A stretch of DNA of 64,000 bases. Origin: Methanosarcina acetivorans C2A. GTDB taxonomy: Archaea > Halobacteriota > Methanosarcinia > Methanosarcinales > Methanosarcinaceae. Below are positions 1 to 64,000 of this stretch, in pieces. The notes beneath the pieces were generated by a model, which was not told the origin of the DNA, did not search any database, and saw only the letters and a program-made list of their open reading frames with translations. Both the position numbers and the translations under genes were made by a program. The number at the start of each line of letters is the position of its first letter. Within the stretch, counting starts at the first letter, position 1. Location: NCBI RefSeq assembly GCF_000007345.1, contig NC_003552.1:1302001-1366000 (forward strand), in the 5' to 3' direction.

Positions 1-288
1 GGCGCTGATTTTCAACCGAAACGACAAAAAATAACGATAAAGGATATTTAAATGTTAAAATGTGCTTGCTGCTGAATATAGGTTCCATGATTAAGTTTTT
101 CGATTGCAGAGTTTATATCAAGAATTGATACTTCTCCAAGCTGCGTTTTTTCAGTCTTTTTGCTGTATCCGTTTCTGTAATTTTTCGCTTCTTTTTCATC
201 GAAATCGGCCTTGTGTTCCTGTTTGTTATACCCTAGTTCAGTTTCCAGTTCAGCTTCCTGTTACAGCCCCTTTTACAAATTCTTTTCT

Positions 289-1281
289 TTACCTTTCCGG
301 TTGATGTTCATCAATAGTACTCTTCTCAATTAATGACTGTTTATTCTCATTTAATTCTTTCATTTCTCTTTTTACATTCTTATGCCATTCATATATAGTA
401 CAACAAATACTTTCTACTTGGCCATGAAGGTTTTGGGATCTATTTTGGGCCTCATTTATCCTTGATTGAACAATCAAGTCTACTACTAATCCATCAAAGG
501 CATAGTCGGCAAATGTAGCTAATCCTCCAATATTTATCTTAACTTCATCAGGATCAATTTTTTTTATATCTCCAAGTTCTCTCTGCAGGCTGTTTAGATT
601 TTTCTGTACAGCAGCAATCTGCTCCCTTGCATCCCCTATCCTGGAGTGTTTGATAGCAGTTGTTATTAAACCGCCGCCAAGTATGTCCACTTTCCCCCAA
701 TTATCGGCGCTCTTAAGGGTTTCCATCAGTTGATTCAAAGAGGATATAACATTTTGGGCAGCATATTCAGCCTCCCTTAATTCTTTTTCTTCGGCTGCCA
801 GCCTGCCCTTTTCTTCAGCAATATATAGCAGTTTCTGTGAGGTTTCCCCAGGCTGTCCTTTTAATACTTCTTCTTTCTCTCGCAGCAACTGTCCGTATTC
901 ACTTTCTATATCATAGAACGATTTCTTTCTTTGCCCCAATAGCGAATTTATTTCCTTTTCCAGTTCTTCAATAACTTTTTCAGAAGCTTCATATTTTAAT
1001 TGTGCTGCCCAATACTCCTGGCGTTCTTTTTTTATTTTCTTGTCTTTAGTTCCTTTAATTTTAGCTATAATCAGAGTAATACTGGGCTTCTCCAGATTTT
1101 CTACATCATTTTTTTCTTTTGTTAGTTCTTTTGCCAGTTTTTTGCTATCCGTTTGAGCTGTTTTAAGTTGCTGTCTCGCAACCGCAAGTTTACTCTCCAG
1201 CTTTTGAGCAACCTCCATTTCATGCCGGGCTAAACGCAGGCGCTTTTCTAAATCTTTGCGCGAAACTAAATCTTCATCCAT
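289..1281 (-). CDS. Hypothetical coiled-coil protein
   Basis: The predicted protein has 330 residues with no signal peptide or membrane segment. It is rich in Glu, Lys, Leu and Gln and reads as long coiled coil over about residues 5-190 and again at 270-325. A glycine-bearing stretch near residues 205-225 (around VDILGGGLITTAIKHSRIGD) breaks the helix pattern and is the only part that looks like a conserved core. The start is an ATG preceded by GGGGAT at a good ribosome-binding distance. It stands alone, with mobile-element debris downstream of its start. I do not recognise the family; a scaffold or tethering role is only a guess from the coiled coil. Confidence 0.7.
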   Translation of the reverse strand: MDEDLVSRKDLEKRLRLARHEMEVAQKLESKLAVARQQLKTAQTDSKKLAKELTKEKNDVENLEKPSITLIIAKIKGTKDKKIKKERQEYWAAQLKYEASEKVIEELEKEINSLLGQRKKSFYDIESEYGQLLREKEEVLKGQPGETSQKLLYIAEEKGRLAAEEKELREAEYAAQNVISSLNQLMETLKSADNWGKVDILGGGLITTAIKHSRIGDAREQIAAVQKNLNSLQRELGDIKKIDPDEVKINIGGLATFADYAFDGLVVDLIVQSRINEAQNRSQNLHGQVESICCTIYEWHKNVKREMKELNENKQSLIEKSTIDEHQPER

Positions 1282-1439
1282 ACTTTAATCCCCATAACTT
1301 AAATTAAATGACAATATATTTGCTGAAAATCCCCCTTGAAACAAGTCACAAAACAAAATATGAAGAAAGGGGGGTTATCCTGTTAACTATATTATATACT
1401 ATTGTCAATACATTTACATATTTTATACTTTATATGAAG

Positions 1440-1801
1440 AAGCGTAAAACCCCTGAGGCTTTAAGCTCAGGGGGTATAAGCGTCAACTTCTCAACATTCT
1501 CTTGATATTGATTCTGCAAATAAGTTTGTATTCTTAACTATATTATAATATTTAATACTGTCACCACAACCAAAATGCGAAAACCAAGCTGAGGAGTTGG
1601 ATAACAGGGTATCCTCATACCTGAAGGGATCGGGAACGCCAAGCCGGAGAAAACCGGAAGCTGAAAAGCATCTCAAGTATAATCTCACGTTCATATTCTG
1701 TTTCACCTTTGGAACGAGGGGCAGAGCCTGTACGACTCGCTAACATTGGTTGGGGGGATGACTCAGGAAGCCGCTAAATCTTTAGTTTAGCGGTAGTTCA
1801 C
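1440..1801 (+). mobile_element. Decayed IS200/IS605-type element with TnpB tail
   Basis: Two imperfect-palindrome ends of the type used by IS200/IS605 transposons bound this stretch: a left hairpin (CCCCTGAG 1450-1457 with CTCAGGGG 1466-1473) and a right hairpin (CCGCTAAA 1771-1778 with TTTAGCGG 1786-1793) followed by TAGTTCAC, the usual right terminus. Just before the right hairpin an open frame ends in the residues GMTQEAAKSLV and a stop at 1788-1790, which resembles the C-terminus of TnpB proteins. No tnpA and no TnpB catalytic part remain, so it is a deletion derivative. The region overlapping the TnpB tail and right end is where such elements encode their guide (omega) RNA. Confidence 0.6.
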
Positions 1802-1854
1802 AACAGGTTTGAATTTCCTATGCTCATACATTTGCGCTGTTCCACCCTATTTTT

Positions 1855-2091
1855 TTAATGAATATCTCCTGTTCCGGCTTCCAATGTAGTCTTGTAATAC
1901 CAGCATTTAAAATTGATAATTTTCATAGTTTTTTTCAGTTCTTCCATTTGAGCACTTACAACTGCCTTCCGTTCCACAAACATGTCATGGCGCTGCTGCA
2001 AGGTGCAATCTCCCTGGGAGCACCAATCAATGAAATACTTGATGTCTTTAAGGGGCATTCCGTAGATTTCGGACTCTGTGATAAATTGCAT
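1855..2091 (-). pseudogene. MerR-family regulator, C-terminal fragment
   Basis: This 78-residue frame matches the second half of MerR-type regulators: GMPLKDIKYFIDWC, then QQRHDMFVERK, a dimerisation helix (AQMEELKKTM) and the KCWYYKT...EAGT tail common in this family. The N-terminal winged-helix DNA-binding half is missing. Immediately upstream on the same strand the frame runs into transposase-like sequence, so the gene appears to have been cut by an insertion or deletion. It is unlikely to bind DNA. Confidence 0.6.
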
Positions 2092-2105
2092 TCAGCAAAA
2101 GGGCA

Positions 2106-2412
2106 AAGGGTTTTCATTAGTTCTTGAAGGGGAATCTCTTCATTCGATTTGATCAGTTCATCCATGTTTAGTTTATTAAGGTGGTATCGCAGGGATGTTT
2201 CACAAGCAACATCCTGATACTGTGTTGAGACTGTATGAACAGAATTCCTGTTAACTGCCATACTTACGACAGTACGAAAAATGTCTTCACTTGTAAGAGA
2301 ATCATTGATCTTTATAGTTACATGGTCATTGAGGGGTCTTAATACGGTATCAATGCATTCTTTTGATTTTAATTCAATTTTAGGGCTATAGCCGGGATTA
2401 TACGATGAATGA
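2106..2412 (-). pseudogene. ISH3-type transposase, N-terminal fragment
   Basis: Read on the minus strand, about 100 residues run from SYNPGYSPKIELK through LTSEDIFRTVVSMAVNR and ETSLRYHLNKLNMDELI before homology stops near LQELMKTL. This is the N-terminal, pre-catalytic part of the ISH3-like transposases common in Methanosarcina (recognised by pattern, not by search). The DDE catalytic part is absent; the frame instead runs into the MerR fragment. No start codon fits the upstream end, so both ends are broken. Confidence 0.5.
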
Positions 2413-2759
2413 GATATATGGTGGCGTTTTCATCATATAATGATAACGGAGGAACTTGTTTATGAGGAAATGAAAATTAGTGAAGTACTGATATTGTCCA
2501 TGAGTCTGTACAAAAATCGATTCCGAATTTAAAACGAAAATTTCATTATATATGCAGGTGAAACTAACTTTTATTCCTAGTCTGGAACTGAATCAGACTG
2601 TAAGCTGAGATATATGAAATTCGGACTCTCAATTGAGACTGAGTGCAAAACCGATTTGTAATCCGGCAAAACTACCTCCTCGACCGAGGCTTCCGAAGCC
2701 GCCAGGACTGAGTACTGAGCCCGCTAACCTGGACTGAAATTTGGATTTTTAATGGTGTT

Positions 2760-3659
2760 ATGATGGTTGAAAGAGCGAATAAAACGGTATTCATTACTGT
2801 GATAGTTATGCTTCTCTTTTGTGGGGTACCGGGTTGTACCGAATTCGGAAAATCAGCAGATGACTCTGACAACGCAAGTTCAATCGGGCCGGAACCTAAC
2901 TACACAAATTCGATAGGTATGGAGTTCGTGAAGATTCCCTCAGGGGAATTCATGATGGGGCCTATTTATAATACGGGATACGTCAGGACGCCTTCAGGTG
3001 AAATTATAACTGAAGAATATATCGATGAAGATTTGGCAAAGAAAGTTGAGATTAAAAAACCGTTCTATCTGGGTAAATTTGAAGTTACCCAGGGACAGTG
3101 GCGTGAAGTGATGGGCAGCAATCCTTCATATTTTGAAGGGGATGATCTTCCAGTCGAACAGGTATCCTGGGATGAGGTTCAGGAGTTTATCGAAAAACTC
3201 AATGAAATAGAAGGTACCGATAAATATCGTCTGCCATCGGAAGCTGAATGGGAGTATGCCTGCAAGGCCGGGACAACAACCAGATACTCTTTTGGAGACG
3301 ATGAAGCAAAATTTGGGGATTATGCGTGGTATGTGCCAAATTCCGATTGTAAAACTCATCCTGTAGGGCAAAAGGAGCCAAATCCCTGGGGTCTTTATGA
3401 CATGCATGGAAATGTCATGGAATGGGTTAATGAAAGTGACACGCATGGGAGTGTTATGGAATGGATTAATGAGAATATTCTGGAACGGGATAAAGACGGG
3501 GAGGATGAAAGTAGTGTTTTCCGTAGGATTCGAGGAGGCGGCTTTCAAGATGGAGGTGGCCTTAATGTTTATAGAATTCAGAACTGTGGGTATGCTGGCA
3601 AAGGCTACTCCGATCTCGACCGCAACGATCTTGGTTTTCGAGTCCTGAGGGAAATTTAA
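2760..3659 (+). CDS. Formylglycine-generating-enzyme-like (SUMF1-type) lipoprotein
   Basis: The 299-residue protein starts with a short signal peptide and a lipobox-like end (FCGVPGC, Cys26), so it is probably an outward-facing lipoprotein. Residues ~50-299 form an FGE-sulfatase/SUMF1 fold: IGMEFVKIPSGEFMMG, FEVTQGQWREVMG, LPVEQVSWDEVQEFI, YRLPSEAEWEYACKAG, NPWGLYDMHGNVMEW and the closing GFRVLREI are all family hallmarks. In true FGE two cysteines and copper oxidise a sulfatase Cys; many homologues in prokaryotes lack that role, and no sulfatase is nearby. The HGNVMEW(V/I)NE block occurs twice in tandem around residues 218-240, which is odd. Two in-frame ATGs (2760, 2763) are possible starts. 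Confidence 0.8.
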   Translation: MMVERANKTVFITVIVMLLFCGVPGCTEFGKSADDSDNASSIGPEPNYTNSIGMEFVKIPSGEFMMGPIYNTGYVRTPSGEIITEEYIDEDLAKKVEIKKPFYLGKFEVTQGQWREVMGSNPSYFEGDDLPVEQVSWDEVQEFIEKLNEIEGTDKYRLPSEAEWEYACKAGTTTRYSFGDDEAKFGDYAWYVPNSDCKTHPVGQKEPNPWGLYDMHGNVMEWVNESDTHGSVMEWINENILERDKDGEDESSVFRRIRGGGFQDGGGLNVYRIQNCGYAGKGYSDLDRNDLGFRVLREI

Positions 3660-4087
3660 GCATCTTCTACTTTATCTGCTTAGAGAAGCTAAAAGGTGAA
3701 AAATTTTTAATGAATCCGTTGCAGTAATAACGTTTATGCCAGGAGAGGCAGATAATTGCGCAGGGTCCGCATTTTAGAAGGTCCGGGACTTGAAGTTATC
3801 GAGCATTGAAAATGGCTTTCCTCCTTAACATCTCTTTATGTTTCCAGATTGAAAACCCCACTACCAAATTTTGAGTAAATAGTATAACTTATATATACAT
3901 CGAAACTTATTAACCTGAAAACCCTGCGTAAACAATTTAAATAGGGCTCTCCTTAGAGCTTGTTTATTTGTGCGTTATGTTTTATCAGGTTTCATTTTCT
4001 TGGATTCGTTCTTAATTTGAAGGAATCGTAAAATCATAATCAAAATTTCAGAATTAACATTTATCGAACCTTAATGGTGAGGACAAC
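3660..4087. other. Intergenic spacer with promoter-like boxes
   Basis: No open frame of note is seen. TATA-like boxes ending CTTATATATA (about 3889-3898) and a TTTAAATAG (about 3938-3946) lie upstream of the EMC3-like gene and may start its transcript, giving a leader of more than 100 bases. Confidence 0.35.
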
Positions 4088-4708
4088 TTGGTTTCGGAGA
4101 CATTAAAAAAGCAAATTGACCGGTTCCTGCTGGCCTTTGGTTTTTCCCTCATGTTCGGGATAATGATCCTTGGACAGGAATTCAGGCAATCTATGGGAGA
4201 AGCGGTAGGGGTGATAATGGATCCCGTACTTTCTCTGGTCGGACAGGAAAATTTCCATCTGATCCTTTTGGTAATGGCGATTATCACTGCCCTCTATGCA
4301 TCCCTTATACAGAAATACACTATCGACTGGGAACTCATGCGAAATACCCAGGAGCGCATGAAGGTCTTTCAGAAGGAGTTTAGGGAGGCACAGCTTTCCC
4401 AGAACACCTATATGCTGAAAAAGCTTGAAGACCAGCGTAAGGAGATGATGGAAGACCAGATGAAGATGTCAAAGCAGCAGTTCAAGCCCATGGCTTACAT
4501 CAGTATTATCTCCCTGCCTCTCTTCATGTGGGCTTACTATTTCATAAGCGGGCACGGGAATGCCACCATGGTATTTCCTTTCTGGGGCGAACAGCTGCTT
4601 ACGACTCCGGTTTTTGGTCCCTTCCAGCACTGGATCTACTGGTACTTTATCTCCTCTCTCGGGGTCAGCCAGCTTATCAGGAAGGGCCTTAATATCGGTG
4701 GGGTCTGA
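4088..4708 (+). CDS. DUF106/EMC3-like membrane insertase homologue
   Basis: The 206-residue protein has a hydrophobic segment near residues 12-32, another at ~57-75, a long charged amphipathic region (~80-135, rich in Gln, Glu, Lys and Met) and two more membrane segments at ~138-157 and ~182-198. This topology is that of archaeal DUF106 proteins, members of the Oxa1/YidC superfamily related to eukaryotic EMC3/TMCO1, which help insert membrane proteins. The start is a TTG at 4088 after GGTGAGGA; no ATG fits better. It overlaps the cytidylate kinase start by one base, so they are one operon, as is usual in archaea next to secY/ribosomal genes. Confidence 0.85.
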   Translation: MVSETLKKQIDRFLLAFGFSLMFGIMILGQEFRQSMGEAVGVIMDPVLSLVGQENFHLILLVMAIITALYASLIQKYTIDWELMRNTQERMKVFQKEFREAQLSQNTYMLKKLEDQRKEMMEDQMKMSKQQFKPMAYISIISLPLFMWAYYFISGHGNATMVFPFWGEQLLTTPVFGPFQHWIYWYFISSLGVSQLIRKGLNIGGV

Positions 4709-5250
4709 TGCAGATCACAGTGAGCGGGCTTCCCGGAAGCGGGACAACAACCCTCTCAAGGCTCCTGTCTGATTACTATGAGCTCGAGCTGATTTCTTCC
4801 GGAGAAATTTTCAGGAGGATGGCAAAGGAGAGAGGAATGAGCCTGGCAGATTTCGGAGCTATGGCTGAAAAAGACCCCTCAATTGACCTTGATATCGACA
4901 AAAACCAGAAATCCATCATCCACACCCAGGACGATCTCGTTCTCGAAAGCCGGCTTGCAGGTCACATGGCCAAAGGAGTGCCCAATGTGCTTAAAATCTG
5001 GATAAAGGCCCCCCTGCTGACAAGAGTTAAGCGCATCCAGAGGCGTGAGAAAACAATTTCCTTTGACGAAGAACTGGCAAAAACAGTTGAAAGGGAAAAG
5101 TCCGAAGCCCTTCGCTATAAGAACTACTACGGGATTGACATCACGGACCTGTCAATTTACGACATCGTTATCGATTCTGAAAAATGGAACCAGTACCAGA
5201 CTCTTGATATCCTCAGGGTCGCTATTGATGCTCTTGTCGGACCGGAGTGA
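4708..5250 (+). CDS. cmk: Cytidylate kinase
   Basis: A 180-residue P-loop kinase: the Walker A motif GLPGSGTTTLSRLL is at residues ~6-19, followed by SSGEIFRRMAKERGMSLADF, which is typical of archaeal CMP kinase (short type). The LID-like region with RVKRIQRREK lies near residue 110. It phosphorylates CMP/dCMP with ATP for nucleotide synthesis. The ATG shares its A with the TGA of the preceding EMC3-like gene, and the cbf5 gene follows after a repeat-bearing spacer. Gene order (DUF106, cmk, cbf5) supports the assignment. Confidence 0.92.
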   Translation: MQITVSGLPGSGTTTLSRLLSDYYELELISSGEIFRRMAKERGMSLADFGAMAEKDPSIDLDIDKNQKSIIHTQDDLVLESRLAGHMAKGVPNVLKIWIKAPLLTRVKRIQRREKTISFDEELAKTVEREKSEALRYKNYYGIDITDLSIYDIVIDSEKWNQYQTLDILRVAIDALVGPE

Positions 5251-5392
5251 TTTTTCTCCCGGTCCGATTATTTTCGGGACATTTTTCTCGGGCAGATTTT
5301 TAAGCAGGCGCAGGGTTTTATCTGCAAACCCTGATACTATGGATATCCATACTGAGAATTTCAACTGAAAATCCCAGCTTGATCTCATAACT

Positions 5393-5468
5393 TGATCTTT
5401 CAACTGATATCCCTACTGAGAATCTCAACTTGATCTTTCAACTGATATCCCTACTGAGAATCTCAACC
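5393..5468 (+). repeat. 38-bp tandem repeat, two copies
   Basis: Two near-perfect direct copies of a 38-base unit beginning TTGATCTTTCAACTGATATC lie in the spacer between cmk and cbf5, with more degenerate copies on both sides (5340-5392 and 5469-5490). No coding potential is seen. Confidence 0.7.
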
Positions 5469-5562
5469 GGATATCCATACCGGAAATCTATGTGCTTGCT
5501 GGATATCTGCCCACGATATGTGTGCCTGATCCTTAACCAGAACCCAGGAGTTTTGAAAAACC

Positions 5563-6579
5563 ATGTCATCCGCCGGCAAACTGCCATCTGAGATTGAAAG
5601 AACCCTTGTCCGGAAGTCCGGCGCCTGGACAAATCCGGTCTACGGCTGTGCTCCGGAAAAGCGCCCTATCCTCGAATATATCGAAAAAGGAGTGGTGAAC
5701 ATCGACAAGCCCAGTGGACCCACAAGCCACGAAGTTGCAGCCTGGGTAAAAGCCATCCTTGGCGTTAATACTGCAGGGCATGCAGGCTCTCTTGACCCGA
5801 AGGTTACAGGGCTTTTACCTACCCTGCTCGGGAAAGCCACAAAAGCCGTGCCTGCCCTGAGACTTTCGGGAAAAGAGTATGTCTGCCACCTGAAGCTTCA
5901 CAGGGCTATGCCTCCGAAGCTTGTCCGCAAGGTCTGCGAGGAATTTACAGGGCCCATTTACCAGATGCCCCCGATCAAGTCCGCTGTTAAACGGGTCATA
6001 AGGGTAAGGACAATCTATTATATCGAGGTGCTCGAAATCGAGGGCATGTCCGTACTCTTCCGCGTTGGCTGTGAGGCAGGAACCTATATCCGGAAACTCT
6101 GCCACGATATCGGGCTTGCTCTGGGCTGTGGCGGACATATGCAGGCCCTCCGCAGGACTAAAGCAGGGCCGTTTACGGAAAAAACCCTTGTCACTCTCCA
6201 TGAGCTGAAAGATGCCTATGTGTTCTGGAAGGAGGACGGGGATGAGTCCGAACTGAGAAGGGTGATTCGGCCAATGGAATCTGCCGTATCCCACCTCCCC
6301 AAAATTATCCTGCGGGACAGTGCAGTGGATGCGGTCTGTTCAGGCGCTTCCCTGGCAGTCCCGGGCATTACGAGCCTGGACTCCAGTCTGGCTGAAGGGG
6401 AACTTGCAGCGCTCTTTACCTTAAAAGGGGAACTCGTTGCGCTTGCAAAAGCTGAAATGAACACTGAAGAGATTCTCAAAGCATCTGCCGGGATTGCAGC
6501 TTCTCCTATCCGCGTGCTTATGGAAGCAGGAACTTACCCGAAGGGCTGGACTAAAAAAGAGGAGAGTGTCCGGCTCTGA
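5563..6579 (+). CDS. truB: tRNA/rRNA pseudouridine synthase Cbf5 (TruB family)
   Basis: The 338-residue protein has the TruB catalytic core: NIDKPSGPTSHEV at ~46-58, the catalytic Asp within AGSLDPKVTGLL near residue 75, and EAGTYIRKLCHDIG at ~170. The C-terminal ~80 residues form a PUA RNA-binding domain (GASLAVPGITSLD...GELVALAKAEM). This is the archaeal Cbf5/dyskerin type, which acts in H/ACA ribonucleoprotein to modify rRNA and can make Psi55 in tRNA. The ATG at 5563 follows a repeat-rich spacer. The tRNA-Ser gene lies just downstream. Confidence 0.93.
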   Translation: MSSAGKLPSEIERTLVRKSGAWTNPVYGCAPEKRPILEYIEKGVVNIDKPSGPTSHEVAAWVKAILGVNTAGHAGSLDPKVTGLLPTLLGKATKAVPALRLSGKEYVCHLKLHRAMPPKLVRKVCEEFTGPIYQMPPIKSAVKRVIRVRTIYYIEVLEIEGMSVLFRVGCEAGTYIRKLCHDIGLALGCGGHMQALRRTKAGPFTEKTLVTLHELKDAYVFWKEDGDESELRRVIRPMESAVSHLPKIILRDSAVDAVCSGASLAVPGITSLDSSLAEGELAALFTLKGELVALAKAEMNTEEILKASAGIAASPIRVLMEAGTYPKGWTKKEESVRL

Positions 6580-6642
6580 CCTTTAAAATTCCTTCTTCCT
6601 GCTTTTTAATTTCTTTCTTCCTTATCTATTCTTAGAATAAGA

Positions 6643-6651
6643 TTTATATAC
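6643..6651 (+). promoter_or_regulatory. TATA box of tRNA-Ser
   Basis: TTTATATAC lies about 40 bases before the mature tRNA-Ser 5' end, preceded by AGAATAAGA, which could serve as the TFB-recognition part. The spacing fits an archaeal promoter with a ~15-base leader. Confidence 0.6.
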
Positions 6652-6691
6652 CACTATTCCGTTATGGTATAAGCCGTGCCATAAGCTCTGT

Positions 6692-6774
6692 GCCGAGGTA
6701 GTCTAGCGGTAGGGCGCAAGCCTGGAAAGCTTGTGGGGCTTAGCCCCTCGGGAGTTCAAATCTCCCCCTCGGCG
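6692..6774 (+). tRNA. tRNA-Ser (GGA)
   Basis: The 83-base gene folds into a class II tRNA: acceptor GCCGAGG (6692-6698) pairs with CCTCGGC (6767-6773), discriminator G at 6774. The anticodon loop CTGGAAA carries GGA. A long variable arm (GTGGGGCTTAGCCCC) is the mark of tRNA-Ser, and the T arm has GTTCAAATC. CCA is not encoded. No intron is seen. Confidence 0.95.
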
Positions 6775-7342
6775 TCATGTTTTCAAGTCTTCTCTAAATT
6801 ACGTTTACAATCCTTTTCTAAATTATGTTTAAGTTTTTTTCTAAATTATGTTTACATCTGTAGCTATTGATAGCCAGGAAGGAATAAGAGAAGAAGTTTT
6901 AATTTTCATACTTCAGACTAACCAATAAATTAAATTTTGGCCTGTTTACATGAAATCGATACCATTTTTCATCCCGTAACCTATCAAACTATTTATTAAC
7001 TTTTGTGGAAATGGAAGCAATTTGTCACGTTTCCTCACTTAACCGAAAACGCATGAAATTGAATTAATTCTTGCTCTTGAGACTGGTAAATCTACATTTT
7101 CCTGGTACTGGTTGCAAATTTGCAACAGATCAGGCTCTCAATAAAAAGAAATAGGATGTGAATAATGAAAAAGTGAATAAAAATCTATAAGCATGGAGTA
7201 GACGGGATTATAAAGGAATTGGGATCGAAAAAAGAAGTTAATCTGACAATGTTAAGGCAAGGACCCCGTTGAAAAATGATCGATTGATTTCAGGCGGGAA
7301 CGAAAGAAATAAACGGAAACAAACAGAGAAGGAATATTGAAA
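6775..7342. other. Spacer with short repeats and a perfect palindrome
   Basis: Three copies of a TCTAAATTA(T/C)GTTTA unit occur between 6793 and 6853. A perfect 16-base palindrome GTTGCAAATTTGCAAC is at 7111-7126, about 220 bases before the ABC transporter genes, and could be an operator. No gene is seen. Confidence 0.45.
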
Positions 7343-8050
7343 ATGAAACTGATCCTGAACGATATCGTGAAAAGCTTTGACAAAAAAGAGGTTTTGCGGG
7401 GTGCAAGCTTTGCCTTTGAAAAGGGGGAAATTTACGGCCTCCTCGGAAGAAACGGCTCAGGCAAAACTACGCTGTTTAATTGCATCAATGAAGATTTGAG
7501 GATTGACGGCGGCTCAATTCTCCTTGAAGAAAACGGAGTGAAGAGAGAGGTTTGTCCGGACGATATCGGATATGTTCTGTCGACGCCGGTTGTTCCGGAG
7601 TTTTTAACAGGTAGGGAATTTTTAAAGTTCTTTCTTGACATCAACGTGAAAAATATTCCGGACATTAAGCCCATTGATGAATATTTCGATTTTATAATGA
7701 TTGGAAGCGAGGATCGCGACAGGCTTTTGAAAGATTATTCCCATGGCATGAAGAACAAGATGCAAATGCTTGTAAACTTCATCGCAAATCCCGGAATTCT
7801 GCTTTTAGACGAGCCACTGACCTCATTTGATGTTGTGGTCGCCGACGAAATGAAGACGCTGCTGCGCCAAATCAAAAAAGACCACATTATTATTTTTTCC
7901 ACTCATATTATGGAGCTTGCGTTGGATTTATGCGACGAGATCGTGATCCTGAGCGGGGGGGTTCTGGAAAAAATGGAAAAGGATGGCCTCAGTAACGAGG
8001 CCTTTAAGGATAGGATTATTCAGGCCCTCAGAAGGGATGAGAGTGATTGA
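7343..8050 (+). CDS. ABC transporter ATP-binding protein
   Basis: A 235-residue ATPase: Walker A GRNGSGKTTLFN (~35-46), a degenerate signature (YSHGMKNK in place of LSGGQ, ~137), Walker B ILLLDEPLTSFD (~155) and a switch His (FSTHIMEL). The ATG at 7343 follows AAGGAA; a TTG two codons earlier is possible. The reading frame ends 14 bases into the permease gene, so the two are translationally coupled. The pair resembles antibiotic/peptide-type ABC-2 exporters of Firmicutes rather than neighbouring archaeal genes; substrate unknown. Confidence 0.85.
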   Translation: MKLILNDIVKSFDKKEVLRGASFAFEKGEIYGLLGRNGSGKTTLFNCINEDLRIDGGSILLEENGVKREVCPDDIGYVLSTPVVPEFLTGREFLKFFLDINVKNIPDIKPIDEYFDFIMIGSEDRDRLLKDYSHGMKNKMQMLVNFIANPGILLLDEPLTSFDVVVADEMKTLLRQIKKDHIIIFSTHIMELALDLCDEIVILSGGVLEKMEKDGLSNEAFKDRIIQALRRDESD

Positions 8051-9611
8051 AACTTTTCTTACGTCCTTCAGGCTGAAAAACACATATAGAGCCAATGGCG
8101 TCATCTATTCGCTCAAATCCATCCCTGTAATCAACGGGCTGCTACCGGTCTCGCTTTATGGAAGCCCGGGGCTGAAAAGATTTGCCAATTTTGTCAGCAT
8201 CCTGTGGGAGCTTGTCTCGATGTTTTTGGGCAAGCTGTTTTATATGTTTATTCTGGTCTTCCTTCTAAAAGACTCTATGAAAAGCAGTTCTGCAAACAGC
8301 TTCATGCATATGTTTTTCTTTCTGACCATAGCAGGTGGTTTTCTTAACACGCAGATATTTCGCCCCACCAGAGACAAGTATTATGCCATTTTTCTCATGC
8401 GAATGAGCGCGCGGGAGTATACGCTTTCGAATTACTTCTATTTCCTTTTGAAAACTGTTGTCGGATTTTTGCCTGCCACGCTGCTTTTAGGACTGCTTTC
8501 CGGGGTAGATCTTGCTATCTGCCTTTTGATGCCGCTTTTTGTTGTTTCCGTAAAACTTATTTTTACTGCCCTCGCGCTTCATAGTTATGTCAGGACCGGC
8601 CATGCAAAAAATGAAAATCAGCTCAATCCGGTTTCTCTGGTTGGCATTGCTGTATCATCGACTGCGGCATATCTCCCGCCGTTTCTCGGCTATGCCATGA
8701 ACGGAGCTGTTTTCCTCGCTCTGTTTGTCATTTCCGCTGTTATGGCGTTGTTTTCCTTTTTGTATGTGCTCAAATTCCCCGAATACCGAAGGATTTGCAA
8801 GGAACTTCTCACAGCGGATAGTTTTGCTATGAACAGAAAAGATATGGTTGCACGGGCTACTCAAAAATCTTTGCAAAAGAAAATAGACCTTAAGGCAACA
8901 AGTAGCAAAAGCGGCTATCGGTATTTCAACGACCTTTTTGTTAAGCGGCACAGCAGTCTGCTGACCAAATCGGCCAAACAAATCACCTTGATTTCCCTTG
9001 TAGCGCTTGCGTTTTCCATCATGGCCTGTTTTCTTCTTCAGGAGGCAAAGCCGATAATAAACGGGATGATGCTGACCTTTTTGCCTTATTTTCTGTTCGT
9101 CATGTATTTTGTTAATCGCGGAAAGGTTATCACCCAGGCCATGTTCATGAACTGTGACCACAGTATGCTTGCCTACAGGTTTTACAGGCAACCGCGTGCA
9201 ATTCTGCTCCTCTTTACGGAACGGCTGAAATCCATTCTATTGATTAACTTGATGCCAGCTTCGGTAATTGCACTTGGGCTACCGTTTCTGTTATGGTTTA
9301 CAGGCGGAACGGATAATGCGCTCAATTATGTACTGCTGTTTGTTTCCATTATCGCCATGTCGGTATTTTTTTCGGTGCACAACATGGTGCTCTATTATCT
9401 TTTGCAGCCTTACAATATCAATCTTGAAATGAAAAGCGGCACTTTTGCCATTGTCAATTCATTTACTTATATCGTCTGTTATCTTGCTATCGGCAAGGAA
9501 GTTCCAACTCTAATTTTCGGCACGTTTGTTTCCGTATTTTGCATTGTATATATCGCCGTCGCCTTGCTTCTTGCATACAAGCTTGCACCAAAGACATTTA
9601 AGCTGCGGTAA
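8037..9611 (+). CDS. ABC transporter permease, multi-spanning membrane protein
   Basis: About 524 residues with roughly a dozen hydrophobic segments (for example ~40-75, 85-105, 130-175, 185-215, 310-335, 340-360, 400-470 and 480-515) and few conserved motifs, as is usual for ABC-2 type permeases of bacterial exporters. The ATG at 8037 after GAAGGG overlaps the ATPase gene by 14 bases. It forms an exporter with that ATPase. I know no named family with certainty. A strong hairpin with a T run follows 20 bases after the stop. Confidence 0.75.
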   Translation: MRVIETFLTSFRLKNTYRANGVIYSLKSIPVINGLLPVSLYGSPGLKRFANFVSILWELVSMFLGKLFYMFILVFLLKDSMKSSSANSFMHMFFFLTIAGGFLNTQIFRPTRDKYYAIFLMRMSAREYTLSNYFYFLLKTVVGFLPATLLLGLLSGVDLAICLLMPLFVVSVKLIFTALALHSYVRTGHAKNENQLNPVSLVGIAVSSTAAYLPPFLGYAMNGAVFLALFVISAVMALFSFLYVLKFPEYRRICKELLTADSFAMNRKDMVARATQKSLQKKIDLKATSSKSGYRYFNDLFVKRHSSLLTKSAKQITLISLVALAFSIMACFLLQEAKPIINGMMLTFLPYFLFVMYFVNRGKVITQAMFMNCDHSMLAYRFYRQPRAILLLFTERLKSILLINLMPASVIALGLPFLLWFTGGTDNALNYVLLFVSIIAMSVFFSVHNMVLYYLLQPYNINLEMKSGTFAIVNSFTYIVCYLAIGKEVPTLIFGTFVSVFCIVYIAVALLLAYKLAPKTFKLR

Positions 9612-9630
9612 TAGCGGACTTATGTAAACT

Positions 9631-9662
9631 AAAAAAAGGGCAGATGTTGAACCGCCCTTTTC
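9631..9662 (+). terminator. Hairpin with flanking A and T runs
   Basis: AAAAAAAGGGC and GCCCTTTT form a stem around a 12-base loop, just after the ABC permease stop codon. The shape is that of a bacterial Rho-independent terminator, which is not the usual archaeal style, and fits the idea that the ABC pair was imported. Confidence 0.6.
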
Positions 9663-9908
9663 TGCAGTAGCAAGTCAAATAAGTTTGTGCCTGATCCGGA
9701 CCCAGGTTACTTTTAATCCTCAGAAAAAACACCGTTCAAGAAAATAAATTATTCGTGGGCACACATACGCAGAAAGGTCATGACAATTTTAGCTTAATTT
9801 TAATTATGCATCCTTTCTTCACGTCTTTTAATTATTCAGTAACTCTTCCGCTATCAGCTTTCAGTTCCTCCGAACATCCGCTTTCAGTGGGGGGTGAGCG
9901 CAGATATC

Positions 9909-9918
9909 CTTATATACT
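9909..9918 (+). promoter_or_regulatory. TATA box of the uS13 operon
   Basis: CTTATATACT lies ~140 bases before the rps13 start, so the transcript should begin near 9940 and carry a leader of about 120 bases. The leader holds a small inverted repeat (AGCTCCTTTTGAGAGCT) at about 9962-9978. Confidence 0.5.
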
Positions 9919-9933
9919 GGCAGCTTCATGTAA

Positions 9934-10518
<585 letters not shown>

Positions 10519-10535
10519 TTTTTCGGTTAAGGTGA

Positions 10536-11581
<1,046 letters not shown>

Positions 11582-11653
11582 AGCGAATTATTCAGAGAAT
11601 TCTTCAAAATTCTCTTTTTTTAAGGTATTCAAAATTAAGGGGAATTAAGGCAT

Positions 11654-12455
11654 ATGACGATGGAAGTAGACATTCTGGAGTTATCGGACAGATCTGCAAA
11701 GTTTGTGCTATCAAATGTAAGCACGGCTTTTGCCAACGGCATCCGGCGCGCTATGGTCGCCGATGTACCCACTCTTGCAATCGAGTATGTAAATCTTTAC
11801 GACAACACCTCCGTACTCTATGATGAACAGCTGGCTCTCCGTCTCTCCTTAATCCCGCTTGCAACGGATATAGAGACGTATTTGCCTCAGGCTGAGTGCG
11901 ATGTCTGCGGAGGAGAGGGCTGTCCCGCCTGCGAGGTCTCCCTGACCCTCAGTGCGGAAGGCCCAGGAACCGTTTATTCTCGGGACCTGATCTCCTCTGA
12001 CCCCAAGATACAGCCGGCAGATCCTAATGTTCCGATTGTTGAGCTGAAAAAGGGACAGAAACTTGTGCTTGAGGCTATTGCCCACATGGGTTACGGTAGA
12101 GACAGCGTTAAGTGGCAGGGCCGGTGTTGCATGCGGCTACAAAAACATGCCTGTAATTACCATTGAAAACTGCGATGCCTGCGGACACTGTGCGGCAGAA
12201 TGTCCGAAGGGAATTATCAGTGTTGAAGAGGCCGGAGCTAAGATTGCCGAGGAAGACATCATGAAGTGTTCCATCTGCAGGCTCTGTGAGCAGGTATGCG
12301 ACATTAACGCGATCAAAGTGGACTTCTATGAAAACTCTTTTGTCTTTACCATGGAGTCCGATGGTTCATATACAGCTAAAGACCTTGTCCTCAACGCTGC
12401 GAATGTGATTAAGGGCAAAGCTGAAGAGATGCTGGCAATTCTGGACCAGCTCTGA
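11654..12455 (+). CDS. rpoD: RNA polymerase subunit D (RpoD/Rpo3), frameshifted
   Basis: Subunit D pairs with L to nucleate archaeal RNA polymerase, like bacterial alpha. The first frame (11654-12166) gives the alpha-like start (NGIRRAMVADVPTLAIEYV) with a CDVCGGEGCPAC zinc-type loop; the second frame, open to the stop at 12453-12455, continues with AGVACGYKNMPVITIENCDACGHC and MKCSICRLCEQVC, the double ferredoxin-type insert known in Methanosarcina RpoD, then the C-terminal dimerisation part. The frames join if one G is dropped from the GGG at 12118-12120 (CAG-GCC instead of CAG-GGC-C). As the gene is essential, a sequencing error is the most likely cause. Full length would be about 266 residues. 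Confidence 0.9.
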
Positions 12456-13050
12456 GCCTCTGCTCAGATGCAGGCCCAAATCTCATTTTTTCATGTCTTC
12501 TTATTTTGAGAACTCTTAAGGGGCTGCTCTTTCTCTGGAGATTCATTTTGTTTCTCTTCTTCTTTTCCTTCAGACAAAGCTAAAAACTTGGCTAATTAAC
12601 TATTTCTGATAAGTAAGAAATAATAAGAAAATATGAGCCCTACTACAAAAGCTAATGTATAAAGTGGTAAAGTGGCTGTAAAAAAATTACTAAATTATTT
12701 GTTGCCGGAAAATATGTATCTGTTAAACTTGAACTAAACCGGTTTATCTGGTTTGTAACTTCAAGGGGATTAAAAGGTACATTTGTCTATGTAATTTTTA
12801 TTACTCTGTTAATCGGAGCCCTGGTGAGAGCCTGTACATTTTTCAGGCGAGTTCTAGAGTTGAAATCTCAGCGAAGAGCCTAAATTATTCTTATACCAAT
12901 TAGAAAAAATACAATTTTAGGACTTACGCACTGGAAGTATAGAATCAATTACATCAAACACAGTAGTTTAAACTTGCATTTAAGTCACTTCAGGTGCGTA
13001 GGCCCTATCCGTTTTTTCCTGCATAATTTTATGATAGCTATGATAGGACC
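12456..13050. other. Intergenic spacer, no gene seen
   Basis: AT-rich sequence between the convergent rpoD and glycosyltransferase genes. T runs after rpoD (12484-12500) may end transcription. The genes that follow rpoD in many archaea (eL18, uL13, uS9, rpoN) are not here. Confidence 0.4.
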
Positions 13051-14188
13051 TTATTTTCCAATCACTTTTTCATATACTTCAAGGGTTTTTTCAGCTATTG
13101 TTTTCCAGTTATATTTCTTTAGGAGAAGATCATACCCTTTTTCCCCATTCTGTTACGGCCAAGTCCTTCAACAACGTAATTAAGACCCCAGGCAATGGAA
13201 GAAGGTTCTTTATAAGCAACAACACCTGTTCTGAAGTTTTCCACAAGGGCAACTGCATCGCTTGCAACTACCGGTTTCTTTGCATCCCAGGTTTCAAGCA
13301 CAACAATTCCGAAGGGTTCGTTCCGGCTGGGCACGCAAACAAGGTCGCAGGCATTAAACCAGTCGATTACAGTATTATCAGGGGCATACCCGAGGAAGTT
13401 ACAGGAATTACCTATGCCAAGCTTTTGAGCTTTATATTCACAGTAAGCGCGCATTTTCCCCTCTCCAATGAGTACAAACTGAGCATGCCTTTTTTTGAGG
13501 AATTTTGCCGCAGCTTCAACCAGCAGGTCGGGTTCTTTCTGATATGCCATCCTTCCGGTGAAAAGTACAACTGGAAGACACGGATGGATGCCATAGTGCC
13601 TTTTTATATTTCCTGTATTGATTTCTCTTTTTATCCTTCCCACATTTATGCCGTTAGGGACTTCCCAGAGCTTGTAATCGGGAATTTTGTAAATGTGCCG
13701 AATTTCTTCTGTCAATATTGCCGAGGTCGTGATCACGTCAGAGGATTCGTATCCTCCGAGCCACTCCCTGTGAGATATTTCCTTTGCCTCCCACCATTCT
13801 CCGTGACGGTTTCCGTTAAGTCCCCATTCAGTACTGTGAAAGGTCAGCACAAAAGGCAGCCCTAAACGGGCTTTAATCCTGCAGAGAACATTTACCGGAT
13901 GCCAGTCGTGCCCGTGCAGGACGTCAAACTCCCCCACCTTCTCTCTCACATCCAGGAACCGACAGTACATACTGTCGCACATCCTGTTCATCTGCTCCAC
14001 TACCCCCCATTTTGATCACAGGCAACTCTGTGATAGTGGACACGGTTGATTATTTCGTCGTTGTTTTCACGGCTTCGTGTAAAGAGATGGACTTCATGTC
14101 TCTCTGCTGCAAGAACTTCAGAGAGTTTAGACACATGAGGTGAAATTCCTCCTATACGTACCGAATACAAGCTTTCCCAGGAAAACAT
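13051..14188 (-). pseudogene. Glycosyltransferase family 4, broken by two frameshifts
   Basis: Three frames on the minus strand together encode one GT4 enzyme of the glycogen-synthase-like type. The first (14188-14000) has FSWESLYSVRIGGISPHVSKL; the second (to 13119) has FDVLHGHDWHP, VPNGINV, LFTGRMAYQKEPDLL and the E-x7-E region PSRNEPFGIVVLE; the third, out of frame, supplies the C-terminal helix GYDLLLKKYNWKTIAEKT and the stop at 13051-13053. The shifts fall at a run of six C (14003-14008, i.e. G6 on the coding strand) and at CCCC/TTTTT near 13138-13146; one added base at each restores the frame. It would transfer a sugar from a nucleotide-sugar donor. Either a pseudogene or two sequence errors. 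Confidence 0.8.
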
Positions 14189-14553
14189 TCCTATCCGGAT
14201 CTTTTCATAAACCCACTGACTCCTTTTTGTTAAAATTAGAATTAAGAAACTGAGTAATGGAGAGTAACAGGCCTCCCTTACCTGTTACATGCCATTATAT
14301 ATCTGAAACTTTAAGACGTCTTCTGGACTGGTCAAAATTTACCGTTATTTTCAGCATCAAATGGCTTAGTGGTCTCTGGTTAATCAACTGGTATTATCCA
14401 GAGCAACCTTAATGGCATTTTCCGATCGGATTAGCCTATAATGAAGAAAAGTATGCATCCTTTAACTCAGCAATTTTGTAATGATTCTTTTCCAAGCTGG
14501 AAGTTACCATACTTTTTTTCCGAGCTTCTTAAACCTGTTATTTTTGTTCAGGT
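14189..14553. other. Spacer with an 8-bp stem hairpin
   Basis: GTAACAGG (14264-14271) and CCTGTTAC (14281-14288) form a perfect stem with a 9-base loop upstream of the glycosyltransferase. An ATTATATATC box is near 14293. No gene is seen. Confidence 0.4.
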
Positions 14554-16083
14554 CTATGCTTCAGAATAATAAGGCACTGAAAATTTTGACTCAACGGAAT
14601 CCCTGTGAAAGATATTGTATGTGCAGAAAGGAATTATTCTACCGTCCGGCGTTGCATAATGTACCCCGCATTTTTTGACCCTTTCGAGATCTATGTTGTA
14701 TAAGTCCTGAAAGTGCATTGTTCCGAGAAATAAGGTGTTTCTGTGAAAACGTGATGTATTCTCCATGTCGCCTTTTTTAAGGAGGTCGAGGATCATTCTG
14801 GTGGTATTTACTGATTTCGGTCCTTTTTTTTCGTCGATGAATTTGGGTACTTGCTTGATAACCTTTGCAAGGCTTAGAACCCTGCTCACTCTTCCATTTA
14901 TCTCAGGGGTTATTTCCTTCAGGAGTTCAATAAAACTCTCAACATCAAAAAAGTTTGTAATGGGGATAAAATGCCCTTCTTCATAGAAAACGTAGGTTCC
15001 GGCTCCACAGTGAGGGTGGGCTGTCAACTCAGGAATCGGGATATTTCTCATAGCTGATAGGAAACGGCTTATAGGAACCACAAAAGATACCGGGTACCAG
15101 GCATTGCAGGGAATTTCCCCGCCGGTCTGTTCTTCCACGAGTTTCATGACGTCGGGTATGGTAATCCTCTTCTTTTCTCTCTGGGATTGGTCGATTCTTC
15201 CTGTAAATGCAACTGGCTGGAAGTTAACTCCTTTTACGACGTCAAGGTTTTCGGCTGCAAAACGGATAATCCCTCCTAGCTGGGAATCGTTTACACCTTT
15301 TGCAAGGGTTGGCACAAGTACGATACTTTCAGGCCCAAAATTCCTGCAATTTTCAATGGCTTTTTTCTTTACAGGCAGAGCGTTAAAACCTACATTTTCG
15401 ATATACGGCTCCGGAGTAACCCCGTCAAAGGAGAGATAAACAGTACGCAACCTGGCATCTTTTAGCCTTTTGCAATATTCAGTGCTTTTTGCAAGGCGAA
15501 CTCCATTGCTTGCAATCTGAATCTGCGCAAAACCCAGTTCTTCAGCCAGTTCAATAAGTTCCGGGAGGTCATCCCTTACTGTCGGTTCCCCGCCTGTAAA
15601 CTGAATGGCACTGCAGGGAGCAGGTTTTTCTTTTCTCAGTAATTCTATCATTTTTCTGATTTCTTCGAAACCTGGTTCGCATATAAACCCCTTTACTCTT
15701 GCATTTGCAAAACAGACAGGACATGCAAGGTTACATCTGTTGGTAACATCTATGTTTGCAAGCAAAGTCTCTGTTTCATGAGCAGAACAGATCCCGCAAT
15801 CAAAAGGGCAGTTTAGTGAACTGGAAATCTGGAAGTTTGGGACTCCTGGCCCCGTGTATGAATATTTTTCGAATTTTCTGTAGAGTTCTGCATCTGACCA
15901 GTAGACATCTCTGAAGTTTCCATGCTCAGGACAGTCTTTTTCCATTATTACTTTTCCGTTTTCCTCAAAGATCGAAGCTGCAATTACTCTTTTGCATTCA
16001 GGGCAAACAGAGTTCGTTTGTCTCGCATTTTTCTTACCCAAACTTTTGTAAACCAAACTTTTGTAAACACCTGCTGATCCCAT
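14554..16083 (-). CDS. Radical SAM protein, MJ0619/tetraether lipid synthase (Tes)-like
   Basis: A 509-residue enzyme. The N-terminal part has zinc-type cysteines (CPECKRV...CPEHGNFRD), then CPFDCGICSAH and the radical SAM cluster motif CNLACPVCFANA near residue 122 (CX3CX2C), FTGGEPTVRDD, and later cysteines AHPHCGAGTY and KKCGVHYATPDGRIIPFCTYN. This set of extra Cys motifs is that of the MJ0619 family, to which the tetraether lipid synthase Tes belongs; Tes joins archaeol tails by C-C bonds into macrocyclic or tetraether lipids. Members differ in product, so the substrate here is an inference. An odd 15-base direct repeat encodes VYKSLVYKSL near the start. It stands alone. Confidence 0.75.
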   Translation of the reverse strand: MGSAGVYKSLVYKSLGKKNARQTNSVCPECKRVIAASIFEENGKVIMEKDCPEHGNFRDVYWSDAELYRKFEKYSYTGPGVPNFQISSSLNCPFDCGICSAHETETLLANIDVTNRCNLACPVCFANARVKGFICEPGFEEIRKMIELLRKEKPAPCSAIQFTGGEPTVRDDLPELIELAEELGFAQIQIASNGVRLAKSTEYCKRLKDARLRTVYLSFDGVTPEPYIENVGFNALPVKKKAIENCRNFGPESIVLVPTLAKGVNDSQLGGIIRFAAENLDVVKGVNFQPVAFTGRIDQSQREKKRITIPDVMKLVEEQTGGEIPCNAWYPVSFVVPISRFLSAMRNIPIPELTAHPHCGAGTYVFYEEGHFIPITNFFDVESFIELLKEITPEINGRVSRVLSLAKVIKQVPKFIDEKKGPKSVNTTRMILDLLKKGDMENTSRFHRNTLFLGTMHFQDLYNIDLERVKKCGVHYATPDGRIIPFCTYNIFHRDSVESKFSVPYYSEA

Positions 16084-16893
16084 AATTCACAACCTCGGTT
16101 GCGTAGTCAGGTTTTGAGAGGTTTTTGTTGCAGTTTTTCCACAGCTCCCACTACCAAAGATTTTTGAGTTTGTTAGTAGAGTTCCTTCCCAGTTTGGTTA
16201 TATATCGCCACATTTCCCGAATAAAATCGAAATCTTCGATTTTTTTACATAAAATCCAGTTTCCAGATTTTATCGGACAAAGTCCCCCACAATCAAAGCT
16301 CTGTCAGATAATATTTTGGATTATAATATGAAGTGTGAAGGATACGTTACAATTCTCAAATACTTCTTTAAGCTTTTTCCTCTGCCATTTCATAGAATTG
16401 TTTGTTTTTCTTTCCCCTTCGTTTTTCTTTCCCCTTCTATTAAATAAAGCTCTATTATTATTTAAATTCATTGAATTTATATTTAATAAATAATGAAAAA
16501 GGTGAGAAAACATTTTTTGGCCTTTAATTGACTTTATTAAAGAGTCTATCCCAAAACTCAAAATTTGCTTTTTTGGATCTCTTAATTTAAGTAACCAACA
16601 AAGGTTCTGATTACGAAAGCAATCTTGAATTATTCTGATAATTGAGATTAAAACTGGGTTTTGGGATGAGCTCAAAGGAAATATCTTTTATTCAGGTTAT
16701 AAGACCTATAATGATTGTTTCCGACTAAAATTTCCCAATTTCTTTGTGCTATATTCCGCTGATTAAGCGCAGGATATTTGTTCATTTTTTTAGAACTGAC
16801 CAGTAATTCAAGGACATAACCTGTATATGAACACCTTTTTGAAATGTTTTTTTCGGAATCTTCCTTAAATTCTTGTCATTATCCTTCCCGACT
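16084..16893. other. AT-rich spacer, no gene; holds a MITE-like repeat
   Basis: Nothing coding is convincing here. An open minus-strand frame (16304-16675) is low-complexity and lies over the inverted-repeat element described separately. Confidence 0.4.
16542..16672. repeat. Possible 131-bp MITE with inverted ends
   Basis: GAGTCTATCCCAAAACTCA at 16542-16560 is mirrored by the reverse complement of 16654-16672 (GAGCTCATCCCAAAACCCA), 15 of 19 bases alike. The inside has no gene. This looks like the remnant of a small non-autonomous transposon; no clear target duplication was found. Confidence 0.4.
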
Positions 16894-17922
16894 TGTTTTG
16901 TCCTGAAATAATTTCGCTTTGAAACTTTTTTCCTCTTGTCCATGTTTTCACCACCCAAACAATCTCACTCCTATTCTGAACTTTGCCTCAACTGGTAATC
17001 TATTCCAGAATGCTTCCTGTGGCGATTCTAACTGTTCAAGTTTCAAAGCTCCATGAGGCCTCTTGTTATACCACTGTACGAATTCTTCAAATGATTCAAA
17101 CTCTCCTCTAAACCTTTGATATGTATCGAACCATTTCTCTATTTTTCCGTTTGTCTGAGGATGTCTTACCCTTGCAAGTATTGGTTTGATTCCAAGTTCT
17201 TCAATGCATCTTTTAAAGTCACTATCCCATGAACCATCCTTATTAATCCTGTGAGCTCCGAATTCACTTCCATGATCCATAATGAGCTCTCTTAAAGGGT
17301 ATATGTCCCAGTACTCTTTAACAAGTTCATCAATCACTTTAATGGTGTTCTCCGTGTTGCAATGAACGTACTCTCCACCTGCAATTATCATTCTTGATGA
17401 ATCATCAAGAATGGCACAGACTTGCAGTCCTAACAGGGGATTCTCATGCCAATCGATGTGTGCAGCAGACATGCTGTGTTCGCGTTCGTATCTACACCAT
17501 TTTCTTCTCTGTTTCTTTTTTCGGTTTTCCTTGGCAAGGTCCATGCTAAGTAGATAGTTATGGATTCTGTTATGAGATATCTTACGATTATATTTGCCTT
17601 CGATGAGAATCTCAAGGTAACAGGCTCCAAACTTATAATCAGAGTAAGTTTGGTCAATCAATTCCTTATCAGAGGAGGATAAGGGGTTCTTTGGTCTTCC
17701 AAGATTAATGCCAACTTGAGGAAGCTGACCAGTTTCAACGTATTCTTTGTAGATCTGCTGAACTCGACGGGCTGAGATCCCCTGGATCTCAGCTATCGTC
17801 GAGGTAGATTCACCTTTCGATTTTTGAGCAATGATCCAACGTATCTTTTTTCCATTAAGTTTCACAAAAGATAAGGGATTACAACCGACATATTTAGCGC
17901 GAAATAATTTCGGGATAAAACA
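16894..17922 (-). mobile_element. IS481-family insertion sequence, copy 1
   Basis: A complete 1,029-bp element. Ends are imperfect 24-bp inverted repeats starting TGTTTTGTCCTGAAATAATT (left) and, on the other strand, TGTTTTATCCCGAAATTATT. It is flanked by the 15-bp direct repeat TTATCCTTCCCGACT (16879-16893 and 17923-17937), a target duplication of the size known for IS481. It sits just upstream of the promoter of the tRNA-Leu pair. A second copy at 27994-29022 has the same length and differs visibly at one base. Confidence 0.95.
16948..17865 (-). CDS. IS481-family transposase
   Basis: The 305-residue transposase has an N-terminal helix-turn-helix (KSKGESTSTIAEIQGIS, then RVQQIYKEY), a second HTH-like part, and an integrase (rve) core with the acidic triad in HIDWHENP, MDHGSEF and NGKIEKW. 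It cuts and joins the ends of its own IS. Start ATG at 17865; the frame is intact, so the element may be active. Confidence 0.95.
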   Translation of the reverse strand: MKLNGKKIRWIIAQKSKGESTSTIAEIQGISARRVQQIYKEYVETGQLPQVGINLGRPKNPLSSSDKELIDQTYSDYKFGACYLEILIEGKYNRKISHNRIHNYLLSMDLAKENRKKKQRRKWCRYEREHSMSAAHIDWHENPLLGLQVCAILDDSSRMIIAGGEYVHCNTENTIKVIDELVKEYWDIYPLRELIMDHGSEFGAHRINKDGSWDSDFKRCIEELGIKPILARVRHPQTNGKIEKWFDTYQRFRGEFESFEEFVQWYNKRPHGALKLEQLESPQEAFWNRLPVEAKFRIGVRLFGW

Positions 17923-17944
17923 TTATCCTTCCCGACTCGAAACG

Positions 17945-17954
17945 TTTATATATT
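17945..17954 (+). promoter_or_regulatory. TATA box of tRNA-Leu
   Basis: CGAAACG (BRE-like) followed by TTTATATATT lies ~70 bases before the first tRNA-Leu. The IS481 target duplication ends only 7 bases upstream, so the core promoter is intact. Confidence 0.6.
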
Positions 17955-18019
17955 ATCCATGATATTGTGAGGGAGTGCAAGGCGCAAGGAGCGCCGGAAT
18001 TTTACAGGAAAAACACGAT

Positions 18020-18104
18020 GCGAGGGTTGCCCAGCCAGGTCAAAGGCGCTAGGTTGAGGGCCTAGTTTCGTAGGAATTCGTGGGTTCGAATCCCATCCCT
18101 CGCA
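18020..18104 (+). tRNA. tRNA-Leu (GAG), copy 1
   Basis: An 85-base class II tRNA: acceptor GCGAGGG pairs with CCCTCGC, anticodon stem CTAGG/CCTAG with loop TTGAGGG (anticodon GAG, reads CUC/CUU), long variable arm, T loop TTCGAAT, discriminator A at 18104. CCA follows in the genome (18105-18107). Confidence 0.95.
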
Positions 18105-18213
18105 CCAGATTTCTTAATTGTGTCAAATTTAAATTCGGTATGTTTTCCCAGAAAAATTTTATAAAAAGTCATTGAAATCCATTCATCTACTTATTCATCT
18201 ACTTAATCAAATT

Positions 18214-18298
18214 GCGAGGGTTGCCCAGCCAGGTCAAAGGCGCTAGGTTGAGGGCCTAGTTTCGTAGGAATTCGTGGGTTCGAATCCCATCCCTCGCA
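18214..18298 (+). tRNA. tRNA-Leu (GAG), copy 2
   Basis: The same 85-base sequence as the copy 194 bases upstream, but followed by TCC rather than CCA. No separate TATA box is obvious in the short spacer, which holds the direct repeat TTCATCTACTTA twice, so both tRNAs probably come from one transcript. Confidence 0.94.
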
Positions 18299-18356
18299 TC
18301 CAATCTTTTCTTTTTGAGTAACTATTTTGTTTAATCCTTTTGTTTCCCGAGTTGCG

Positions 18357-18424
18357 CCACCCGAATTGCGATTCGGGAGCACGCTGCCCTTTTCGCTCGC
18401 TTAGCTCGCTCAAGAGGACTAACT
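18357..18424 (+). repeat. Dispersed GC-rich repeat with hairpin, copy 1
   Basis: CCCGAATTGCGATTCGGG forms a hairpin and is followed by TTTCGCTCGCTTAGCTCGCT and CAAGAGGACTAA. A close copy lies at 41258-41320. The high GC content stands out from the AT-rich spacer; the function is not known to me. Confidence 0.55.
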
Positions 18425-18775
18425 TATGAATGAGAGTAGTAAATTCTGTTTAAGCAGACTAAAATTACAGATGTTTCTTCAGTATTTTCCTCTTAACTTT
18501 GGTGCCTTTTTTCAGGTAGCTTTTATCCGGTTAGCGGCTGGTCTGGATCCATTGCCGTGCAGGAAGAGATAAATGCAAGGCTTTCTCCTCCAGTCCTGGG
18601 ATGGCTCTTCCAGTTTATGAGGGATCGCTGCCGTCTTCAACGGCCAATAATTCCCTTATAAGTGTTTTCCCGTTATAAATTTAAGATTCTCAGAAAAACC
18701 TCACATTCTGGCGTTTTGGTTTTCAGTTCCATGCGAACATAAGGTTTAACAGCAATATGAAATAATGAACTGTTT
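18425..18775. other. Spacer, no gene seen
   Basis: The stretch between the dispersed repeat and the CDF transporter gene shows no supported reading frame. Confidence 0.35.
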
Positions 18776-19651
18776 ATGGGGGATAGAGAAAAAAATGTGG
18801 GATTTGCCGCATCTCTGAACATACTCTTCACAATTATAGAATTAATCGGAGGAATCTTAACAAATAGCCTGGCACTGCTGGCTGATGCGATGCATGATTT
18901 TGCTGACAGTTTGGCATTAATAGTTGCATGGTTTGCGGAAAAGAAAGCAAAAAAACCTGCAACGAGTAAGATGACCTTCGGGTATCGGAGGTTATCTCTT
19001 TTATCTGCAGCGTTTGCTACCATTGTACTTATAGCCGGGTCTTTGTTTATACTGTCTCAGGCAATCCCGCGCCTGCTCAATCCGGAACCCGTAAATGCCG
19101 AAGGAATGTTTTTAATTGCGATCATCGGGGTCACTATAAACGGACTGGGATATTTCAGATTGAAAAAAGGAATTAGCCAGAACGAGAAAATATTATCATG
19201 GCATCTTCTGGAAGACATTCTGGGATGGGTAGTCCTGCTCATCGGGTCGGTAATCATAGGCTTCTGGAACCAACCTATCATTGATCCCATAATGACGATA
19301 GGGTTCACTATTTTTGTATTATGGGGGGTTTTTAAAAATGCAAAGGAAACATTTAACCTTCTTCTGGAAGGGGTCCCGGAGTATATCGACATTGATGAGG
19401 TTAAGGAATCCATCTTATCGGTCGAAGGAACGAAGGCGGTTCATGATCTCCATATATGGTCTCTGGAAGGAGAAACGGATATTTTAACAGCTCACGTTGT
19501 TGTGGAAGACGAATATCTGGCAAGACCGGATAAAATGAGACAGTCTATCAAAAGCAGATTAGAGAAACATCAAATAGAACACTCAACGCTTGAACTGGAA
19601 AGCGAAGGATTTTGTTCTGGAACGGAATGTATTTTCGAATTGAAAGGATGA
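18776..19651 (+). CDS. Cation diffusion facilitator (zinc/cobalt/cadmium exporter)
   Basis: The 291-residue protein has six membrane segments and the CDF metal site: HDFAD (H-x3-D) in the second segment and HLLED in the fifth, after the family sequence NSLALLADAMHDFADSLAL. Residues ~205-291 form the cytoplasmic dimerisation domain with VHDLHIWSLEGE. It exports Zn2+ or similar ions in exchange for protons. It lacks the His-rich loop of many zinc-specific members, so the metal is uncertain. Start ATG at 18776. It stands alone; a promoter or metal-sensor gene was not recognised. Confidence 0.9.
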   Translation: MGDREKNVGFAASLNILFTIIELIGGILTNSLALLADAMHDFADSLALIVAWFAEKKAKKPATSKMTFGYRRLSLLSAAFATIVLIAGSLFILSQAIPRLLNPEPVNAEGMFLIAIIGVTINGLGYFRLKKGISQNEKILSWHLLEDILGWVVLLIGSVIIGFWNQPIIDPIMTIGFTIFVLWGVFKNAKETFNLLLEGVPEYIDIDEVKESILSVEGTKAVHDLHIWSLEGETDILTAHVVVEDEYLARPDKMRQSIKSRLEKHQIEHSTLELESEGFCSGTECIFELKG

Positions 19652-19783
19652 TGTACGGAGAAAGACATAGAGGCAAATCTTTAATTTCTGAAACTAAATA
19701 ACTCTATGCCATTAACCCTGTGCTATACTTTAAGCCCGTTTGAGGACCTTTTGTCTTCCTTTCCTGTAATTCTGCTTTTGAGA

Positions 19784-19828
19784 GTTCGACCTTCGAGAAC
19801 TCAACCTTCGAGAACTCAACCTTCGAAA
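19784..19828 (+). repeat. 15-bp tandem repeat, three copies
   Basis: Units of the form (A/G)TTCGA...CTTCGAGAACTCAAC are repeated about three times in the spacer between the convergent CDF and ABC permease genes. Confidence 0.55.
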
Positions 19829-19907
19829 ATTAGTCTTGTTTCAAATCCTGAAAATCATCAGGCTTTAAGAAAGGGTTTGGTTCCCTTTCTTTTTTCCGTT
19901 TATCTGT

Positions 19908-21128
19908 TTATTCATATCTCAATGCATCTACTGGCTTTAACTTCGAGGCCCTGTACGCAGGCACCACTCCTGAGATAATACCTATTGTGATTGCAAGGAC
20001 CAGGCCTTCAACTATTAGGTGAAGACTTACTCCGCTTCCCGAAGTCATTTGCCCCATCATTGCCTGAAGCCCGGATGAAACAAAGGCTCCCAGTGTAACT
20101 CCCAGGACACCTCCAACAAAGCCTACCATTGCGGAGTTGAAAAGGAAAATCATGAGGATATCTTTGTTCTTTGCTCCAATGGCTTTCATAGTCCCTATCT
20201 CCTTTGTCTTTTCCAGGACAGAGGTAAACATGGTGTTTGCAATCCCCACAGCCCCTACAAGGAGGGAAACGGCTGCAATTGCTCCGAGGAAGAGGGTCAT
20301 CGAACTCGTCATCTCGGTAACGGACTCCGCCATCGACTTTGAAGCGCTTACGGAGAAGTCCTGGTCATCTTCCTGAATAATATGCCTTGAGACCATGAGC
20401 TTGTCCTCAATATCTTCCATCAGCCCTTCTACCAGGTCTTCACTCTTGGCTTTTACCGTGATAGTATCGAAGACATCGTCTTCTGCATCGTCAATTACGT
20501 TTACTGCCGTATCTATTGGCATGTAGATGCTTCTATCTCCCCACCCCTCTTCCGTAAGGATGCCGACGACCCTCACTGATTTTCCGTTGATTGTTATTAC
20601 CTGATTGACTCCAATTTCCTGGTCATAAGTATCAGTGGCAACACCGCTTCCTATGACTGCTACATATTTATCTGAGGGCTCAAGCAGCCTTCCTGATTGC
20701 GTTTCAAGCGTGGTCATATACTGCCAGACCTGGGGATCCACTCCTGTGATTGTCATAGTAGCATTTTCCCCTGCATAAACCACCGGTTCGCTGCCGGAAA
20801 TCTGCCCGGCTATATATTCGATCCCGTCCAGACCTTGAAGCGCCTTGATATCATCATCGGTTAATTCGACATCAGTTGATGTGCCTCCACCCCTGGGGGG
20901 GCCTGGCATGTTTGAAGATGCTCTGGTATATCCGGGGGAAATGGTAATTATGGTCAGGTCCATTTCGTCAAGTCTGCTCTGCACCTGTTCTTCCATCGCC
21001 TCTCCCAGAGAAAGGATACCAACAACAGACCCGATCCCTATAACTATCCCGATAATGGTCAGCCAGCTCCTGAGTTTACTGTGCAGGAGCATGTTCAGGC
21101 CCATTTTCAGGTAGGTTGAATTTCTCAT
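19908..21128 (-). CDS. MacB-like ABC transporter permease
   Basis: A 406-residue permease: one N-terminal membrane segment (RSWLTIIGIVIGIGSVVGIL), a large outer MacB-type domain (~45-275) and three C-terminal segments forming an FtsX fold (KTKEIGTMKAIGAKNKDILMIF, then VPAYRASKLKPVDALRYE). It is the last gene of a three-gene minus-strand operon (ATPase, CARDB-type protein, permease). Such systems in archaea move or sense exported molecules; in bacteria MacB exports peptides, lipoproteins or macrolides. Start ATG follows GGATGC. Confidence 0.9.
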   Translation of the reverse strand: MRNSTYLKMGLNMLLHSKLRSWLTIIGIVIGIGSVVGILSLGEAMEEQVQSRLDEMDLTIITISPGYTRASSNMPGPPRGGGTSTDVELTDDDIKALQGLDGIEYIAGQISGSEPVVYAGENATMTITGVDPQVWQYMTTLETQSGRLLEPSDKYVAVIGSGVATDTYDQEIGVNQVITINGKSVRVVGILTEEGWGDRSIYMPIDTAVNVIDDAEDDVFDTITVKAKSEDLVEGLMEDIEDKLMVSRHIIQEDDQDFSVSASKSMAESVTEMTSSMTLFLGAIAAVSLLVGAVGIANTMFTSVLEKTKEIGTMKAIGAKNKDILMIFLFNSAMVGFVGGVLGVTLGAFVSSGLQAMMGQMTSGSGVSLHLIVEGLVLAITIGIISGVVPAYRASKLKPVDALRYE

Positions 21129-21163
21129 CTTGCATCCTTCCGTTTTCCGTGGATGTTGGTCTT

Positions 21164-22597
21164 TCAGTCTTTTGACGTCTCATTGACGTATTTCTGCTCT
21201 TCCGGCTTTTTGCTAGCTGCAGTTATTCGGTTGCCTTCAGGCTTTTTGTTTCCGGATTTTTTCTCTTTCCTTTCCCGGATCTTTTCTCCTATTTTCTTCC
21301 GGTACACGAATGCTCCGCCCGCAAGTATTATTACCGCGATATATGGCAGGTACGAAGTGATGCCACCGCTGTTGCCAGGTCCTCCTGTCTGTGGACCCAT
21401 GGTTCCGCCGGTAATCTCGAGTTCTACTTCCTTATCGACGGTTATTCTCTCTCCTTTTGCATCCGTATATTCAATCTGGACTAACAGGGGATTGTTTTCC
21501 ACGGAGGCAGCGGTTAAATTTCCTTCTTCAGTACTTGCTTTTGCAGTACCCGGTCCACCTGTACTACCTTCAGCTCCTACGGCACCCTGTGTGCTCGCAA
21601 CGTCAAAGGTAGTGATTGTATAGTCTCCTTTCTCAAGATTTCCTACAATTGTTGAGGAACTCCCCGATACCTTGTAATTTTCCTGGTCCGGAACCGAGAC
21701 TTTCACTGAATATGCGATGTTGTTGCCCACGTTTGCAACTGAAAGCGAAATTTCTCCTTCATCGCTTTCCGAGAACGAAACGTCAAAGTCGGTTTCACCG
21801 CCCACGAAAACTCCTGCTGTAGTATTGATGGTTTGTTCATTTGAGTCATAGTCTTCAAGGGTCAGGGTTATGTCAAGGGTGTAGAGTCCCGGATCCGCGT
21901 TTACATCTGCCATTACTGAATAAGTGATAGTTACGGATTCTCCGGCATCCAGATACTTGATATACTTGGTGTTGTCCGAATATACCGGGAGGACCACGCC
22001 GTCAGGGTCTTTCCAGGATATCACCATGTTTTTCAGAGGGGATGTTCCGGTATTCGTTACGATGAACTCAAGAGTTTCTTCTTTTGCAATGTCGATATTC
22101 GCCTTGTCTATGGTCACAATCTGAGCGTATTCTTTCCCTCTGACCTCGATAGTGACAGTTTTTGTAGTGGTGTATGTAGTTGCCGAGGATCCTGATCCGG
22201 TTTTATAGGTTGTTACAATGTCTATATCGTATGTATCGGCAGATGCGTTGGTATCTGTCATGAGTTTGAATTTGAGAACAGCTCCCTCGTCGTCGTCCTG
22301 CCGGGCATTCAGGTACGAAACCGTCTTTACAAGGGATTCTCCTGAAATTTTGCTGAAAGGATATTCCGGGTTGACGGTGACCGTAATATCTTTTGCATCC
22401 TTTGTTCCCACATTCTGCACGCTAACGGTAAGTTCAACTGGTTCTCCTGGGCGAGCAGAGTCCGGGTTCTGATTAGTAAGGCTTACCTCCAGGGATGAGG
22501 ACGTTATGTCCCCTGTAGACCCTAAGGCTGTTACGGCTCCCAGGCATATGAACGCTGAAAACAACAGCAAAATTGTTAGCAAAGAAAACTTTTTCAT
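21164..22597 (-). CDS. S-layer/CARDB-like membrane-anchored adaptor of ABC operon
   Basis: The 477-residue protein has a signal peptide (LTILLLFSAFICLGAVTALG), several Ig-like repeats of the CARDB/NEW3 type that begin with forms like PGEPVELTVSVQNVGTKDA and KEETLEFIVTNTGTSPLKN, a Gly-rich linker, a membrane segment (YLPYIAVIILAGGAFVY) near residue 430 and a basic cytoplasmic tail. It resembles COG1361-type S-layer-domain proteins that accompany MacB-like permeases in archaea, perhaps in the place of the periplasmic adaptor MacA. Start ATG follows GAGGAATAAAA; it sits 9 bases after the ATPase stop and 35 before the permease start. Confidence 0.85.
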   Translation of the reverse strand: MKKFSLLTILLLFSAFICLGAVTALGSTGDITSSSLEVSLTNQNPDSARPGEPVELTVSVQNVGTKDAKDITVTVNPEYPFSKISGESLVKTVSYLNARQDDDEGAVLKFKLMTDTNASADTYDIDIVTTYKTGSGSSATTYTTTKTVTIEVRGKEYAQIVTIDKANIDIAKEETLEFIVTNTGTSPLKNMVISWKDPDGVVLPVYSDNTKYIKYLDAGESVTITYSVMADVNADPGLYTLDITLTLEDYDSNEQTINTTAGVFVGGETDFDVSFSESDEGEISLSVANVGNNIAYSVKVSVPDQENYKVSGSSSTIVGNLEKGDYTITTFDVASTQGAVGAEGSTGGPGTAKASTEEGNLTAASVENNPLLVQIEYTDAKGERITVDKEVELEITGGTMGPQTGGPGNSGGITSYLPYIAVIILAGGAFVYRKKIGEKIRERKEKKSGNKKPEGNRITAASKKPEEQKYVNETSKD

Positions 22598-22606
22598 TTT
22601 TATTCC

Positions 22607-23545
22607 TCAATTCATATCCGATTCGTTTATCGTACTTGGTTCTTTTTTCGTGCGTATTTCAATTTTTTCGATTTCACCGTCTCTGATGTACACAACTCTT
22701 GTTGCATATTTTACCAGGTCCAGGTCATGGGTCACAATGATAATCGTCTTGCCTTCCTTTTCATGCAATCCGTCCAGAAATTCCAGGATGTAATCTCCGG
22801 TCTTGCTGTCCAGGTTTCCCGTAGGCTCGTCTGCCAGGATTATAGGCGGGTTCACAGCCAGGGACCGGGCTATGGCAACCCTTTGCTTCTGCCCGCCAGA
22901 GAGCTGGGATGGCAGGTTTGTTTTCTTGTTTGAAAGCCCTACTATGTCAAGCAGATATTCGGCTTTTTTTCGGGCTAAATGTGCGTCTTCTTCCTGAAAC
23001 TCCAGAGGCAAGAGCACGTTTTCTTCCGTACTCAATGTGGGAATCAGGTTGAAACTCTGGAAAATAAAGCCAATCATCTGTCCCCTGATGCGGGCAAGCT
23101 CGGATTCTTCGAGTTCTGAGATGTCATTTGAATCCAGGTAAACCGTGCCCTCTGAAGGTATGTCAAGACAGCCCAGCAGGTTCATAAGTGTGCTTTTTCC
23201 ACTTCCGCTGGGACCCAGAATAACCAGAAATTCTCCTTCGTAGATCTCCAGATCTATTCCCTTTAAAGCTGCAAATTCAACCTCTCCCATCTGGTATATT
23301 TTCCAGACATCGGTTAGTTTGATAAGTGGTTCTCTTTCGTCACTGGTGAGCCTGCTCCTTTCAGAGCTGTGGAAAAAACCAGCGGCTGAACTTCTTTCCT
23401 GGTTTTGTAGCTCCTCCCATGAACCACTTGCCTTTGAATCGTTTTCCGATTCATCGTAGAAACTCGCGGTTTTTTCAAGTGAATCCATAATTTTTGAGGG
23501 ATTAAGCTCCTTTTTGAAGGTCTCTATCATTTCAGTAAGTGTCAT
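22607..23545 (-). CDS. MacB/LolD-type ABC transporter ATPase
   Basis: A 312-residue ATPase: Walker [14 protein letters not shown] loop [10 protein letters not shown], signature LSGGQKQR, Walker [13 protein letters not shown] and the switch His VTHD. The [20 protein letters not shown] lead is typical of the LolD/MacB branch. An N-terminal extension of ~75 charged residues precedes the ATPase domain, which is unusual and could be regulatory. Start ATG follows GAGGAAATTT. It is the first gene of the operon with the CARDB-type protein and permease. Confidence 0.92.
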
Positions 23546-23717
23546 AAATTTCCTCTAAAAAGCTAGTTGTATCCAGGTTTAATTTTTCAGGCTGTGCTTT
23601 ACCTTTTTAAGGCGGCTTAGTTTCATTTTTTTGGAGATTTGAGCTTTTCTGGTTCATAATATTCATCTTTTCAACAAACGGTTTCATGGTACGGTTTGAT
23701 TATTCAGTTATGAGTTG

Positions 23718-25145
23718 TCAGATGTGTAACGGCTTATCTGTCACTTCCAACTCTGTGGCAACTTTTGAAGAGGTTTTATTCTTTCTGAAAATCCTGTATA
23801 TCCTGATAAGCATGAACCCGGAAAGCATGAACGCCAGTAAGTCTGAAACCGGAAAGGCTGCCCAGACCCCGTTTAGAGCATAGAAACGGGGAAGAAGGAC
23901 AACGGCAGGAATCAGGAAGAGAAGCTGTCGACTAACAGAAAGAATGAATGCAGGTCTGGCTTTTCCAAGTGCCTGGAACAGGATGGTTGTAACTACATTC
24001 AAACCTATCAAAGGCGTTCCCAGGAACATAATCCTTGCAGCAATTTTCCCAAGCTCCAAATATTCGGGATCTGCACTGAAAATGATGAGAAGTTTTTCTG
24101 CAAAGAGGTAAACGATAAGCAATCCAAGAAGCCCAAAGGTCGTTGCAGCTACTAAAGCCAGTTTTACGGCTTCGACTATTCTTCCATATTTCTTTGCTCC
24201 GTAGTTAAACCCGACAATCGGTTGCAGGCCAAAAGCCATACCCAGGAGGGGCAGGAAGATGAAGGAATTAATTTTCATTGTTATGCCAAAAACGGCAATT
24301 GCTACATCCCCGCCGTAATCTGCAAGCGCATTGTACACGAAAATCATCATCAAACTGCTCGCACTTTCCATCACGAAGGACCCGGTACCGATAGCTCCGA
24401 TTTCCTTAATGATTTTCAGGTCCGGTTTCAAGGTTTCTGACCTGAAATGAACAGACCCCATTCCTTTAAGGTAGTATAGCAGGAGAAAGACTGAAGCTAC
24501 GGCCTGGGCCAGTACGGTTGCAATTGCAGCACCCTTAACCCCCATCCCGAAACCAAACATGAAGACCGGATCAAGTAAAATGTTGAGGCCGCCTCCTATA
24601 AGCATGGCATTCATTGCAAGGCGGGCGTTTCCTTCGGACCTGACAATATTCTGAACAGCCACTCCGAATACAAAGAAAATTCCTCCCAAAATTATAATGT
24701 TAAGATAATCTCTCGCATATGGCAGGACTCCGGGAGTTGCTCCGAATACTCTTAGAATCGGTTCAAGATAGAAAAGGCAGGGGACGGCTATAAGCATACT
24801 TAAAATTAAACTCAGGGAAAAAACGTTTCCAAGAGTTCTCTCAGCTTTTTTGTTTTCCCTTGCTCCAAGGGCACGGGAGATTATGGAGGAGCCTCCTGTC
24901 CCGAGAACGATTCCAAAAGCCATTATTATCATCTGGACCGGAAAAGCTATCGAAAGCCCACCAATGGCCTGGACACTTTCCGTTCCATAAGCCACTCCTA
25001 CGAAAAAGGTGTCTACAACATTGTAGATGGCCTGCACCAGCATTCCTATTACCACAGGAGTTGAGAGTTTGAACAGGAGTTTTCCTGTACTCTCTTTTCC
25101 CAGAAACTCACTTTTTTCTTCCATGTTTTTCGTCTCTGTCTTCAT
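23718..25145 (-). CDS. MATE-family multidrug efflux protein
   Basis: The 475-residue protein has 12 predicted membrane segments and the MATE signature sequences: STPVVIGMLVQAIYNVVDT near the start, FPVQMIIMAFGIVLGTGGSS, and GLQPIVGFNYGAK at the start of the second half. It exports cationic drugs using Na+ or H+. It lies 22 bases after the MarR-type gene on the same strand, so the two form an operon, probably under control of the MarR protein. Confidence 0.92.
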   Translation of the reverse strand: MKTETKNMEEKSEFLGKESTGKLLFKLSTPVVIGMLVQAIYNVVDTFFVGVAYGTESVQAIGGLSIAFPVQMIIMAFGIVLGTGGSSIISRALGARENKKAERTLGNVFSLSLILSMLIAVPCLFYLEPILRVFGATPGVLPYARDYLNIIILGGIFFVFGVAVQNIVRSEGNARLAMNAMLIGGGLNILLDPVFMFGFGMGVKGAAIATVLAQAVASVFLLLYYLKGMGSVHFRSETLKPDLKIIKEIGAIGTGSFVMESASSLMMIFVYNALADYGGDVAIAVFGITMKINSFIFLPLLGMAFGLQPIVGFNYGAKKYGRIVEAVKLALVAATTFGLLGLLIVYLFAEKLLIIFSADPEYLELGKIAARIMFLGTPLIGLNVVTTILFQALGKARPAFILSVSRQLLFLIPAVVLLPRFYALNGVWAAFPVSDLLAFMLSGFMLIRIYRIFRKNKTSSKVATELEVTDKPLHI

Positions 25146-25167
25146 TCTCAGTCGCTATTTACTCCGT

Positions 25168-25623
25168 TCAATCCGGCTTTTCAGATGGGGGTTCAAACCC
25201 GGGTTCGAAAAATTTTAATGCAGCTTTATGGGCCAGTAGTCTGAAAATTTCTTTTTCTTCCGGTGTAAAATCCGAAAAAAGGACATCAATAAAAGAAACC
25301 AGTTTTTCAAAAATCACACCTCTCATTTCTTTCCCTTTATCTGTCAGGTAAACTTTGTAAGCCCGAAGGTCATTTTCGTCCTTTTCCCTGTACACATACC
25401 CTTCTTTTTCCAGGTTCTGGATTGCCCTTGTGCTTGTCGCTTTGCTTACTTTCAACATTCTTGCAAGGTTTTCCTGAGAGATGCCGTCTTTGTGGTATAA
25501 AACCATTAAAAAATCATATTGCCCGCTTCCAATCCTGTAAACTTCGAGTTCTTTTGCCATGTACTCTAGATGGGTCCGGTAGATGTGGACAATCGGGCCG
25601 AATATTTCTTTTGGGTCTGCCAT
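25168..25623 (-). CDS. MarR-family transcriptional regulator
   Basis: About 151 residues with a winged helix: YDFLMVLYHKDGISQENLAR, the recognition helix ARMLKVSKATSTRAIQNLEK and the wing EGYVYREKDENDLRAYKVYL. The dimerisation helices are at both ends. I prefer the ATG at 25623 (six codons into the open frame) because AAAGGAAAAATT precedes it. It probably represses itself and the MATE gene; two palindromes upstream fit a MarR dimer site. Confidence 0.88.
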   Translation of the reverse strand: MADPKEIFGPIVHIYRTHLEYMAKELEVYRIGSGQYDFLMVLYHKDGISQENLARMLKVSKATSTRAIQNLEKEGYVYREKDENDLRAYKVYLTDKGKEMRGVIFEKLVSFIDVLFSDFTPEEKEIFRLLAHKAALKFFEPGFEPPSEKPD

Positions 25624-25685
25624 AATTTTTCCTTTCTTCATTTATGGAACTGAAAGCTTTTTTGAAATCAAGACTATTTTTGCAA

Positions 25686-25758
25686 TAGTTTCATGTGAAA
25701 CTAATATGATGCTTAATTGTATTATGGAGTATATATTAGTTTCGTATGAAACTAATAT
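25686..25758. promoter_or_regulatory. Two palindromic operators upstream of marR-MATE
   Basis: TAGTTTCATGTGAAACTA (25686-25703) is a perfect 18-base palindrome; ATTAGTTTCGTATGAAACTA begins a 26-base palindrome (25733-25758) with one mismatch. They share the half-site TTAGTTTCA and lie 63 and 110 bases before the MarR start. Their size and symmetry fit MarR-type binding. Confidence 0.7.
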
Positions 25759-25811
25759 GTGGGTGATAATCCTCAATTTTTCGTATAAAAATATGACTAA
25801 GGAGGATTATT

Positions 25812-25880
25812 TTGTCTAAAATAAAAAACAAGGGACTTATTACACCTACCATCGGCACAAATTTATTCTGTGAATTTTAA
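25812..25880 (+). other. Possible 22-residue ORF or gene remnant
   Basis: A TTG at 25812 follows AAGGAGGATTAT, an excellent ribosome-binding site, and opens a short frame (MSKIKNKGLITPTIGTNL...). It runs divergently from marR and its stop lies inside a third palindrome. It may be a peptide or the start of a gene lost by deletion; there is no homology evidence. Confidence 0.3.
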
Positions 25881-25900
25881 TTTCACATGAAATTAAAATT
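25873..25900. promoter_or_regulatory. 28-bp perfect palindrome
   Basis: AATTTTAATTTCA, a 2-base centre, then its exact inverse. It shares the TTTCA/TGAAA core with the two operators nearer marR but lacks the CTA flank, so it could be a weaker site for the same protein or a site for a relative. Confidence 0.5.
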
Positions 25901-26310
25901 GAGTGCCAATTTTGGTATCAGGGAGAATTTGGAGGATTTGAAGTAATGGAAAATAGTTTTCAGGGTAGAATAGAAAAGTATTTTATTCATACTGAAGAGT
26001 TCTTGTTGTAATTAACAGAAAAGTCTGATTATTTAGGGCCTTGAGGGTGTGAATATTTTAATAAAAAGAATGAATAATCATCTCTCTTTAATTTATATAT
26101 GTATAATTTATTATTAATCGGATGACATTCGTTACAAGAATCAATGTAAGGCGTCTCTGAGGAAATAATAGAGGGTGGTTAAACTCTCTTGAGAGAAGAT
26201 TTCCTCGCAATTGTCCCTGTGTATTCATGTTTTATGCATGTGGGAGTGGGGACAAATCTGTAAAATTATGGTAAGCTGCAAATTTAAAAGTAAATTCAGA
26301 TGGGATAAGA
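25901..26310. other. Spacer, no gene seen
   Basis: AT-rich stretch before the membrane-anchored orphan gene. TTTATATATG near 26092-26101 could be a TATA box for it. Confidence 0.35.
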
Positions 26311-27009
26311 ATGGAAGATCCGGATAAGAAAGAAAAAGTAAATCCAAAATCAGGAGAGAGGAACCAGAGTTTCAGGGTTTTAAAAGTACTGGCTGTAGCC
26401 GTTGCCGTATTATTTGTTATTGTTGTTGTCATGATCTCCCCGCTCATATTGCAGAGGCTTTCCTACGGTCCTACTTTATGGCTCGCTAAATTAGACTACG
26501 AACCTGAGTATTATGTGGAAATAACACCTGAAGAACTGAAAGATTTTCCCACACTTCAGGGTTTGAATAATAAGAGTACATACGGGCACATCACCGAACT
26601 GGAAACAACTAGTGATGAAAGGGACCGGTTATCTTACCTGATATCACAAAAAGAAGCTGAACCGGTTTATCCATTTGAAATGTTGGTCCGTGCCACGGTA
26701 TGGAGTACGGATGAAGTCCCGACTGATACCCCTCCTTATACGGAGATTACTGTTGAAGATCTTGAACAATTTCCCCCCATTAAAAAGACTATCAGTCAAC
26801 CGTATCCATCTGTGGATAGATGGTATGGGATCTCTTCGGATGAATGGGATAGTTTTCTGAAATTCACAAATGGGTATAATGAAGAATATAGTGGTGTATT
26901 TCTCAAATTCGGGGATCAAGTCTATTACATAAGTAACACGTATGACATGAGGTCGTATCTCAAGATCGAGGGTGAATATTATGAGTTCAGTGTCGGTCTG
27001 GTGGGTTGA
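26311..27009 (+). CDS. Membrane-anchored hypothetical protein
   Basis: The 232-residue protein has a charged N-terminus of ~22 residues, one membrane segment at ~24-47 (KVLAVAVAVLFVIVVVMISP) and an outward soluble domain. The domain repeats a motif: EITPEELKDFPTL near residue 71 and EITVEDLEQFPPI near 145, each after a Pro/Tyr stretch, which suggests an internal duplication. The C-terminus has an aromatic-rich part (GDQVYYISNTYDMRSYLKIE). I do not recognise the family. No operon partner is evident. Confidence 0.7.
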   Translation: MEDPDKKEKVNPKSGERNQSFRVLKVLAVAVAVLFVIVVVMISPLILQRLSYGPTLWLAKLDYEPEYYVEITPEELKDFPTLQGLNNKSTYGHITELETTSDERDRLSYLISQKEAEPVYPFEMLVRATVWSTDEVPTDTPPYTEITVEDLEQFPPIKKTISQPYPSVDRWYGISSDEWDSFLKFTNGYNEEYSGVFLKFGDQVYYISNTYDMRSYLKIEGEYYEFSVGLVG

Positions 27010-27592
27010 AGTTAATAGTGATTCTCACAGGTCCTGTTTTATTTTTTTTGGCATTCATCTCAAGTCCTGGTTAATCGGGGAATCCTCATCTTTTCACTGA
27101 ACCTTAGCAGGCAATAAACGGCTTCTTCTCAAATTATACCGAAATCCTGATTCTTTTCTTCTCAACTAAGGTTTTGCCAAAATTGACAAAAAGGCTTTAA
27201 AAACTAAAAAAGGATCTTAAATGATTATTCTATCAAAAAATTACATTTAAAACCTTTAAAAAATTACCATTCAATATTATCATATGCAAGGTTTAACTGT
27301 ATGAACTTAAACAATGTTATGTAAAAACTCAAATACTGTTATATATGTGTAAATTGTTAATATTTTATATGGTTGTTTCACAAAATTTCGCATGAATGGA
27401 TTTCATATTTATATAAATATTGGTAATGTGTTTAAAATCTAATTACAGTTTTTTCGCCATTAAATGATTGAAAATAATTTCATTCATGGTTAATGACATT
27501 ATAAGATGTTAAACTGCTTTTAAGCTGTTTAAAAACAAATTTTTTGCAAAATAAATTTTATTAGTAGATATTATTTGAAAATAAGGAACTAT
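27010..27592. other. AT-rich spacer, no gene seen
   Basis: Very AT-rich sequence between two plus-strand genes, with several TTATATA-type boxes (for example around 27338-27347 and 27408-27415). No reading frame is supported. Confidence 0.35.
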
Positions 27593-27993
27593 ATGGAAAA
27601 TGTCAAAACCTCAAGTCAAAAATTATTAGCTTGTATATCAGGCATGTTTGGGTGGTATAAATTGAGTTATTGCCGATATTTTATAATTCTCGCTTTACTT
27701 TTTTTTACTCTGTGTCCAGTAAGCTCGACAAGTAATAATGAAAGTTTTGTCACTTCCTCATCTGGTCTCGAGAACCCATACTCAGTATCAGGAAACGTTT
27801 TCTCCAATGTACAAAACAAAACTGTAAATGCCTCTCACACAAATGTTGTAATTCAGGGAAACGGTATGAAGGGGATTATAAAGTGTGATGACTATGGAAA
27901 TTATAAGTTCGGTGATTTAGACAACTACAATGGGTTAGAGTATGGAAATTATTCTTTAATTGCTTTTAAATATATTCCTTCTGAGGGAAAATA
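27593..27993 (+). pseudogene. Repeat-bearing PGF-CTERM surface protein, 5' part cut by IS481
   Basis: The ATG at 27593 follows AAGGAAC. The product begins with a signal segment (YFIILALLFFTLCPVSS) and the first of the ~113-residue repeats (YSVSGNVFSNVQNKT...VVIQGNGM...CDDYGNYKFGDL...FKYIPSEGKY). At 27994 an IS481 element interrupts the codon for Tyr, and the frame stops 4 codons later (28004-28006). The rest of the gene resumes at 29038. Without the IS and one target copy, the two parts join in frame to ~1,004 residues. Confidence 0.85.
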
Positions 27994-29022
27994 TGTTTTG
28001 TCCTGAAATAATTTCGCTTTGAAACTTTTTTCCTCTTGTCCATGTTTTCACCACCCAAACAATCTCACTCCTATTCTGAACTTTGCCTCAACTGGTAATC
28101 TATTCCAGAATGCTTCCTGTGGCGATTCTAACTGTTCAAGTTTCAAAGCTCCATGAGGCCTCTTGTTATACCACTGTACGAATTCTTCAAATGATTCAAA
28201 CTCTCCTCTAAACCTTTGATATGTATCGAACCATTTCTCTATTTTTCCGTTTGTCTGAGGATGTCTTACCCTTGCAAGTATTGGTTTGATTCCAAGTTCT
28301 TCAATGCATCTTTTAAAGTCACTATCCCATGAACCATCCTTATTAATCCTGTGAGCTCCGAATTCACTTCCATGATCCATAATGAGCTCTCTTAAAGGGT
28401 ATATGTCCCAGTACTCTTTAACAAGTTCATCAATCACTTTAATGGTGTTCTCCGTGTTGCAATGAACGTACTCTCCACCTGCAATTATCATTCTTGATGA
28501 ATCATCAAGAATGGCACAGACTTGCAGTCCTAACAGGGGATTCTCATGCCAATCGATGTGTGCAGCAGACATGCTGTGTTCGCGTTCGTATCTACACCAT
28601 TTTCTTCTCTGTTTCTTTTTTCGGTTTTCCTTGGCAAGGTCCATGCTAAGTAGATAGTTATGGATTCTGTTATGAGATATCTTACGATTATATTTGCCTT
28701 CGATGAGAATCTCAAGGTAACAGGCTCCAAACTTATAATCAGAGTAAGTTTGGTCAATCAATTCCTTATCAGAGGAGGATAAGGGGTTCTTTGGTCTTCC
28801 AAGATTAATGCCAACTTGAGGAAGCTGACCAGTTTCAACGTATTCTTTGTAGATCTGCTGAACTCGACGGGCTGAGATCCCCTGGATCTCAGCTATCGTC
28901 GAGGTAGATTCACCCTTCGATTTTTGAGCAATGATCCAACGTATCTTTTTTCCATTAAGTTTCACAAAAGATAAGGGATTACAACCGACATATTTAGCGC
29001 GAAATAATTTCGGGATAAAACA
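27994..29022 (-). mobile_element. IS481-family insertion sequence, copy 2
   Basis: Same 1,029-bp element and ends as the copy at 16894-17922, here flanked by the 15-bp target duplication TTCTGAGGGAAAATA (27979-27993 and 29023-29037). IS plus duplication is 1,044 bp, a multiple of three. It lies inside the surface-protein gene. Compared with copy 1 the visible difference is C for T at 28915 (17815 in copy 1), a silent Lys codon change. Confidence 0.96.
28048..28965 (-). CDS. IS481-family transposase
   Basis: Residue-for-residue the same 305-residue protein as in copy 1: N-terminal HTH, rve core with the DDE residues in HIDWHENP, MDHGSEF and NGKIEKW. Transcribed against the surface-protein gene it interrupts. 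Confidence 0.95.
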   Translation of the reverse strand: MKLNGKKIRWIIAQKSKGESTSTIAEIQGISARRVQQIYKEYVETGQLPQVGINLGRPKNPLSSSDKELIDQTYSDYKFGACYLEILIEGKYNRKISHNRIHNYLLSMDLAKENRKKKQRRKWCRYEREHSMSAAHIDWHENPLLGLQVCAILDDSSRMIIAGGEYVHCNTENTIKVIDELVKEYWDIYPLRELIMDHGSEFGAHRINKDGSWDSDFKRCIEELGIKPILARVRHPQTNGKIEKWFDTYQRFRGEFESFEEFVQWYNKRPHGALKLEQLESPQEAFWNRLPVEAKFRIGVRLFGW

Positions 29023-29037
29023 TTCTGAGGGAAAATA

Positions 29038-31651
29038 CTTATTTGGGACAACAAATGTGTCTCTTAAAAATTATGAGGATGTATCTGGGGTTAAAATCAT
29101 ACTTGCTTGGGCAAGTGAGGATGAAGAAAAGACAATTGAAAATTTCTATCCCTTGCTTAAATATACTATATCAGGGAGCATTGTTTCCGAGATAGAAGAT
29201 GGAAGTATAAATACTTCATACACAAACATCGGAATCCAGGGAAACGGCATGACTGGGCTTGGAAAAAGTGATGAGTACGGAAATTATAAGTTCGGTAACC
29301 TCAGTATTGATTATTGGTTAGAGTATGGTAATTATTCTTTAATTGCTTTTAAATATATTCCTTCTGAGGGAAAATACCTATTTGGGACAACAAATGTGTC
29401 TCTTAATAATTATGAGGATGTATCTGAGGTTAAAATCATACTTGATTGGGCAAGTGAAGATGAAGAAAAAGCAATTGAAAATTTCTATCCCTTGCTTAAA
29501 TATATTATATCAGGAAACGTTTTTTCCGATGTACAAGACAAAACCGTAAACGCCTCTGACACAAACGTTGTAATCCAGGGAAACGGCATGACTGGGCTTG
29601 GAAAAAGTGACGAGTACGGGAATTATAAGTTCGGTAACCTCAGTATTGATTATTGGTTAGAGTATGGAAATTATTCTTTAATTGCTTTTAAATATATTCC
29701 TTCTGAGGGAAGATACTTATTTGGAACAACAAATGTGTCTCTTAAAAATTATGAGGAAGTATCTGGGGTTAAAATCATACTTGATTGGGCAAGTGAGGAT
29801 GAAGAAAAGACGATTGAAAATTTCTATCCCTTGCTTAAATATACTATATCAGGGAGCATTGTTTCCGAGATAGAAGATGGAAGTATAAATACTTCATACA
29901 CAAACATCGGAATCCAGGGAAACGGCATGACTGGGCTTGGAAAAAGTGATGAGTACGGAAATTATAAGTTCGGTAACCTCAGTATTGATTATTGGTTAGA
30001 GTATGGAAATTATTCTTTAATTGCTTTTAAATATATTCCTTCTGAGGGAAAATACCTATTTGGGACAACAAATGTGTCTCTTAATAATTATGAGGATGTA
30101 TCTGAGGTTAAAATCATACTTGATTGGGCAAGTGAAGATGAAGAAAAAGCAATTGAAAATTTCTATCCCTTGCTTAAATATATTATATCAGGAAACGTTT
30201 TTTCCGATGTACAAGACAAAACCGTAAACGCCTCTGACACAAACGTTGTAATCCAGGGAAACGGCATGACTGGGCTTGGAAAAAGTGACGAGTACGGGAA
30301 TTATAAGTTCGGTAACCTCAGTATTGATTATTGGTTAGAGTATGGAAATTATTCTTTAATTGCTTTTAAATATATTCCTCCTGAGGGAAGATACTTATTT
30401 GGAACAACAAATACATCTCTTGGGGATATTGAAACCGTTTCTGATGTTAATATTATATTAGACTGGGCAAATGAAGCTGAAGAAAAGATAATTGAAAGCT
30501 TCTTTCCCCTGTTTAAATATTCTTTTTCAGGAAGCGTTTTTTCTAATATTCAAAATGAAAACATAAATGTCTCTAACACACACGTTGTAATCCAAGGAAA
30601 CGGTATTACGGGGATTAGAAAGTGTGATGATTATGGAAATTACAAATCCGGTGATTTAGGCAGCGACAGTTGGTTAGAATATGGAAAAAACTATTCTGTA
30701 ACTGCCTTTAAATACATTCCTTCTCAGGGAAAGTATTTGTTTGGAACAACAATTGTGTCTCTTAAAAATTGTGAGGAAGTATCTGACGTTAATGTCGAAC
30801 TGGATTGGGCAAGCGGAGATGAAGAAAAGGCAATTGAAAATTTCTATCCCTTGCTTAGGTATACTATATCAGGAAGCGTTCTCGACAGCAGTGACAATAG
30901 TAGTAGCGACAACAGTAATAGTGACAATAGTAGCGGTGAAGGCAGTAGTAGTGACGGCAGTAGCAGTGGCAGCAGCCACAGCAGCAGTGGTGGTGGGGGT
31001 TCCCCTGAACCTGCAAGAAATGTTGAAGTGAGGGAACTTTCACAGGCTTTTATTACAAACGGACAACCTGTAAGGTTTGATCTCACAAGGAATGCTACTT
31101 CTGTGGTATATGTGAGCTTTGATGCAAAAAAGACTGCAGGAAAAACCACAACCGTTGTTGAGATGCTGAAAAATAAATCTACGCTTACTCCCGATGCACT
31201 CACCGGTGAAGTCTACAATTATCTCAATATCTGGGTTGGCAACGGCGGATATGCAACTGAAATGAACATTGAAAACGCGACTGTATGCTTCAAAGTTGAA
31301 AAATCCTGGATACAGGATAAAGGGATTGACCAGTCTTCAATCATCCTGAACAGGTACAGCGACAAGAAATGGAACGAGCTTCCAACCACCCTTCTCGGGA
31401 AGGATGACAAATATATGTATTTCACAGCTAAAACCCCTGAATTCTCTCCCTTTGCAATAGCGGGCAAAACAATAGTAGATGAAACAGGGAATGTAATAGC
31501 GACTACATCTAAAACACAGGAAAATAAGCAAAACAATACAACATTAGAAATCGAACAGACTTCTGAGCAGAGGGAAAGAAGTACGCCTGGGTTTGAAATG
31601 ATTTACTGTGTTATCTGGTTGCTTGGATTGTTCCTGTATAGAAGAAGATAA
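29038..31651 (+). pseudogene. Repeat-bearing PGF-CTERM surface protein, 3' part
   Basis: This part has no start of its own apart from codons inside the IS, and no signal peptide. It carries five more ~113-residue repeats with SGN/SGS, VIQGNGMTG, DEYGNYKFG, YGNYSLIAFKYIP and W(A/V)...EDEEK..ENFYPLLKY blocks; then a Ser/Asp/Gly linker (~30880-30998); a PGF-pre-PGF domain (VEVRELSQAFITNGQPVRFD to TPEFSPFAIAGKT); and a C-terminal PGF-CTERM tripartite signal (TPGFE, a hydrophobic helix, then YRRR) for archaeosortase processing and lipid attachment. The intact protein would be a large cell-surface glycoprotein. Repeats 2-3 and 4-5 are nearly identical at DNA level. Confidence 0.88.
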
Positions 31652-31816
31652 TTAAGTTAGATGGTGGGATAGTTTACTCTACTATCTAATTATTTGATCC
31701 TTTGCCAATTTCTCTATTAATGCTTTAAAATTTAATTAAAAGCATAATAGAGAAATTGCAAAGACATAGATATGGAAAATATGTGGAATGGCATCTTATA
31801 TGCCATCCGGACCGAC

Positions 31817-32644
31817 TCACGATTTTTTCCACCACAGCCATCCAGTGTGTGATTTCTCCTTCATCCTGAGATTTCCGTTCTCGCAGGAAAAGGTCTCGGA
31901 TATGTATTTCTTTAGTATCGCCTCGTGTTCGGTGGTGGTCGCGTTGACGATTCGTTTGTAGTGATTAACTGCTTCTTCCATTCTAGGATAGACCAGTTCC
32001 CAGTAATCAGGGTATACGGTGACGTTCGGGTATATTCTCATATCGTACAGCACTTTGTATATGCAGTCGATCTGCGGGTGAATGTTATATGAGGTGCCGT
32101 GGATCCTTTTCCATGCTTCAGCATACGTTTTTTCCCAGGACGGCATTCCCGCAAACCAGTTCAGATAGACGTATTTCGAGGAAACATTGTTCATTTTAAT
32201 CACTGCCTCTTTTATATCCGGCATTGACAGGGAAAACGAGGCAACGACCACATCATATGGGGCATCCAGGTCTTTGAGGTCGATGTCTTCCCATTTTTTC
32301 TGGATCCAGGATACGTTATTCAGCTCCTTTGCTTTGATATTCTCTTTCAGGCAGTATAGCATACCATCAGAGGGCTCGACTGCAGTGACGTGCTTAACCA
32401 TGTCAGCGAGCGGTATGGTCAGGGTACCGGGACCTGCCCCGATATCCAGGACTTTCGAATCTGGTGTGAAATCGATTCTCTTGATTATGTTTCTGGAAAA
32501 ATTCCAGTTGTCCATCTTGATCTGTGTGTCATACTTAATCGCCTCCTCAATTGTCCAGAACCTGCCGGTTTCGAAGTTCGTCTTCTTACTCTCGGCCATC
32601 ATCGTTTTCCAGATCTCTCCATAGTCGATTACATTGTTCATCAT
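31817..32644 (-). CDS. Class I SAM-dependent methyltransferase
   Basis: A 275-residue enzyme with the Rossmann SAM-binding motif SKVLDIGAGPGTLTIPLAD (~61-79), the acidic residue after strand 2 (AVEPSDGML) and a motif IV-like YDVVVASFSLSM. The substrate is unknown. ATG at 32644 follows AAGGAGGATTCC. It starts 24 bases after the stop of the binding-protein gene on the same strand, so the two are co-transcribed; that ties it to the metal-chelate uptake island, perhaps to modify or release the ligand. Confidence 0.8.
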   Translation of the reverse strand: MMNNVIDYGEIWKTMMAESKKTNFETGRFWTIEEAIKYDTQIKMDNWNFSRNIIKRIDFTPDSKVLDIGAGPGTLTIPLADMVKHVTAVEPSDGMLYCLKENIKAKELNNVSWIQKKWEDIDLKDLDAPYDVVVASFSLSMPDIKEAVIKMNNVSSKYVYLNWFAGMPSWEKTYAEAWKRIHGTSYNIHPQIDCIYKVLYDMRIYPNVTVYPDYWELVYPRMEEAVNHYKRIVNATTTEHEAILKKYISETFSCENGNLRMKEKSHTGWLWWKKS

Positions 32645-32668
32645 TGGAATCCTCCTTAAAAATCCACC

Positions 32669-33895
32669 TCAAAAGTTCTCCTCTTCCATCCATTCGAGCC
32701 ATTGTGCTGATCTGAGACCTCTGGCAGTTTCGTCATCGACATTATAGACCTGCTTGTAGAAGTCCAGTACCCATTCGTGGACCGTGATATCCTGGAACTT
32801 ATCCGGGTAAGCTGCTTTCGCCGTTATCATCAGGTCGATAGGGTATTCCAGACGCCGGGCGCAGTTTGAGGGCGTCCACGGCATCGAATAGACTCTCTTA
32901 TTTTTTATCGCACTCAACTCATTCAGGTTCTGGTAATACGGCGCTTCATAAAGTTCCCGGGCAGGATGGTATCCCCACGATGTAGCCAGCAATATAACAT
33001 CAGGATCCAGGGCTAGAACCTGCTCGGTGTTCAGTATCTTTGCGGTACCGGTATCCCGATAGGCATTCTTCGCATGTACAATGCCCTCGATGGTGTACGA
33101 CTCAGGTGTATCGATGCCCCAGGAGTGACCTGCACCCCCGGCTTTTCTGGCATTGGGCGAAAGGCCGAAGTACAACACCGTAGGTTTGTTTGACTCAGGT
33201 ATATCCTTGGTTTTGTTCGATATCATTTTCTCCGTGTTTTGAATGTAATCGGCCAACTCAAGAGCATCTTTCTCTTTACCGAAAATTTGTCCGATAATTT
33301 TTATCTCGTCTCTCATAGTAGAGAGGTCTGAGTTCGAGTAATATGTAGGGGAATACAGGACTATCACAGGGATTCCAAGCGATTCCATCGTGTCGATCGT
33401 CTTATTCATCGTATCACGGTTGTCCCAACCGACCGAACAATCCCCTACCCTAAGAATAATGATGTCAGGGTTTGAACTCGCAAGCGCTTCGTAGCTGATA
33501 ACGTTGTACTGCTGGGGTGTCAACCTGACCGTATCACTTAATGAAGGGTCCAAGTAAAGCATCGTGTTTTTGCCGTTTTCATACGTGAAATTTTCTCCCT
33601 TGGCACTCGGGAATACATAAGTATAGTCATTGGTGATTGTAGTACCAACAGCCACGATAGTATCCTGGACACCCAGGCTGATCATCACACATTCGACGAA
33701 ACCGTCACTGATTACAGCGGCCCTTGTAATGTTTTTCGGCACTTTTACCTGGACGTCCCTCATATCCGTGATAGTATTAGATTCATCATTTGTCGATGGA
33801 GCTGCTACTGGCAAAGTGGTTTTTTCTGATATACATCCGGCAAACGGCAGGCTAATGAGTAAAATTAGAAACATATAAACTATCATTTTAGTCAT
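32669..33895 (-). CDS. ABC transporter substrate-binding lipoprotein (metal chelate/corrinoid type) 1
   Basis: About 408 residues. The start ATG at 33895 gives a signal with lipobox LPFAGC, so it is anchored outside the cell. It has the FepB/BtuF-like two-lobe pattern: ITDMRDVQVKVPKNITRAAV, NPDIIILRVGD, ESLGIPVIVLYSP, and LALDPDVILLA. About 20 kDa of insert compared with BtuF makes it longer than usual. It is paralogous to the binding protein at 35783 and probably feeds the permease at 37430. The ligand (iron-siderophore, corrinoid or another chelate) cannot be told from sequence. Confidence 0.85.
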   Translation of the reverse strand: MTKMIVYMFLILLISLPFAGCISEKTTLPVAAPSTNDESNTITDMRDVQVKVPKNITRAAVISDGFVECVMISLGVQDTIVAVGTTITNDYTYVFPSAKGENFTYENGKNTMLYLDPSLSDTVRLTPQQYNVISYEALASSNPDIIILRVGDCSVGWDNRDTMNKTIDTMESLGIPVIVLYSPTYYSNSDLSTMRDEIKIIGQIFGKEKDALELADYIQNTEKMISNKTKDIPESNKPTVLYFGLSPNARKAGGAGHSWGIDTPESYTIEGIVHAKNAYRDTGTAKILNTEQVLALDPDVILLATSWGYHPARELYEAPYYQNLNELSAIKNKRVYSMPWTPSNCARRLEYPIDLMITAKAAYPDKFQDITVHEWVLDFYKQVYNVDDETARGLRSAQWLEWMEEENF

Positions 33896-34196
33896 AAAAA
33901 ATCTCAACCTCAATTGCTTACTAGTTAATCGTTAATTGTAACTTTTTGTATTAGGTTAAGATACAAAAATGTCTGAAAGTACACGATCTTTATGTAAAAT
34001 ATTTAACATTCAAGTACGGAAAATCACCATGTGTGCATCCGAAGTTGTGCATGAAAATCGTTAATTAATGATAAATGATTTGTAGCACGTTAATCCATCT
34101 TATCCTTAATAAAATTGACTATTTTATTAGATATGTGTTATTGTATGTTATAAAGTTACTAAGTTTTATCATATTGATCTGTTTCAGCTCATGTGT

Positions 34197-35615
34197 TTAT
34201 ATTTTGTTAAATGCCAGCACTGTGGCCAAAATAAAGAGCATGATCCCTGTTGCGGTGTTTAGAGAGGTCCGGTATCGTGTCCTGATCGTATCCAACCGGC
34301 GGGCGGAAAGCCCTGTGGCAAGCAACATCCCTAACCCCAGTACAGGTAACACAACACCGGCATCATAGGCCAGCAGGTAATATAATCCTTGAAATGAGTT
34401 GTTCTGGGCGGCCATCATGCCGAGTATCGCGAGATACAGCCCGCCTGCACAGGGCATTTTAATCAAGCCAAATCCAAGCCCCATGGCAAAGCTGAAGCCA
34501 GTCGTGTGTATTCGGCTATATGGCCTGAGCAGTAAAACAAGTCTTTTGAACCCCGCATCCGAGAAGCTGCGTTCATGAAGGGGTGGCGTCCTGATTATCA
34601 TGGTGGAGCCGATAATGAGCATAGAAGTAACGATCGCATATCTGACTATGCTATACAGGGAGGGTATGGTTACACTGAACATGTAAAAACAGATTCCTAT
34701 AAGTGAATACATGAAGAGTAGCCCTGCCGAAAATGCCATTACATTAATCAGCAACAAGTATCGCCTTCCACCGGAGGCTGCCAGTGTGGCCATATATGCC
34801 ATGACTGCGAGGATACATGGGGAAAACGCAGCTATGATGCCAGATGCAAATGCGATGGGAACTGACAGCGCCGGTATCGTCCTGATAGGCACATAACTGT
34901 CTGTAACAACGTGACTGCCGCAGTTATCTTCATAATATACGATCGAGGGGAATACATAAGATGTGTTGCCGCCATAAAGTACATATGTGATCTTTTCCTC
35001 GGCACCAGGCTGTAATTGACCGTTCCAGAAAAATTTTCCTGAAGTTAAGCGAGAGCCTTCTGTCAGCCCTCCAGAGAGACTGGCGTTGATTGTTGTGTTA
35101 CTTTGATTGGATATATATACTGTCACTGCGACTTCGCTGTCGTTATTACTCCTTTTTACCGCAGTCGTATGTACGATCACTGGAGAATCATACCCATAAG
35201 AAGATACGATTGTATCTTTAATACTCCTTAGAACCGTATCGTACTCCCCTTCCAGATTTGCAGGCCCAATGATGGTATGGTTATCGATGATCAGATCCGG
35301 TATATCGATTAGACGATACCGGTCGATATATGATGCGCCTTCTCGTGAATTGACCCTGATTTCCCGGTAATTGACAGGCAAACCTTCATCGCAGGCTTCT
35401 TCAATGGCCTGCCTGATTAAAGGTGTCGTTTCAGTACATCGATTGCAACTTTCATCATAGAGATACAAGACAGTTATTTGCTTTGTATCATCGGCATAAG
35501 CGACAGATGGCAGAACACATAGAAGTAAAAATATGATTATTATCGCTATGCATGACTCACATATTGCTTCAATCCTTTGATTTTCGAGAAGTAGATTGTA
35601 GCGATGGCTTGCCAT
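34197..35615 (-). CDS. Thioredoxin-like plus CcdA/DsbD-type membrane redox protein
   Basis: The 472-residue protein has an N-terminal membrane/signal segment (~18-40), an outward thioredoxin-like domain with CNRC near residue 58 and a cis-Pro (DIPDLII), a beta-rich linker (~135-235), then six membrane segments of the CcdA/DsbD type with Cys in IAAFSPCILAVMAY and LIKMPCAGGLYL. This arrangement passes electrons from inside the cell to outside thiols. It lies between the two binding-protein genes and could keep a Cys-containing receptor or chelate reduced, an inference from position. Confidence 0.85.
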   Translation of the reverse strand: MASHRYNLLLENQRIEAICESCIAIIIIFLLLCVLPSVAYADDTKQITVLYLYDESCNRCTETTPLIRQAIEEACDEGLPVNYREIRVNSREGASYIDRYRLIDIPDLIIDNHTIIGPANLEGEYDTVLRSIKDTIVSSYGYDSPVIVHTTAVKRSNNDSEVAVTVYISNQSNTTINASLSGGLTEGSRLTSGKFFWNGQLQPGAEEKITYVLYGGNTSYVFPSIVYYEDNCGSHVVTDSYVPIRTIPALSVPIAFASGIIAAFSPCILAVMAYMATLAASGGRRYLLLINVMAFSAGLLFMYSLIGICFYMFSVTIPSLYSIVRYAIVTSMLIIGSTMIIRTPPLHERSFSDAGFKRLVLLLRPYSRIHTTGFSFAMGLGFGLIKMPCAGGLYLAILGMMAAQNNSFQGLYYLLAYDAGVVLPVLGLGMLLATGLSARRLDTIRTRYRTSLNTATGIMLFILATVLAFNKI

Positions 35616-35782
35616 TTTAACCCTTTATATTAAATTTACCTTTTACACATCTGTGTATCATACGTTATTTTTTAACAATAATTGCTACATTTTCAAATAG
35701 TCATATTTACAAACACTAATTCGATAATATTATGTAGTAAAATGTAATACAAAGATATTAATTATTGCTACAGGTATTTTGT

Positions 35783-37096
35783 ATGAATGATAAGTTTAAC
35801 AATAGTGATAGAATCAGAATCGGCAAGTCTTCGGGTTATTTTAAAAAAGACTTCGTGTTATGTGTACTTGTAATACTCCTTATTGTTTCTGTAGAGGGAT
35901 GCACGGGGCAGACAGATCCAGGTACGACAACATCCACAGACTCAGCGATAGTAGCCTCTCTTGATGAGCAATACCAATATATCACTGATATGCGTGGCGT
36001 GCAGGTGAAAGTGCCTAAGGAGATCAAGCGTGTAGCTACCATCGATGACGGCTTTGTCGAAGGCGTCCTGACGAATCTTAGTGAGGTTGACAAAGTAGTT
36101 TCCATAGGCTCGGCCGGGCTTAGTTCTAGATCCTTTTATCAGTCAAATATTACTCTGAACTCCGGCACAAACTACACTTTTAGCGGCGGATCAAATACAA
36201 TGTGTATCGTTAATCCGTGGATAGCTAATGTGTCCTGTACGGAGTCTTCGTCAGGTATGACCATTATTAATTACGAAAAACTTGCCAGTGCGAATCCTGA
36301 TGTACTTATTATACGGATCGGTGACTGCGAGATGAGTGCCACCAATCTCGAAGACAATGATAAAAAGATCTCGATGATCGAGTCGCTGGGCATACCTGTA
36401 ATTGTGCTTTATTCGCCGAATACTTACCAGAATTCCGATCTGAATACCATGCGTGACGAGATGCGTATAATCGGACAGTTGTTCTATAAGGAGCAGGAGG
36501 CGATGGCCCTGGCAGACTATCTGAGTGATACGGAAAAAATGATCCGGGACAGGACGCAGGATATCCCTGATGAGGAAAAGATCACCGCATTGTATCTTGG
36601 GCTCTCTTCAAAGGCCAGAAAAAGTGGTGGTGCCGGGTATGTAAGTGGCATTGACACTCCGGAATCGTATATTCTCGAGACTGTTGCCAATGGCAAGAAT
36701 GCTTACAGGGATACAGGCTCGGGTAAGCTGCTCAATGCCGAACAGGTGCTGGCATTAAACCCTGATGTGATTTTTTTACCCACGTATTCCGGGTATCATC
36801 CGCCTATCGAACTTCAAGATGCGATATATTACCAAAACTTGCAGGAACTTCAGGCTGTGAAAGACAAGCGTATCTATTCCATGCCTTACACCCCGAGAAA
36901 CTGTGACCGTCGTGTCGAGTATCCGCTTGACCTCATGATTGTCGCGAAGGGCTGCTATCCTGATCGGTTCCAGGATATCAAGGTCCATGAGTTTGCATTG
37001 AAACTGTATCAGGACGTGTACGGAGTGGACCGTACAACAGCAGAGAAAATCAGGTCTGCTCAATACCTTGACTGGACTGTGGAGTACGATTTCTAA
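35783..37096 (+). CDS. ABC transporter substrate-binding lipoprotein (metal chelate/corrinoid type) 2
   Basis: About 437 residues from the ATG at 35783 (a TTG six codons upstream is open but less likely). A signal with lipobox-like SVEGC precedes ITDMRGVQVKVPKEIKRVAT. The paralogue on the minus strand shares GIPVIVLYSP, DLNTMRDE, ARKSGGAGY-type, IDTPESY and AYRDTG blocks throughout. It faces the cell surface and hands ligand to the FecCD permease encoded next. The two receptors have diverged and may recognise different ligands. Confidence 0.88.
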   Translation: MNDKFNNSDRIRIGKSSGYFKKDFVLCVLVILLIVSVEGCTGQTDPGTTTSTDSAIVASLDEQYQYITDMRGVQVKVPKEIKRVATIDDGFVEGVLTNLSEVDKVVSIGSAGLSSRSFYQSNITLNSGTNYTFSGGSNTMCIVNPWIANVSCTESSSGMTIINYEKLASANPDVLIIRIGDCEMSATNLEDNDKKISMIESLGIPVIVLYSPNTYQNSDLNTMRDEMRIIGQLFYKEQEAMALADYLSDTEKMIRDRTQDIPDEEKITALYLGLSSKARKSGGAGYVSGIDTPESYILETVANGKNAYRDTGSGKLLNAEQVLALNPDVIFLPTYSGYHPPIELQDAIYYQNLQELQAVKDKRIYSMPYTPRNCDRRVEYPLDLMIVAKGCYPDRFQDIKVHEFALKLYQDVYGVDRTTAEKIRSAQYLDWTVEYDF

Positions 37097-37429
37097 AAAC
37101 GCTGTGAGACCAATGATGAAAGAGTATGGGAACAAAACTTGGTCGGATTTGTGTATTCTGATTTATTAAGCACGTTGTAATCCTTTATCGTCATAATGTT
37201 GCTTGCTCCTCTTGCAGACTATACCGGGCCGGCCGGTAATTCAGATGCTGGTGTCAAGTCGACGCCTGCATGGGCCGGGCTCGGATTAGGATGGATGCAG
37301 TATTCAAGGACATATGTGGCTTATTAAGGGCATATGTGGCTTGCAGGTGAAAGCGACTAAGGATACAAACGTGTCTTTGCTCAAACCAGTGGCTGAACTG
37401 ACGGTGGACCTGATTTCTAGGTGTTTGTC
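37097..37429 (+). other. Spacer with relic of a third binding-protein gene
   Basis: The bases around 37334-37374 (TGTGGC, TTGCAGGTGAAAGCGACTAA, then ACAAACGTGT) match the codons for RGVQVKVPKEIKRV in the binding-protein gene at 35990-36033 with several indels. This looks like the decayed remains of a third paralogue. Nothing else in the spacer is coding. A direct repeat (AGGACATATGTGGCTTATTA / AGGGCATATGTGGCTTGCAG) is adjacent. Confidence 0.45.
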
Positions 37430-38500
37430 ATGGAAGAAATATCGACTGATGTGAAAAAATCGACTCGAACTGCCCTTGATTTTTTTGAGGCGAGGAAGCT
37501 GTCTATAATGCTCTTTCTCGCTGTCGTTGTGGTGGCAGGCGGCATGGTCACTATCTGTTTAGGGACTTATAAAATTTCTATGCCGGAAGTATACACCATC
37601 ATTGCCACTCACTTGTTTTCACCGGATAACGTAGATTCCCTGAATAAGTTGAGAAACACTATCGTCTGGAACATCCGTTTCCCGAGGGTCATCACGGCCA
37701 TAACCGTAGGTATCGGCCTTTCTGTGGCCGGGGCGATTTATCAGGGATGTTTCCGCAATCCTCTTGTGGAGCCATACATCCTTGGAGTATCTTCGGGTGC
37801 GGCATTCGGCGCAGCGCTGGGTATTGTCTATCCTCATATCTTTATATCTATACAGGTAAGTGCTTTCGTGTTTGCCTCGCTCTCTGTATTCCTGGCGTAT
37901 ACGCTGGCAAGGAACAGAGGACAAACTCCCGTAGTCACGCTGGTGCTTGCCGGCATCATTATTGGCTCGATATTTGGAGCTTGCGTTTCCATCATGAAAT
38001 ACATCTCCGATGATACACAACTGAGAGAGATCGTCTTCTGGATGATGGGAGGCTTTTACTATACCACGTGGAATGATGTATATCTGACTGTGCCTGTCGT
38101 GTTAATATCTGTAGCTATCATGTGGTTCTTCGGATGGAAGCTAAATGTCCTTTCCATGGGTGATGAAGAAGCTCGGGCGCTGGGCGTGAATCCGGAAATT
38201 TTCAAGTTTATTTTTATTGTCCTGGCCACGCTTGTGACTGCCGTCTGTGTATCTTCGGTGGGAATTATTGCGTGGGTCGGCCTGATGATGCCCCATGCTG
38301 CCCGCCTTATCCAGGGGCCGGATAACCGGTTTGTCATTCCTACAGCAGCACTGATGGGCGGTGTTTACATTATCTTTTGCGATACGATCGCACGCACGCT
38401 GACATCGGCGGAAATCCCAATCGGAATCATCACTTCCATCGTAGGTGCTCCATACCTCATATATCTGCTGCGTAGCAAAGAAAAGGAGATCTTCGGGTGA
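37430..38500 (+). CDS. FecCD/BtuC-type ABC transporter permease
   Basis: About 356 residues with ten membrane segments. It has RFPRVITAITVGIGLSVAGA, QGCFRNPLVEPYILGVSSGA near ~110 and the coupling-helix sequence GDEEARALGVN, followed by GIIAWVGLMMPHAAR, all standard for the FecCD family. I chose the ATG at 37430 with AGGTG six bases upstream; a GTG at 37421 is also open. It imports iron-siderophore or corrinoid with the ATPase that starts 4 bases after its stop. Confidence 0.93.
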   Translation: MEEISTDVKKSTRTALDFFEARKLSIMLFLAVVVVAGGMVTICLGTYKISMPEVYTIIATHLFSPDNVDSLNKLRNTIVWNIRFPRVITAITVGIGLSVAGAIYQGCFRNPLVEPYILGVSSGAAFGAALGIVYPHIFISIQVSAFVFASLSVFLAYTLARNRGQTPVVTLVLAGIIIGSIFGACVSIMKYISDDTQLREIVFWMMGGFYYTTWNDVYLTVPVVLISVAIMWFFGWKLNVLSMGDEEARALGVNPEIFKFIFIVLATLVTAVCVSSVGIIAWVGLMMPHAARLIQGPDNRFVIPTAALMGGVYIIFCDTIARTLTSAEIPIGIITSIVGAPYLIYLLRSKEKEIFG

Positions 38501-38504
38501 TTAG

Positions 38505-39311
38505 ATGTTAAAAGTAGATAATCTGGGCTTTGGGTATAGTGGCATACCCATATTCGAAGGCGTTTCATTCAGGGTAAAAAAAGGTTCTTTATGCGGGCTT
38601 TTCGGGCCAAATGGGTCCGGGAAGACAACCCTGTTTAAGTGCTGCATGAGCTTTCTTAAGTACGATAACGGCAGCATATGCATTGACGGATGCGATGTTA
38701 AGAGGAAGAAGATAGGGGAGTTGGCAAAACTTGTTGCCTACGTGCCCCAGGAACATAAGCCGCCTTTTCCGTACCTCGTCAAGGAAGTCGTGCTGATGGG
38801 CAGGACTCCTCACATGGGTGGTATATTCGGCGTCTCTGAGGATGACAAGAGTAAGGTCATGGAGGCTCTGGAAATGCTTGAGATCTCCCATATCGCCGAT
38901 AAGCCATACAACCAGCTTAGTGGTGGCCAACGCCAGCTCGTACTCATCGCGAGGGCTATGGCACAGGAAACGCCGTTAATGCTGCTGGACGAGCCCACTT
39001 CCGCTCTGGACTTCTGCAATCAGATACGGATTTGGAACATTCTGAAGAAAATCTCCGCAAAAGGGACGACCATACTGGCCTGCAGCCATGACCCTAACCA
39101 TATCTCATGGTTCTGTGATGACGTCATAGTCATGTACGGGGGAGGCCTGGTCGCAAAGGGTAATCCAAAAAGTGTAGTATCCGAAGAATTACTAAGCACT
39201 ATATTTAGTGATATCTGCAGTGTAGGCTACATGGATCGTCTGATGATGGTATACCCGAAAAACATTCAGGCCGAATGTCCAATAACTACTATAAACAATG
39301 ATTTGTTATAA
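38505..39311 (+). CDS. FecE/BtuD-type ABC transporter ATPase
   Basis: A 268-residue ATPase: Walker A GPNGSGKTTLFK (~34-45), Q loop YVPQEH, signature LSGGQRQLV (~137), Walker B LMLLDEPTSALD, and the switch His ACSHDPNH. The C-terminal part is typical of siderophore/B12 importers. It completes the importer with the permease. Confidence 0.93.
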   Translation: MLKVDNLGFGYSGIPIFEGVSFRVKKGSLCGLFGPNGSGKTTLFKCCMSFLKYDNGSICIDGCDVKRKKIGELAKLVAYVPQEHKPPFPYLVKEVVLMGRTPHMGGIFGVSEDDKSKVMEALEMLEISHIADKPYNQLSGGQRQLVLIARAMAQETPLMLLDEPTSALDFCNQIRIWNILKKISAKGTTILACSHDPNHISWFCDDVIVMYGGGLVAKGNPKSVVSEELLSTIFSDICSVGYMDRLMMVYPKNIQAECPITTINNDLL

Positions 39312-39420
39312 AATTATTAACGGACGGGTAAGCTGCCAGTATAAGCGCTTTTAAGTTAAAAGTTGCTGATGATAGCATTATTACGTATTCGCAATAACAA
39401 TAGGAGCAATTTCAGTAATC

Positions 39421-39552
39421 TGACTATTATTTACTGTTTACTGATTATTTTACTGTTTACTGATTATTTTACTGATTATTTCTGATATTTCTGATTATTT
39501 CTGATTATTTCTGATCATTTCTGATCATTTCTGATTATTTCTGATTATTCTC
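39421..39552. repeat. Ten-base tandem repeats (TTTCTGATTA)
   Basis: About a dozen direct copies of TTTCTGAT(T/C)A, irregularly spaced, fill the spacer between the ATPase gene and the convergent GyrI-like gene. No spacer-repeat alternation of a CRISPR kind is seen. Confidence 0.7.
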
Positions 39553-39559
39553 CTGATCA

Positions 39560-40198
39560 TCACTCTATTTTTTTCTCTTTCATGGGTTGTCTTATAATAG
39601 TCTTAAGTTTTTCCGGTTTCGTTCTGCGCATATCGCTCAGATATATTTCGTGGTGTCTCTCCCCAGGCATGCTGCCGTCAAATTCATACCCTTCCTCTTT
39701 TACGAAATTATGCAGTTTCTCTATCGTGGGCCCTTCCTTGGAATAAGGACCGATATGCATTATCTGGGCTGACAAGCCTTCATGTGGGCTTTCAAATCTT
39801 AGCCTGGCAAGGGCAGGAGGATTTTTCTTCTTTTCCACTTCTTCGATGGCTTTTTCTATAATGTTTTTCGTGATAAAGTCGGGCTGCCTTATCATTGCTG
39901 TCCAATTCCAGTTGCTTTTATTCTGAATATCAAAGTCCTCCATATTTTCAATCCACCAGAGCCCTTCAAGCGGCATTACTGCATAATCCTGCGAGATCTC
40001 TTTTTTAGAAATGAATTTAGCTTTAAAAGATACCGAAAACAATGCTTCTATTGCGTCCTGATATTCCTTTGATGTATTGGGGTCTCCTTCTCCATCTATC
40101 ATTAAAAAATTCATTTCGGGAACATCTATAATTGAAACTTCTTTTGCGGATGGGTTGTAAAGTTCTTTGTTTTCCTTTTTCAAGTCTAACTTTGACAT
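39560..40198 (-). CDS. GyrI-like small-molecule-binding domain protein
   Basis: The 212-residue protein matches the COG4832 branch of GyrI-like proteins: VSIIDVPEMNFLMIDGEGDPN at ~20-40, EYQDAIEALFSVSFKAKF, YAVMPLEGLWW, and HIGPYSKEGPTIEKLHNF with the closing HEIYLSDMRRTKPEKLKTI. Members bind or hydrolyse small molecules; the role here is unknown. The ATG follows GGGGGAGAC. No DNA-binding domain is present. Confidence 0.85.
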   Translation of the reverse strand: MSKLDLKKENKELYNPSAKEVSIIDVPEMNFLMIDGEGDPNTSKEYQDAIEALFSVSFKAKFISKKEISQDYAVMPLEGLWWIENMEDFDIQNKSNWNWTAMIRQPDFITKNIIEKAIEEVEKKKNPPALARLRFESPHEGLSAQIMHIGPYSKEGPTIEKLHNFVKEEGYEFDGSMPGERHHEIYLSDMRRTKPEKLKTIIRQPMKEKKIE

Positions 40199-40270
40199 TT
40201 CTAGTCTCCCCCTATTTCTGCTCTTTCCTTAACCCTTACTCCTGCCCCTTTTCCCGCGATAACTTCCTGT

Positions 40271-40816
40271 TCAGGTCATTGAATTTGATGCTGCGAAAGC
40301 AAATTTCTTCATCTCTTCCCTGTACTCTTTTGCCATCTCTACATACTCGTCAGCATTTTCCTTTATAGCCTCGACCTCTGCTTCGTTTGTCTCCCTTTTT
40401 ATCGTTCCCGGGACTCCGATAATAAGGCTGTTAGGTGGAAATTTCTTCCCCTGGGGCACAAGTGCATTTGCTCCGACGATGGAATTTTTTCCGATCTCTG
40501 CTCCGTTCAGCACGGTTGCATTCATGCCGATAAGCACGTTATCTTCGATCCTGCACCCGTGAAGTACAGCCCCGTGCCCGACTGATACATTATCTCCAAT
40601 CTGAACTCCGTTTTCAGGGTCTGCATGAATCACAACTCCGTCCTGAATGCTTGTTCGGTTTCCGATCTTTATTTTGTTTTGATCCCCTCTTATCACGGCA
40701 TTGAACCATATGCTTGAAAAGCTCTCTACCTCAACATTTCCGATTATGTCTGCCGAATTCGCAACAAAAGCCGTTTCTGAGATTTTCGGGGTTTTCCCGT
40801 TAAAATATATCCTCAT
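40271..40816 (-). CDS. Gamma-carbonic-anhydrase-like hexapeptide-repeat protein
   Basis: A 181-residue left-handed beta-helix protein. It has the three metal-ligand histidines of the gamma class in VVIHADPEN and SVGHGAVLHGC, and the RGDQNKIKIG / SIQDGV and VGANALVPQGKK sequences of the CamH/YrdA branch. It lacks the acidic loop and signal peptide of Cam, the secreted M. thermophila enzyme, so it is probably cytoplasmic and its activity is uncertain. The ATG follows GAGGGATAAAA. Confidence 0.87.
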   Translation of the reverse strand: MRIYFNGKTPKISETAFVANSADIIGNVEVESFSSIWFNAVIRGDQNKIKIGNRTSIQDGVVIHADPENGVQIGDNVSVGHGAVLHGCRIEDNVLIGMNATVLNGAEIGKNSIVGANALVPQGKKFPPNSLIIGVPGTIKRETNEAEVEAIKENADEYVEMAKEYREEMKKFAFAASNSMT

Positions 40817-40973
40817 TTTTATCCCTCTACTTTTTCAGGCGTCATCCTTGTTTTCTTTTCCTTATCTTGTTCTTTGTCGGCATTGTTTATTTCGTTTCTT
40901 AATTTTAGCTTCAGCTACGTATGGACTTTTCTGCAGGTCTCAAAAATAGATTCAGGTTCAAACTGCAAACGGT

Positions 40974-41171
40974 TCAGACCGCATAACGATACACGAGATA
41001 TGCGATGACCAGTATCGTTAGAATAGGGCTGAGGTTTGGTTTCAATTCCGTATATCCTGTATTCTTTCTTTCAGGCTTTTGTCGCTTAAGCATGTGGCCG
41101 ATTATTGAACTGATTGAAGGGTCTGTCAAATATTCCTTTTTCCTGCCTTCCACAATGTGATCACGTTTCAA
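40974..41171 (-). CDS. Possible small tail-anchored membrane protein
   Basis: A 65-residue frame from a TTG at 41171: a basic soluble N-terminus with KKEYLTDPSISSIIGHMLKR and a C-terminal hydrophobic stretch LSPILTILVIAYLVYRYAV that could be a membrane anchor. No homologue is recognised and there is no strong ribosome-binding site. Isolated between the gamma-CA-like gene and the hyp cluster. Confidence 0.4.
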   Translation of the reverse strand: MKRDHIVEGRKKEYLTDPSISSIIGHMLKRQKPERKNTGYTELKPNLSPILTILVIAYLVYRYAV

Positions 41172-41257
41172 GCCTTAGCTCCTTCTTATTTGCCTTTCAG
41201 TATCTGTTTTTTTGTTACGTGCTTATTTTTGACCACGAGTTTAAATATGTTGTGTCT

Positions 41258-41320
41258 CCCGAATTGCGATTCGGGAGCCCGCCGTCCGTTTCGCTCGCTT
41301 TGCTCGCTCAAGCAGACTAA
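41258..41320 (+). repeat. Dispersed GC-rich repeat with hairpin, copy 2
   Basis: CCCGAATTGCGATTCGGGAG, then CGCC..TCCGTTTCGCTCGCTTTGCTCG and CAAGCAGACTAATTTAA, nearly the same as the copy at 18357. A partial third copy (TTTCGCTCAGCTCCGCTTCG...CAAGAGGACTAA) follows at 41342-41377. Confidence 0.6.
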
Positions 41321-41377
41321 TTTAAGGACAAATAACATTCCTTTTCGCTCAGCTCCGCTTCGCTCAAGAGGACTAAT

Positions 41378-41664
41378 TAACTTTAGCTCCGCATTTTTAA
41401 GGCATAAACGTCGTCTGATGCTGACTTATGCGCTTAAACTTAAGCACATTAGATTCAAGGTAGAATCTTTTAACCGCAATCAACTGACTTCGCAGATTTG
41501 CGGAAAAACATGTATGCGCTTAAAAAGACGGAAGTCAGGAATTAAAGGAAAAAATAAAGCTAAAAAAGCCCGGTAGCCGGTAAGAAATTGAGAAGAATAG
41601 GGGGGGAATAGGGGGATAATGTGCAAAAGAAACCGCCAATTAAAAGCGATCGGAAAGCCTGTGA
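41378..41664. other. Spacer downstream of hypE, no gene seen
   Basis: A plus-strand open frame runs through it but has a biased basic composition and no start signal; I see no supported gene. Confidence 0.3.
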
Positions 41665-42711
41665 TTAACAGACTCTGGGGATCGGGTCTCCGGCGGGGAT
41701 GTCCACGTAACGCATGCCGCCGAAACGGTTTCTCAGGATTACTTCTCCTTTGTTTTCTGCGGTGACTTCTCCGATAAGGGCTGCGTCTTTGCCGTAAGGG
41801 TGCTGTCTGAGGAGGGAGAGGGCTTCTTCTTCAAAGCCGGCTTTGACTCCGATGACGGCTTTTCCTTCGTTTGCAACTTCGAGGGGGTCAAGGCCAAGCA
41901 TTTCGCAGGCTGCGGTGACTGCGGGTTTGAAGGGGATCAGGTCTTCTTCAAGGAGGATTCCTGCTCCGGCTTTTGCTGCCATTTCGTTGAGGGCATTTGC
42001 AAGTCCGCCGCGGGTCGGGTCTTTCATAGCCGTTATAACAGGGGTTCCTTCCGGGGTCCGGAGTTTCAGGACGGGTTCTATGAGTTTCCAGAGGGGGGCG
42101 GAATCCGAGGCAAGGTCGGTATCGAAGTCAAAGCCTTCCCTGTGGGCCATAAGAGAGATCCCGTGGTCTCCGATCGTGCCTGTAACAAGGAGTTTGTCTC
42201 CCGGTTTCAGGCCTGAGTCTCTGATAGGGCTGTCAGTTATGCCGAGGCCTGCCGTGTTCAGGATTATTGAGTCTAGAGCGGTTTTTTCCACGGTCTTGGT
42301 GTCGCCTGTAATTATAGGGACTCCTACTTCGGTAGCGGTTTCGTCCATTGTTTTGATTATCTCTTCAAAGTCAAGGATCGGAAAGCCTTCGGGGACTATG
42401 ACTGCACAGGTAAGGGCAAGGGGTTTTGCTCCCATTACGGTGAGGTCATTGATGGTGCCTGAAACTGCCAGGCGACCTATATTGGTGTCCGGGAAGAAAG
42501 CAGGGGTTATTACATGGCTGTCTGTCGTCAGCACAAGTTCGGAGGCAGGGTTAAAGTTTTCAAGCCTGATAGTGGACCCGTCATCAAGGTTTTCAAGTCC
42601 TATCGAGCCTGCACTTTTGTTGCGGAAGTTTTTAAGGATAATCTCTCCTATCAGCGCCTGCATTACCTCTCCGCCTGCGCCGTGTTCCAGAGAAATCGTG
42701 TTGGCTTTCAT
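41665..42711 (-). CDS. hypE: Hydrogenase maturation protein HypE
   Basis: The 348-residue protein has the HypE start ISLEHGAGGEVMQALI, TTDSHVITPAFFPDTNIGRL, the PurM-like ATP site and the invariant C-terminal PRVC whose Cys carries the thiocarboxamide that becomes cyanide. It dehydrates the carbamoyl group given by HypF and hands CN to HypC-HypD for the Fe site of NiFe hydrogenase. ATG follows AAAGGAGA. It lies ~50 bases after hypB, last in the minus-strand cluster. Confidence 0.95.
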   Translation of the reverse strand: MKANTISLEHGAGGEVMQALIGEIILKNFRNKSAGSIGLENLDDGSTIRLENFNPASELVLTTDSHVITPAFFPDTNIGRLAVSGTINDLTVMGAKPLALTCAVIVPEGFPILDFEEIIKTMDETATEVGVPIITGDTKTVEKTALDSIILNTAGLGITDSPIRDSGLKPGDKLLVTGTIGDHGISLMAHREGFDFDTDLASDSAPLWKLIEPVLKLRTPEGTPVITAMKDPTRGGLANALNEMAAKAGAGILLEEDLIPFKPAVTAACEMLGLDPLEVANEGKAVIGVKAGFEEEALSLLRQHPYGKDAALIGEVTAENKGEVILRNRFGGMRYVDIPAGDPIPRVC

Positions 42712-42760
42712 ATCCTGTCTCCTTTTCTTTGCGTTCCCGTTTTAACCGCTTTTATTTGTC

Positions 42761-43432
42761 TTACTTTTTCCGGGCTTCCTGTGTTCTTCCGATCCCGAGT
42801 TCGATAAAGCCAATCCAGGTTTCAAGGCTTTCCCAGTCATGTTTTGAAGTGAGGATTACCGGTATGTCCGGGTTTAAGGAATGGATATCGTCCCTCATTT
42901 TCTCGGCGTCAACGTCAACCGCATGGGCAATGTCAACCTTATTTATGACTGCAAGTTCCGAAGTTTTAAAAATCATGGGGTGCTTGAGGATGATGTCGTC
43001 TCCTTCGGTGACACTTACCACAACTACCCTGAGATGCTCTCCAAGCTTGAAGTCCACAGGGCAGATCAGATTGCCCACGTTTTCAATAATAAGGAGGTCG
43101 GTATTGTCAAGGTCAACCTCTCCGAGGGCTTTTTCCACCAGCTTTGCGTCAAGGTGGCATTCCTTTCCAGTGTTCACAGGGGTTGTCGGCACCCCGAGTT
43201 TCCTGAAACGGGAGGCGTCCATCTCTGCGATAACGTCACCTGCGATTACTGCTGTTCTGTACTTATCTTTGAGGTGCCTGACCGCTTCTTCGATCAGGGT
43301 GGTCTTTCCTGACCCGATGGCTCCCATGACGTTGACTGAGAAGACTCCGTGTTTGTCAAGGTTCTTCCTGTTTTTTTCGGCAACTTTGTCATTTGCCTTG
43401 AAGACATCGTGTCCCATGTGGATTACATGCAT
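42761..43432 (-). CDS. hypB: Hydrogenase nickel-incorporation GTPase HypB
   Basis: About 223 residues. The G1 motif GAIGSGKTTLIEEAV is at ~33, with VIAGDVIAEMDASRF and NKVDIAHAVDVD as other nucleotide-binding parts, and CHLDAKLVEKAL as the metal-site region. There is no His-rich or CxxCGC N-terminus, so it is the short, non-storing type. Start uncertain: GTG 43447, ATG 43444 and ATG 43432 are all open; the last gives the usual MHVIHMGHDVF. It delivers Ni with HypA to the large subunit. Confidence 0.92.
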   Translation of the reverse strand: MHVIHMGHDVFKANDKVAEKNRKNLDKHGVFSVNVMGAIGSGKTTLIEEAVRHLKDKYRTAVIAGDVIAEMDASRFRKLGVPTTPVNTGKECHLDAKLVEKALGEVDLDNTDLLIIENVGNLICPVDFKLGEHLRVVVVSVTEGDDIILKHPMIFKTSELAVINKVDIAHAVDVDAEKMRDDIHSLNPDIPVILTSKHDWESLETWIGFIELGIGRTQEARKK

Positions 43433-43464
43433 TAACATAAACATCACTCGGGGTTGCTTGGTTA

Positions 43465-43512
43465 TCTTGATGGAAATCTTGATGGAAATCTTGATGGAAA
43501 TCTTGATGGAAA
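43465..43512 (-). repeat. 12-bp tandem repeat, four copies
   Basis: ATCTTGATGGAA occurs four times in a row in the ~200-base gap between hypA and hypB. A pair of CCCTTATAAT units at 43578-43600 sits nearby and could give hypBE its own promoter. Confidence 0.75.
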
Positions 43513-43652
43513 ATCCGCTATTGCATTCAATCTGATCTTGCAGAGCAGCGTGTATGGCAGGATTTAAGATTTGATATCCCTTATAATATCCCTTATAATT
43601 TGATAGACCTGCTAACCTTTTACCACATTTATATATTTGCCTGCCCGAAAGT

Positions 43653-44054
43653 TCACTGTTCTACTTCTGTCTCTATCTCAATGCTTTTTACGATCAGTTC
43701 TCTGCCGCCTATGATACGTGCATTTTTTCCGCATACCGGGCATTCGAGCGCTGCAATGTATTCCAGAAGTTCACTTTGGAGTTCATCGTTCTTTCCGATC
43801 TGTGTTTCATCGACAGTGCCTGTATATCCGCATTCACACTCCAGGGAGGGTGGGATCGTCTCTACGATGAACTCCGCATTTTCTGCAATGCTCCCCTCGG
43901 CAATGGCCTTAAAACAGAAGCTCAGCTGCTCTGGATTCGTATGGGAGAGCCGTCCCATTTCCAGGGTTACATGCCTCACTTCCAGGGCTCCGTGAACTTT
44001 TGCAGTTTCTATTACTTGTTCAAATATCTCACAGGCGATGGAATACTCATGCAA
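43653..44054 (-). CDS. hypA: Hydrogenase nickel-insertion protein HypA
   Basis: The product is 133 residues if it starts at the TTG at 44054, after GGAAGCAGG; this gives M-H-E-Y-S, with His2 as the known Ni ligand. The open frame extends upstream but that part overlaps hypD and has no HypA homology. The zinc site is C-E-C near residue 73 and CPVC near 110. It overlaps the hypD end by 8 bases, so the two are translationally coupled. A TTG start suggests low expression. Confidence 0.92.
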   Translation of the reverse strand: MHEYSIACEIFEQVIETAKVHGALEVRHVTLEMGRLSHTNPEQLSFCFKAIAEGSIAENAEFIVETIPPSLECECGYTGTVDETQIGKNDELQSELLEYIAALECPVCGKNARIIGGRELIVKSIEIETEVEQ

Positions 44055-45165
44055 ACCTGCTTCCCCCTTCCCGTGAGTACCTGAACCAGTTGTAGCACAT
44101 GCCCTCCTGGCTGACCATGCAGGGGCCTGCCGGGTTTTTCGGGGTACAGTCTTTCCCGAAATTGGGGCACTGGGAGGGTTTTGCTTTCCCTGTGAGTATC
44201 GCTGCACAGATGCAGCGCTTCTTATCCTTTTTCTCAGCTTTTGCCTTTATCTCGGCAAGGGAAGCCGAATAAAAATCTTCATACTTCTTTGAGGCGTCTT
44301 TTTCTTCGTACTCTTGCCTGAGCACGAGCCCTGAATTCTCTATGTTTCCAATGCCTCTCCACTCCGACTCCGAGGTTTCGAATACCTCATTCATCATTTT
44401 CAGGGCTATCGGGTTTCCTTCGGGCTTTACGGCCCTCGGATAGCCGTTGTCCACCCTTGCAACCCCCTGTTCCGTCTGGGTCAGGAGAAGATTTATCCCA
44501 AGGAGGATATCCCTTGCCTCAAACCCGCTTACCACAACAGGAAAACCTTTTTCTGCAAGATGTTCGAAGGGTTTTGTCCCTATGATGGTTGCTACATGTC
44601 CGGGGGCAATGAAAGCATCAACTACGGTATCACTGGCAAGAAGCTCAATTGCAGGAGGAGTCTGTTTCTGGGAGGCCAGGAGGCTGAAGTTTTCGGGGGG
44701 ATTTCTCAGAAGAGCTGCTGCGTTGGCAGGGACTGTAGTCTCAAAGCCGATCCCGAAAAAGACTACTTCGAGCTCAGGTTTTTTGTTTGCGAGGGCTACG
44801 GCATCATCAATGCTGTAGACCATCCTTACGTCTGTTCCTTCTGCTTTTGCATCCAGAAGGCTTTCCGCTGAACCGGGAACCCTCATCATATCTCCGAAAG
44901 TGACTACAGTTGCTCCGCTTTTCGCAAGGGCAATTGCAATGTCAACGTCTTTTTCGGGGGTGACGCAGACGGGGCATCCGGGACCGCTTATTACTTCGAT
45001 ATTCTCAGGAAGTACACTTCTTAGCCCGTATTTTGCTATGGTCCTTTCATGCGTCCCGCAGACATGCATTATGCGGAGCGAGGTCCCGGATTTCTGAATT
45101 CTTTCCAGGAGCTTTTTTTCAATTTCGGGCATTGAAGGCTTTAAAGAAGAGTCCTCGTTTTTCAT
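44047..45165 (-). CDS. hypD: Hydrogenase maturation protein HypD
   Basis: About 372 residues from ATG 45165, one base after the hypC stop. It has MHVCGTHERTIAKYGLR, ISGPGCPVCVTP, TFGDMMRVPGS, FFGIGFETT, and a C-terminal [4Fe-4S] site with Cys in KRCICAAILTGK, QCPNFGKDC and GPCMVSQEGMCYNW. With HypC it builds and carries the Fe(CN)2CO unit. The upstream extension of the frame is not used. Confidence 0.95.
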   Translation of the reverse strand: MKNEDSSLKPSMPEIEKKLLERIQKSGTSLRIMHVCGTHERTIAKYGLRSVLPENIEVISGPGCPVCVTPEKDVDIAIALAKSGATVVTFGDMMRVPGSAESLLDAKAEGTDVRMVYSIDDAVALANKKPELEVVFFGIGFETTVPANAAALLRNPPENFSLLASQKQTPPAIELLASDTVVDAFIAPGHVATIIGTKPFEHLAEKGFPVVVSGFEARDILLGINLLLTQTEQGVARVDNGYPRAVKPEGNPIALKMMNEVFETSESEWRGIGNIENSGLVLRQEYEEKDASKKYEDFYSASLAEIKAKAEKKDKKRCICAAILTGKAKPSQCPNFGKDCTPKNPAGPCMVSQEGMCYNWFRYSREGGSRFA

Positions 45166-45166
45166 T

Positions 45167-45445
45167 TCACTCAGCGTCCGTCTCGTCGGAGAACCCCGGT
45201 TCAAAGATATCCGTACCTTCAAGGCCTGATATCTGCTTGAGGAGGCGCATGGTCTCTTCACTCTCCTCCTTTGAGATTTCGGATATTGCATATCCCACAT
45301 GGACAAGTACATATTTCCCGAGCAGATCCTCACTGGCACCTCCGAGCAGGTCCATATTTACATCTCTGCAGATCCCGCCCATATCAACCGTTGCAGTGTT
45401 TTCGTTGACGATGGCCTTGATTTTACCAGGAATAGCTATACACAT
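45167..45445 (-). CDS. hypC: Hydrogenase maturation chaperone HypC
   Basis: A 92-residue OB-fold protein: MCIAIPGKIKAI with the essential Cys2, then VDMGGICRDVNMDLL, LGKYVLVHVGYAISE. The ATG at 45445 after GAGGTAAT gives the proper N-terminal MC; the longer frame is not used. It carries the Fe(CN)2CO group with HypD to the large subunit. It is the first gene of the hypCDA set. Confidence 0.95.
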   Translation of the reverse strand: MCIAIPGKIKAIVNENTATVDMGGICRDVNMDLLGGASEDLLGKYVLVHVGYAISEISKEESEETMRLLKQISGLEGTDIFEPGFSDETDAE

Positions 45446-46885
45446 ATTACCTCTACTGTTTTTCCCTGTTTTTCTTTTCAAAATCTGATAATTATGAAAT
45501 TTACTTTCCAGTGAGCTAAATCCTTTAATAAGAATGGCTTTAATGCAATTACTTGAAATGAACTGACTTTAATCGATTACTCCTATCTGATATACTCAAA
45601 TACTCAAATTCTATCTGATGATACTCGAATTATAGTTGGATTTTATTTAAATTAATACTCATATTCTGTTTGGATAATTCTTGGGTTCTGTTTGAATAGT
45701 ACTCGCATCATACTTGAATTGATACTCAAATTCTATTTGAATGATGCTCAAAATGATATTTAACTGATATCTGAATTAATATTTGGAGAATTAATATTTG
45801 GAGAATTAATATCTGGATTAAATTTGATTGTTCTTTTGAGAAGAAACCTTTACAATATTTGTTTTGCAGGGCTAACGAATGGGAAAGTTGCCCATTACCA
45901 AAATATCCCGTTTTCCCTATCTCCTTTTTCATTTTGCTCAGACTTCCCGGAGATCGAAGGAGGCAGATAATAAGCAAGAGTTAGTAAAACAACATAATAA
46001 ACCTGGACAACAGAGTACACTTGGACAACAGAGTACACCTGGAACTGAAAATCCGGGTTTAAAAACGTATAATGGCAAATATTATTTTAAACAATTGTAT
46101 AGTTATTTTTTATATCTTTTTTGTTTTTGATTTTGTTTCCAAAAGTTGAGGCTTTATCTGAGAACTGATAAAACAAGATTTGAAAGGGGATCCCTCTGGT
46201 GCAGGACTTGAAACACAGCTTAGGTATTAAGGTAAGGTGCAGAAAGATAAAGTAAGGTGCAGAAAGAGAACATAATACAGGTTAATGGGTTATTAAGATT
46301 TAGGTTAACAACAAAGAGAGGAGCTTTTTAAATGGAAACTTATGTAAATAAAGGTTGTAGTTCTTTCAGGGGTCTGATCGGAGCTTACAAAGCCTTTGTT
46401 TTTAGTACACGAGCTCCGTATCATTAAATTTTGTCTTTATATCTTGCAACTGTTTTTTTGCTTTTCCCGGGGATTTATTGATTTTGTATTTATTTTATTT
46501 ATTATATCTAAAAAATATCTCCTTTTTCAGTCTTATTTTTCCGCAGTTTGGCTTTAACTTCTCGGGTAAAAAATCCTTTTGAAATGGAAATTATTTTATC
46601 ATTCTTTGGGGTCAACAGGTCCTGTTAAATCGTTTTTTACTGCTTTATTGGGTATATTAAAGCTTATTATTAATTTTGTTAAAATATTATATTTTATTGT
46701 ATATTATATAACTTCTATCCACTGAATTAATATATTAATCTCATCTTGTAAAAAACCTTAAATACTATTCCCTCATTCAAAACATTATTGGTATATTTAT
46801 ATACACATTTATATAATTAATACGAATCTAAATTTAGATTTTCATTCGGATGTAATATTTGGGTAAAAAACAAGATGTGGTAGAG
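45446..46885. other. Long AT-rich regulatory spacer between hypC and vhtG
   Basis: No coding frame is supported. From ~45590 to 45800 variants of GATACTCAAATTCTATTTGA and GAATTAATATTTGGA repeat; GACAACAGAGTACAC(T/C)TG is doubled at 46006-46041 and AAGGTGCAGAAAGA(T/G)A at 46224-46260. Boxes near vhtG that could be TATA elements are CCTTAAATACT (~46755-46765) and TTTATATACAC (~46796-46806). The spacer serves two divergent units and probably holds their control sites. Confidence 0.5.
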
Positions 46886-48037
46886 ATGAGTACTGGAATG
46901 AAAAACCTTGCCCGTACACTGGATAGTTTGGATTTCTTAAAACTGGACCGGCGTACTTTTATGAAGGCTGTAGGTGCTCTCGGAGCAACTGCTTTTCTTG
47001 GCACCTATAAAACAGAGATTGTAAGTGCGCTTGAGTTTGCAGAAACCAAGATTATCTGGCTTCACGGTGCTGAATGCACTGGCTGTTCTGAATCTATTTT
47101 AAATGGAGGCAATCCTGATATTATTCAGGCAATCAACAAGCTCAATGTCAACCTTGCTTATCATGAAACTCTTCTTGCCCAACAGGGGCTTTTTGTGGAC
47201 GATGAGCCTGTAAACACCTCTGAACTGAACTCCGAACTTCTCGTTGACGAACTCATCGAAGAAGGCAACTATATCCTTGTCGTTGAAGGCGCAATTGCAA
47301 ACGGGCCAGATGGCTCAGGGCGTTACTGCGTTATCGGGAACAGGACCTTCAAAGAGCTCTTTGAAAAAGCTGCAAAAAATGCCAATGCTATCCTTGCAGT
47401 CGGAACCTGTGCCACCTACGGAGGAATCACCTGTGCTGACAGTGCCATTGCCGATGTCACGGATTACAGGGGGGTGGCTTTCACAAAGGAAGACAGCTCA
47501 AAAGGCATGCTCACAGAGCTCGGGATCCACAAACCCGTAATAAATATCCCTGGTTGTCCTGCACACCCTGATTGGATTCTCCTTACCGTAGGTGCGGTAA
47601 TCCTTGGCAAGATCAAGGTTCCCGACGACCTCGATACCGTTCTTGACCAGTATGGAAGACCTATCGTCTTTTTCCCAACAGATCACACAGTACATGAAAA
47701 CTGCCCGCGCCGTGGCTACTATGACCGCGGAGAATTCGATGAGCAGATCGGTGGAGAAAAGTGCCTCTGGAAATTAGGCTGCAAAGCTCCTTATTCTCAC
47801 GCAGATTGTGCCATCCGCCGCTGGAATGGTTCCGTAAGTATGTGTACTCAGGCAGGCTCTCCCTGTATTGCCTGCGTTGAACCCGGCTTCCCTGACTCAT
47901 CGAGACCTTTCTATGTTGAAGCTGAAGACAAGGGAGTGCTGCTTGGCGCAAACATTGACACATTATCCAAAGCTGCAGTCGGGGCTGCTACCGTAGTTGC
48001 CGGGGTACACGCTGTTCGGAGAATGAAAGGAGAGTGA
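46886..48037 (+). CDS. vhtG: Membrane-bound [NiFe] hydrogenase small subunit VhtG
   Basis: About 383 residues with a Tat signal (LDRRTFMKAVGALGATAFLG, twin Arg at 22-23), so the heterodimer is exported. Mature Cys ligands for three Fe-S clusters: AECTGCSES (64-67), AVGTCATYGG, NIPGCPAHPDW, ENCPRRGYYDRG, CLWKLGCKAPYSHADC and CTQAGSPCIACV. A C-terminal hydrophobic segment may help membrane contact. A TTG at 46859 and a GTG at 46877 are also open; I prefer the ATG at 46886 (MSTGMKN). First gene of vhtGACD. Confidence 0.93.
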   Translation: MSTGMKNLARTLDSLDFLKLDRRTFMKAVGALGATAFLGTYKTEIVSALEFAETKIIWLHGAECTGCSESILNGGNPDIIQAINKLNVNLAYHETLLAQQGLFVDDEPVNTSELNSELLVDELIEEGNYILVVEGAIANGPDGSGRYCVIGNRTFKELFEKAAKNANAILAVGTCATYGGITCADSAIADVTDYRGVAFTKEDSSKGMLTELGIHKPVINIPGCPAHPDWILLTVGAVILGKIKVPDDLDTVLDQYGRPIVFFPTDHTVHENCPRRGYYDRGEFDEQIGGEKCLWKLGCKAPYSHADCAIRRWNGSVSMCTQAGSPCIACVEPGFPDSSRPFYVEAEDKGVLLGANIDTLSKAAVGAATVVAGVHAVRRMKGE

Positions 48038-48044
48038 GTAAAAA

Positions 48045-49832
48045 ATGGTAAACGTTACAGTCGATCCTTTAACCAGGATAGAGGGTCATCTTCGTCTTTC
48101 CACTGAAGTCGATGCCAACGGCGTCATCACTGATTCCCAGAGTTCCTGCCTCATGTTCAGAGGCTTTGAACGCATATTGCAGAATCAGGACCCAAGGGAC
48201 GCTGCCCTTCTTGTCCAGAGGATCTGCGGGGTCTGTCCAACTTCTCATTCTCTTACAGCTGCCAACGCCCTTGATGACCTCTTCGGGGTGGCTGACACTA
48301 TTCCAAAAGATGCCCTTGTAGCAAGGAACATTAACCAGGCTCTGAACTTCCTTGCAAGTCACGCAACCCACATCTACATTCTCTGGGGGCCCGACCTCGC
48401 AAATCCTGCATACCGGGATGTCCTTACCCCCCTCGGAGAGACCGGAACTGCAGTCTGGAAAGAAATGGTTGGCAGGTTTGCCCCGATCAGCTACAAGATC
48501 GACGGGGAATCCGTGCCTGTAGGATCTTCCTACCTTGCAGCAATTCCTGAAAAGAAACGTCTCCAGGAAGCCATTGCAGTCATCGGCGGCAAAATGCCCC
48601 ACCAGGTCACATCCTATCCTGGCGGATATACTTACAAGCCAAATGTTGCAGACATTGGCAAACTTTCCTCTTATTATCTCCAGGTAATGGACTTCGTTTC
48701 CAGTTACACACTGAGGGTTCCTTTTGATACCTGGATTGAAAACACCTACAAGGCAAGCTCTCCTCAGAAAGCCGTGAATTTCGTGGTAGAACACCTCACA
48801 GACCTTGTTGACAAATCCGTAACCTCAAATGATTTTTCCAGGGAAGCCGGTTGGGGAGATACGGAGTTCTATGCAGCTTTTGGTTCCGAACTTGTCGGAG
48901 AAACTCTGCTCGGGCTTCCGGCAAGCCTTAAACACGACAAGATAGGCGGATACAGCGATCCCTCAAAAATCGCTTTCCTTGCATATGGTGGCTTCTTCAA
49001 CCCCGAGAACGGGGACGGATACGATCCGAGCAGCCCGGCAGGCGAACGCTTCCTGACTTCAGGTATTGTAACCGGAAGCCTCGAGTACCAGAACCTCGAT
49101 ACGAGCAAGATTACCGAGAGTGTTGCTCACGCTTTCTATGAAGACACAGCTGATCTCCATCCCTCTAAAGGTGAGACAAACCCGTTTACCGATCCTGACG
49201 CGATCCGCTTTGACCAGGGCTCCGATAGCAGGTACTCCTGGAACAAGGCTCCGAGATATGACGGCATCCCCTGTGAGGTAGGGCCTCTTGCACGTATGCT
49301 TGCAGCTAAAGAGCCCCTTGTGACCGGACTTGCTCTGGCCTTTAATGAAAACGGCTACTCTGCAGCCAACGTCTATACCAGAATGATGGCTCGCATCCAG
49401 GAAACAGCAATTATCGCAAACGAGCTCCTTAAATGGGTAACTGAAGATTACGACCCGAACGGCAGGATCGCTGTTGACACCGATCTTTCGATGGCCAAGG
49501 ACTCTACGGGAATGGGGCTCTGGGAAGCTCCACGTGGCGCTCTCGGGCACTGGGTTTCTACGGACAGCAACTCAAAGGTCGTTAACTACCAGCCGGTCGT
49601 TCCGAGTACCTGGAACCTCTCTCCAAGAGACAGTGCAGGTGTCCCCGGACCTCTTGAGCAGTCCCTTATAGGGGCAAAGATCAATGCCGCAGAAAACTCT
49701 CTTGGTGTCAATTATACCAATCCTGTTAACATCCTTCATATTGGTAGGTCCTATGACCCCTGCGTTTCATGCGCAGTTCACACCATTGACCTCACCGGGA
49801 AAAATACTCCACGTACTTTAAGAATAGTATAA
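48045..49832 (+). CDS. vhtA: Membrane-bound [NiFe] hydrogenase large subunit VhtA
   Basis: The 595-residue subunit holds the NiFe site: L1 motif [10 protein letters not shown] (59-68) and L2 motif DPCVSCAVH (571-579). The 16 residues after His579 ([16 protein letters not shown]) should be cut off by the protease VhtD once Ni is in. Eight bases after vhtG. It oxidises H2 outside the membrane in energy conservation with methanophenazine and heterodisulfide reductase HdrDE. Confidence 0.96.
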
Positions 49833-49846
49833 AGAGGCGATCCAGA

Positions 49847-50659
49847 ATGAAACCCAAAGACAACCCGATGGTTGTTGAGCGTTATACCGTCCTTGACCGG
49901 ACGGCCCACACCATTCACGCCGTGGCGATGCTGGTGCTCATCATTACCGGGTTTAAAATCTACGCAGGCTGGGACTTTATGAGTTTCCACAATGCCCGCG
50001 CCCTTCACATGATCACGGTTCCTGCCCTGCTTGCAGTGAACTGGATCCTTATCCCGTACAACATCTTCTCTGCAACTGAAGGTGGGGTTCAGGAAAAAAT
50101 TGCACATTTCATGGACCATTATGTCTTTGGCCCTGAAGATGCAAATCGCATGAAGGCGATAATTCTCAATTTCTTCGGAAAGGGTGAGTACCCCGCATTC
50201 ACCATTTATGATGAGGTGTCGGGACACTATAAGACCAAACTCCACCCCTTAATGAAGATCCTTATCGTGCTTGAAGGCACCGCCATCTTTGTGATCGCTG
50301 TTTCAGGCATTGTCATTTACAGGCTTGACTGGGCACTCTTAGGACTCCCTATAGGGTCATGGATCCTTCTGGCAGGAGACCTGGTTGCACCTGCTTTCAA
50401 TATGTCTTCCCTGCAGTTTTACAGGGCTCTCCACCTGTTAATGACTTACTTTTTTGTCTTTGAATTGGTTGTTCACGTGGGTATCCTTGAGTTTAACCCT
50501 CATGTCTGGAAGTACCACAAAACAATCTTCTGGTCCGGAAAAGAGGACCTTTCAGATTCCCGCTACGCAGAAATCGTTAAACCCAAACCAAAACACCTTC
50601 CTGACAGCGAGCTCTGGCACGACTCGTCAGAAAAGGCTCCTGAAGCCATAAAGGAGTAA
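49847..50659 (+). CDS. vhtC: Hydrogenase cytochrome b subunit VhtC
   Basis: A 270-residue integral membrane protein with about four to five segments and conserved His in [56 protein letters not shown]. It carries two b-type hemes and reduces methanophenazine. The end [13 protein letters not shown] is shared with its paralogue. ATG follows GAGGCGATC. Confidence 0.93.
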
Positions 50660-50796
50660 TTTTCCCTAATTAAATTCCCGGGTAAAATAATACGGGCATG
50701 TTCGAAAAAACGGAAAAACCTGTAAAATGGATGTACAGTTTATCTATAGAGTTTATGTGCGCTTTAAAACTGATATGTGCTTTATAAAGTGAGAGT

Positions 50797-51282
50797 ATGC
50801 CTATATTGCAAGCTCCTATACGGATTCTGGGCTGCGGAAGCCCGCTAATGGGAGATGACGGTGTTGGCCTGAAAGTTATCGAAGCCCTTAAAAAAACGGA
50901 ACTTGACGAGCTTGACGGGCTTGATATAGCGGATGCCGGGGTCTGCGGGCTTGACCTCCTTAACCTGTTCGACGGGGCGAGCAAAGTCATAATTGTCGAT
51001 GCAGTCCTGACCGGCAACCGGAAAGGTTCGGTACACCGCATCGAAGGTAGGGACCTGATAGAGGGAACTGAACCGCACACTCTGGTCTCGGTTCATGATC
51101 TCACAATTACCGATGTGTTGAGAATAGGAGAGCAGGTGCAGACTCTTCCGGAGATTGTGGTAATAGGAATAGAGATCGGAGAACTGGCTACTGAAATCTC
51201 CCGGGATATCAGTCCTGAAGTCCTCGGGGCTGTGGATGAAACTATAAAACTTATCAGGAAAGAGGTCTCTTCTCTATTTTGA
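50797..51282 (+). CDS. vhtD: Hydrogenase maturation endopeptidase VhtD
   Basis: The 161-residue protein has the HycI-type fold: ILGCGSPLMGDDGVGLKVIE (Asp of DDGVG binds Ni), DAGVCGLDLLNLF, VIIVDAVLTGNRKGSVH and SVHDLTITDVLRI with His. It removes the C-terminal tail of VhtA and probably also that of the second hydrogenase, whose operon has no such gene. A 137-base gap after vhtC holds TTTATAAA (50781-50788). Confidence 0.93.
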   Translation: MPILQAPIRILGCGSPLMGDDGVGLKVIEALKKTELDELDGLDIADAGVCGLDLLNLFDGASKVIIVDAVLTGNRKGSVHRIEGRDLIEGTEPHTLVSVHDLTITDVLRIGEQVQTLPEIVVIGIEIGELATEISRDISPEVLGAVDETIKLIRKEVSSLF

Positions 51283-51732
51283 CCTCTTTGATCATATTTT
51301 TGTAACTCGATTTCATTTTTTCCCATAATTGTGTATCGAATCATTTTTCTGGAAGGTATTCTTGTTTTTCCCCTGTCAAGTGCTTGTCAAATTTTAGACT
51401 TCGGGAAAATAGAACGGTAGAACGGGAAAAAATAGAACGGTAGAACGGGAAAAAATAGAACGGTAGAACGGGAAAAAATAGAACGGTAGAACGGGAAAAG
51501 TTAGAAGAACAAAAACCGGTTCAGGATGAGGCACCGGAGCTAAAATATGAGTAGAGTCCTCGAGCTAAAATATAAATAGAGTCATCGGAGGAAGAATACC
51601 TAAAAACCCGATGCTTCGAAACTATCTCACTTTTGTAGCCTGGATCTCGACTCTATGATTTAGCAATTGTAACCCAGAAATCGATTGTATCAGGTGCAGT
51701 TTCTAATTATCTTAAGGCTTATTTGTTTTTGT
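51283..51732. repeat. Spacer with 23-bp tandem repeat (four copies)
   Basis: AGAACGGTAGAACGGGAAAA followed by AAT repeats head to tail at 51411-51501, the last copy shortened. The repeats have no unique spacers, so this is not CRISPR. After them only a spacer is seen, no gene. Confidence 0.75.
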
Positions 51733-52695
51733 TTACTCCGGTATCCAGTTACTGTAGAGATACCACTCAAGTAAAGCCGTATCACTGTCAGTTTCGATGT
51801 CAAATCTCCAGTCACATGGCTCTTTACCATCCCTGGAAAACTCGAAATCGGAACTATTTTGAGATTGAATCGCAGCACCCTGGGATTCTCCGTTATTGGC
51901 TTTTATCCGGATAGTTGACGCATGGACATGGAGATTTTTTACCTTAAAATGCATTGATTGACCACCCTGAATTTCAAGGTAACTATCCTCGTTCCATATT
52001 CCTGAGGAGTGGAATTTGCGGCCCTGGCTGTCAGCCTGAGGGATTTCCGGAGTCACAGGTGCAGCGAATGGTGCAGTTGAAGGTGGTTTTGTTTCTACAT
52101 GCCTGAGTGTATGTTCTGGTCTAGCCGAAACTTCCCGTACCGGTGGGACAGGTGGTACATGTGCATGTTTGACCGGAGGTACGTGCAGTGGTTCAAGATC
52201 CGGAGCTTCCTCCACAGGAGGAACTTTTGGTTCTTTTACTGAAGGGGCAGGAGGTACTTTCGGCTCAACCGGAGATTCCCCTTCCAGTATAATTGTCGAT
52301 GCCCTCGGTGACCTGACCGGAGATTCCGGTTTTAACGGAGTTGGAATCTCCGACATCTGAGGTTCCGTTGATGGCGAAGCTGAAGGCTCCGGGGGTCCGG
52401 TGTAAAATTCCGAGTCCAGGCTGCCTATAGTCTCTGCCCCTATTATACCATCAACCTTCAATCCTCGTGCTTCCTGGTAACTTCTGACAGCTAGCTCGGT
52501 TTCGCCCCCAAAGACGCCGTCGGCTCCGACTTTTGGCACGGGAATACCCAGAATTATCAGAGCTTCTTGAACTTTCTTCACTGCAGGACCGCTGTCGCCT
52601 CTGCCCAGGACTCTTTCTTTGTCATAGCAAGCCTGTAAAACCTCGTCGCCTGCAAATCTCCGCGACTTTAAATCGTGACCGTCCCCAATAGTCAT
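51733..52695 (-). CDS. Peptidoglycan-binding-domain protein with Pro-rich linker
   Basis: The 320-residue protein has no signal peptide. Residues ~14-95 contain a PG_binding_1 domain (RFAGDEVLQACYDKERVL, GDSGPAVKKVQEALIILG, GADGVFGGETELAVRSYQ, LKVDGIIGAETI). Residues ~100-225 are Pro/Val/Glu-rich repeats (for example VEPKVPPAPSVKEPKVPP). Residues ~230-320 form a beta-rich domain ending in a Trp-rich tail (WRFDIETDSDTALLEWYLYS). Archaea have no murein, so the domain was likely acquired from bacteria; the RFAGD..L..C sequence resembles PG-binding modules in proteins found with phage-tail-like injection systems. No such apparatus is encoded here. Confidence 0.7.
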   Translation of the reverse strand: MTIGDGHDLKSRRFAGDEVLQACYDKERVLGRGDSGPAVKKVQEALIILGIPVPKVGADGVFGGETELAVRSYQEARGLKVDGIIGAETIGSLDSEFYTGPPEPSASPSTEPQMSEIPTPLKPESPVRSPRASTIILEGESPVEPKVPPAPSVKEPKVPPVEEAPDLEPLHVPPVKHAHVPPVPPVREVSARPEHTLRHVETKPPSTAPFAAPVTPEIPQADSQGRKFHSSGIWNEDSYLEIQGGQSMHFKVKNLHVHASTIRIKANNGESQGAAIQSQNSSDFEFSRDGKEPCDWRFDIETDSDTALLEWYLYSNWIPE

Positions 52696-53246
52696 ATTCC
52701 ATACCCCACTTGATATATAATTCTAGCCCCATGTATACGTAGCGCATCTTGTTTTTTTCTATATTAACTACAAATACTAAATTTAAAATTTCAATATATA
52801 TTTCAATATATAAAATAGATATTAAAATATATAAATCTTTAGAAAAACTATATTTCTTTTAACTGTAATCGGGATATCTAGATAAATTAAAAGAAAATAT
52901 AATAAGTAACAGAATAAGTAACAGGATACTGGATGGTGGTAATATCTCCAGTATATCCGGTTTAAGAGGAATTCTTTCATATTTGATATGTTTGTAAATA
53001 TTCTTTCTAATTAATATTTAATTTTCTCCAGAACTTATCCGCGTAAGAGCTGGGAGGAGCATAGTTTCCCCATCGAACCGGTGGACTAAAACCAGGTCCT
53101 TAGAAGAGGCTCTCTTAGATCTCTGAACCTTAACAGGCTATTCAAGGCTGCAATAGGCTTTTCCATAATAGTCTTTTAATACAATAGCGTCTTTGTCTTA
53201 TTATATCTCTATATAAAAAAATATTAATTATCCCGGGGGAAGCAGA
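52696..53246. promoter_or_regulatory. Spacer with promoter of second hydrogenase operon
   Basis: Very AT-rich. TATATAAA at about 53211-53218 is the nearest TATA-like box, ~35 bases before the expected start of the small subunit; GGGGGA at 53235-53240 can act as ribosome-binding site. No gene is seen. Confidence 0.45.
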
Positions 53247-54455
53247 ACGAGTGAAGAATCTTTACTTGAAAAGTTTAAAAATCTCGACTTCATGAAAATG
53301 GACCGTCGGACTTTTATAAAAGCCGTCGGGGTACTGGGAGCTTCGCTGTTTTTACAGACCTATAAAAGTGACCTGGCAAAAGCCCTCGAACTTTCGGAAA
53401 CTAAAGTATTGTGGTTCCATGGGGTAGAGTGTACCGGTTGCAGCATATCAATGCTTGACGGAGGGACACCTGATATCGTAGAACTACTCCAATATTTAAA
53501 CCTCAACCTGCTCTATCAGGAGGTCCTGATGATGCAACAGGGAATTTTCGTAGACGGAAAACCTGCAAATACCAGTGATCTGAACTCTGAGCTTCTGCTG
53601 GATGAGATTCTGGAAAACGAAAAAGACTATGTTTTCATTTCTGAAGGCGGGGTCCCGAACGGGCCTGATGGTACGGGAAAATATCTGGTACTCGGAGGCA
53701 GGACATATAAGGAAATTTATGAGAAAGCTGCAAAAAGCGCCTCGGTAATTATAGCAATCGGGCAATGTGCTACTAATAGTGGAGTAAATGCTGCGAAAAG
53801 TGATGTAAAAGAACTTCTTGACCACCGTGGAATAGCTTTTACGATGGAAGATTCTTCAAAAGGAATTATTGATCTGCTCGGGATCGACAAACCGGTTATC
53901 AACATTAACGGCTGTCCTGCCCATCCTGACTGGGTGTTTCTGACAATAAGCGCGGTTGTCCTGGGAAAAATCAAGGTACCTGATGATCTCCCTTACGTGC
54001 TGGACAGATGGAACCGTCCGAAAGTTTTCTTCCCTCCGGATCATGTTATACACGACAACTGCCCACGCCGCGGATATTATGACCGTGGGGAACTTGACCT
54101 GACAGTAGGCGGACCGAATTGCCTCTGGAAACTGGGGTGCAAAGGGCCGTATACCCATGCTGACTGTGCCACTCGCCACTGGAACGGACATCAATCTTTC
54201 TGTCCGCAGGCAGGGTCTCCTTGTATAGGCTGCGTACAGCCGGGGTTTCCGGATAGTACCAGGCCTTTTTTCGTGGAAAGTGAAGATGCTGGAATTGTCG
54301 GGACGCATCTTGATACTGTAGCAGGTGTGGCAATAGGAGGGGCACTTCTTGCTGCAGGTGCTCATGCTATAAGAAGGACTGTTTTGAAAAAACCTGTAGA
54401 TAAAGAGGAGAGTGCAGAAGAGAATATTTCCGAGAAGACCGGAGGTGAAAAGTAA
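53247..54455 (+). CDS. vhxG: Second [NiFe] hydrogenase small subunit (VhxG/VhoG type)
   Basis: From the expected N-terminus the protein would have ~402 residues and starts at ACG (53247) after GGGGGAAGCAGA: (T)SEESLLEKFKNLDFMKMDRRTF, which aligns with MSTGMKNLARTLDSLDFLKLDRRTF of VhtG. The first in-frame ATG (53292) lies only four codons before the twin Arg and has no ribosome-binding site. All Fe-S ligands are present (VECTGCSIS, NINGCPAHPDW, DNCPRRGYYDRG, CLWKLGCKGPYTHADC, CPQAGSPCIGC). The stop overlaps the vhxA ATG. The gene names follow the M. acetivorans/M. barkeri usage; in M. mazei a GAC operon without D is called vho. Confidence 0.85.
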   Translation, partial: TSEESLLEKFKNLDFMKMDRRTFIKAVGVLGASLFLQTYKSDLAKALELSETKVLWFHGVECTGCSISMLDGGTPDIVELLQYLNLNLLYQEVLMMQQGIFVDGKPANTSDLNSELLLDEILENEKDYVFISEGGVPNGPDGTGKYLVLGGRTYKEIYEKAAKSASVIIAIGQCATNSGVNAAKSDVKELLDHRGIAFTMEDSSKGIIDLLGIDKPVININGCPAHPDWVFLTISAVVLGKIKVPDDLPYVLDRWNRPKVFFPPDHVIHDNCPRRGYYDRGELDLTVGGPNCLWKLGCKGPYTHADCATRHWNGHQSFCPQAGSPCIGCVQPGFPDSTRPFFVESEDAGIVGTHLDTVAGVAIGGALLAAGAHAIRRTVLKKPVDKEESAEENISEKTGGEK

Positions 54456-56245
54456 TGGTACAGGTGACCATAGATCCTCTTTCAAGAATTGAAGGGCATT
54501 ATAGGATTAATACTGAAGTCGACGAAGATGGCGTGATTACCGATGCCCAGAGCAATGCCCTGCTCTTTAGAGGTTTTGAGAAATTTCTTTTGAATCAAGA
54601 CCCGAGAGATGCGGCACTTCTAACCCAGAGGATCTGCGGGGTCTGCCCGGTCTGCCATAGCATAGCTGCAGCAAATGCTTTGGATGAACTTTTCGGAGTT
54701 ATAGAAGAGGTTCCCAAAGATGCTCTTGTAATGAGAAATATTCATCAGGGTTTTAATTTCATAGCCAGTCACGCAGCTCACATCTATATACTCTGGGGCC
54801 CGGACCTCGCAAATCCGGCTTATCATAATATCCTTATGCAATACGGAGAAATGGGAAATGCGGTGTGGGGAGAATTGGCCGGACGTTTTATGCCTATAGT
54901 AAATCAGTTTAACGGAATACGTTATCCTGCCGGATCTTCTTACCTCGGTGCTATCAGGGAACAGCGTCACATGCATGATGCCATTTCTCTTGTTGCAGGC
55001 AAAATGCCTCATTCCGTTTTACAGCATGTAGGAGGAGTGGTTTATTCCCCGACTATTGCAGATATTAATGAGCTTGTAGCCTATGTTGAAAAAACTGCGG
55101 AGTTCGTTGAAGCATTTACTCTCGGGGTCTCTCCCGACACCTGGATTGAAAATACTTACAAAGCTTCTTCTCCGCAAAAAGCTGTCAATTTCGTCCTGGA
55201 ACGCCTGCAGGAACTTCTGGATAATTCCCTTGTCAGCAATGACTTCTCCCACTCCTCCGGCTGGGGAGATGTTCCTCTTTTTGCGGCTTTTGGCTCGGAA
55301 CTGGTCGGAGAACAGCTTCTCGGGCTGCCTATCAGTATGAAAATGGACCGGGCAGGAGTTTATCCTGATCCTGACAAAATCGGTTTTCTTTCTTACGGAG
55401 TTTTCTTCAAGCCTGAAAATGGGGACGGGTATGACCCCACAAGTCCTGCCGATGAAAGGGTTATACCTTCCGGATATATGAACGGAAATCTGGAGCTTGA
55501 AGAATTCGACTACAGAATAATCTCTGAAAGCATTACTCACTCTTTTTACATTGACGAGGAAGAAGACCGCTCTCCATGGAACGGAGTTACGGTTCCTGAA
55601 GGGGATCCTGACAAAATTGATTACACAAAAGGTTCGGAAAGTCGTTACTCCTGGGCAAAGGCCCCTAATTATGGCGGCATTCCCTGTGAAGTAGGGCCAC
55701 TTGCCCGCCTCATGATCATGGGAGAGCCCCTCACAACCGGACTGGTTCAGACTTTTCAGGAAAACGGTTACTCTCCTGTAAACAATTATACCCGCATGAT
55801 TGCAAGGATGCAGGAGGTCCTTGTAGTGATGTCCGAACTGATGAAATGGATTTTGCAGGATCTTGAGCCAGATGCAAAGGTTGCAGTGCACACCGATCTT
55901 TCGATGGCAAAGGATTCGACAGGGATGGGTCTGTGGGAAGCCCCGAGAGGGGCTCTGGGGCACTGGATTGCTACAGGTTCGGATTCGATGGTTACTCTGT
56001 ATCAGGCTGTGGTTCCGAGTACCTGGAACCTTGCTCCGAGGAACTCGCAGGGAATTCCGGGTCCTGTTGAGCAGGCCCTCATAGGCACAAAAATCTCGGC
56101 TGCGGAAAATGCCCTCGGTGTTGACTATGCAAATCCTCTCGGGATTTTACATACGGGTCGCTCCTATGACCCCTGCCTGGCCTGTGCGGTCCATACAATC
56201 GACAGAACCGGAAAGCATCCGGGGCATACTATCAGGGTGCTTTAA
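54455..56245 (+). CDS. vhxA: Second [NiFe] hydrogenase large subunit (VhxA/VhoA type)
   Basis: The 596-residue subunit keeps RICGVCPVCHS and DPCLACAVH (Cys574, Cys577, His580), so the NiFe site can form. The cleavable tail is TIDRTGKHPGHTIRVL. It is closely related to VhtA over its length, with differences mostly in surface loops (an insert with DEEEDRSPWNG near 369). ATG at 54455 follows GGAGGTGA, a strong site. There is no protease gene in this operon. Confidence 0.94.
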   Translation: MVQVTIDPLSRIEGHYRINTEVDEDGVITDAQSNALLFRGFEKFLLNQDPRDAALLTQRICGVCPVCHSIAAANALDELFGVIEEVPKDALVMRNIHQGFNFIASHAAHIYILWGPDLANPAYHNILMQYGEMGNAVWGELAGRFMPIVNQFNGIRYPAGSSYLGAIREQRHMHDAISLVAGKMPHSVLQHVGGVVYSPTIADINELVAYVEKTAEFVEAFTLGVSPDTWIENTYKASSPQKAVNFVLERLQELLDNSLVSNDFSHSSGWGDVPLFAAFGSELVGEQLLGLPISMKMDRAGVYPDPDKIGFLSYGVFFKPENGDGYDPTSPADERVIPSGYMNGNLELEEFDYRIISESITHSFYIDEEEDRSPWNGVTVPEGDPDKIDYTKGSESRYSWAKAPNYGGIPCEVGPLARLMIMGEPLTTGLVQTFQENGYSPVNNYTRMIARMQEVLVVMSELMKWILQDLEPDAKVAVHTDLSMAKDSTGMGLWEAPRGALGHWIATGSDSMVTLYQAVVPSTWNLAPRNSQGIPGPVEQALIGTKISAAENALGVDYANPLGILHTGRSYDPCLACAVHTIDRTGKHPGHTIRVL

Positions 56246-56256
56246 GGGGGATTGGT

Positions 56257-57021
56257 ATGGTACGGCATGATGAAAAACTTGCTTCCGGAAGGATGGTAGT
56301 TGAGCGCTATACCTGGCTTGAGAGGATTACTCACCTGGTTCACCTGCTTGCCATGTTTATCCTTCTGATCACGGGATTCAGGATCTACTTCGGCTGGGAT
56401 TTCATGCAATTTCAGACTGCCCGGGCGATCCATATGATTGCGGTTCCTTTTTTTCTGGCCGCGAACTGGATCCTTGTTCCCTACAATATCTTTTCCTGCA
56501 AGGGGGAAAGGTGGTGTGTCAGGTCCAGGATAGACCATTTCAGGGAAGCTTATATATTCGAGGAGGAGGATGCGGAACGCCTTTTTGACATCATCAGGAA
56601 TTTTTTCGGGAAAGGCAGATATCCTGCTTTTACGCTCTATGATGAACGGGAAGGGTATTATATTACAAAACTTCATCCCATGCTCAAGCTGCTGATTATT
56701 TTCGAAAGCACCGCAATTGTTCTTATTGCCATAACAGGAATAGTGCTTTACGATATTAACTGGGCTCCTCTCGGACTCCCTGTATCCGAATGGATCCTTT
56801 CAATAGTCTGGTATTTTGCGTCTATGTTTAACGTTAATGCTCTGGGCCTGATCCGTACGGGACATCTGCTTGCAGGCTACTGGTTTGTCTTTGAGCTTGT
56901 CGTCCACGTGGGTATTCTTGAGTTTGATCCTAAAGTATGGAAATACCACAAAGCAATCTTCTGGTCCGGAAAGGAAGATTTGTCAGATAGGAATTTTGTC
57001 AAGGTAGTGGAAGAAGATTGA
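56257..57021 (+). CDS. vhxC: Second hydrogenase cytochrome b subunit (VhxC/VhoC type)
   Basis: The 254-residue membrane protein aligns with Vht[59 protein letters not shown] and the shared [10 protein letters not shown] end. The His set for two hemes is kept. It passes electrons from the dimer to methanophenazine. A small Cys-rich variant part (SCKGERWCVRSR) near residue 90 differs from VhtC. Confidence 0.92.
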   Translation: MVRHDEKLASGRMVVERYTWLERITHLVHLLAMFILLITGFRIYFGWDFMQFQTARAIHMIAVPFFLAANWILVPYNIFSCKGERWCVRSRIDHFREAYIFEEEDAERLFDIIRNFFGKGRYPAFTLYDEREGYYITKLHPMLKLLIIFESTAIVLIAITGIVLYDINWAPLGLPVSEWILSIVWYFASMFNVNALGLIRTGHLLAGYWFVFELVVHVGILEFDPKVWKYHKAIFWSGKEDLSDRNFVKVVEED

Positions 57022-57416
57022 TAACGGAACTACTTGACTGAATGAGTTTGATAGAGACTGATAATGGCTGATAAGGGCAGAACTAACGGACTTGATGAGG
57101 TAATAGAGACTGATAATGGCTTATAAGGGCGGAACTAACGGACTTATCGGGGAATAATAAAGGTCGATTAATGATGGTAAGGGCTAAATAAGAATTAATT
57201 CGCTTAATATGACCTAGTGGAGAACAATAAATATTTCTGAAAATTAACGTTCACAGAAAAAAAAGTTCCTGGTAATTATGGGATATTTTGCCGGGAATAG
57301 GTAAGAAAAGCAGGATAAGGTTTTATCTACATTTTTTATATTTTGTCATGTATGAATATCTTAATAAGTATGAAAATTTCCAAATGGTTATATATCGTTT
57401 CCTACATAATTAATAT
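57022..57416. repeat. Spacer with ~65-bp imperfect tandem repeat
   Basis: The unit GAGACTGATAATGGCT(G/T)ATAAGG, GC(A/G)GAACTAACGGACTT, is found at 57052-57096 and 57106-57152, with a degenerate third one to ~57185. TTATATATC (~57389-57397) is a TATA-like box for the small ORF downstream. Confidence 0.55.
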
Positions 57417-57566
57417 ATGGGAATATGCATGTATGAGCTGGCGTCAGTCAGGACGAAAGTCGGCCAGATCATCCTCAACCTTTTCATTCTTTTTTTGATG
57501 GTGATGCTCGGGTTAGTTGTGGTTGAGGTTGCTCTCAAATGTTTGATAATTCAGGGCCCATACTGA
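57417..57566 (+). CDS. Possible small single-span membrane protein
   Basis: A 49-residue frame from ATG 57417 (or ATG 57429): a short polar N-terminus (MYELASVRTKVGQ) and one hydrophobic segment (LNLFILFLMVMLGLVVVEVA) ending in a short tail. Promoter-like TTATATATC is 20 bases upstream, so it could have a very short leader. Not recognised. The pyrimidine tract after it would end transcription. Confidence 0.45.
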   Translation: MGICMYELASVRTKVGQIILNLFILFLMVMLGLVVVEVALKCLIIQGPY

Positions 57567-57579
57567 AAAATCGGCTTTT

Positions 57580-57660
57580 TCCTTTTTTCTTTTTCCTTTT
57601 TTCTTTTTCCTTTTTCCTTTTTTCTTTTTCCTTTTTTCTCTTTTTTTCCATTCTTTTCCT
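57580..57660. terminator. Long pyrimidine tract
   Basis: CCTTTTTTCTTTTT-type units repeat for ~80 bases. T runs of this kind stop archaeal RNA polymerase on the plus strand. Confidence 0.45.
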
Positions 57661-57684
57661 TTGATTCCTTCTCTTCAAATTGTT

Positions 57685-60234
57685 TTATGTTCCTTTTTCT
57701 CCGAACTTTTCTTCTTCTTTTTCAATTTCAAGGCTGTACAGGGTCTGTAAAGGATTTGTGACTTCTTTTTCCTTAATTTCTTTTTCAGGTCTTTTTGGAA
57801 TTCTGAAGGTGAAGGTACTCCCTTTTCCGGGGCTGGCTTCAACCCATACCTGTCCTCCGTGGAGTTCTACAAATCTTTTTACAAGCGCAAGGCCAAGCCC
57901 GACCCCCCCGTGTTTCCTGGATATGGACTCATCGATCTGCACAAACGGCAGGAAAACTCTGGCATAGTCAGCTTCATTAATGCCGATCCCTTCATCCTTT
58001 ACACTGATTTCAACCATGTCTCCCTCAGATCTTGCCTTGATGTTTACTTTCCCGTCTTCGGATGAGAATTTAATTGCATTGTTCAGGAGGTTGTAAAGGA
58101 TCTGTTTGAACTTTACCCTGTCCACGTCTATGGTTTTCAGGCCCTGCTCAACCTTATATTCTATGCGGATATTTTTTTCCGCGGAGAGGGAGGAGAGAAC
58201 TCTCCGTACCTCTTCAATTACTCCGGGTATGTCCACTGTTTCATAGTAAAGTTCGATGTTTCCGAGTTCAAGCCTCGAGATATCCAGCACATCATTTATC
58301 ACGTCAAGCAGGTGACTCCCGCTTTTTGAAATATTTTCCGTGTACCTCTTCTGTTTCTCGTTAAGGGGCCCGGCAGTTTCACTTAAGAGGAGGTCCGAAA
58401 AACCTATGACCGCGTTCAGGGGAGTCCTCAGTTCATGGCTCATGTTGACAATGAAATTGATCTTCGCGCGGTTTGCAGCTTCAGCAGCCATTTTTGCCTG
58501 AAGCATTTTCTCTTCGGCCTGCTTGTGTTCGGTTATGTCAATCATAATGCCGAGAAGCATCGAGTCTTCTTCGGTCACACCGCTGAAGACTAACTTATTG
58601 AACATTATCTGATGTATCGAACCGTCAGCAAACTTAATGGAAGTTTCATAGACCCGGGTTTTTTTATGTTTTAACAATTCTATATCCATCGTGTGGCATT
58701 TTTCGGCAATTTCGGAGGGGGCAAAATTATGCATGGACTTCCCGAGGATTTCTTCTTTTTGCATACTCATAAAAGTTTCAAAAGCCGTGTTGCAGGCAAT
58801 ATATATTCCATTTCTGTCCTTACAAAATGCGGGAACAGGTACAGAATCCACCAGTTTTCGAAGGCATTCTGTTTGTTGAAGCCGTACAGCTTCCAGTCTC
58901 TTTATTCCCGTGAGGTCCTCAACAAGCACAATTCCACCGGCAAGTTCAGAGTTTTCAGACATTAATGGCTTGTACGTTATCGCAACGGGTATCGCCTCTT
59001 TTCCGTTTCTGGAGATGTACTTCAGATCATTGTGAACGGAAACTTCGGGGAGATATGTTCCACTTTTCTCATCCGGGTTTCCTCCGTCTAAAAGGCTCAG
59101 CAAACTAAAGCTGATTTTTTCTTTTTCACGGTTTCCGGTGAGGTTTACAAAACTCTCATTGCAGAGAGTAATAACTCCCCCGGTATCGAACTGGGCTATT
59201 CCTCCGGGAAACTCTTCAAAAAGGGTTCTGTATTTTCTTTCCGAAGCCCTCAGGGCTTCTTCGTTTTTCTTTTGTTCACTGATGTCCCTTCCTATGGACA
59301 GTACGGCGGCTTCTCCTTCGTATTCAATAAGCCTGTTATTGATCTCTTGAGGAGTGACCGTACCGTCCTTTCTCAGGGAATCCGTCTCAAAAATAAAATA
59401 TCCGGTTTGCTTTAGTTTCTCTATTTGCTGTCCGAACTCGATCAGGTGGATGCCGGTCTGCAAATCCTTGATGTGTTTTCCGAGAATTTTGCTGCGCGTA
59501 TACCCGAAAATTTCACAGGCTACATGGTTTGCTTCCATGACTCTGCCTTTCATATCATGTATGAGAATAGAGTCATTTGAACTCTCAATTAATGTCTTAA
59601 ATTTTTTATCCTTACTTTCTCGTTTTATTTTGAAATGTTTCCATCTGCCGTCTCTGTAGATCAGCAATTTTCCCCCGGCTTCTATAATGTCAAAAACCTC
59701 TCCGGGGGAAAGGTCTTCCTCTTTAATCGTAAAAAGAGGCCAGATTTTCTTTTCAGGTCTGTTTTCGTCAAGGATGCGCTTCAGTTCCTTAAGGGAGCCG
59801 GGGATTGACTTTCCCAAAGGTTTTACTTCAAGATTGATGCGCAGGTATTGCCAGTTTCCTGTGTGAATAAATTTAAGAATCTCTTTCTGGAAAACTCCTG
59901 CATTCCAATCAAAATAGCTCCCTGAGCCCTCAGTCTGTTCGGCAGAAATGGCTTCTGTTCCCTGCAGGGGAATTATCTTAAGCCTGGATTTCTCTATGTA
60001 GTTTTCGATATCAAGCTCTGAGTTTGAAAGTAATTCTTTTGCTAATTCTGCACTCTCAGGATCCGGGACAATCCAGATGCAATGTTCGTTTTGTTGCAGG
60101 CCTGCTTTTATATAGGCTGCTATAAGGTCCGTCCTTTCTTCCGTCTCCTTATAGATAGCAGTAAGGCCATTGGCTGGAATAGTCGAACAGAAACAGAACT
60201 CTGACTTGACTTTTTTCTTCAGGATTCCTAACAC
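57685..60234 (-). CDS. MEDS-PAS sensor histidine kinase
   Basis: The 849-residue protein has, in order: a MEDS domain (~10-200, a sensory domain of methanogens and methylotrophs; AIYKETEERTDLIAAYIKAGL, HCIWIVPDPES), three PAS domains (~210-325, 335-450, 455-575), a HisKA dimerisation part with the phosphorylated His in MSHELRTPLNAVIGFSDLL (~603) and an HATPase domain (QILYNLLNNAIKFS, VKDEGIGINE, GGVGLGLALVKRF). There is no membrane segment, so it is cytoplasmic. The start is GTG after CCGGAGAG. No response regulator is adjacent; signal and target are unknown. Confidence 0.9.
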   Translation of the reverse strand: MLGILKKKVKSEFCFCSTIPANGLTAIYKETEERTDLIAAYIKAGLQQNEHCIWIVPDPESAELAKELLSNSELDIENYIEKSRLKIIPLQGTEAISAEQTEGSGSYFDWNAGVFQKEILKFIHTGNWQYLRINLEVKPLGKSIPGSLKELKRILDENRPEKKIWPLFTIKEEDLSPGEVFDIIEAGGKLLIYRDGRWKHFKIKRESKDKKFKTLIESSNDSILIHDMKGRVMEANHVACEIFGYTRSKILGKHIKDLQTGIHLIEFGQQIEKLKQTGYFIFETDSLRKDGTVTPQEINNRLIEYEGEAAVLSIGRDISEQKKNEEALRASERKYRTLFEEFPGGIAQFDTGGVITLCNESFVNLTGNREKEKISFSLLSLLDGGNPDEKSGTYLPEVSVHNDLKYISRNGKEAIPVAITYKPLMSENSELAGGIVLVEDLTGIKRLEAVRLQQTECLRKLVDSVPVPAFCKDRNGIYIACNTAFETFMSMQKEEILGKSMHNFAPSEIAEKCHTMDIELLKHKKTRVYETSIKFADGSIHQIMFNKLVFSGVTEEDSMLLGIMIDITEHKQAEEKMLQAKMAAEAANRAKINFIVNMSHELRTPLNAVIGFSDLLLSETAGPLNEKQKRYTENISKSGSHLLDVINDVLDISRLELGNIELYYETVDIPGVIEEVRRVLSSLSAEKNIRIEYKVEQGLKTIDVDRVKFKQILYNLLNNAIKFSSEDGKVNIKARSEGDMVEISVKDEGIGINEADYARVFLPFVQIDESISRKHGGVGLGLALVKRFVELHGGQVWVEASPGKGSTFTFRIPKRPEKEIKEKEVTNPLQTLYSLEIEKEEEKFGEKGT

Positions 60235-60467
60235 CTCTCCGGAAAAGAAGAACTCAGTTCTCCACTCCCCCCTTTTGAATGAAAAATATCTTGTAAACTT
60301 ATGTAATATATATATGTCTACTTTTTTTATTTTATTCTTAATTATGTCTACACCCTCGAAGAATAAAAGCTTTTATATCATGATCCCGACTGTCTGTTCA
60401 TTTCCTCACACATTTTTTCCGACCGAAATCCTTATTGTAAAGCCCGGGATATGGCAGGAGTATGGAA

Positions 60468-60992
60468 ATGCAAAGGGAAATCCAGCTTATTTGCGGAGCG
60501 GTGAGAATTTCGGACCTTCCCGGTTTTCTAAAAACAATAAACAAAATCGCTTCCGAAAAAGAGATAACCGTTCAGGGCCTGAATGCCGACCTGATCGCGG
60601 GTGAAAGGCATCTTCATTTTGCAGTGGGAAAAGCTCTCAGAGCTGTCGCAGCAGGCACAAATGTGGCAAAAGATCCGGGCATCGAGATCATGCGTTATGC
60701 AGCCGGAGAACGGCAGATTGAAAGGAGTTTTTCTATAGGACTGCACGAAGGAGAAAATAATGCGGTTTTCGTGCTGCTTGGAACAATGAACGACTTGCTT
60801 CTCGCTTTCTCCGAACTTCGGAAGTTCATTGAAGAAAAACCCTGTTCCGAACTGCTTGCTTATTCCGATTCCAAAAGGCAGGGAATTCTTTCTCTCTTCA
60901 GAATTACAGATGCAGAAATAGAGGCTTCCGGAGAAGAACATATCCCGGAACTCGTGATCGAGAGGGTTGCGCTGGCAGATTTCTTAAAATAA
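60468..60992 (+). CDS. cgi121: KEOPS complex subunit Cgi121
   Basis: About 174 residues of the Cgi121/TPRKB family: IQLICGAVRISDLPGFLKTI, VQGLNADLIAGERHLHFAVG, then AAGERQIERSFSIGLHEG. It helps the KEOPS complex (Kae1, Bud32, Pcc1) make the t6A37 base of tRNA by binding tRNA. The ATG at 60468 is 7 bases after GGAG; an ATG at 60462 is also open. The next plus-strand tRNA-modification gene is at 63301, whose product acts on t6A, which is suggestive. Confidence 0.88.
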   Translation: MQREIQLICGAVRISDLPGFLKTINKIASEKEITVQGLNADLIAGERHLHFAVGKALRAVAAGTNVAKDPGIEIMRYAAGERQIERSFSIGLHEGENNAVFVLLGTMNDLLLAFSELRKFIEEKPCSELLAYSDSKRQGILSLFRITDAEIEASGEEHIPELVIERVALADFLK

Positions 60993-61024
60993 GCAGGCTT
61001 TAAATTAATACGTATTTGCCTGGC

Positions 61025-61771
61025 TTATTTCAGCTTTTGGTTTAACTTCAATTTCTCACACTTTTTCTCGAACCAGTCCATCAAAGAAAAGGCAATACTC
61101 TGAGAGTCTTCAAGAAGGTGTTCGTGTCTGAGTATTTCCTCTTCGGGTTGGATGAACTTTCCCTCAACCAGCTCATGCCCCGAGTCCTCTATAAGGTTTC
61201 TTATCCACTGCCTGTCGGCTTCAGGGTGAAACTGCAGCCCGAGAACATTTTCCCTGTAAATGAAACCCTGGTTAGGGCAGGCTTCGCTTTCGAAAAGTCT
61301 TACTGCGCCTGCCGGGATTTCAAAGGTGTCTCCATGCCACATGAATGCGGTAAATTCGGGGAACAGGCATGAAGGAAGTTCTGAGTTTAACTCTGCTTTG
61401 CTATTCAGGTTTTCCCCTGCTGGAGCTTTTACCCTGTGCCAGCCTATTTCCTTGAACCTGTTCCTGGTAACTTTTCCACCCAGGACTTCGGCAATCAGCT
61501 GTGCCCCAAAGCAGCTCCCAAGCACAGGTTTGCCTGCATCGATCACTTTTTTCACAAACTCTTTTTCAGGCTTCAGCCACGGGAACTCTTCTTCCTGATA
61601 GACGCTCATGGTGCCCCCCATTATCAGGAGCAGATCAAACTCTTCAGGTTCGGGAAAGACAGGGTTTTCATAGAGCAGGGTTTTTGTAAGTCTGTGCCCT
61701 TTCAGGGACACCCAGGTCCCTATGCTTCCAAGTGTCTCGTTTTCAAGGTGCAGGAGGCAATGTATTTCCAT
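61025..61771 (-). CDS. Class I glutamine amidotransferase-like protein
   Basis: A 248-residue protein of the GMP-synthase-amidotransferase fold: LLIMGGTMSVYQEEEFPWL, nucleophile Cys in PVLGSCFGAQLIAEVLGG, and His-Glu in LGLQFHPEADRQW. No synthase domain is fused. Homologues act on glutamine, gamma-glutamyl or unrelated compounds, so the substrate is unknown. It lies convergent to cgi121. Confidence 0.85.
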   Translation of the reverse strand: MEIHCLLHLENETLGSIGTWVSLKGHRLTKTLLYENPVFPEPEEFDLLLIMGGTMSVYQEEEFPWLKPEKEFVKKVIDAGKPVLGSCFGAQLIAEVLGGKVTRNRFKEIGWHRVKAPAGENLNSKAELNSELPSCLFPEFTAFMWHGDTFEIPAGAVRLFESEACPNQGFIYRENVLGLQFHPEADRQWIRNLIEDSGHELVEGKFIQPEEEILRHEHLLEDSQSIAFSLMDWFEKKCEKLKLNQKLK

Positions 61772-61836
61772 CGTTTTTCACCCGGTTTTTATCTGTTTCT
61801 CTAAGTTTTTATTTCAGTCATATGAAATAATAAGTT

Positions 61837-61908
61837 TTAGTGTTTGGTTTTTCATTAGTGTTTGGTTTTTCATTAGTGTTTGGTTTTTCATTAGTGTTTG
61901 GTTTTTCA
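61837..61908. repeat. 18-bp tandem repeat, four copies
   Basis: TTAGTGTTTGGTTTTTCA is repeated exactly four times in the 364-base spacer between the amidotransferase and fructose-bisphosphatase genes. Confidence 0.85.
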
Positions 61909-62135
61909 TATTCGATAGAGGTTCAACTCAACCAGATGCTATTTTATTATTGGTTTTTTATAGAGTTTCCTTCGATAAACGTTTCATAAAATAAATATCT
62001 GCTTTCGGGTCCTTCTAATAGATTCATTAATATAGTATTGTGTCAACAGATCACATTAAAAAACAAAGGGAATAGTTAGAAAAAGTTTTTATTATCAGGA
62101 TATTATCAGGAAGCAAAAAACAAGAGTCGATCATC

Positions 62136-63224
62136 ATGCCTCATCCAAAGACCGTAGAAGAGATGTTTGAGTCTGCCGGGCCGATTGAATACAGGTTACT
62201 GCCCAGGCTCATTCATGTGACCGAAGCTGCTGCAATTGCAGCAGCCTATCAGATGGGACGCGGGGACAAACACTTTGCTGACCAGGTAGCAGTCGCCTCC
62301 ATGCGAAGAATGCTGAACAAGCTTGACATGAAAGGCATAATTAAAATAGGGGAAGGAGAGAGGGACGAAGCTCCCATGCTTTATATAGGAGAAGAGGTCG
62401 GGACAGAGAACGGAGATCTCGAGGTTGATATTGCAGTCGACCCCCTGGAAGGCACAAACCTTACGGCAGACGGTTGCCCGGGCTCGGTTGCAGTTATGGC
62501 AATGGCTGAAAGGGGAGGGATCTTCCACGGCCCTGATATCTATATGGACAAGATTGTTGTAGGGCCCGATGTCGTTCGGTATGAAGAAGAGCATCCTGGC
62601 GAAAGGATCGACCTTGATGCGCCTGTCAGTCATAACCTCGAAATCGTTGCAAAAGCCCTCGGAAGAAAGGTTGAGGAACTTGTAGTCGTGATCCTTGACC
62701 GCCCAAGGCATGCCCAGAAGATAACCGAAATTCGGGAAGCTGGAGCCCGTGTGAGGCTGGTTACCGATGGAGACCTCATGCCAGGCGTTGCAACTGCGGT
62801 CCGAGGTTCAGGCATTCACGTGGTCATGGGGGCAGGCGGTTCGGGAGAAGCTGTCCTGACTGCTGCAGCAATCAAGATCCTGGGTGGAAAAATCCTTGCA
62901 AGGCTTGTCCTGCCAACCGTAGCAAACGGTAAAACCAAGGAAAAGATCGACGAAGAAATAGAGGAAAAGATGCCCAGGCTCGAAGCGATGGGAATTACCC
63001 TTGAGAACATTAATGATATTCTTGATATTGATAAACTTGTTCCTGGTAAGGATGTCATTTTTTCCGCAACAGCCGTAACTCCGGGCCACTTCCTGCGCGA
63101 AGTCAACCTTTTCGGAGGCGGGGATGCCAGAGTACACACGGTTTCTATGGGGGCATCCGGAGCTGTCAGGTTCACGGACAGTATCTATATCAAGGATAAG
63201 CGGGAGACTCCACTCTACCTGTAA
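62136..63224 (+). CDS. glpX: Fructose-1,6-bisphosphatase class II (GlpX type)
   Basis: The 362-residue protein has the class II set: RLIHVTEAAAIAAAYQMGRG, IKIGEGERDEAPMLYIGE, the metal site VDIAVDPLEGTNLTADGCPG, and VMGAGGSGEAVLTAAAIK. It takes the phosphate off fructose-1,6-bisphosphate in gluconeogenesis. Most archaea use the bifunctional class V aldolase/phosphatase for this; whether that enzyme also exists in this genome cannot be seen here. ATG start at 62136; no clear ribosome-binding site. Confidence 0.92.
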   Translation: MPHPKTVEEMFESAGPIEYRLLPRLIHVTEAAAIAAAYQMGRGDKHFADQVAVASMRRMLNKLDMKGIIKIGEGERDEAPMLYIGEEVGTENGDLEVDIAVDPLEGTNLTADGCPGSVAVMAMAERGGIFHGPDIYMDKIVVGPDVVRYEEEHPGERIDLDAPVSHNLEIVAKALGRKVEELVVVILDRPRHAQKITEIREAGARVRLVTDGDLMPGVATAVRGSGIHVVMGAGGSGEAVLTAAAIKILGGKILARLVLPTVANGKTKEKIDEEIEEKMPRLEAMGITLENINDILDIDKLVPGKDVIFSATAVTPGHFLREVNLFGGGDARVHTVSMGASGAVRFTDSIYIKDKRETPLYL

Positions 63225-63300
63225 ATCCTTTTTTCATCTTTTTCATCCATTTTCTTTACCCTTTTTTGAAACACAAATTTCAAAAATTTCGAGTTAAAAC

Positions 63301-64000
63301 ATGAAGGTCTATCTTGAGAGTTTTGGCTGTTCTGCAAGCCTGGCATCAGCCGAAATCATGAAAGCAAGCGTTGAGAGGCTCGGTCACGAGTTATTGAACC
63401 CTGCTGCTGCCGGAGAGGCAGAGGTCTATATCTGCAACTCCTGTACGGTCAAGTACACAACAGAACAAAAGATCCTCTATAAGATCCGCAGTATGGGCGA
63501 AAAGGGCGTGCAGGTTATAGTTTCCGGCTGCATGCCTGAAGTCCAGCTTGAAGAGATCCTCCATGCAAACCCTGAAGCCCATATCCTTGGAGTAAATGCG
63601 ATTTCCCGTCTTGGGGAGCTCCTCTCCTCAATCGAACAGAGGAGAATGGAAGGGCTGCCTGCAGGAGGGCATCTGGAACTGCGGACTTCCGAGCCTCTGG
63701 GCTTTCTTAATGTCCCTCGCGAACGGTCAAACCCGAATATTCATATCTGTCAGATCTCCCAGGGCTGTAATTTCGCCTGCTCTTACTGCATCGTAAAGCA
63801 TGCAAGGGGCAAGCTCCGCTCTTTCCCGCCTGAGAAAATCGTAAAAGACATCCGCTCCGCAGTTGCTGACGGCTGCAGGGAAATCTGGCTCACCTCTCAA
63901 GACGACAGCCAGTACGGGATGGATACGGGAGTCAAACTCCCTGAGCTTCTGCGCATGATCTCGGAAATCCCCGGGGACTTCAAGGTGAGGGTCGGGATGA
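63301..64000 (+). CDS. MiaB-like tRNA (t6A37) methylthiotransferase, 5' part
   Basis: The frame starts at ATG 63301 and is open to the window edge, so only ~233 residues are seen. The UPF0004 domain has Cys in LESFGCSASLASAEIM, YICNSCTVKYTTEQ and VSGCMPEVQ; the radical SAM motif is QGCNFACSYCIVKHARGK at ~158. This is the archaeal/eukaryal CDKAL1-type, which makes ms2t6A in tRNA. The TRAM domain would lie past the edge. Confidence 0.9.
   Translation, partial: MKVYLESFGCSASLASAEIMKASVERLGHELLNPAAAGEAEVYICNSCTVKYTTEQKILYKIRSMGEKGVQVIVSGCMPEVQLEEILHANPEAHILGVNAISRLGELLSSIEQRRMEGLPAGGHLELRTSEPLGFLNVPRERSNPNIHICQISQGCNFACSYCIVKHARGKLRSFPPEKIVKDIRSAVADGCREIWLTSQDDSQYGMDTGVKLPELLRMISEIPGDFKVRVGM

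Follow-up and report, generated by a model that had tools for sequence, protein, structure and literature searches.

The second hydrogenase operon of the window (the whole 64,000-nt stretch of Methanosarcina acetivorans DNA analysed here), vhxGAC, occupies positions 53247-57021, downstream of vhtG, and begins with a gene for the small subunit of a methanophenazine-linked [NiFe] hydrogenase. The VhxG protein matches the Pfam families NiFe_hyd_SSU_C and Oxidored_q6, and the M. acetivorans copy has both the cluster cysteines (CTGC) and the Tat motif DRRTF. The vhxA and vhxC reading frames are named by homology to VhtA and VhtC and by their order in the operon. The features discussed below, with Shine-Dalgarno abbreviated as SD, are the following.

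46886..48037, + strand: vhtG, the paralogue used as a control, with an ATG start kept in 20 of the 20 relatives read
53198..53219, + strand: A/T-rich, TATA-like stretch, a putative promoter, kept in the alignment of relatives
53235..53240, + strand: GGGGGA, the SD sequence of vhxG (duplex -8.6 kcal/mol)
53247..53249, + strand: ACG, the probable vhxG start codon, with only ACG, ATG or GTG at this position in 27 species
53247..53285, + strand: first 13 codons of vhxG, with the strongest synonymous constraint in the gene by window identity, an initiation-site signature
53247..54455, + strand: vhxG, 402 codons counted from the ACG
53292..53294, + strand: first in-frame ATG of vhxG, with no SD
53298..53300, + strand: second in-frame ATG, the conserved M of KMDRRTF in the relatives read, with no SD
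53301..53315, + strand: Tat twin-arginine motif DRRTF, from the translation
54455..56245, + strand: vhxA, large subunit
56257..57021, + strand: vhxC, cytochrome b-type subunit

According to the earlier note, GGGGGA precedes the ACG at 53247 by six bases, and the ATG at 53292 has no ribosome-binding site. Both statements are borne out by the sequence, in which the spacer reads AGCAGA, and by duplex energies calculated with an assumed archaeal anti-SD of AUCACCUCCU, which give the ACG a value of -8.6 kcal/mol and each of the two ATGs one of +0.1 kcal/mol. From the ACG the frame is open down to the stop at 54455, and it is open for 25 codons 5' of the first ATG. Folding of the mRNA gave no signal of a structure masking the start (z-score -0.46).

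Alignment of this position with other Methanosarcina, which the earlier note had proposed, returned ACG in 18 of 27 species, ATG in eight and GTG in one at the codon anchored by the SD, and no other codon. On the vhxG tree, ATG is the codon of all four outgroup species, while the 23 species of the main clade divide into 18 with ACG, four with ATG and one with GTG. At least six changes of start codon are required on this tree, so that the codon shifts to and fro among start codons and ACG is not fixed. Among relatives, the three internal ACG codons of the gene give way to ACA, ACC, ACT or TCN but in no case to ATG. Both the SD and its spacing are conserved, with an almost invariant run of G at -12 to -9 among 21 relatives, and in-frame insertions between the ACG and the ATG occur in two species (+12 in L007 and +15 in L017).

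The alternative that survives best is an internal start at the ATG at 53292 or 53298, with a shortened Tat signal and an upstream stretch that is a leftover. The conservation of the second ATG is in its favour, and MDRRTF would remain in the product. However, neither ATG has an SD, and the first is not conserved, being GTG, GCG or ATA in five species; relatives that start at 53292 with no conservation upstream, which the earlier note had named as evidence against its own reading, were not found. Selection on the upstream codons also stands against this alternative. For the ten codons 5' of the ATG (LLEKFKNLDF), dN/dS in the main clade is 0.05 in frame, against 1.2 and 2.0 when the other two frames are read, which shows these codons to be coding. 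The eight codons preceding the ACG show no constraint (dN/dS about 1.1), nor is there protein-level constraint on codons 2-5, just after it (0.9). Synonymous-site identity averages 0.61 over the gene (sd 0.09); it peaks at the ACG, with window values of 0.93-0.94, and drops to 0.4-0.5 around the ATGs; matching peaks are found at the vhtG ATG and at the ACG of mmp3, a gene described below. Coding constraint and initiation-site constraint both start at the ACG. Taken together, the dN/dS values, the insertions, the non-conservation of the first ATG and the synonymous constraint argue for initiation at the ACG, and we consider the internal start, which the earlier note had also offered, to be unlikely.

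Less probable again is a start at some other codon near the SD. An out-of-frame GTG at 53251 opens a short ORF whose TGA overlaps the ATG at 53292, which could allow re-initiation there, and an in-frame ATGGGGGG lies upstream in a small number of relatives. The GTG, however, is shared by M. acetivorans and its nearest relative alone, and the coupled short ORF was dropped for this lack of conservation. As for the upstream ATG, which sits inside the SD, about five species have it in frame, and in the others it is out of frame or missing.

Initiation at ACG does not appear to be confined to vhxG, a wider pattern in the family that the earlier note had not recognised. Five further genes carry an SD-led ACG.

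L191:1681-3246, - strand: mmp3, methanogenesis marker 3 (TIGR03268), ACG behind GAGGTG
L075:15684-16322, - strand: MptE-like gene (PF01973)
L074:5604-7265, - strand: gene for a ViaA-like VWA protein
L175:9132-10607, + strand: DnaK-like gene
L072:13619-17107, - strand: surface protein gene

A broadly conserved case is mmp3, in which every one of the 30 Methanosarcina loci read has the ACG behind a good SD. Beyond the genus, another 20 starts were read (four others could not be confidently aligned at the start), and ACG stands there in 11 species from seven genus-level groups of the family (g3, g4, g6, g7, g10, g11 and g12), with CTG in g5, GTG in g8 and in another family, and ATG in g9. The Methanosarcina gene also has an in-frame GTG inside the SD, at -9, but this GTG is absent from the other genera with ACG, so that in several of them ACG is the sole candidate for the start. 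ACG, CTG and GTG are far commoner than ATG at this position, which suggests selection for weak initiation. Orthologues of the MptE-like, ViaA-like and DnaK-like genes exchange ACG with ATG, GTG, CTG or ATT. The fixed position is ACG in seven MptE-like orthologues, GTG in three, CTG in one and ATG in 18; it is ACG in ten, ATT in one and ATG in 14 of the 25 readable ViaA-like orthologues; and the DnaK-like orthologues have ACG in six cases and ATG in three. In the surface-protein family, ACG was found in three species. The spacing behind the SD is fixed across orthologues in vhxG and in the other ACG genes alike, and in vhxG and the MptE-like and ViaA-like genes the codon exchanges only with other start codons.

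Several single candidates were also seen. In M. acetivorans, an 826-codon frame for a PLD/helicase-type protein has the SD GGAGTGAT followed by ACG (L181:2238, + strand). G006, another Methanosarcina, has a 328-codon frame with AAGGAGGGGTCGCT and ACG, a strong candidate (L317:12207-13191, - strand), and in G069, from another genus, an archaellin-like gene (RAQVGIGTLIIF; L310:11939-12839, + strand) has an apparent ACG start at TKANQRHLMHRDDRAQ. A strong SD followed by ATA, ATT or CTG at a plausible gene start, with no canonical alternative, was noted at L084:11894-12452 (- strand), L074:16151-18566 (+ strand), L082:3327-3993 (- strand), L067:15713-16367 (+ strand) and L080:15650-17471 (- strand); further non-canonical starts of these kinds may be in use. 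Some SD-led ACG candidates are plainly internal codons, for example those in repeated transposase-like ORFs with GGTGAATCTACCTCG before the ACG, and were set aside.

The use of ACG by vhxG orthologues and by other genes also leads us to reject the proposal that a T-to-C change or a base-call error has damaged the vhxG start in a decaying operon, the least probable of the readings: Vhx is reported to be inactive in M. barkeri (PMC6030560) and a cluster cysteine is gone in many VhxG proteins, but the 18 species with ACG come from independent assemblies and rule out sequencing error or recent damage, broadly conserved genes begin with ACG too, and dN/dS over the whole of vhxG is about 0.15-0.18. 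By this last value, the VhxG protein is still under selection despite the reports of silence or inactivity. The cysteine that is lost is the first of the proximal-cluster motif, where ECTGC reads MDSGC, with Asp for Cys, in most VhxG orthologues (L005-L022); it is kept in M. acetivorans, L002 (GCTGC), L003, L004, L034 and the outgroup, and has no apparent link to the start codon. The vhxG of L034:5001-6020, from a draft genome (G027 C86), lacks about 48 middle residues and is still in frame.

At the level of the genome, codons lying behind an SD of -7.5 kcal/mol or stronger were counted over the opening 30 codons of each ORF and compared with ORF interiors. The scan covered 464 kb of M. acetivorans at first and was then enlarged to 1.26 Mb of the single 5,751,492-bp contig, which brought in mmp3 and the DnaK-like gene. 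In the enlarged sample ACG accounts for 13 of 175 such codons compared with 22 of 1559 in interiors (ratio 5.3, p 1.5e-5), the third strongest enrichment after ATG and TTG, and the 800 kb added to it after the hypothesis had been formed, an independent part, gave a ratio of 4.2 (p 0.017) when taken alone. The count was repeated with several thresholds and zone sizes; at the loosest setting (-6.5 kcal/mol, 60 codons, full sample) the result is weaker, with a ratio of 1.4 (p 0.14). The enrichment is absent from 400-kb samples of G006 (1/102 vs 7/386) and G069 (0/95 vs 5/251), although single convincing ACG cases nonetheless occur in both. Because of these absences and the weaker signal at the loosest thresholds, we treat the genome-level enrichment as tentative, and the orthologue alignments bear the argument. 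A codon-bias score used as a start finder was too noisy and was discarded. Extrapolated roughly, about seven cases in 1.26 Mb would correspond to some 30 ACG starts in the M. acetivorans genome.

The simplest mechanism would be near-cognate initiation. The SD would set the 30S subunit over the ACG, and the ordinary initiator Met-tRNA, with its CAU anticodon, would be accepted there despite the mismatch at the second base, so that VhxG would begin with Met and keep its full Tat signal. Eukaryotes accept near-cognate start codons, and in eukaryotic initiation at ACG the codon is read by initiator Met-tRNA with machinery of the e/aIF1 and e/aIF2 type. The likeness to the archaeal case lies in these components; the difference is that here the ACG would be placed by an SD, at the start of the main product, and in eukaryotes by cap scanning. 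The initiator tRNA genes examined in M. acetivorans are ordinary. Both copies are identical, with a CAU anticodon, A1-U72 and an anticodon stem that contains three G-C pairs, and the tRNA with a CGT anticodon is a normal tRNA-Thr. No initiator with a CGU anticodon was found among the best 30 of 52 tRNA genes in a tRNA family search, and two pattern scans for one were empty, with patterns that would miss the real CAU initiator as well. A destabilising effect on non-AUG complexes has been reported for archaeal aIF1 (PMC6237735), so a low rate of initiation at ACG is to be expected. The low yield that the earlier note had attached to an ACG start is plausible, where the ACG start itself is upheld by conservation, the SD and the constraint pattern, and the codon may limit expression of the vhx operon. 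We infer in addition that mmp3, vhxG and similar genes are selected for low output.

GUG, UUG and the rare AUU and CUG starts of bacteria and archaea resemble the cases described here in being near-cognate codons led by an SD at the fixed position of an AUG, and differ in that the mismatch in ACG falls at the second base. To our knowledge, ACG is absent from the start codons of NCBI table 11. A review of archaeal initiation names AUG, GUG and UUG only (PMC7531240), and the start codons reported for unannotated small ORFs from Ribo-seq in M. mazei include ATG, TTG, GTG and CTG (PMC11456600). In the literature searched, which largely excluded subscription papers, no account of an archaeal ACG start was found; the ACG in PMC4023990 is only a Thr codon.

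Vhx and the methanophenazine-reducing Vht/Vho [NiFe] hydrogenases have paralogous small, large and cytochrome subunits, and VhxG is 61% identical to VhtG. Unlike vhxG, vhtG has a conserved ATG start, and unlike Vht/Vho, Vhx has no maturation protease gene after vhxC at the M. acetivorans locus and has been reported silent or inactive. The promoter and ribosome-binding site of M. barkeri vhxG are reported to give nearly no reporter activity (PMC11409679), which counts against the ACG reading, and vhx of that species is reported to be incapable of yielding active hydrogenase (PMC6030560), whereas M. acetivorans Vhx is said to retain the known active-site residues (PMC13224831). If ACG is the start and the silent vhx reporter fusions were built at a mis-annotated one, their silence could reflect this.

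We conclude that the ACG at 53247 is most likely the true start of vhxG, and assign a probability of about 0.88, judged from comparative sequence data, to the fuller statement that it is the natural start and that ACG is a minor, genuine and inherited start codon in the Methanosarcinaceae. With rather less assurance, but still somewhat better than even, we favour the view that ACG is a regular, selected start in a small set of genes of this family, kept for weak initiation and hence low dosage (as in the MCR-associated Mmp3), and that every one of these genes is given a wrong start by gene finders restricted to ATG, GTG and TTG. Standard gene finding ignores ACG, and if our reading is right, N-termini would be corrected across many genomes, and natural mRNAs of a methanogen open to genetic work could serve to test the fidelity of aIF1 and aIF2. 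The archaeal start repertoire would gain a second-position mismatch, and a codon off the accepted prokaryotic list would be in native use, maintained by selection throughout an archaeal family and in a gene bound to methanogenesis.
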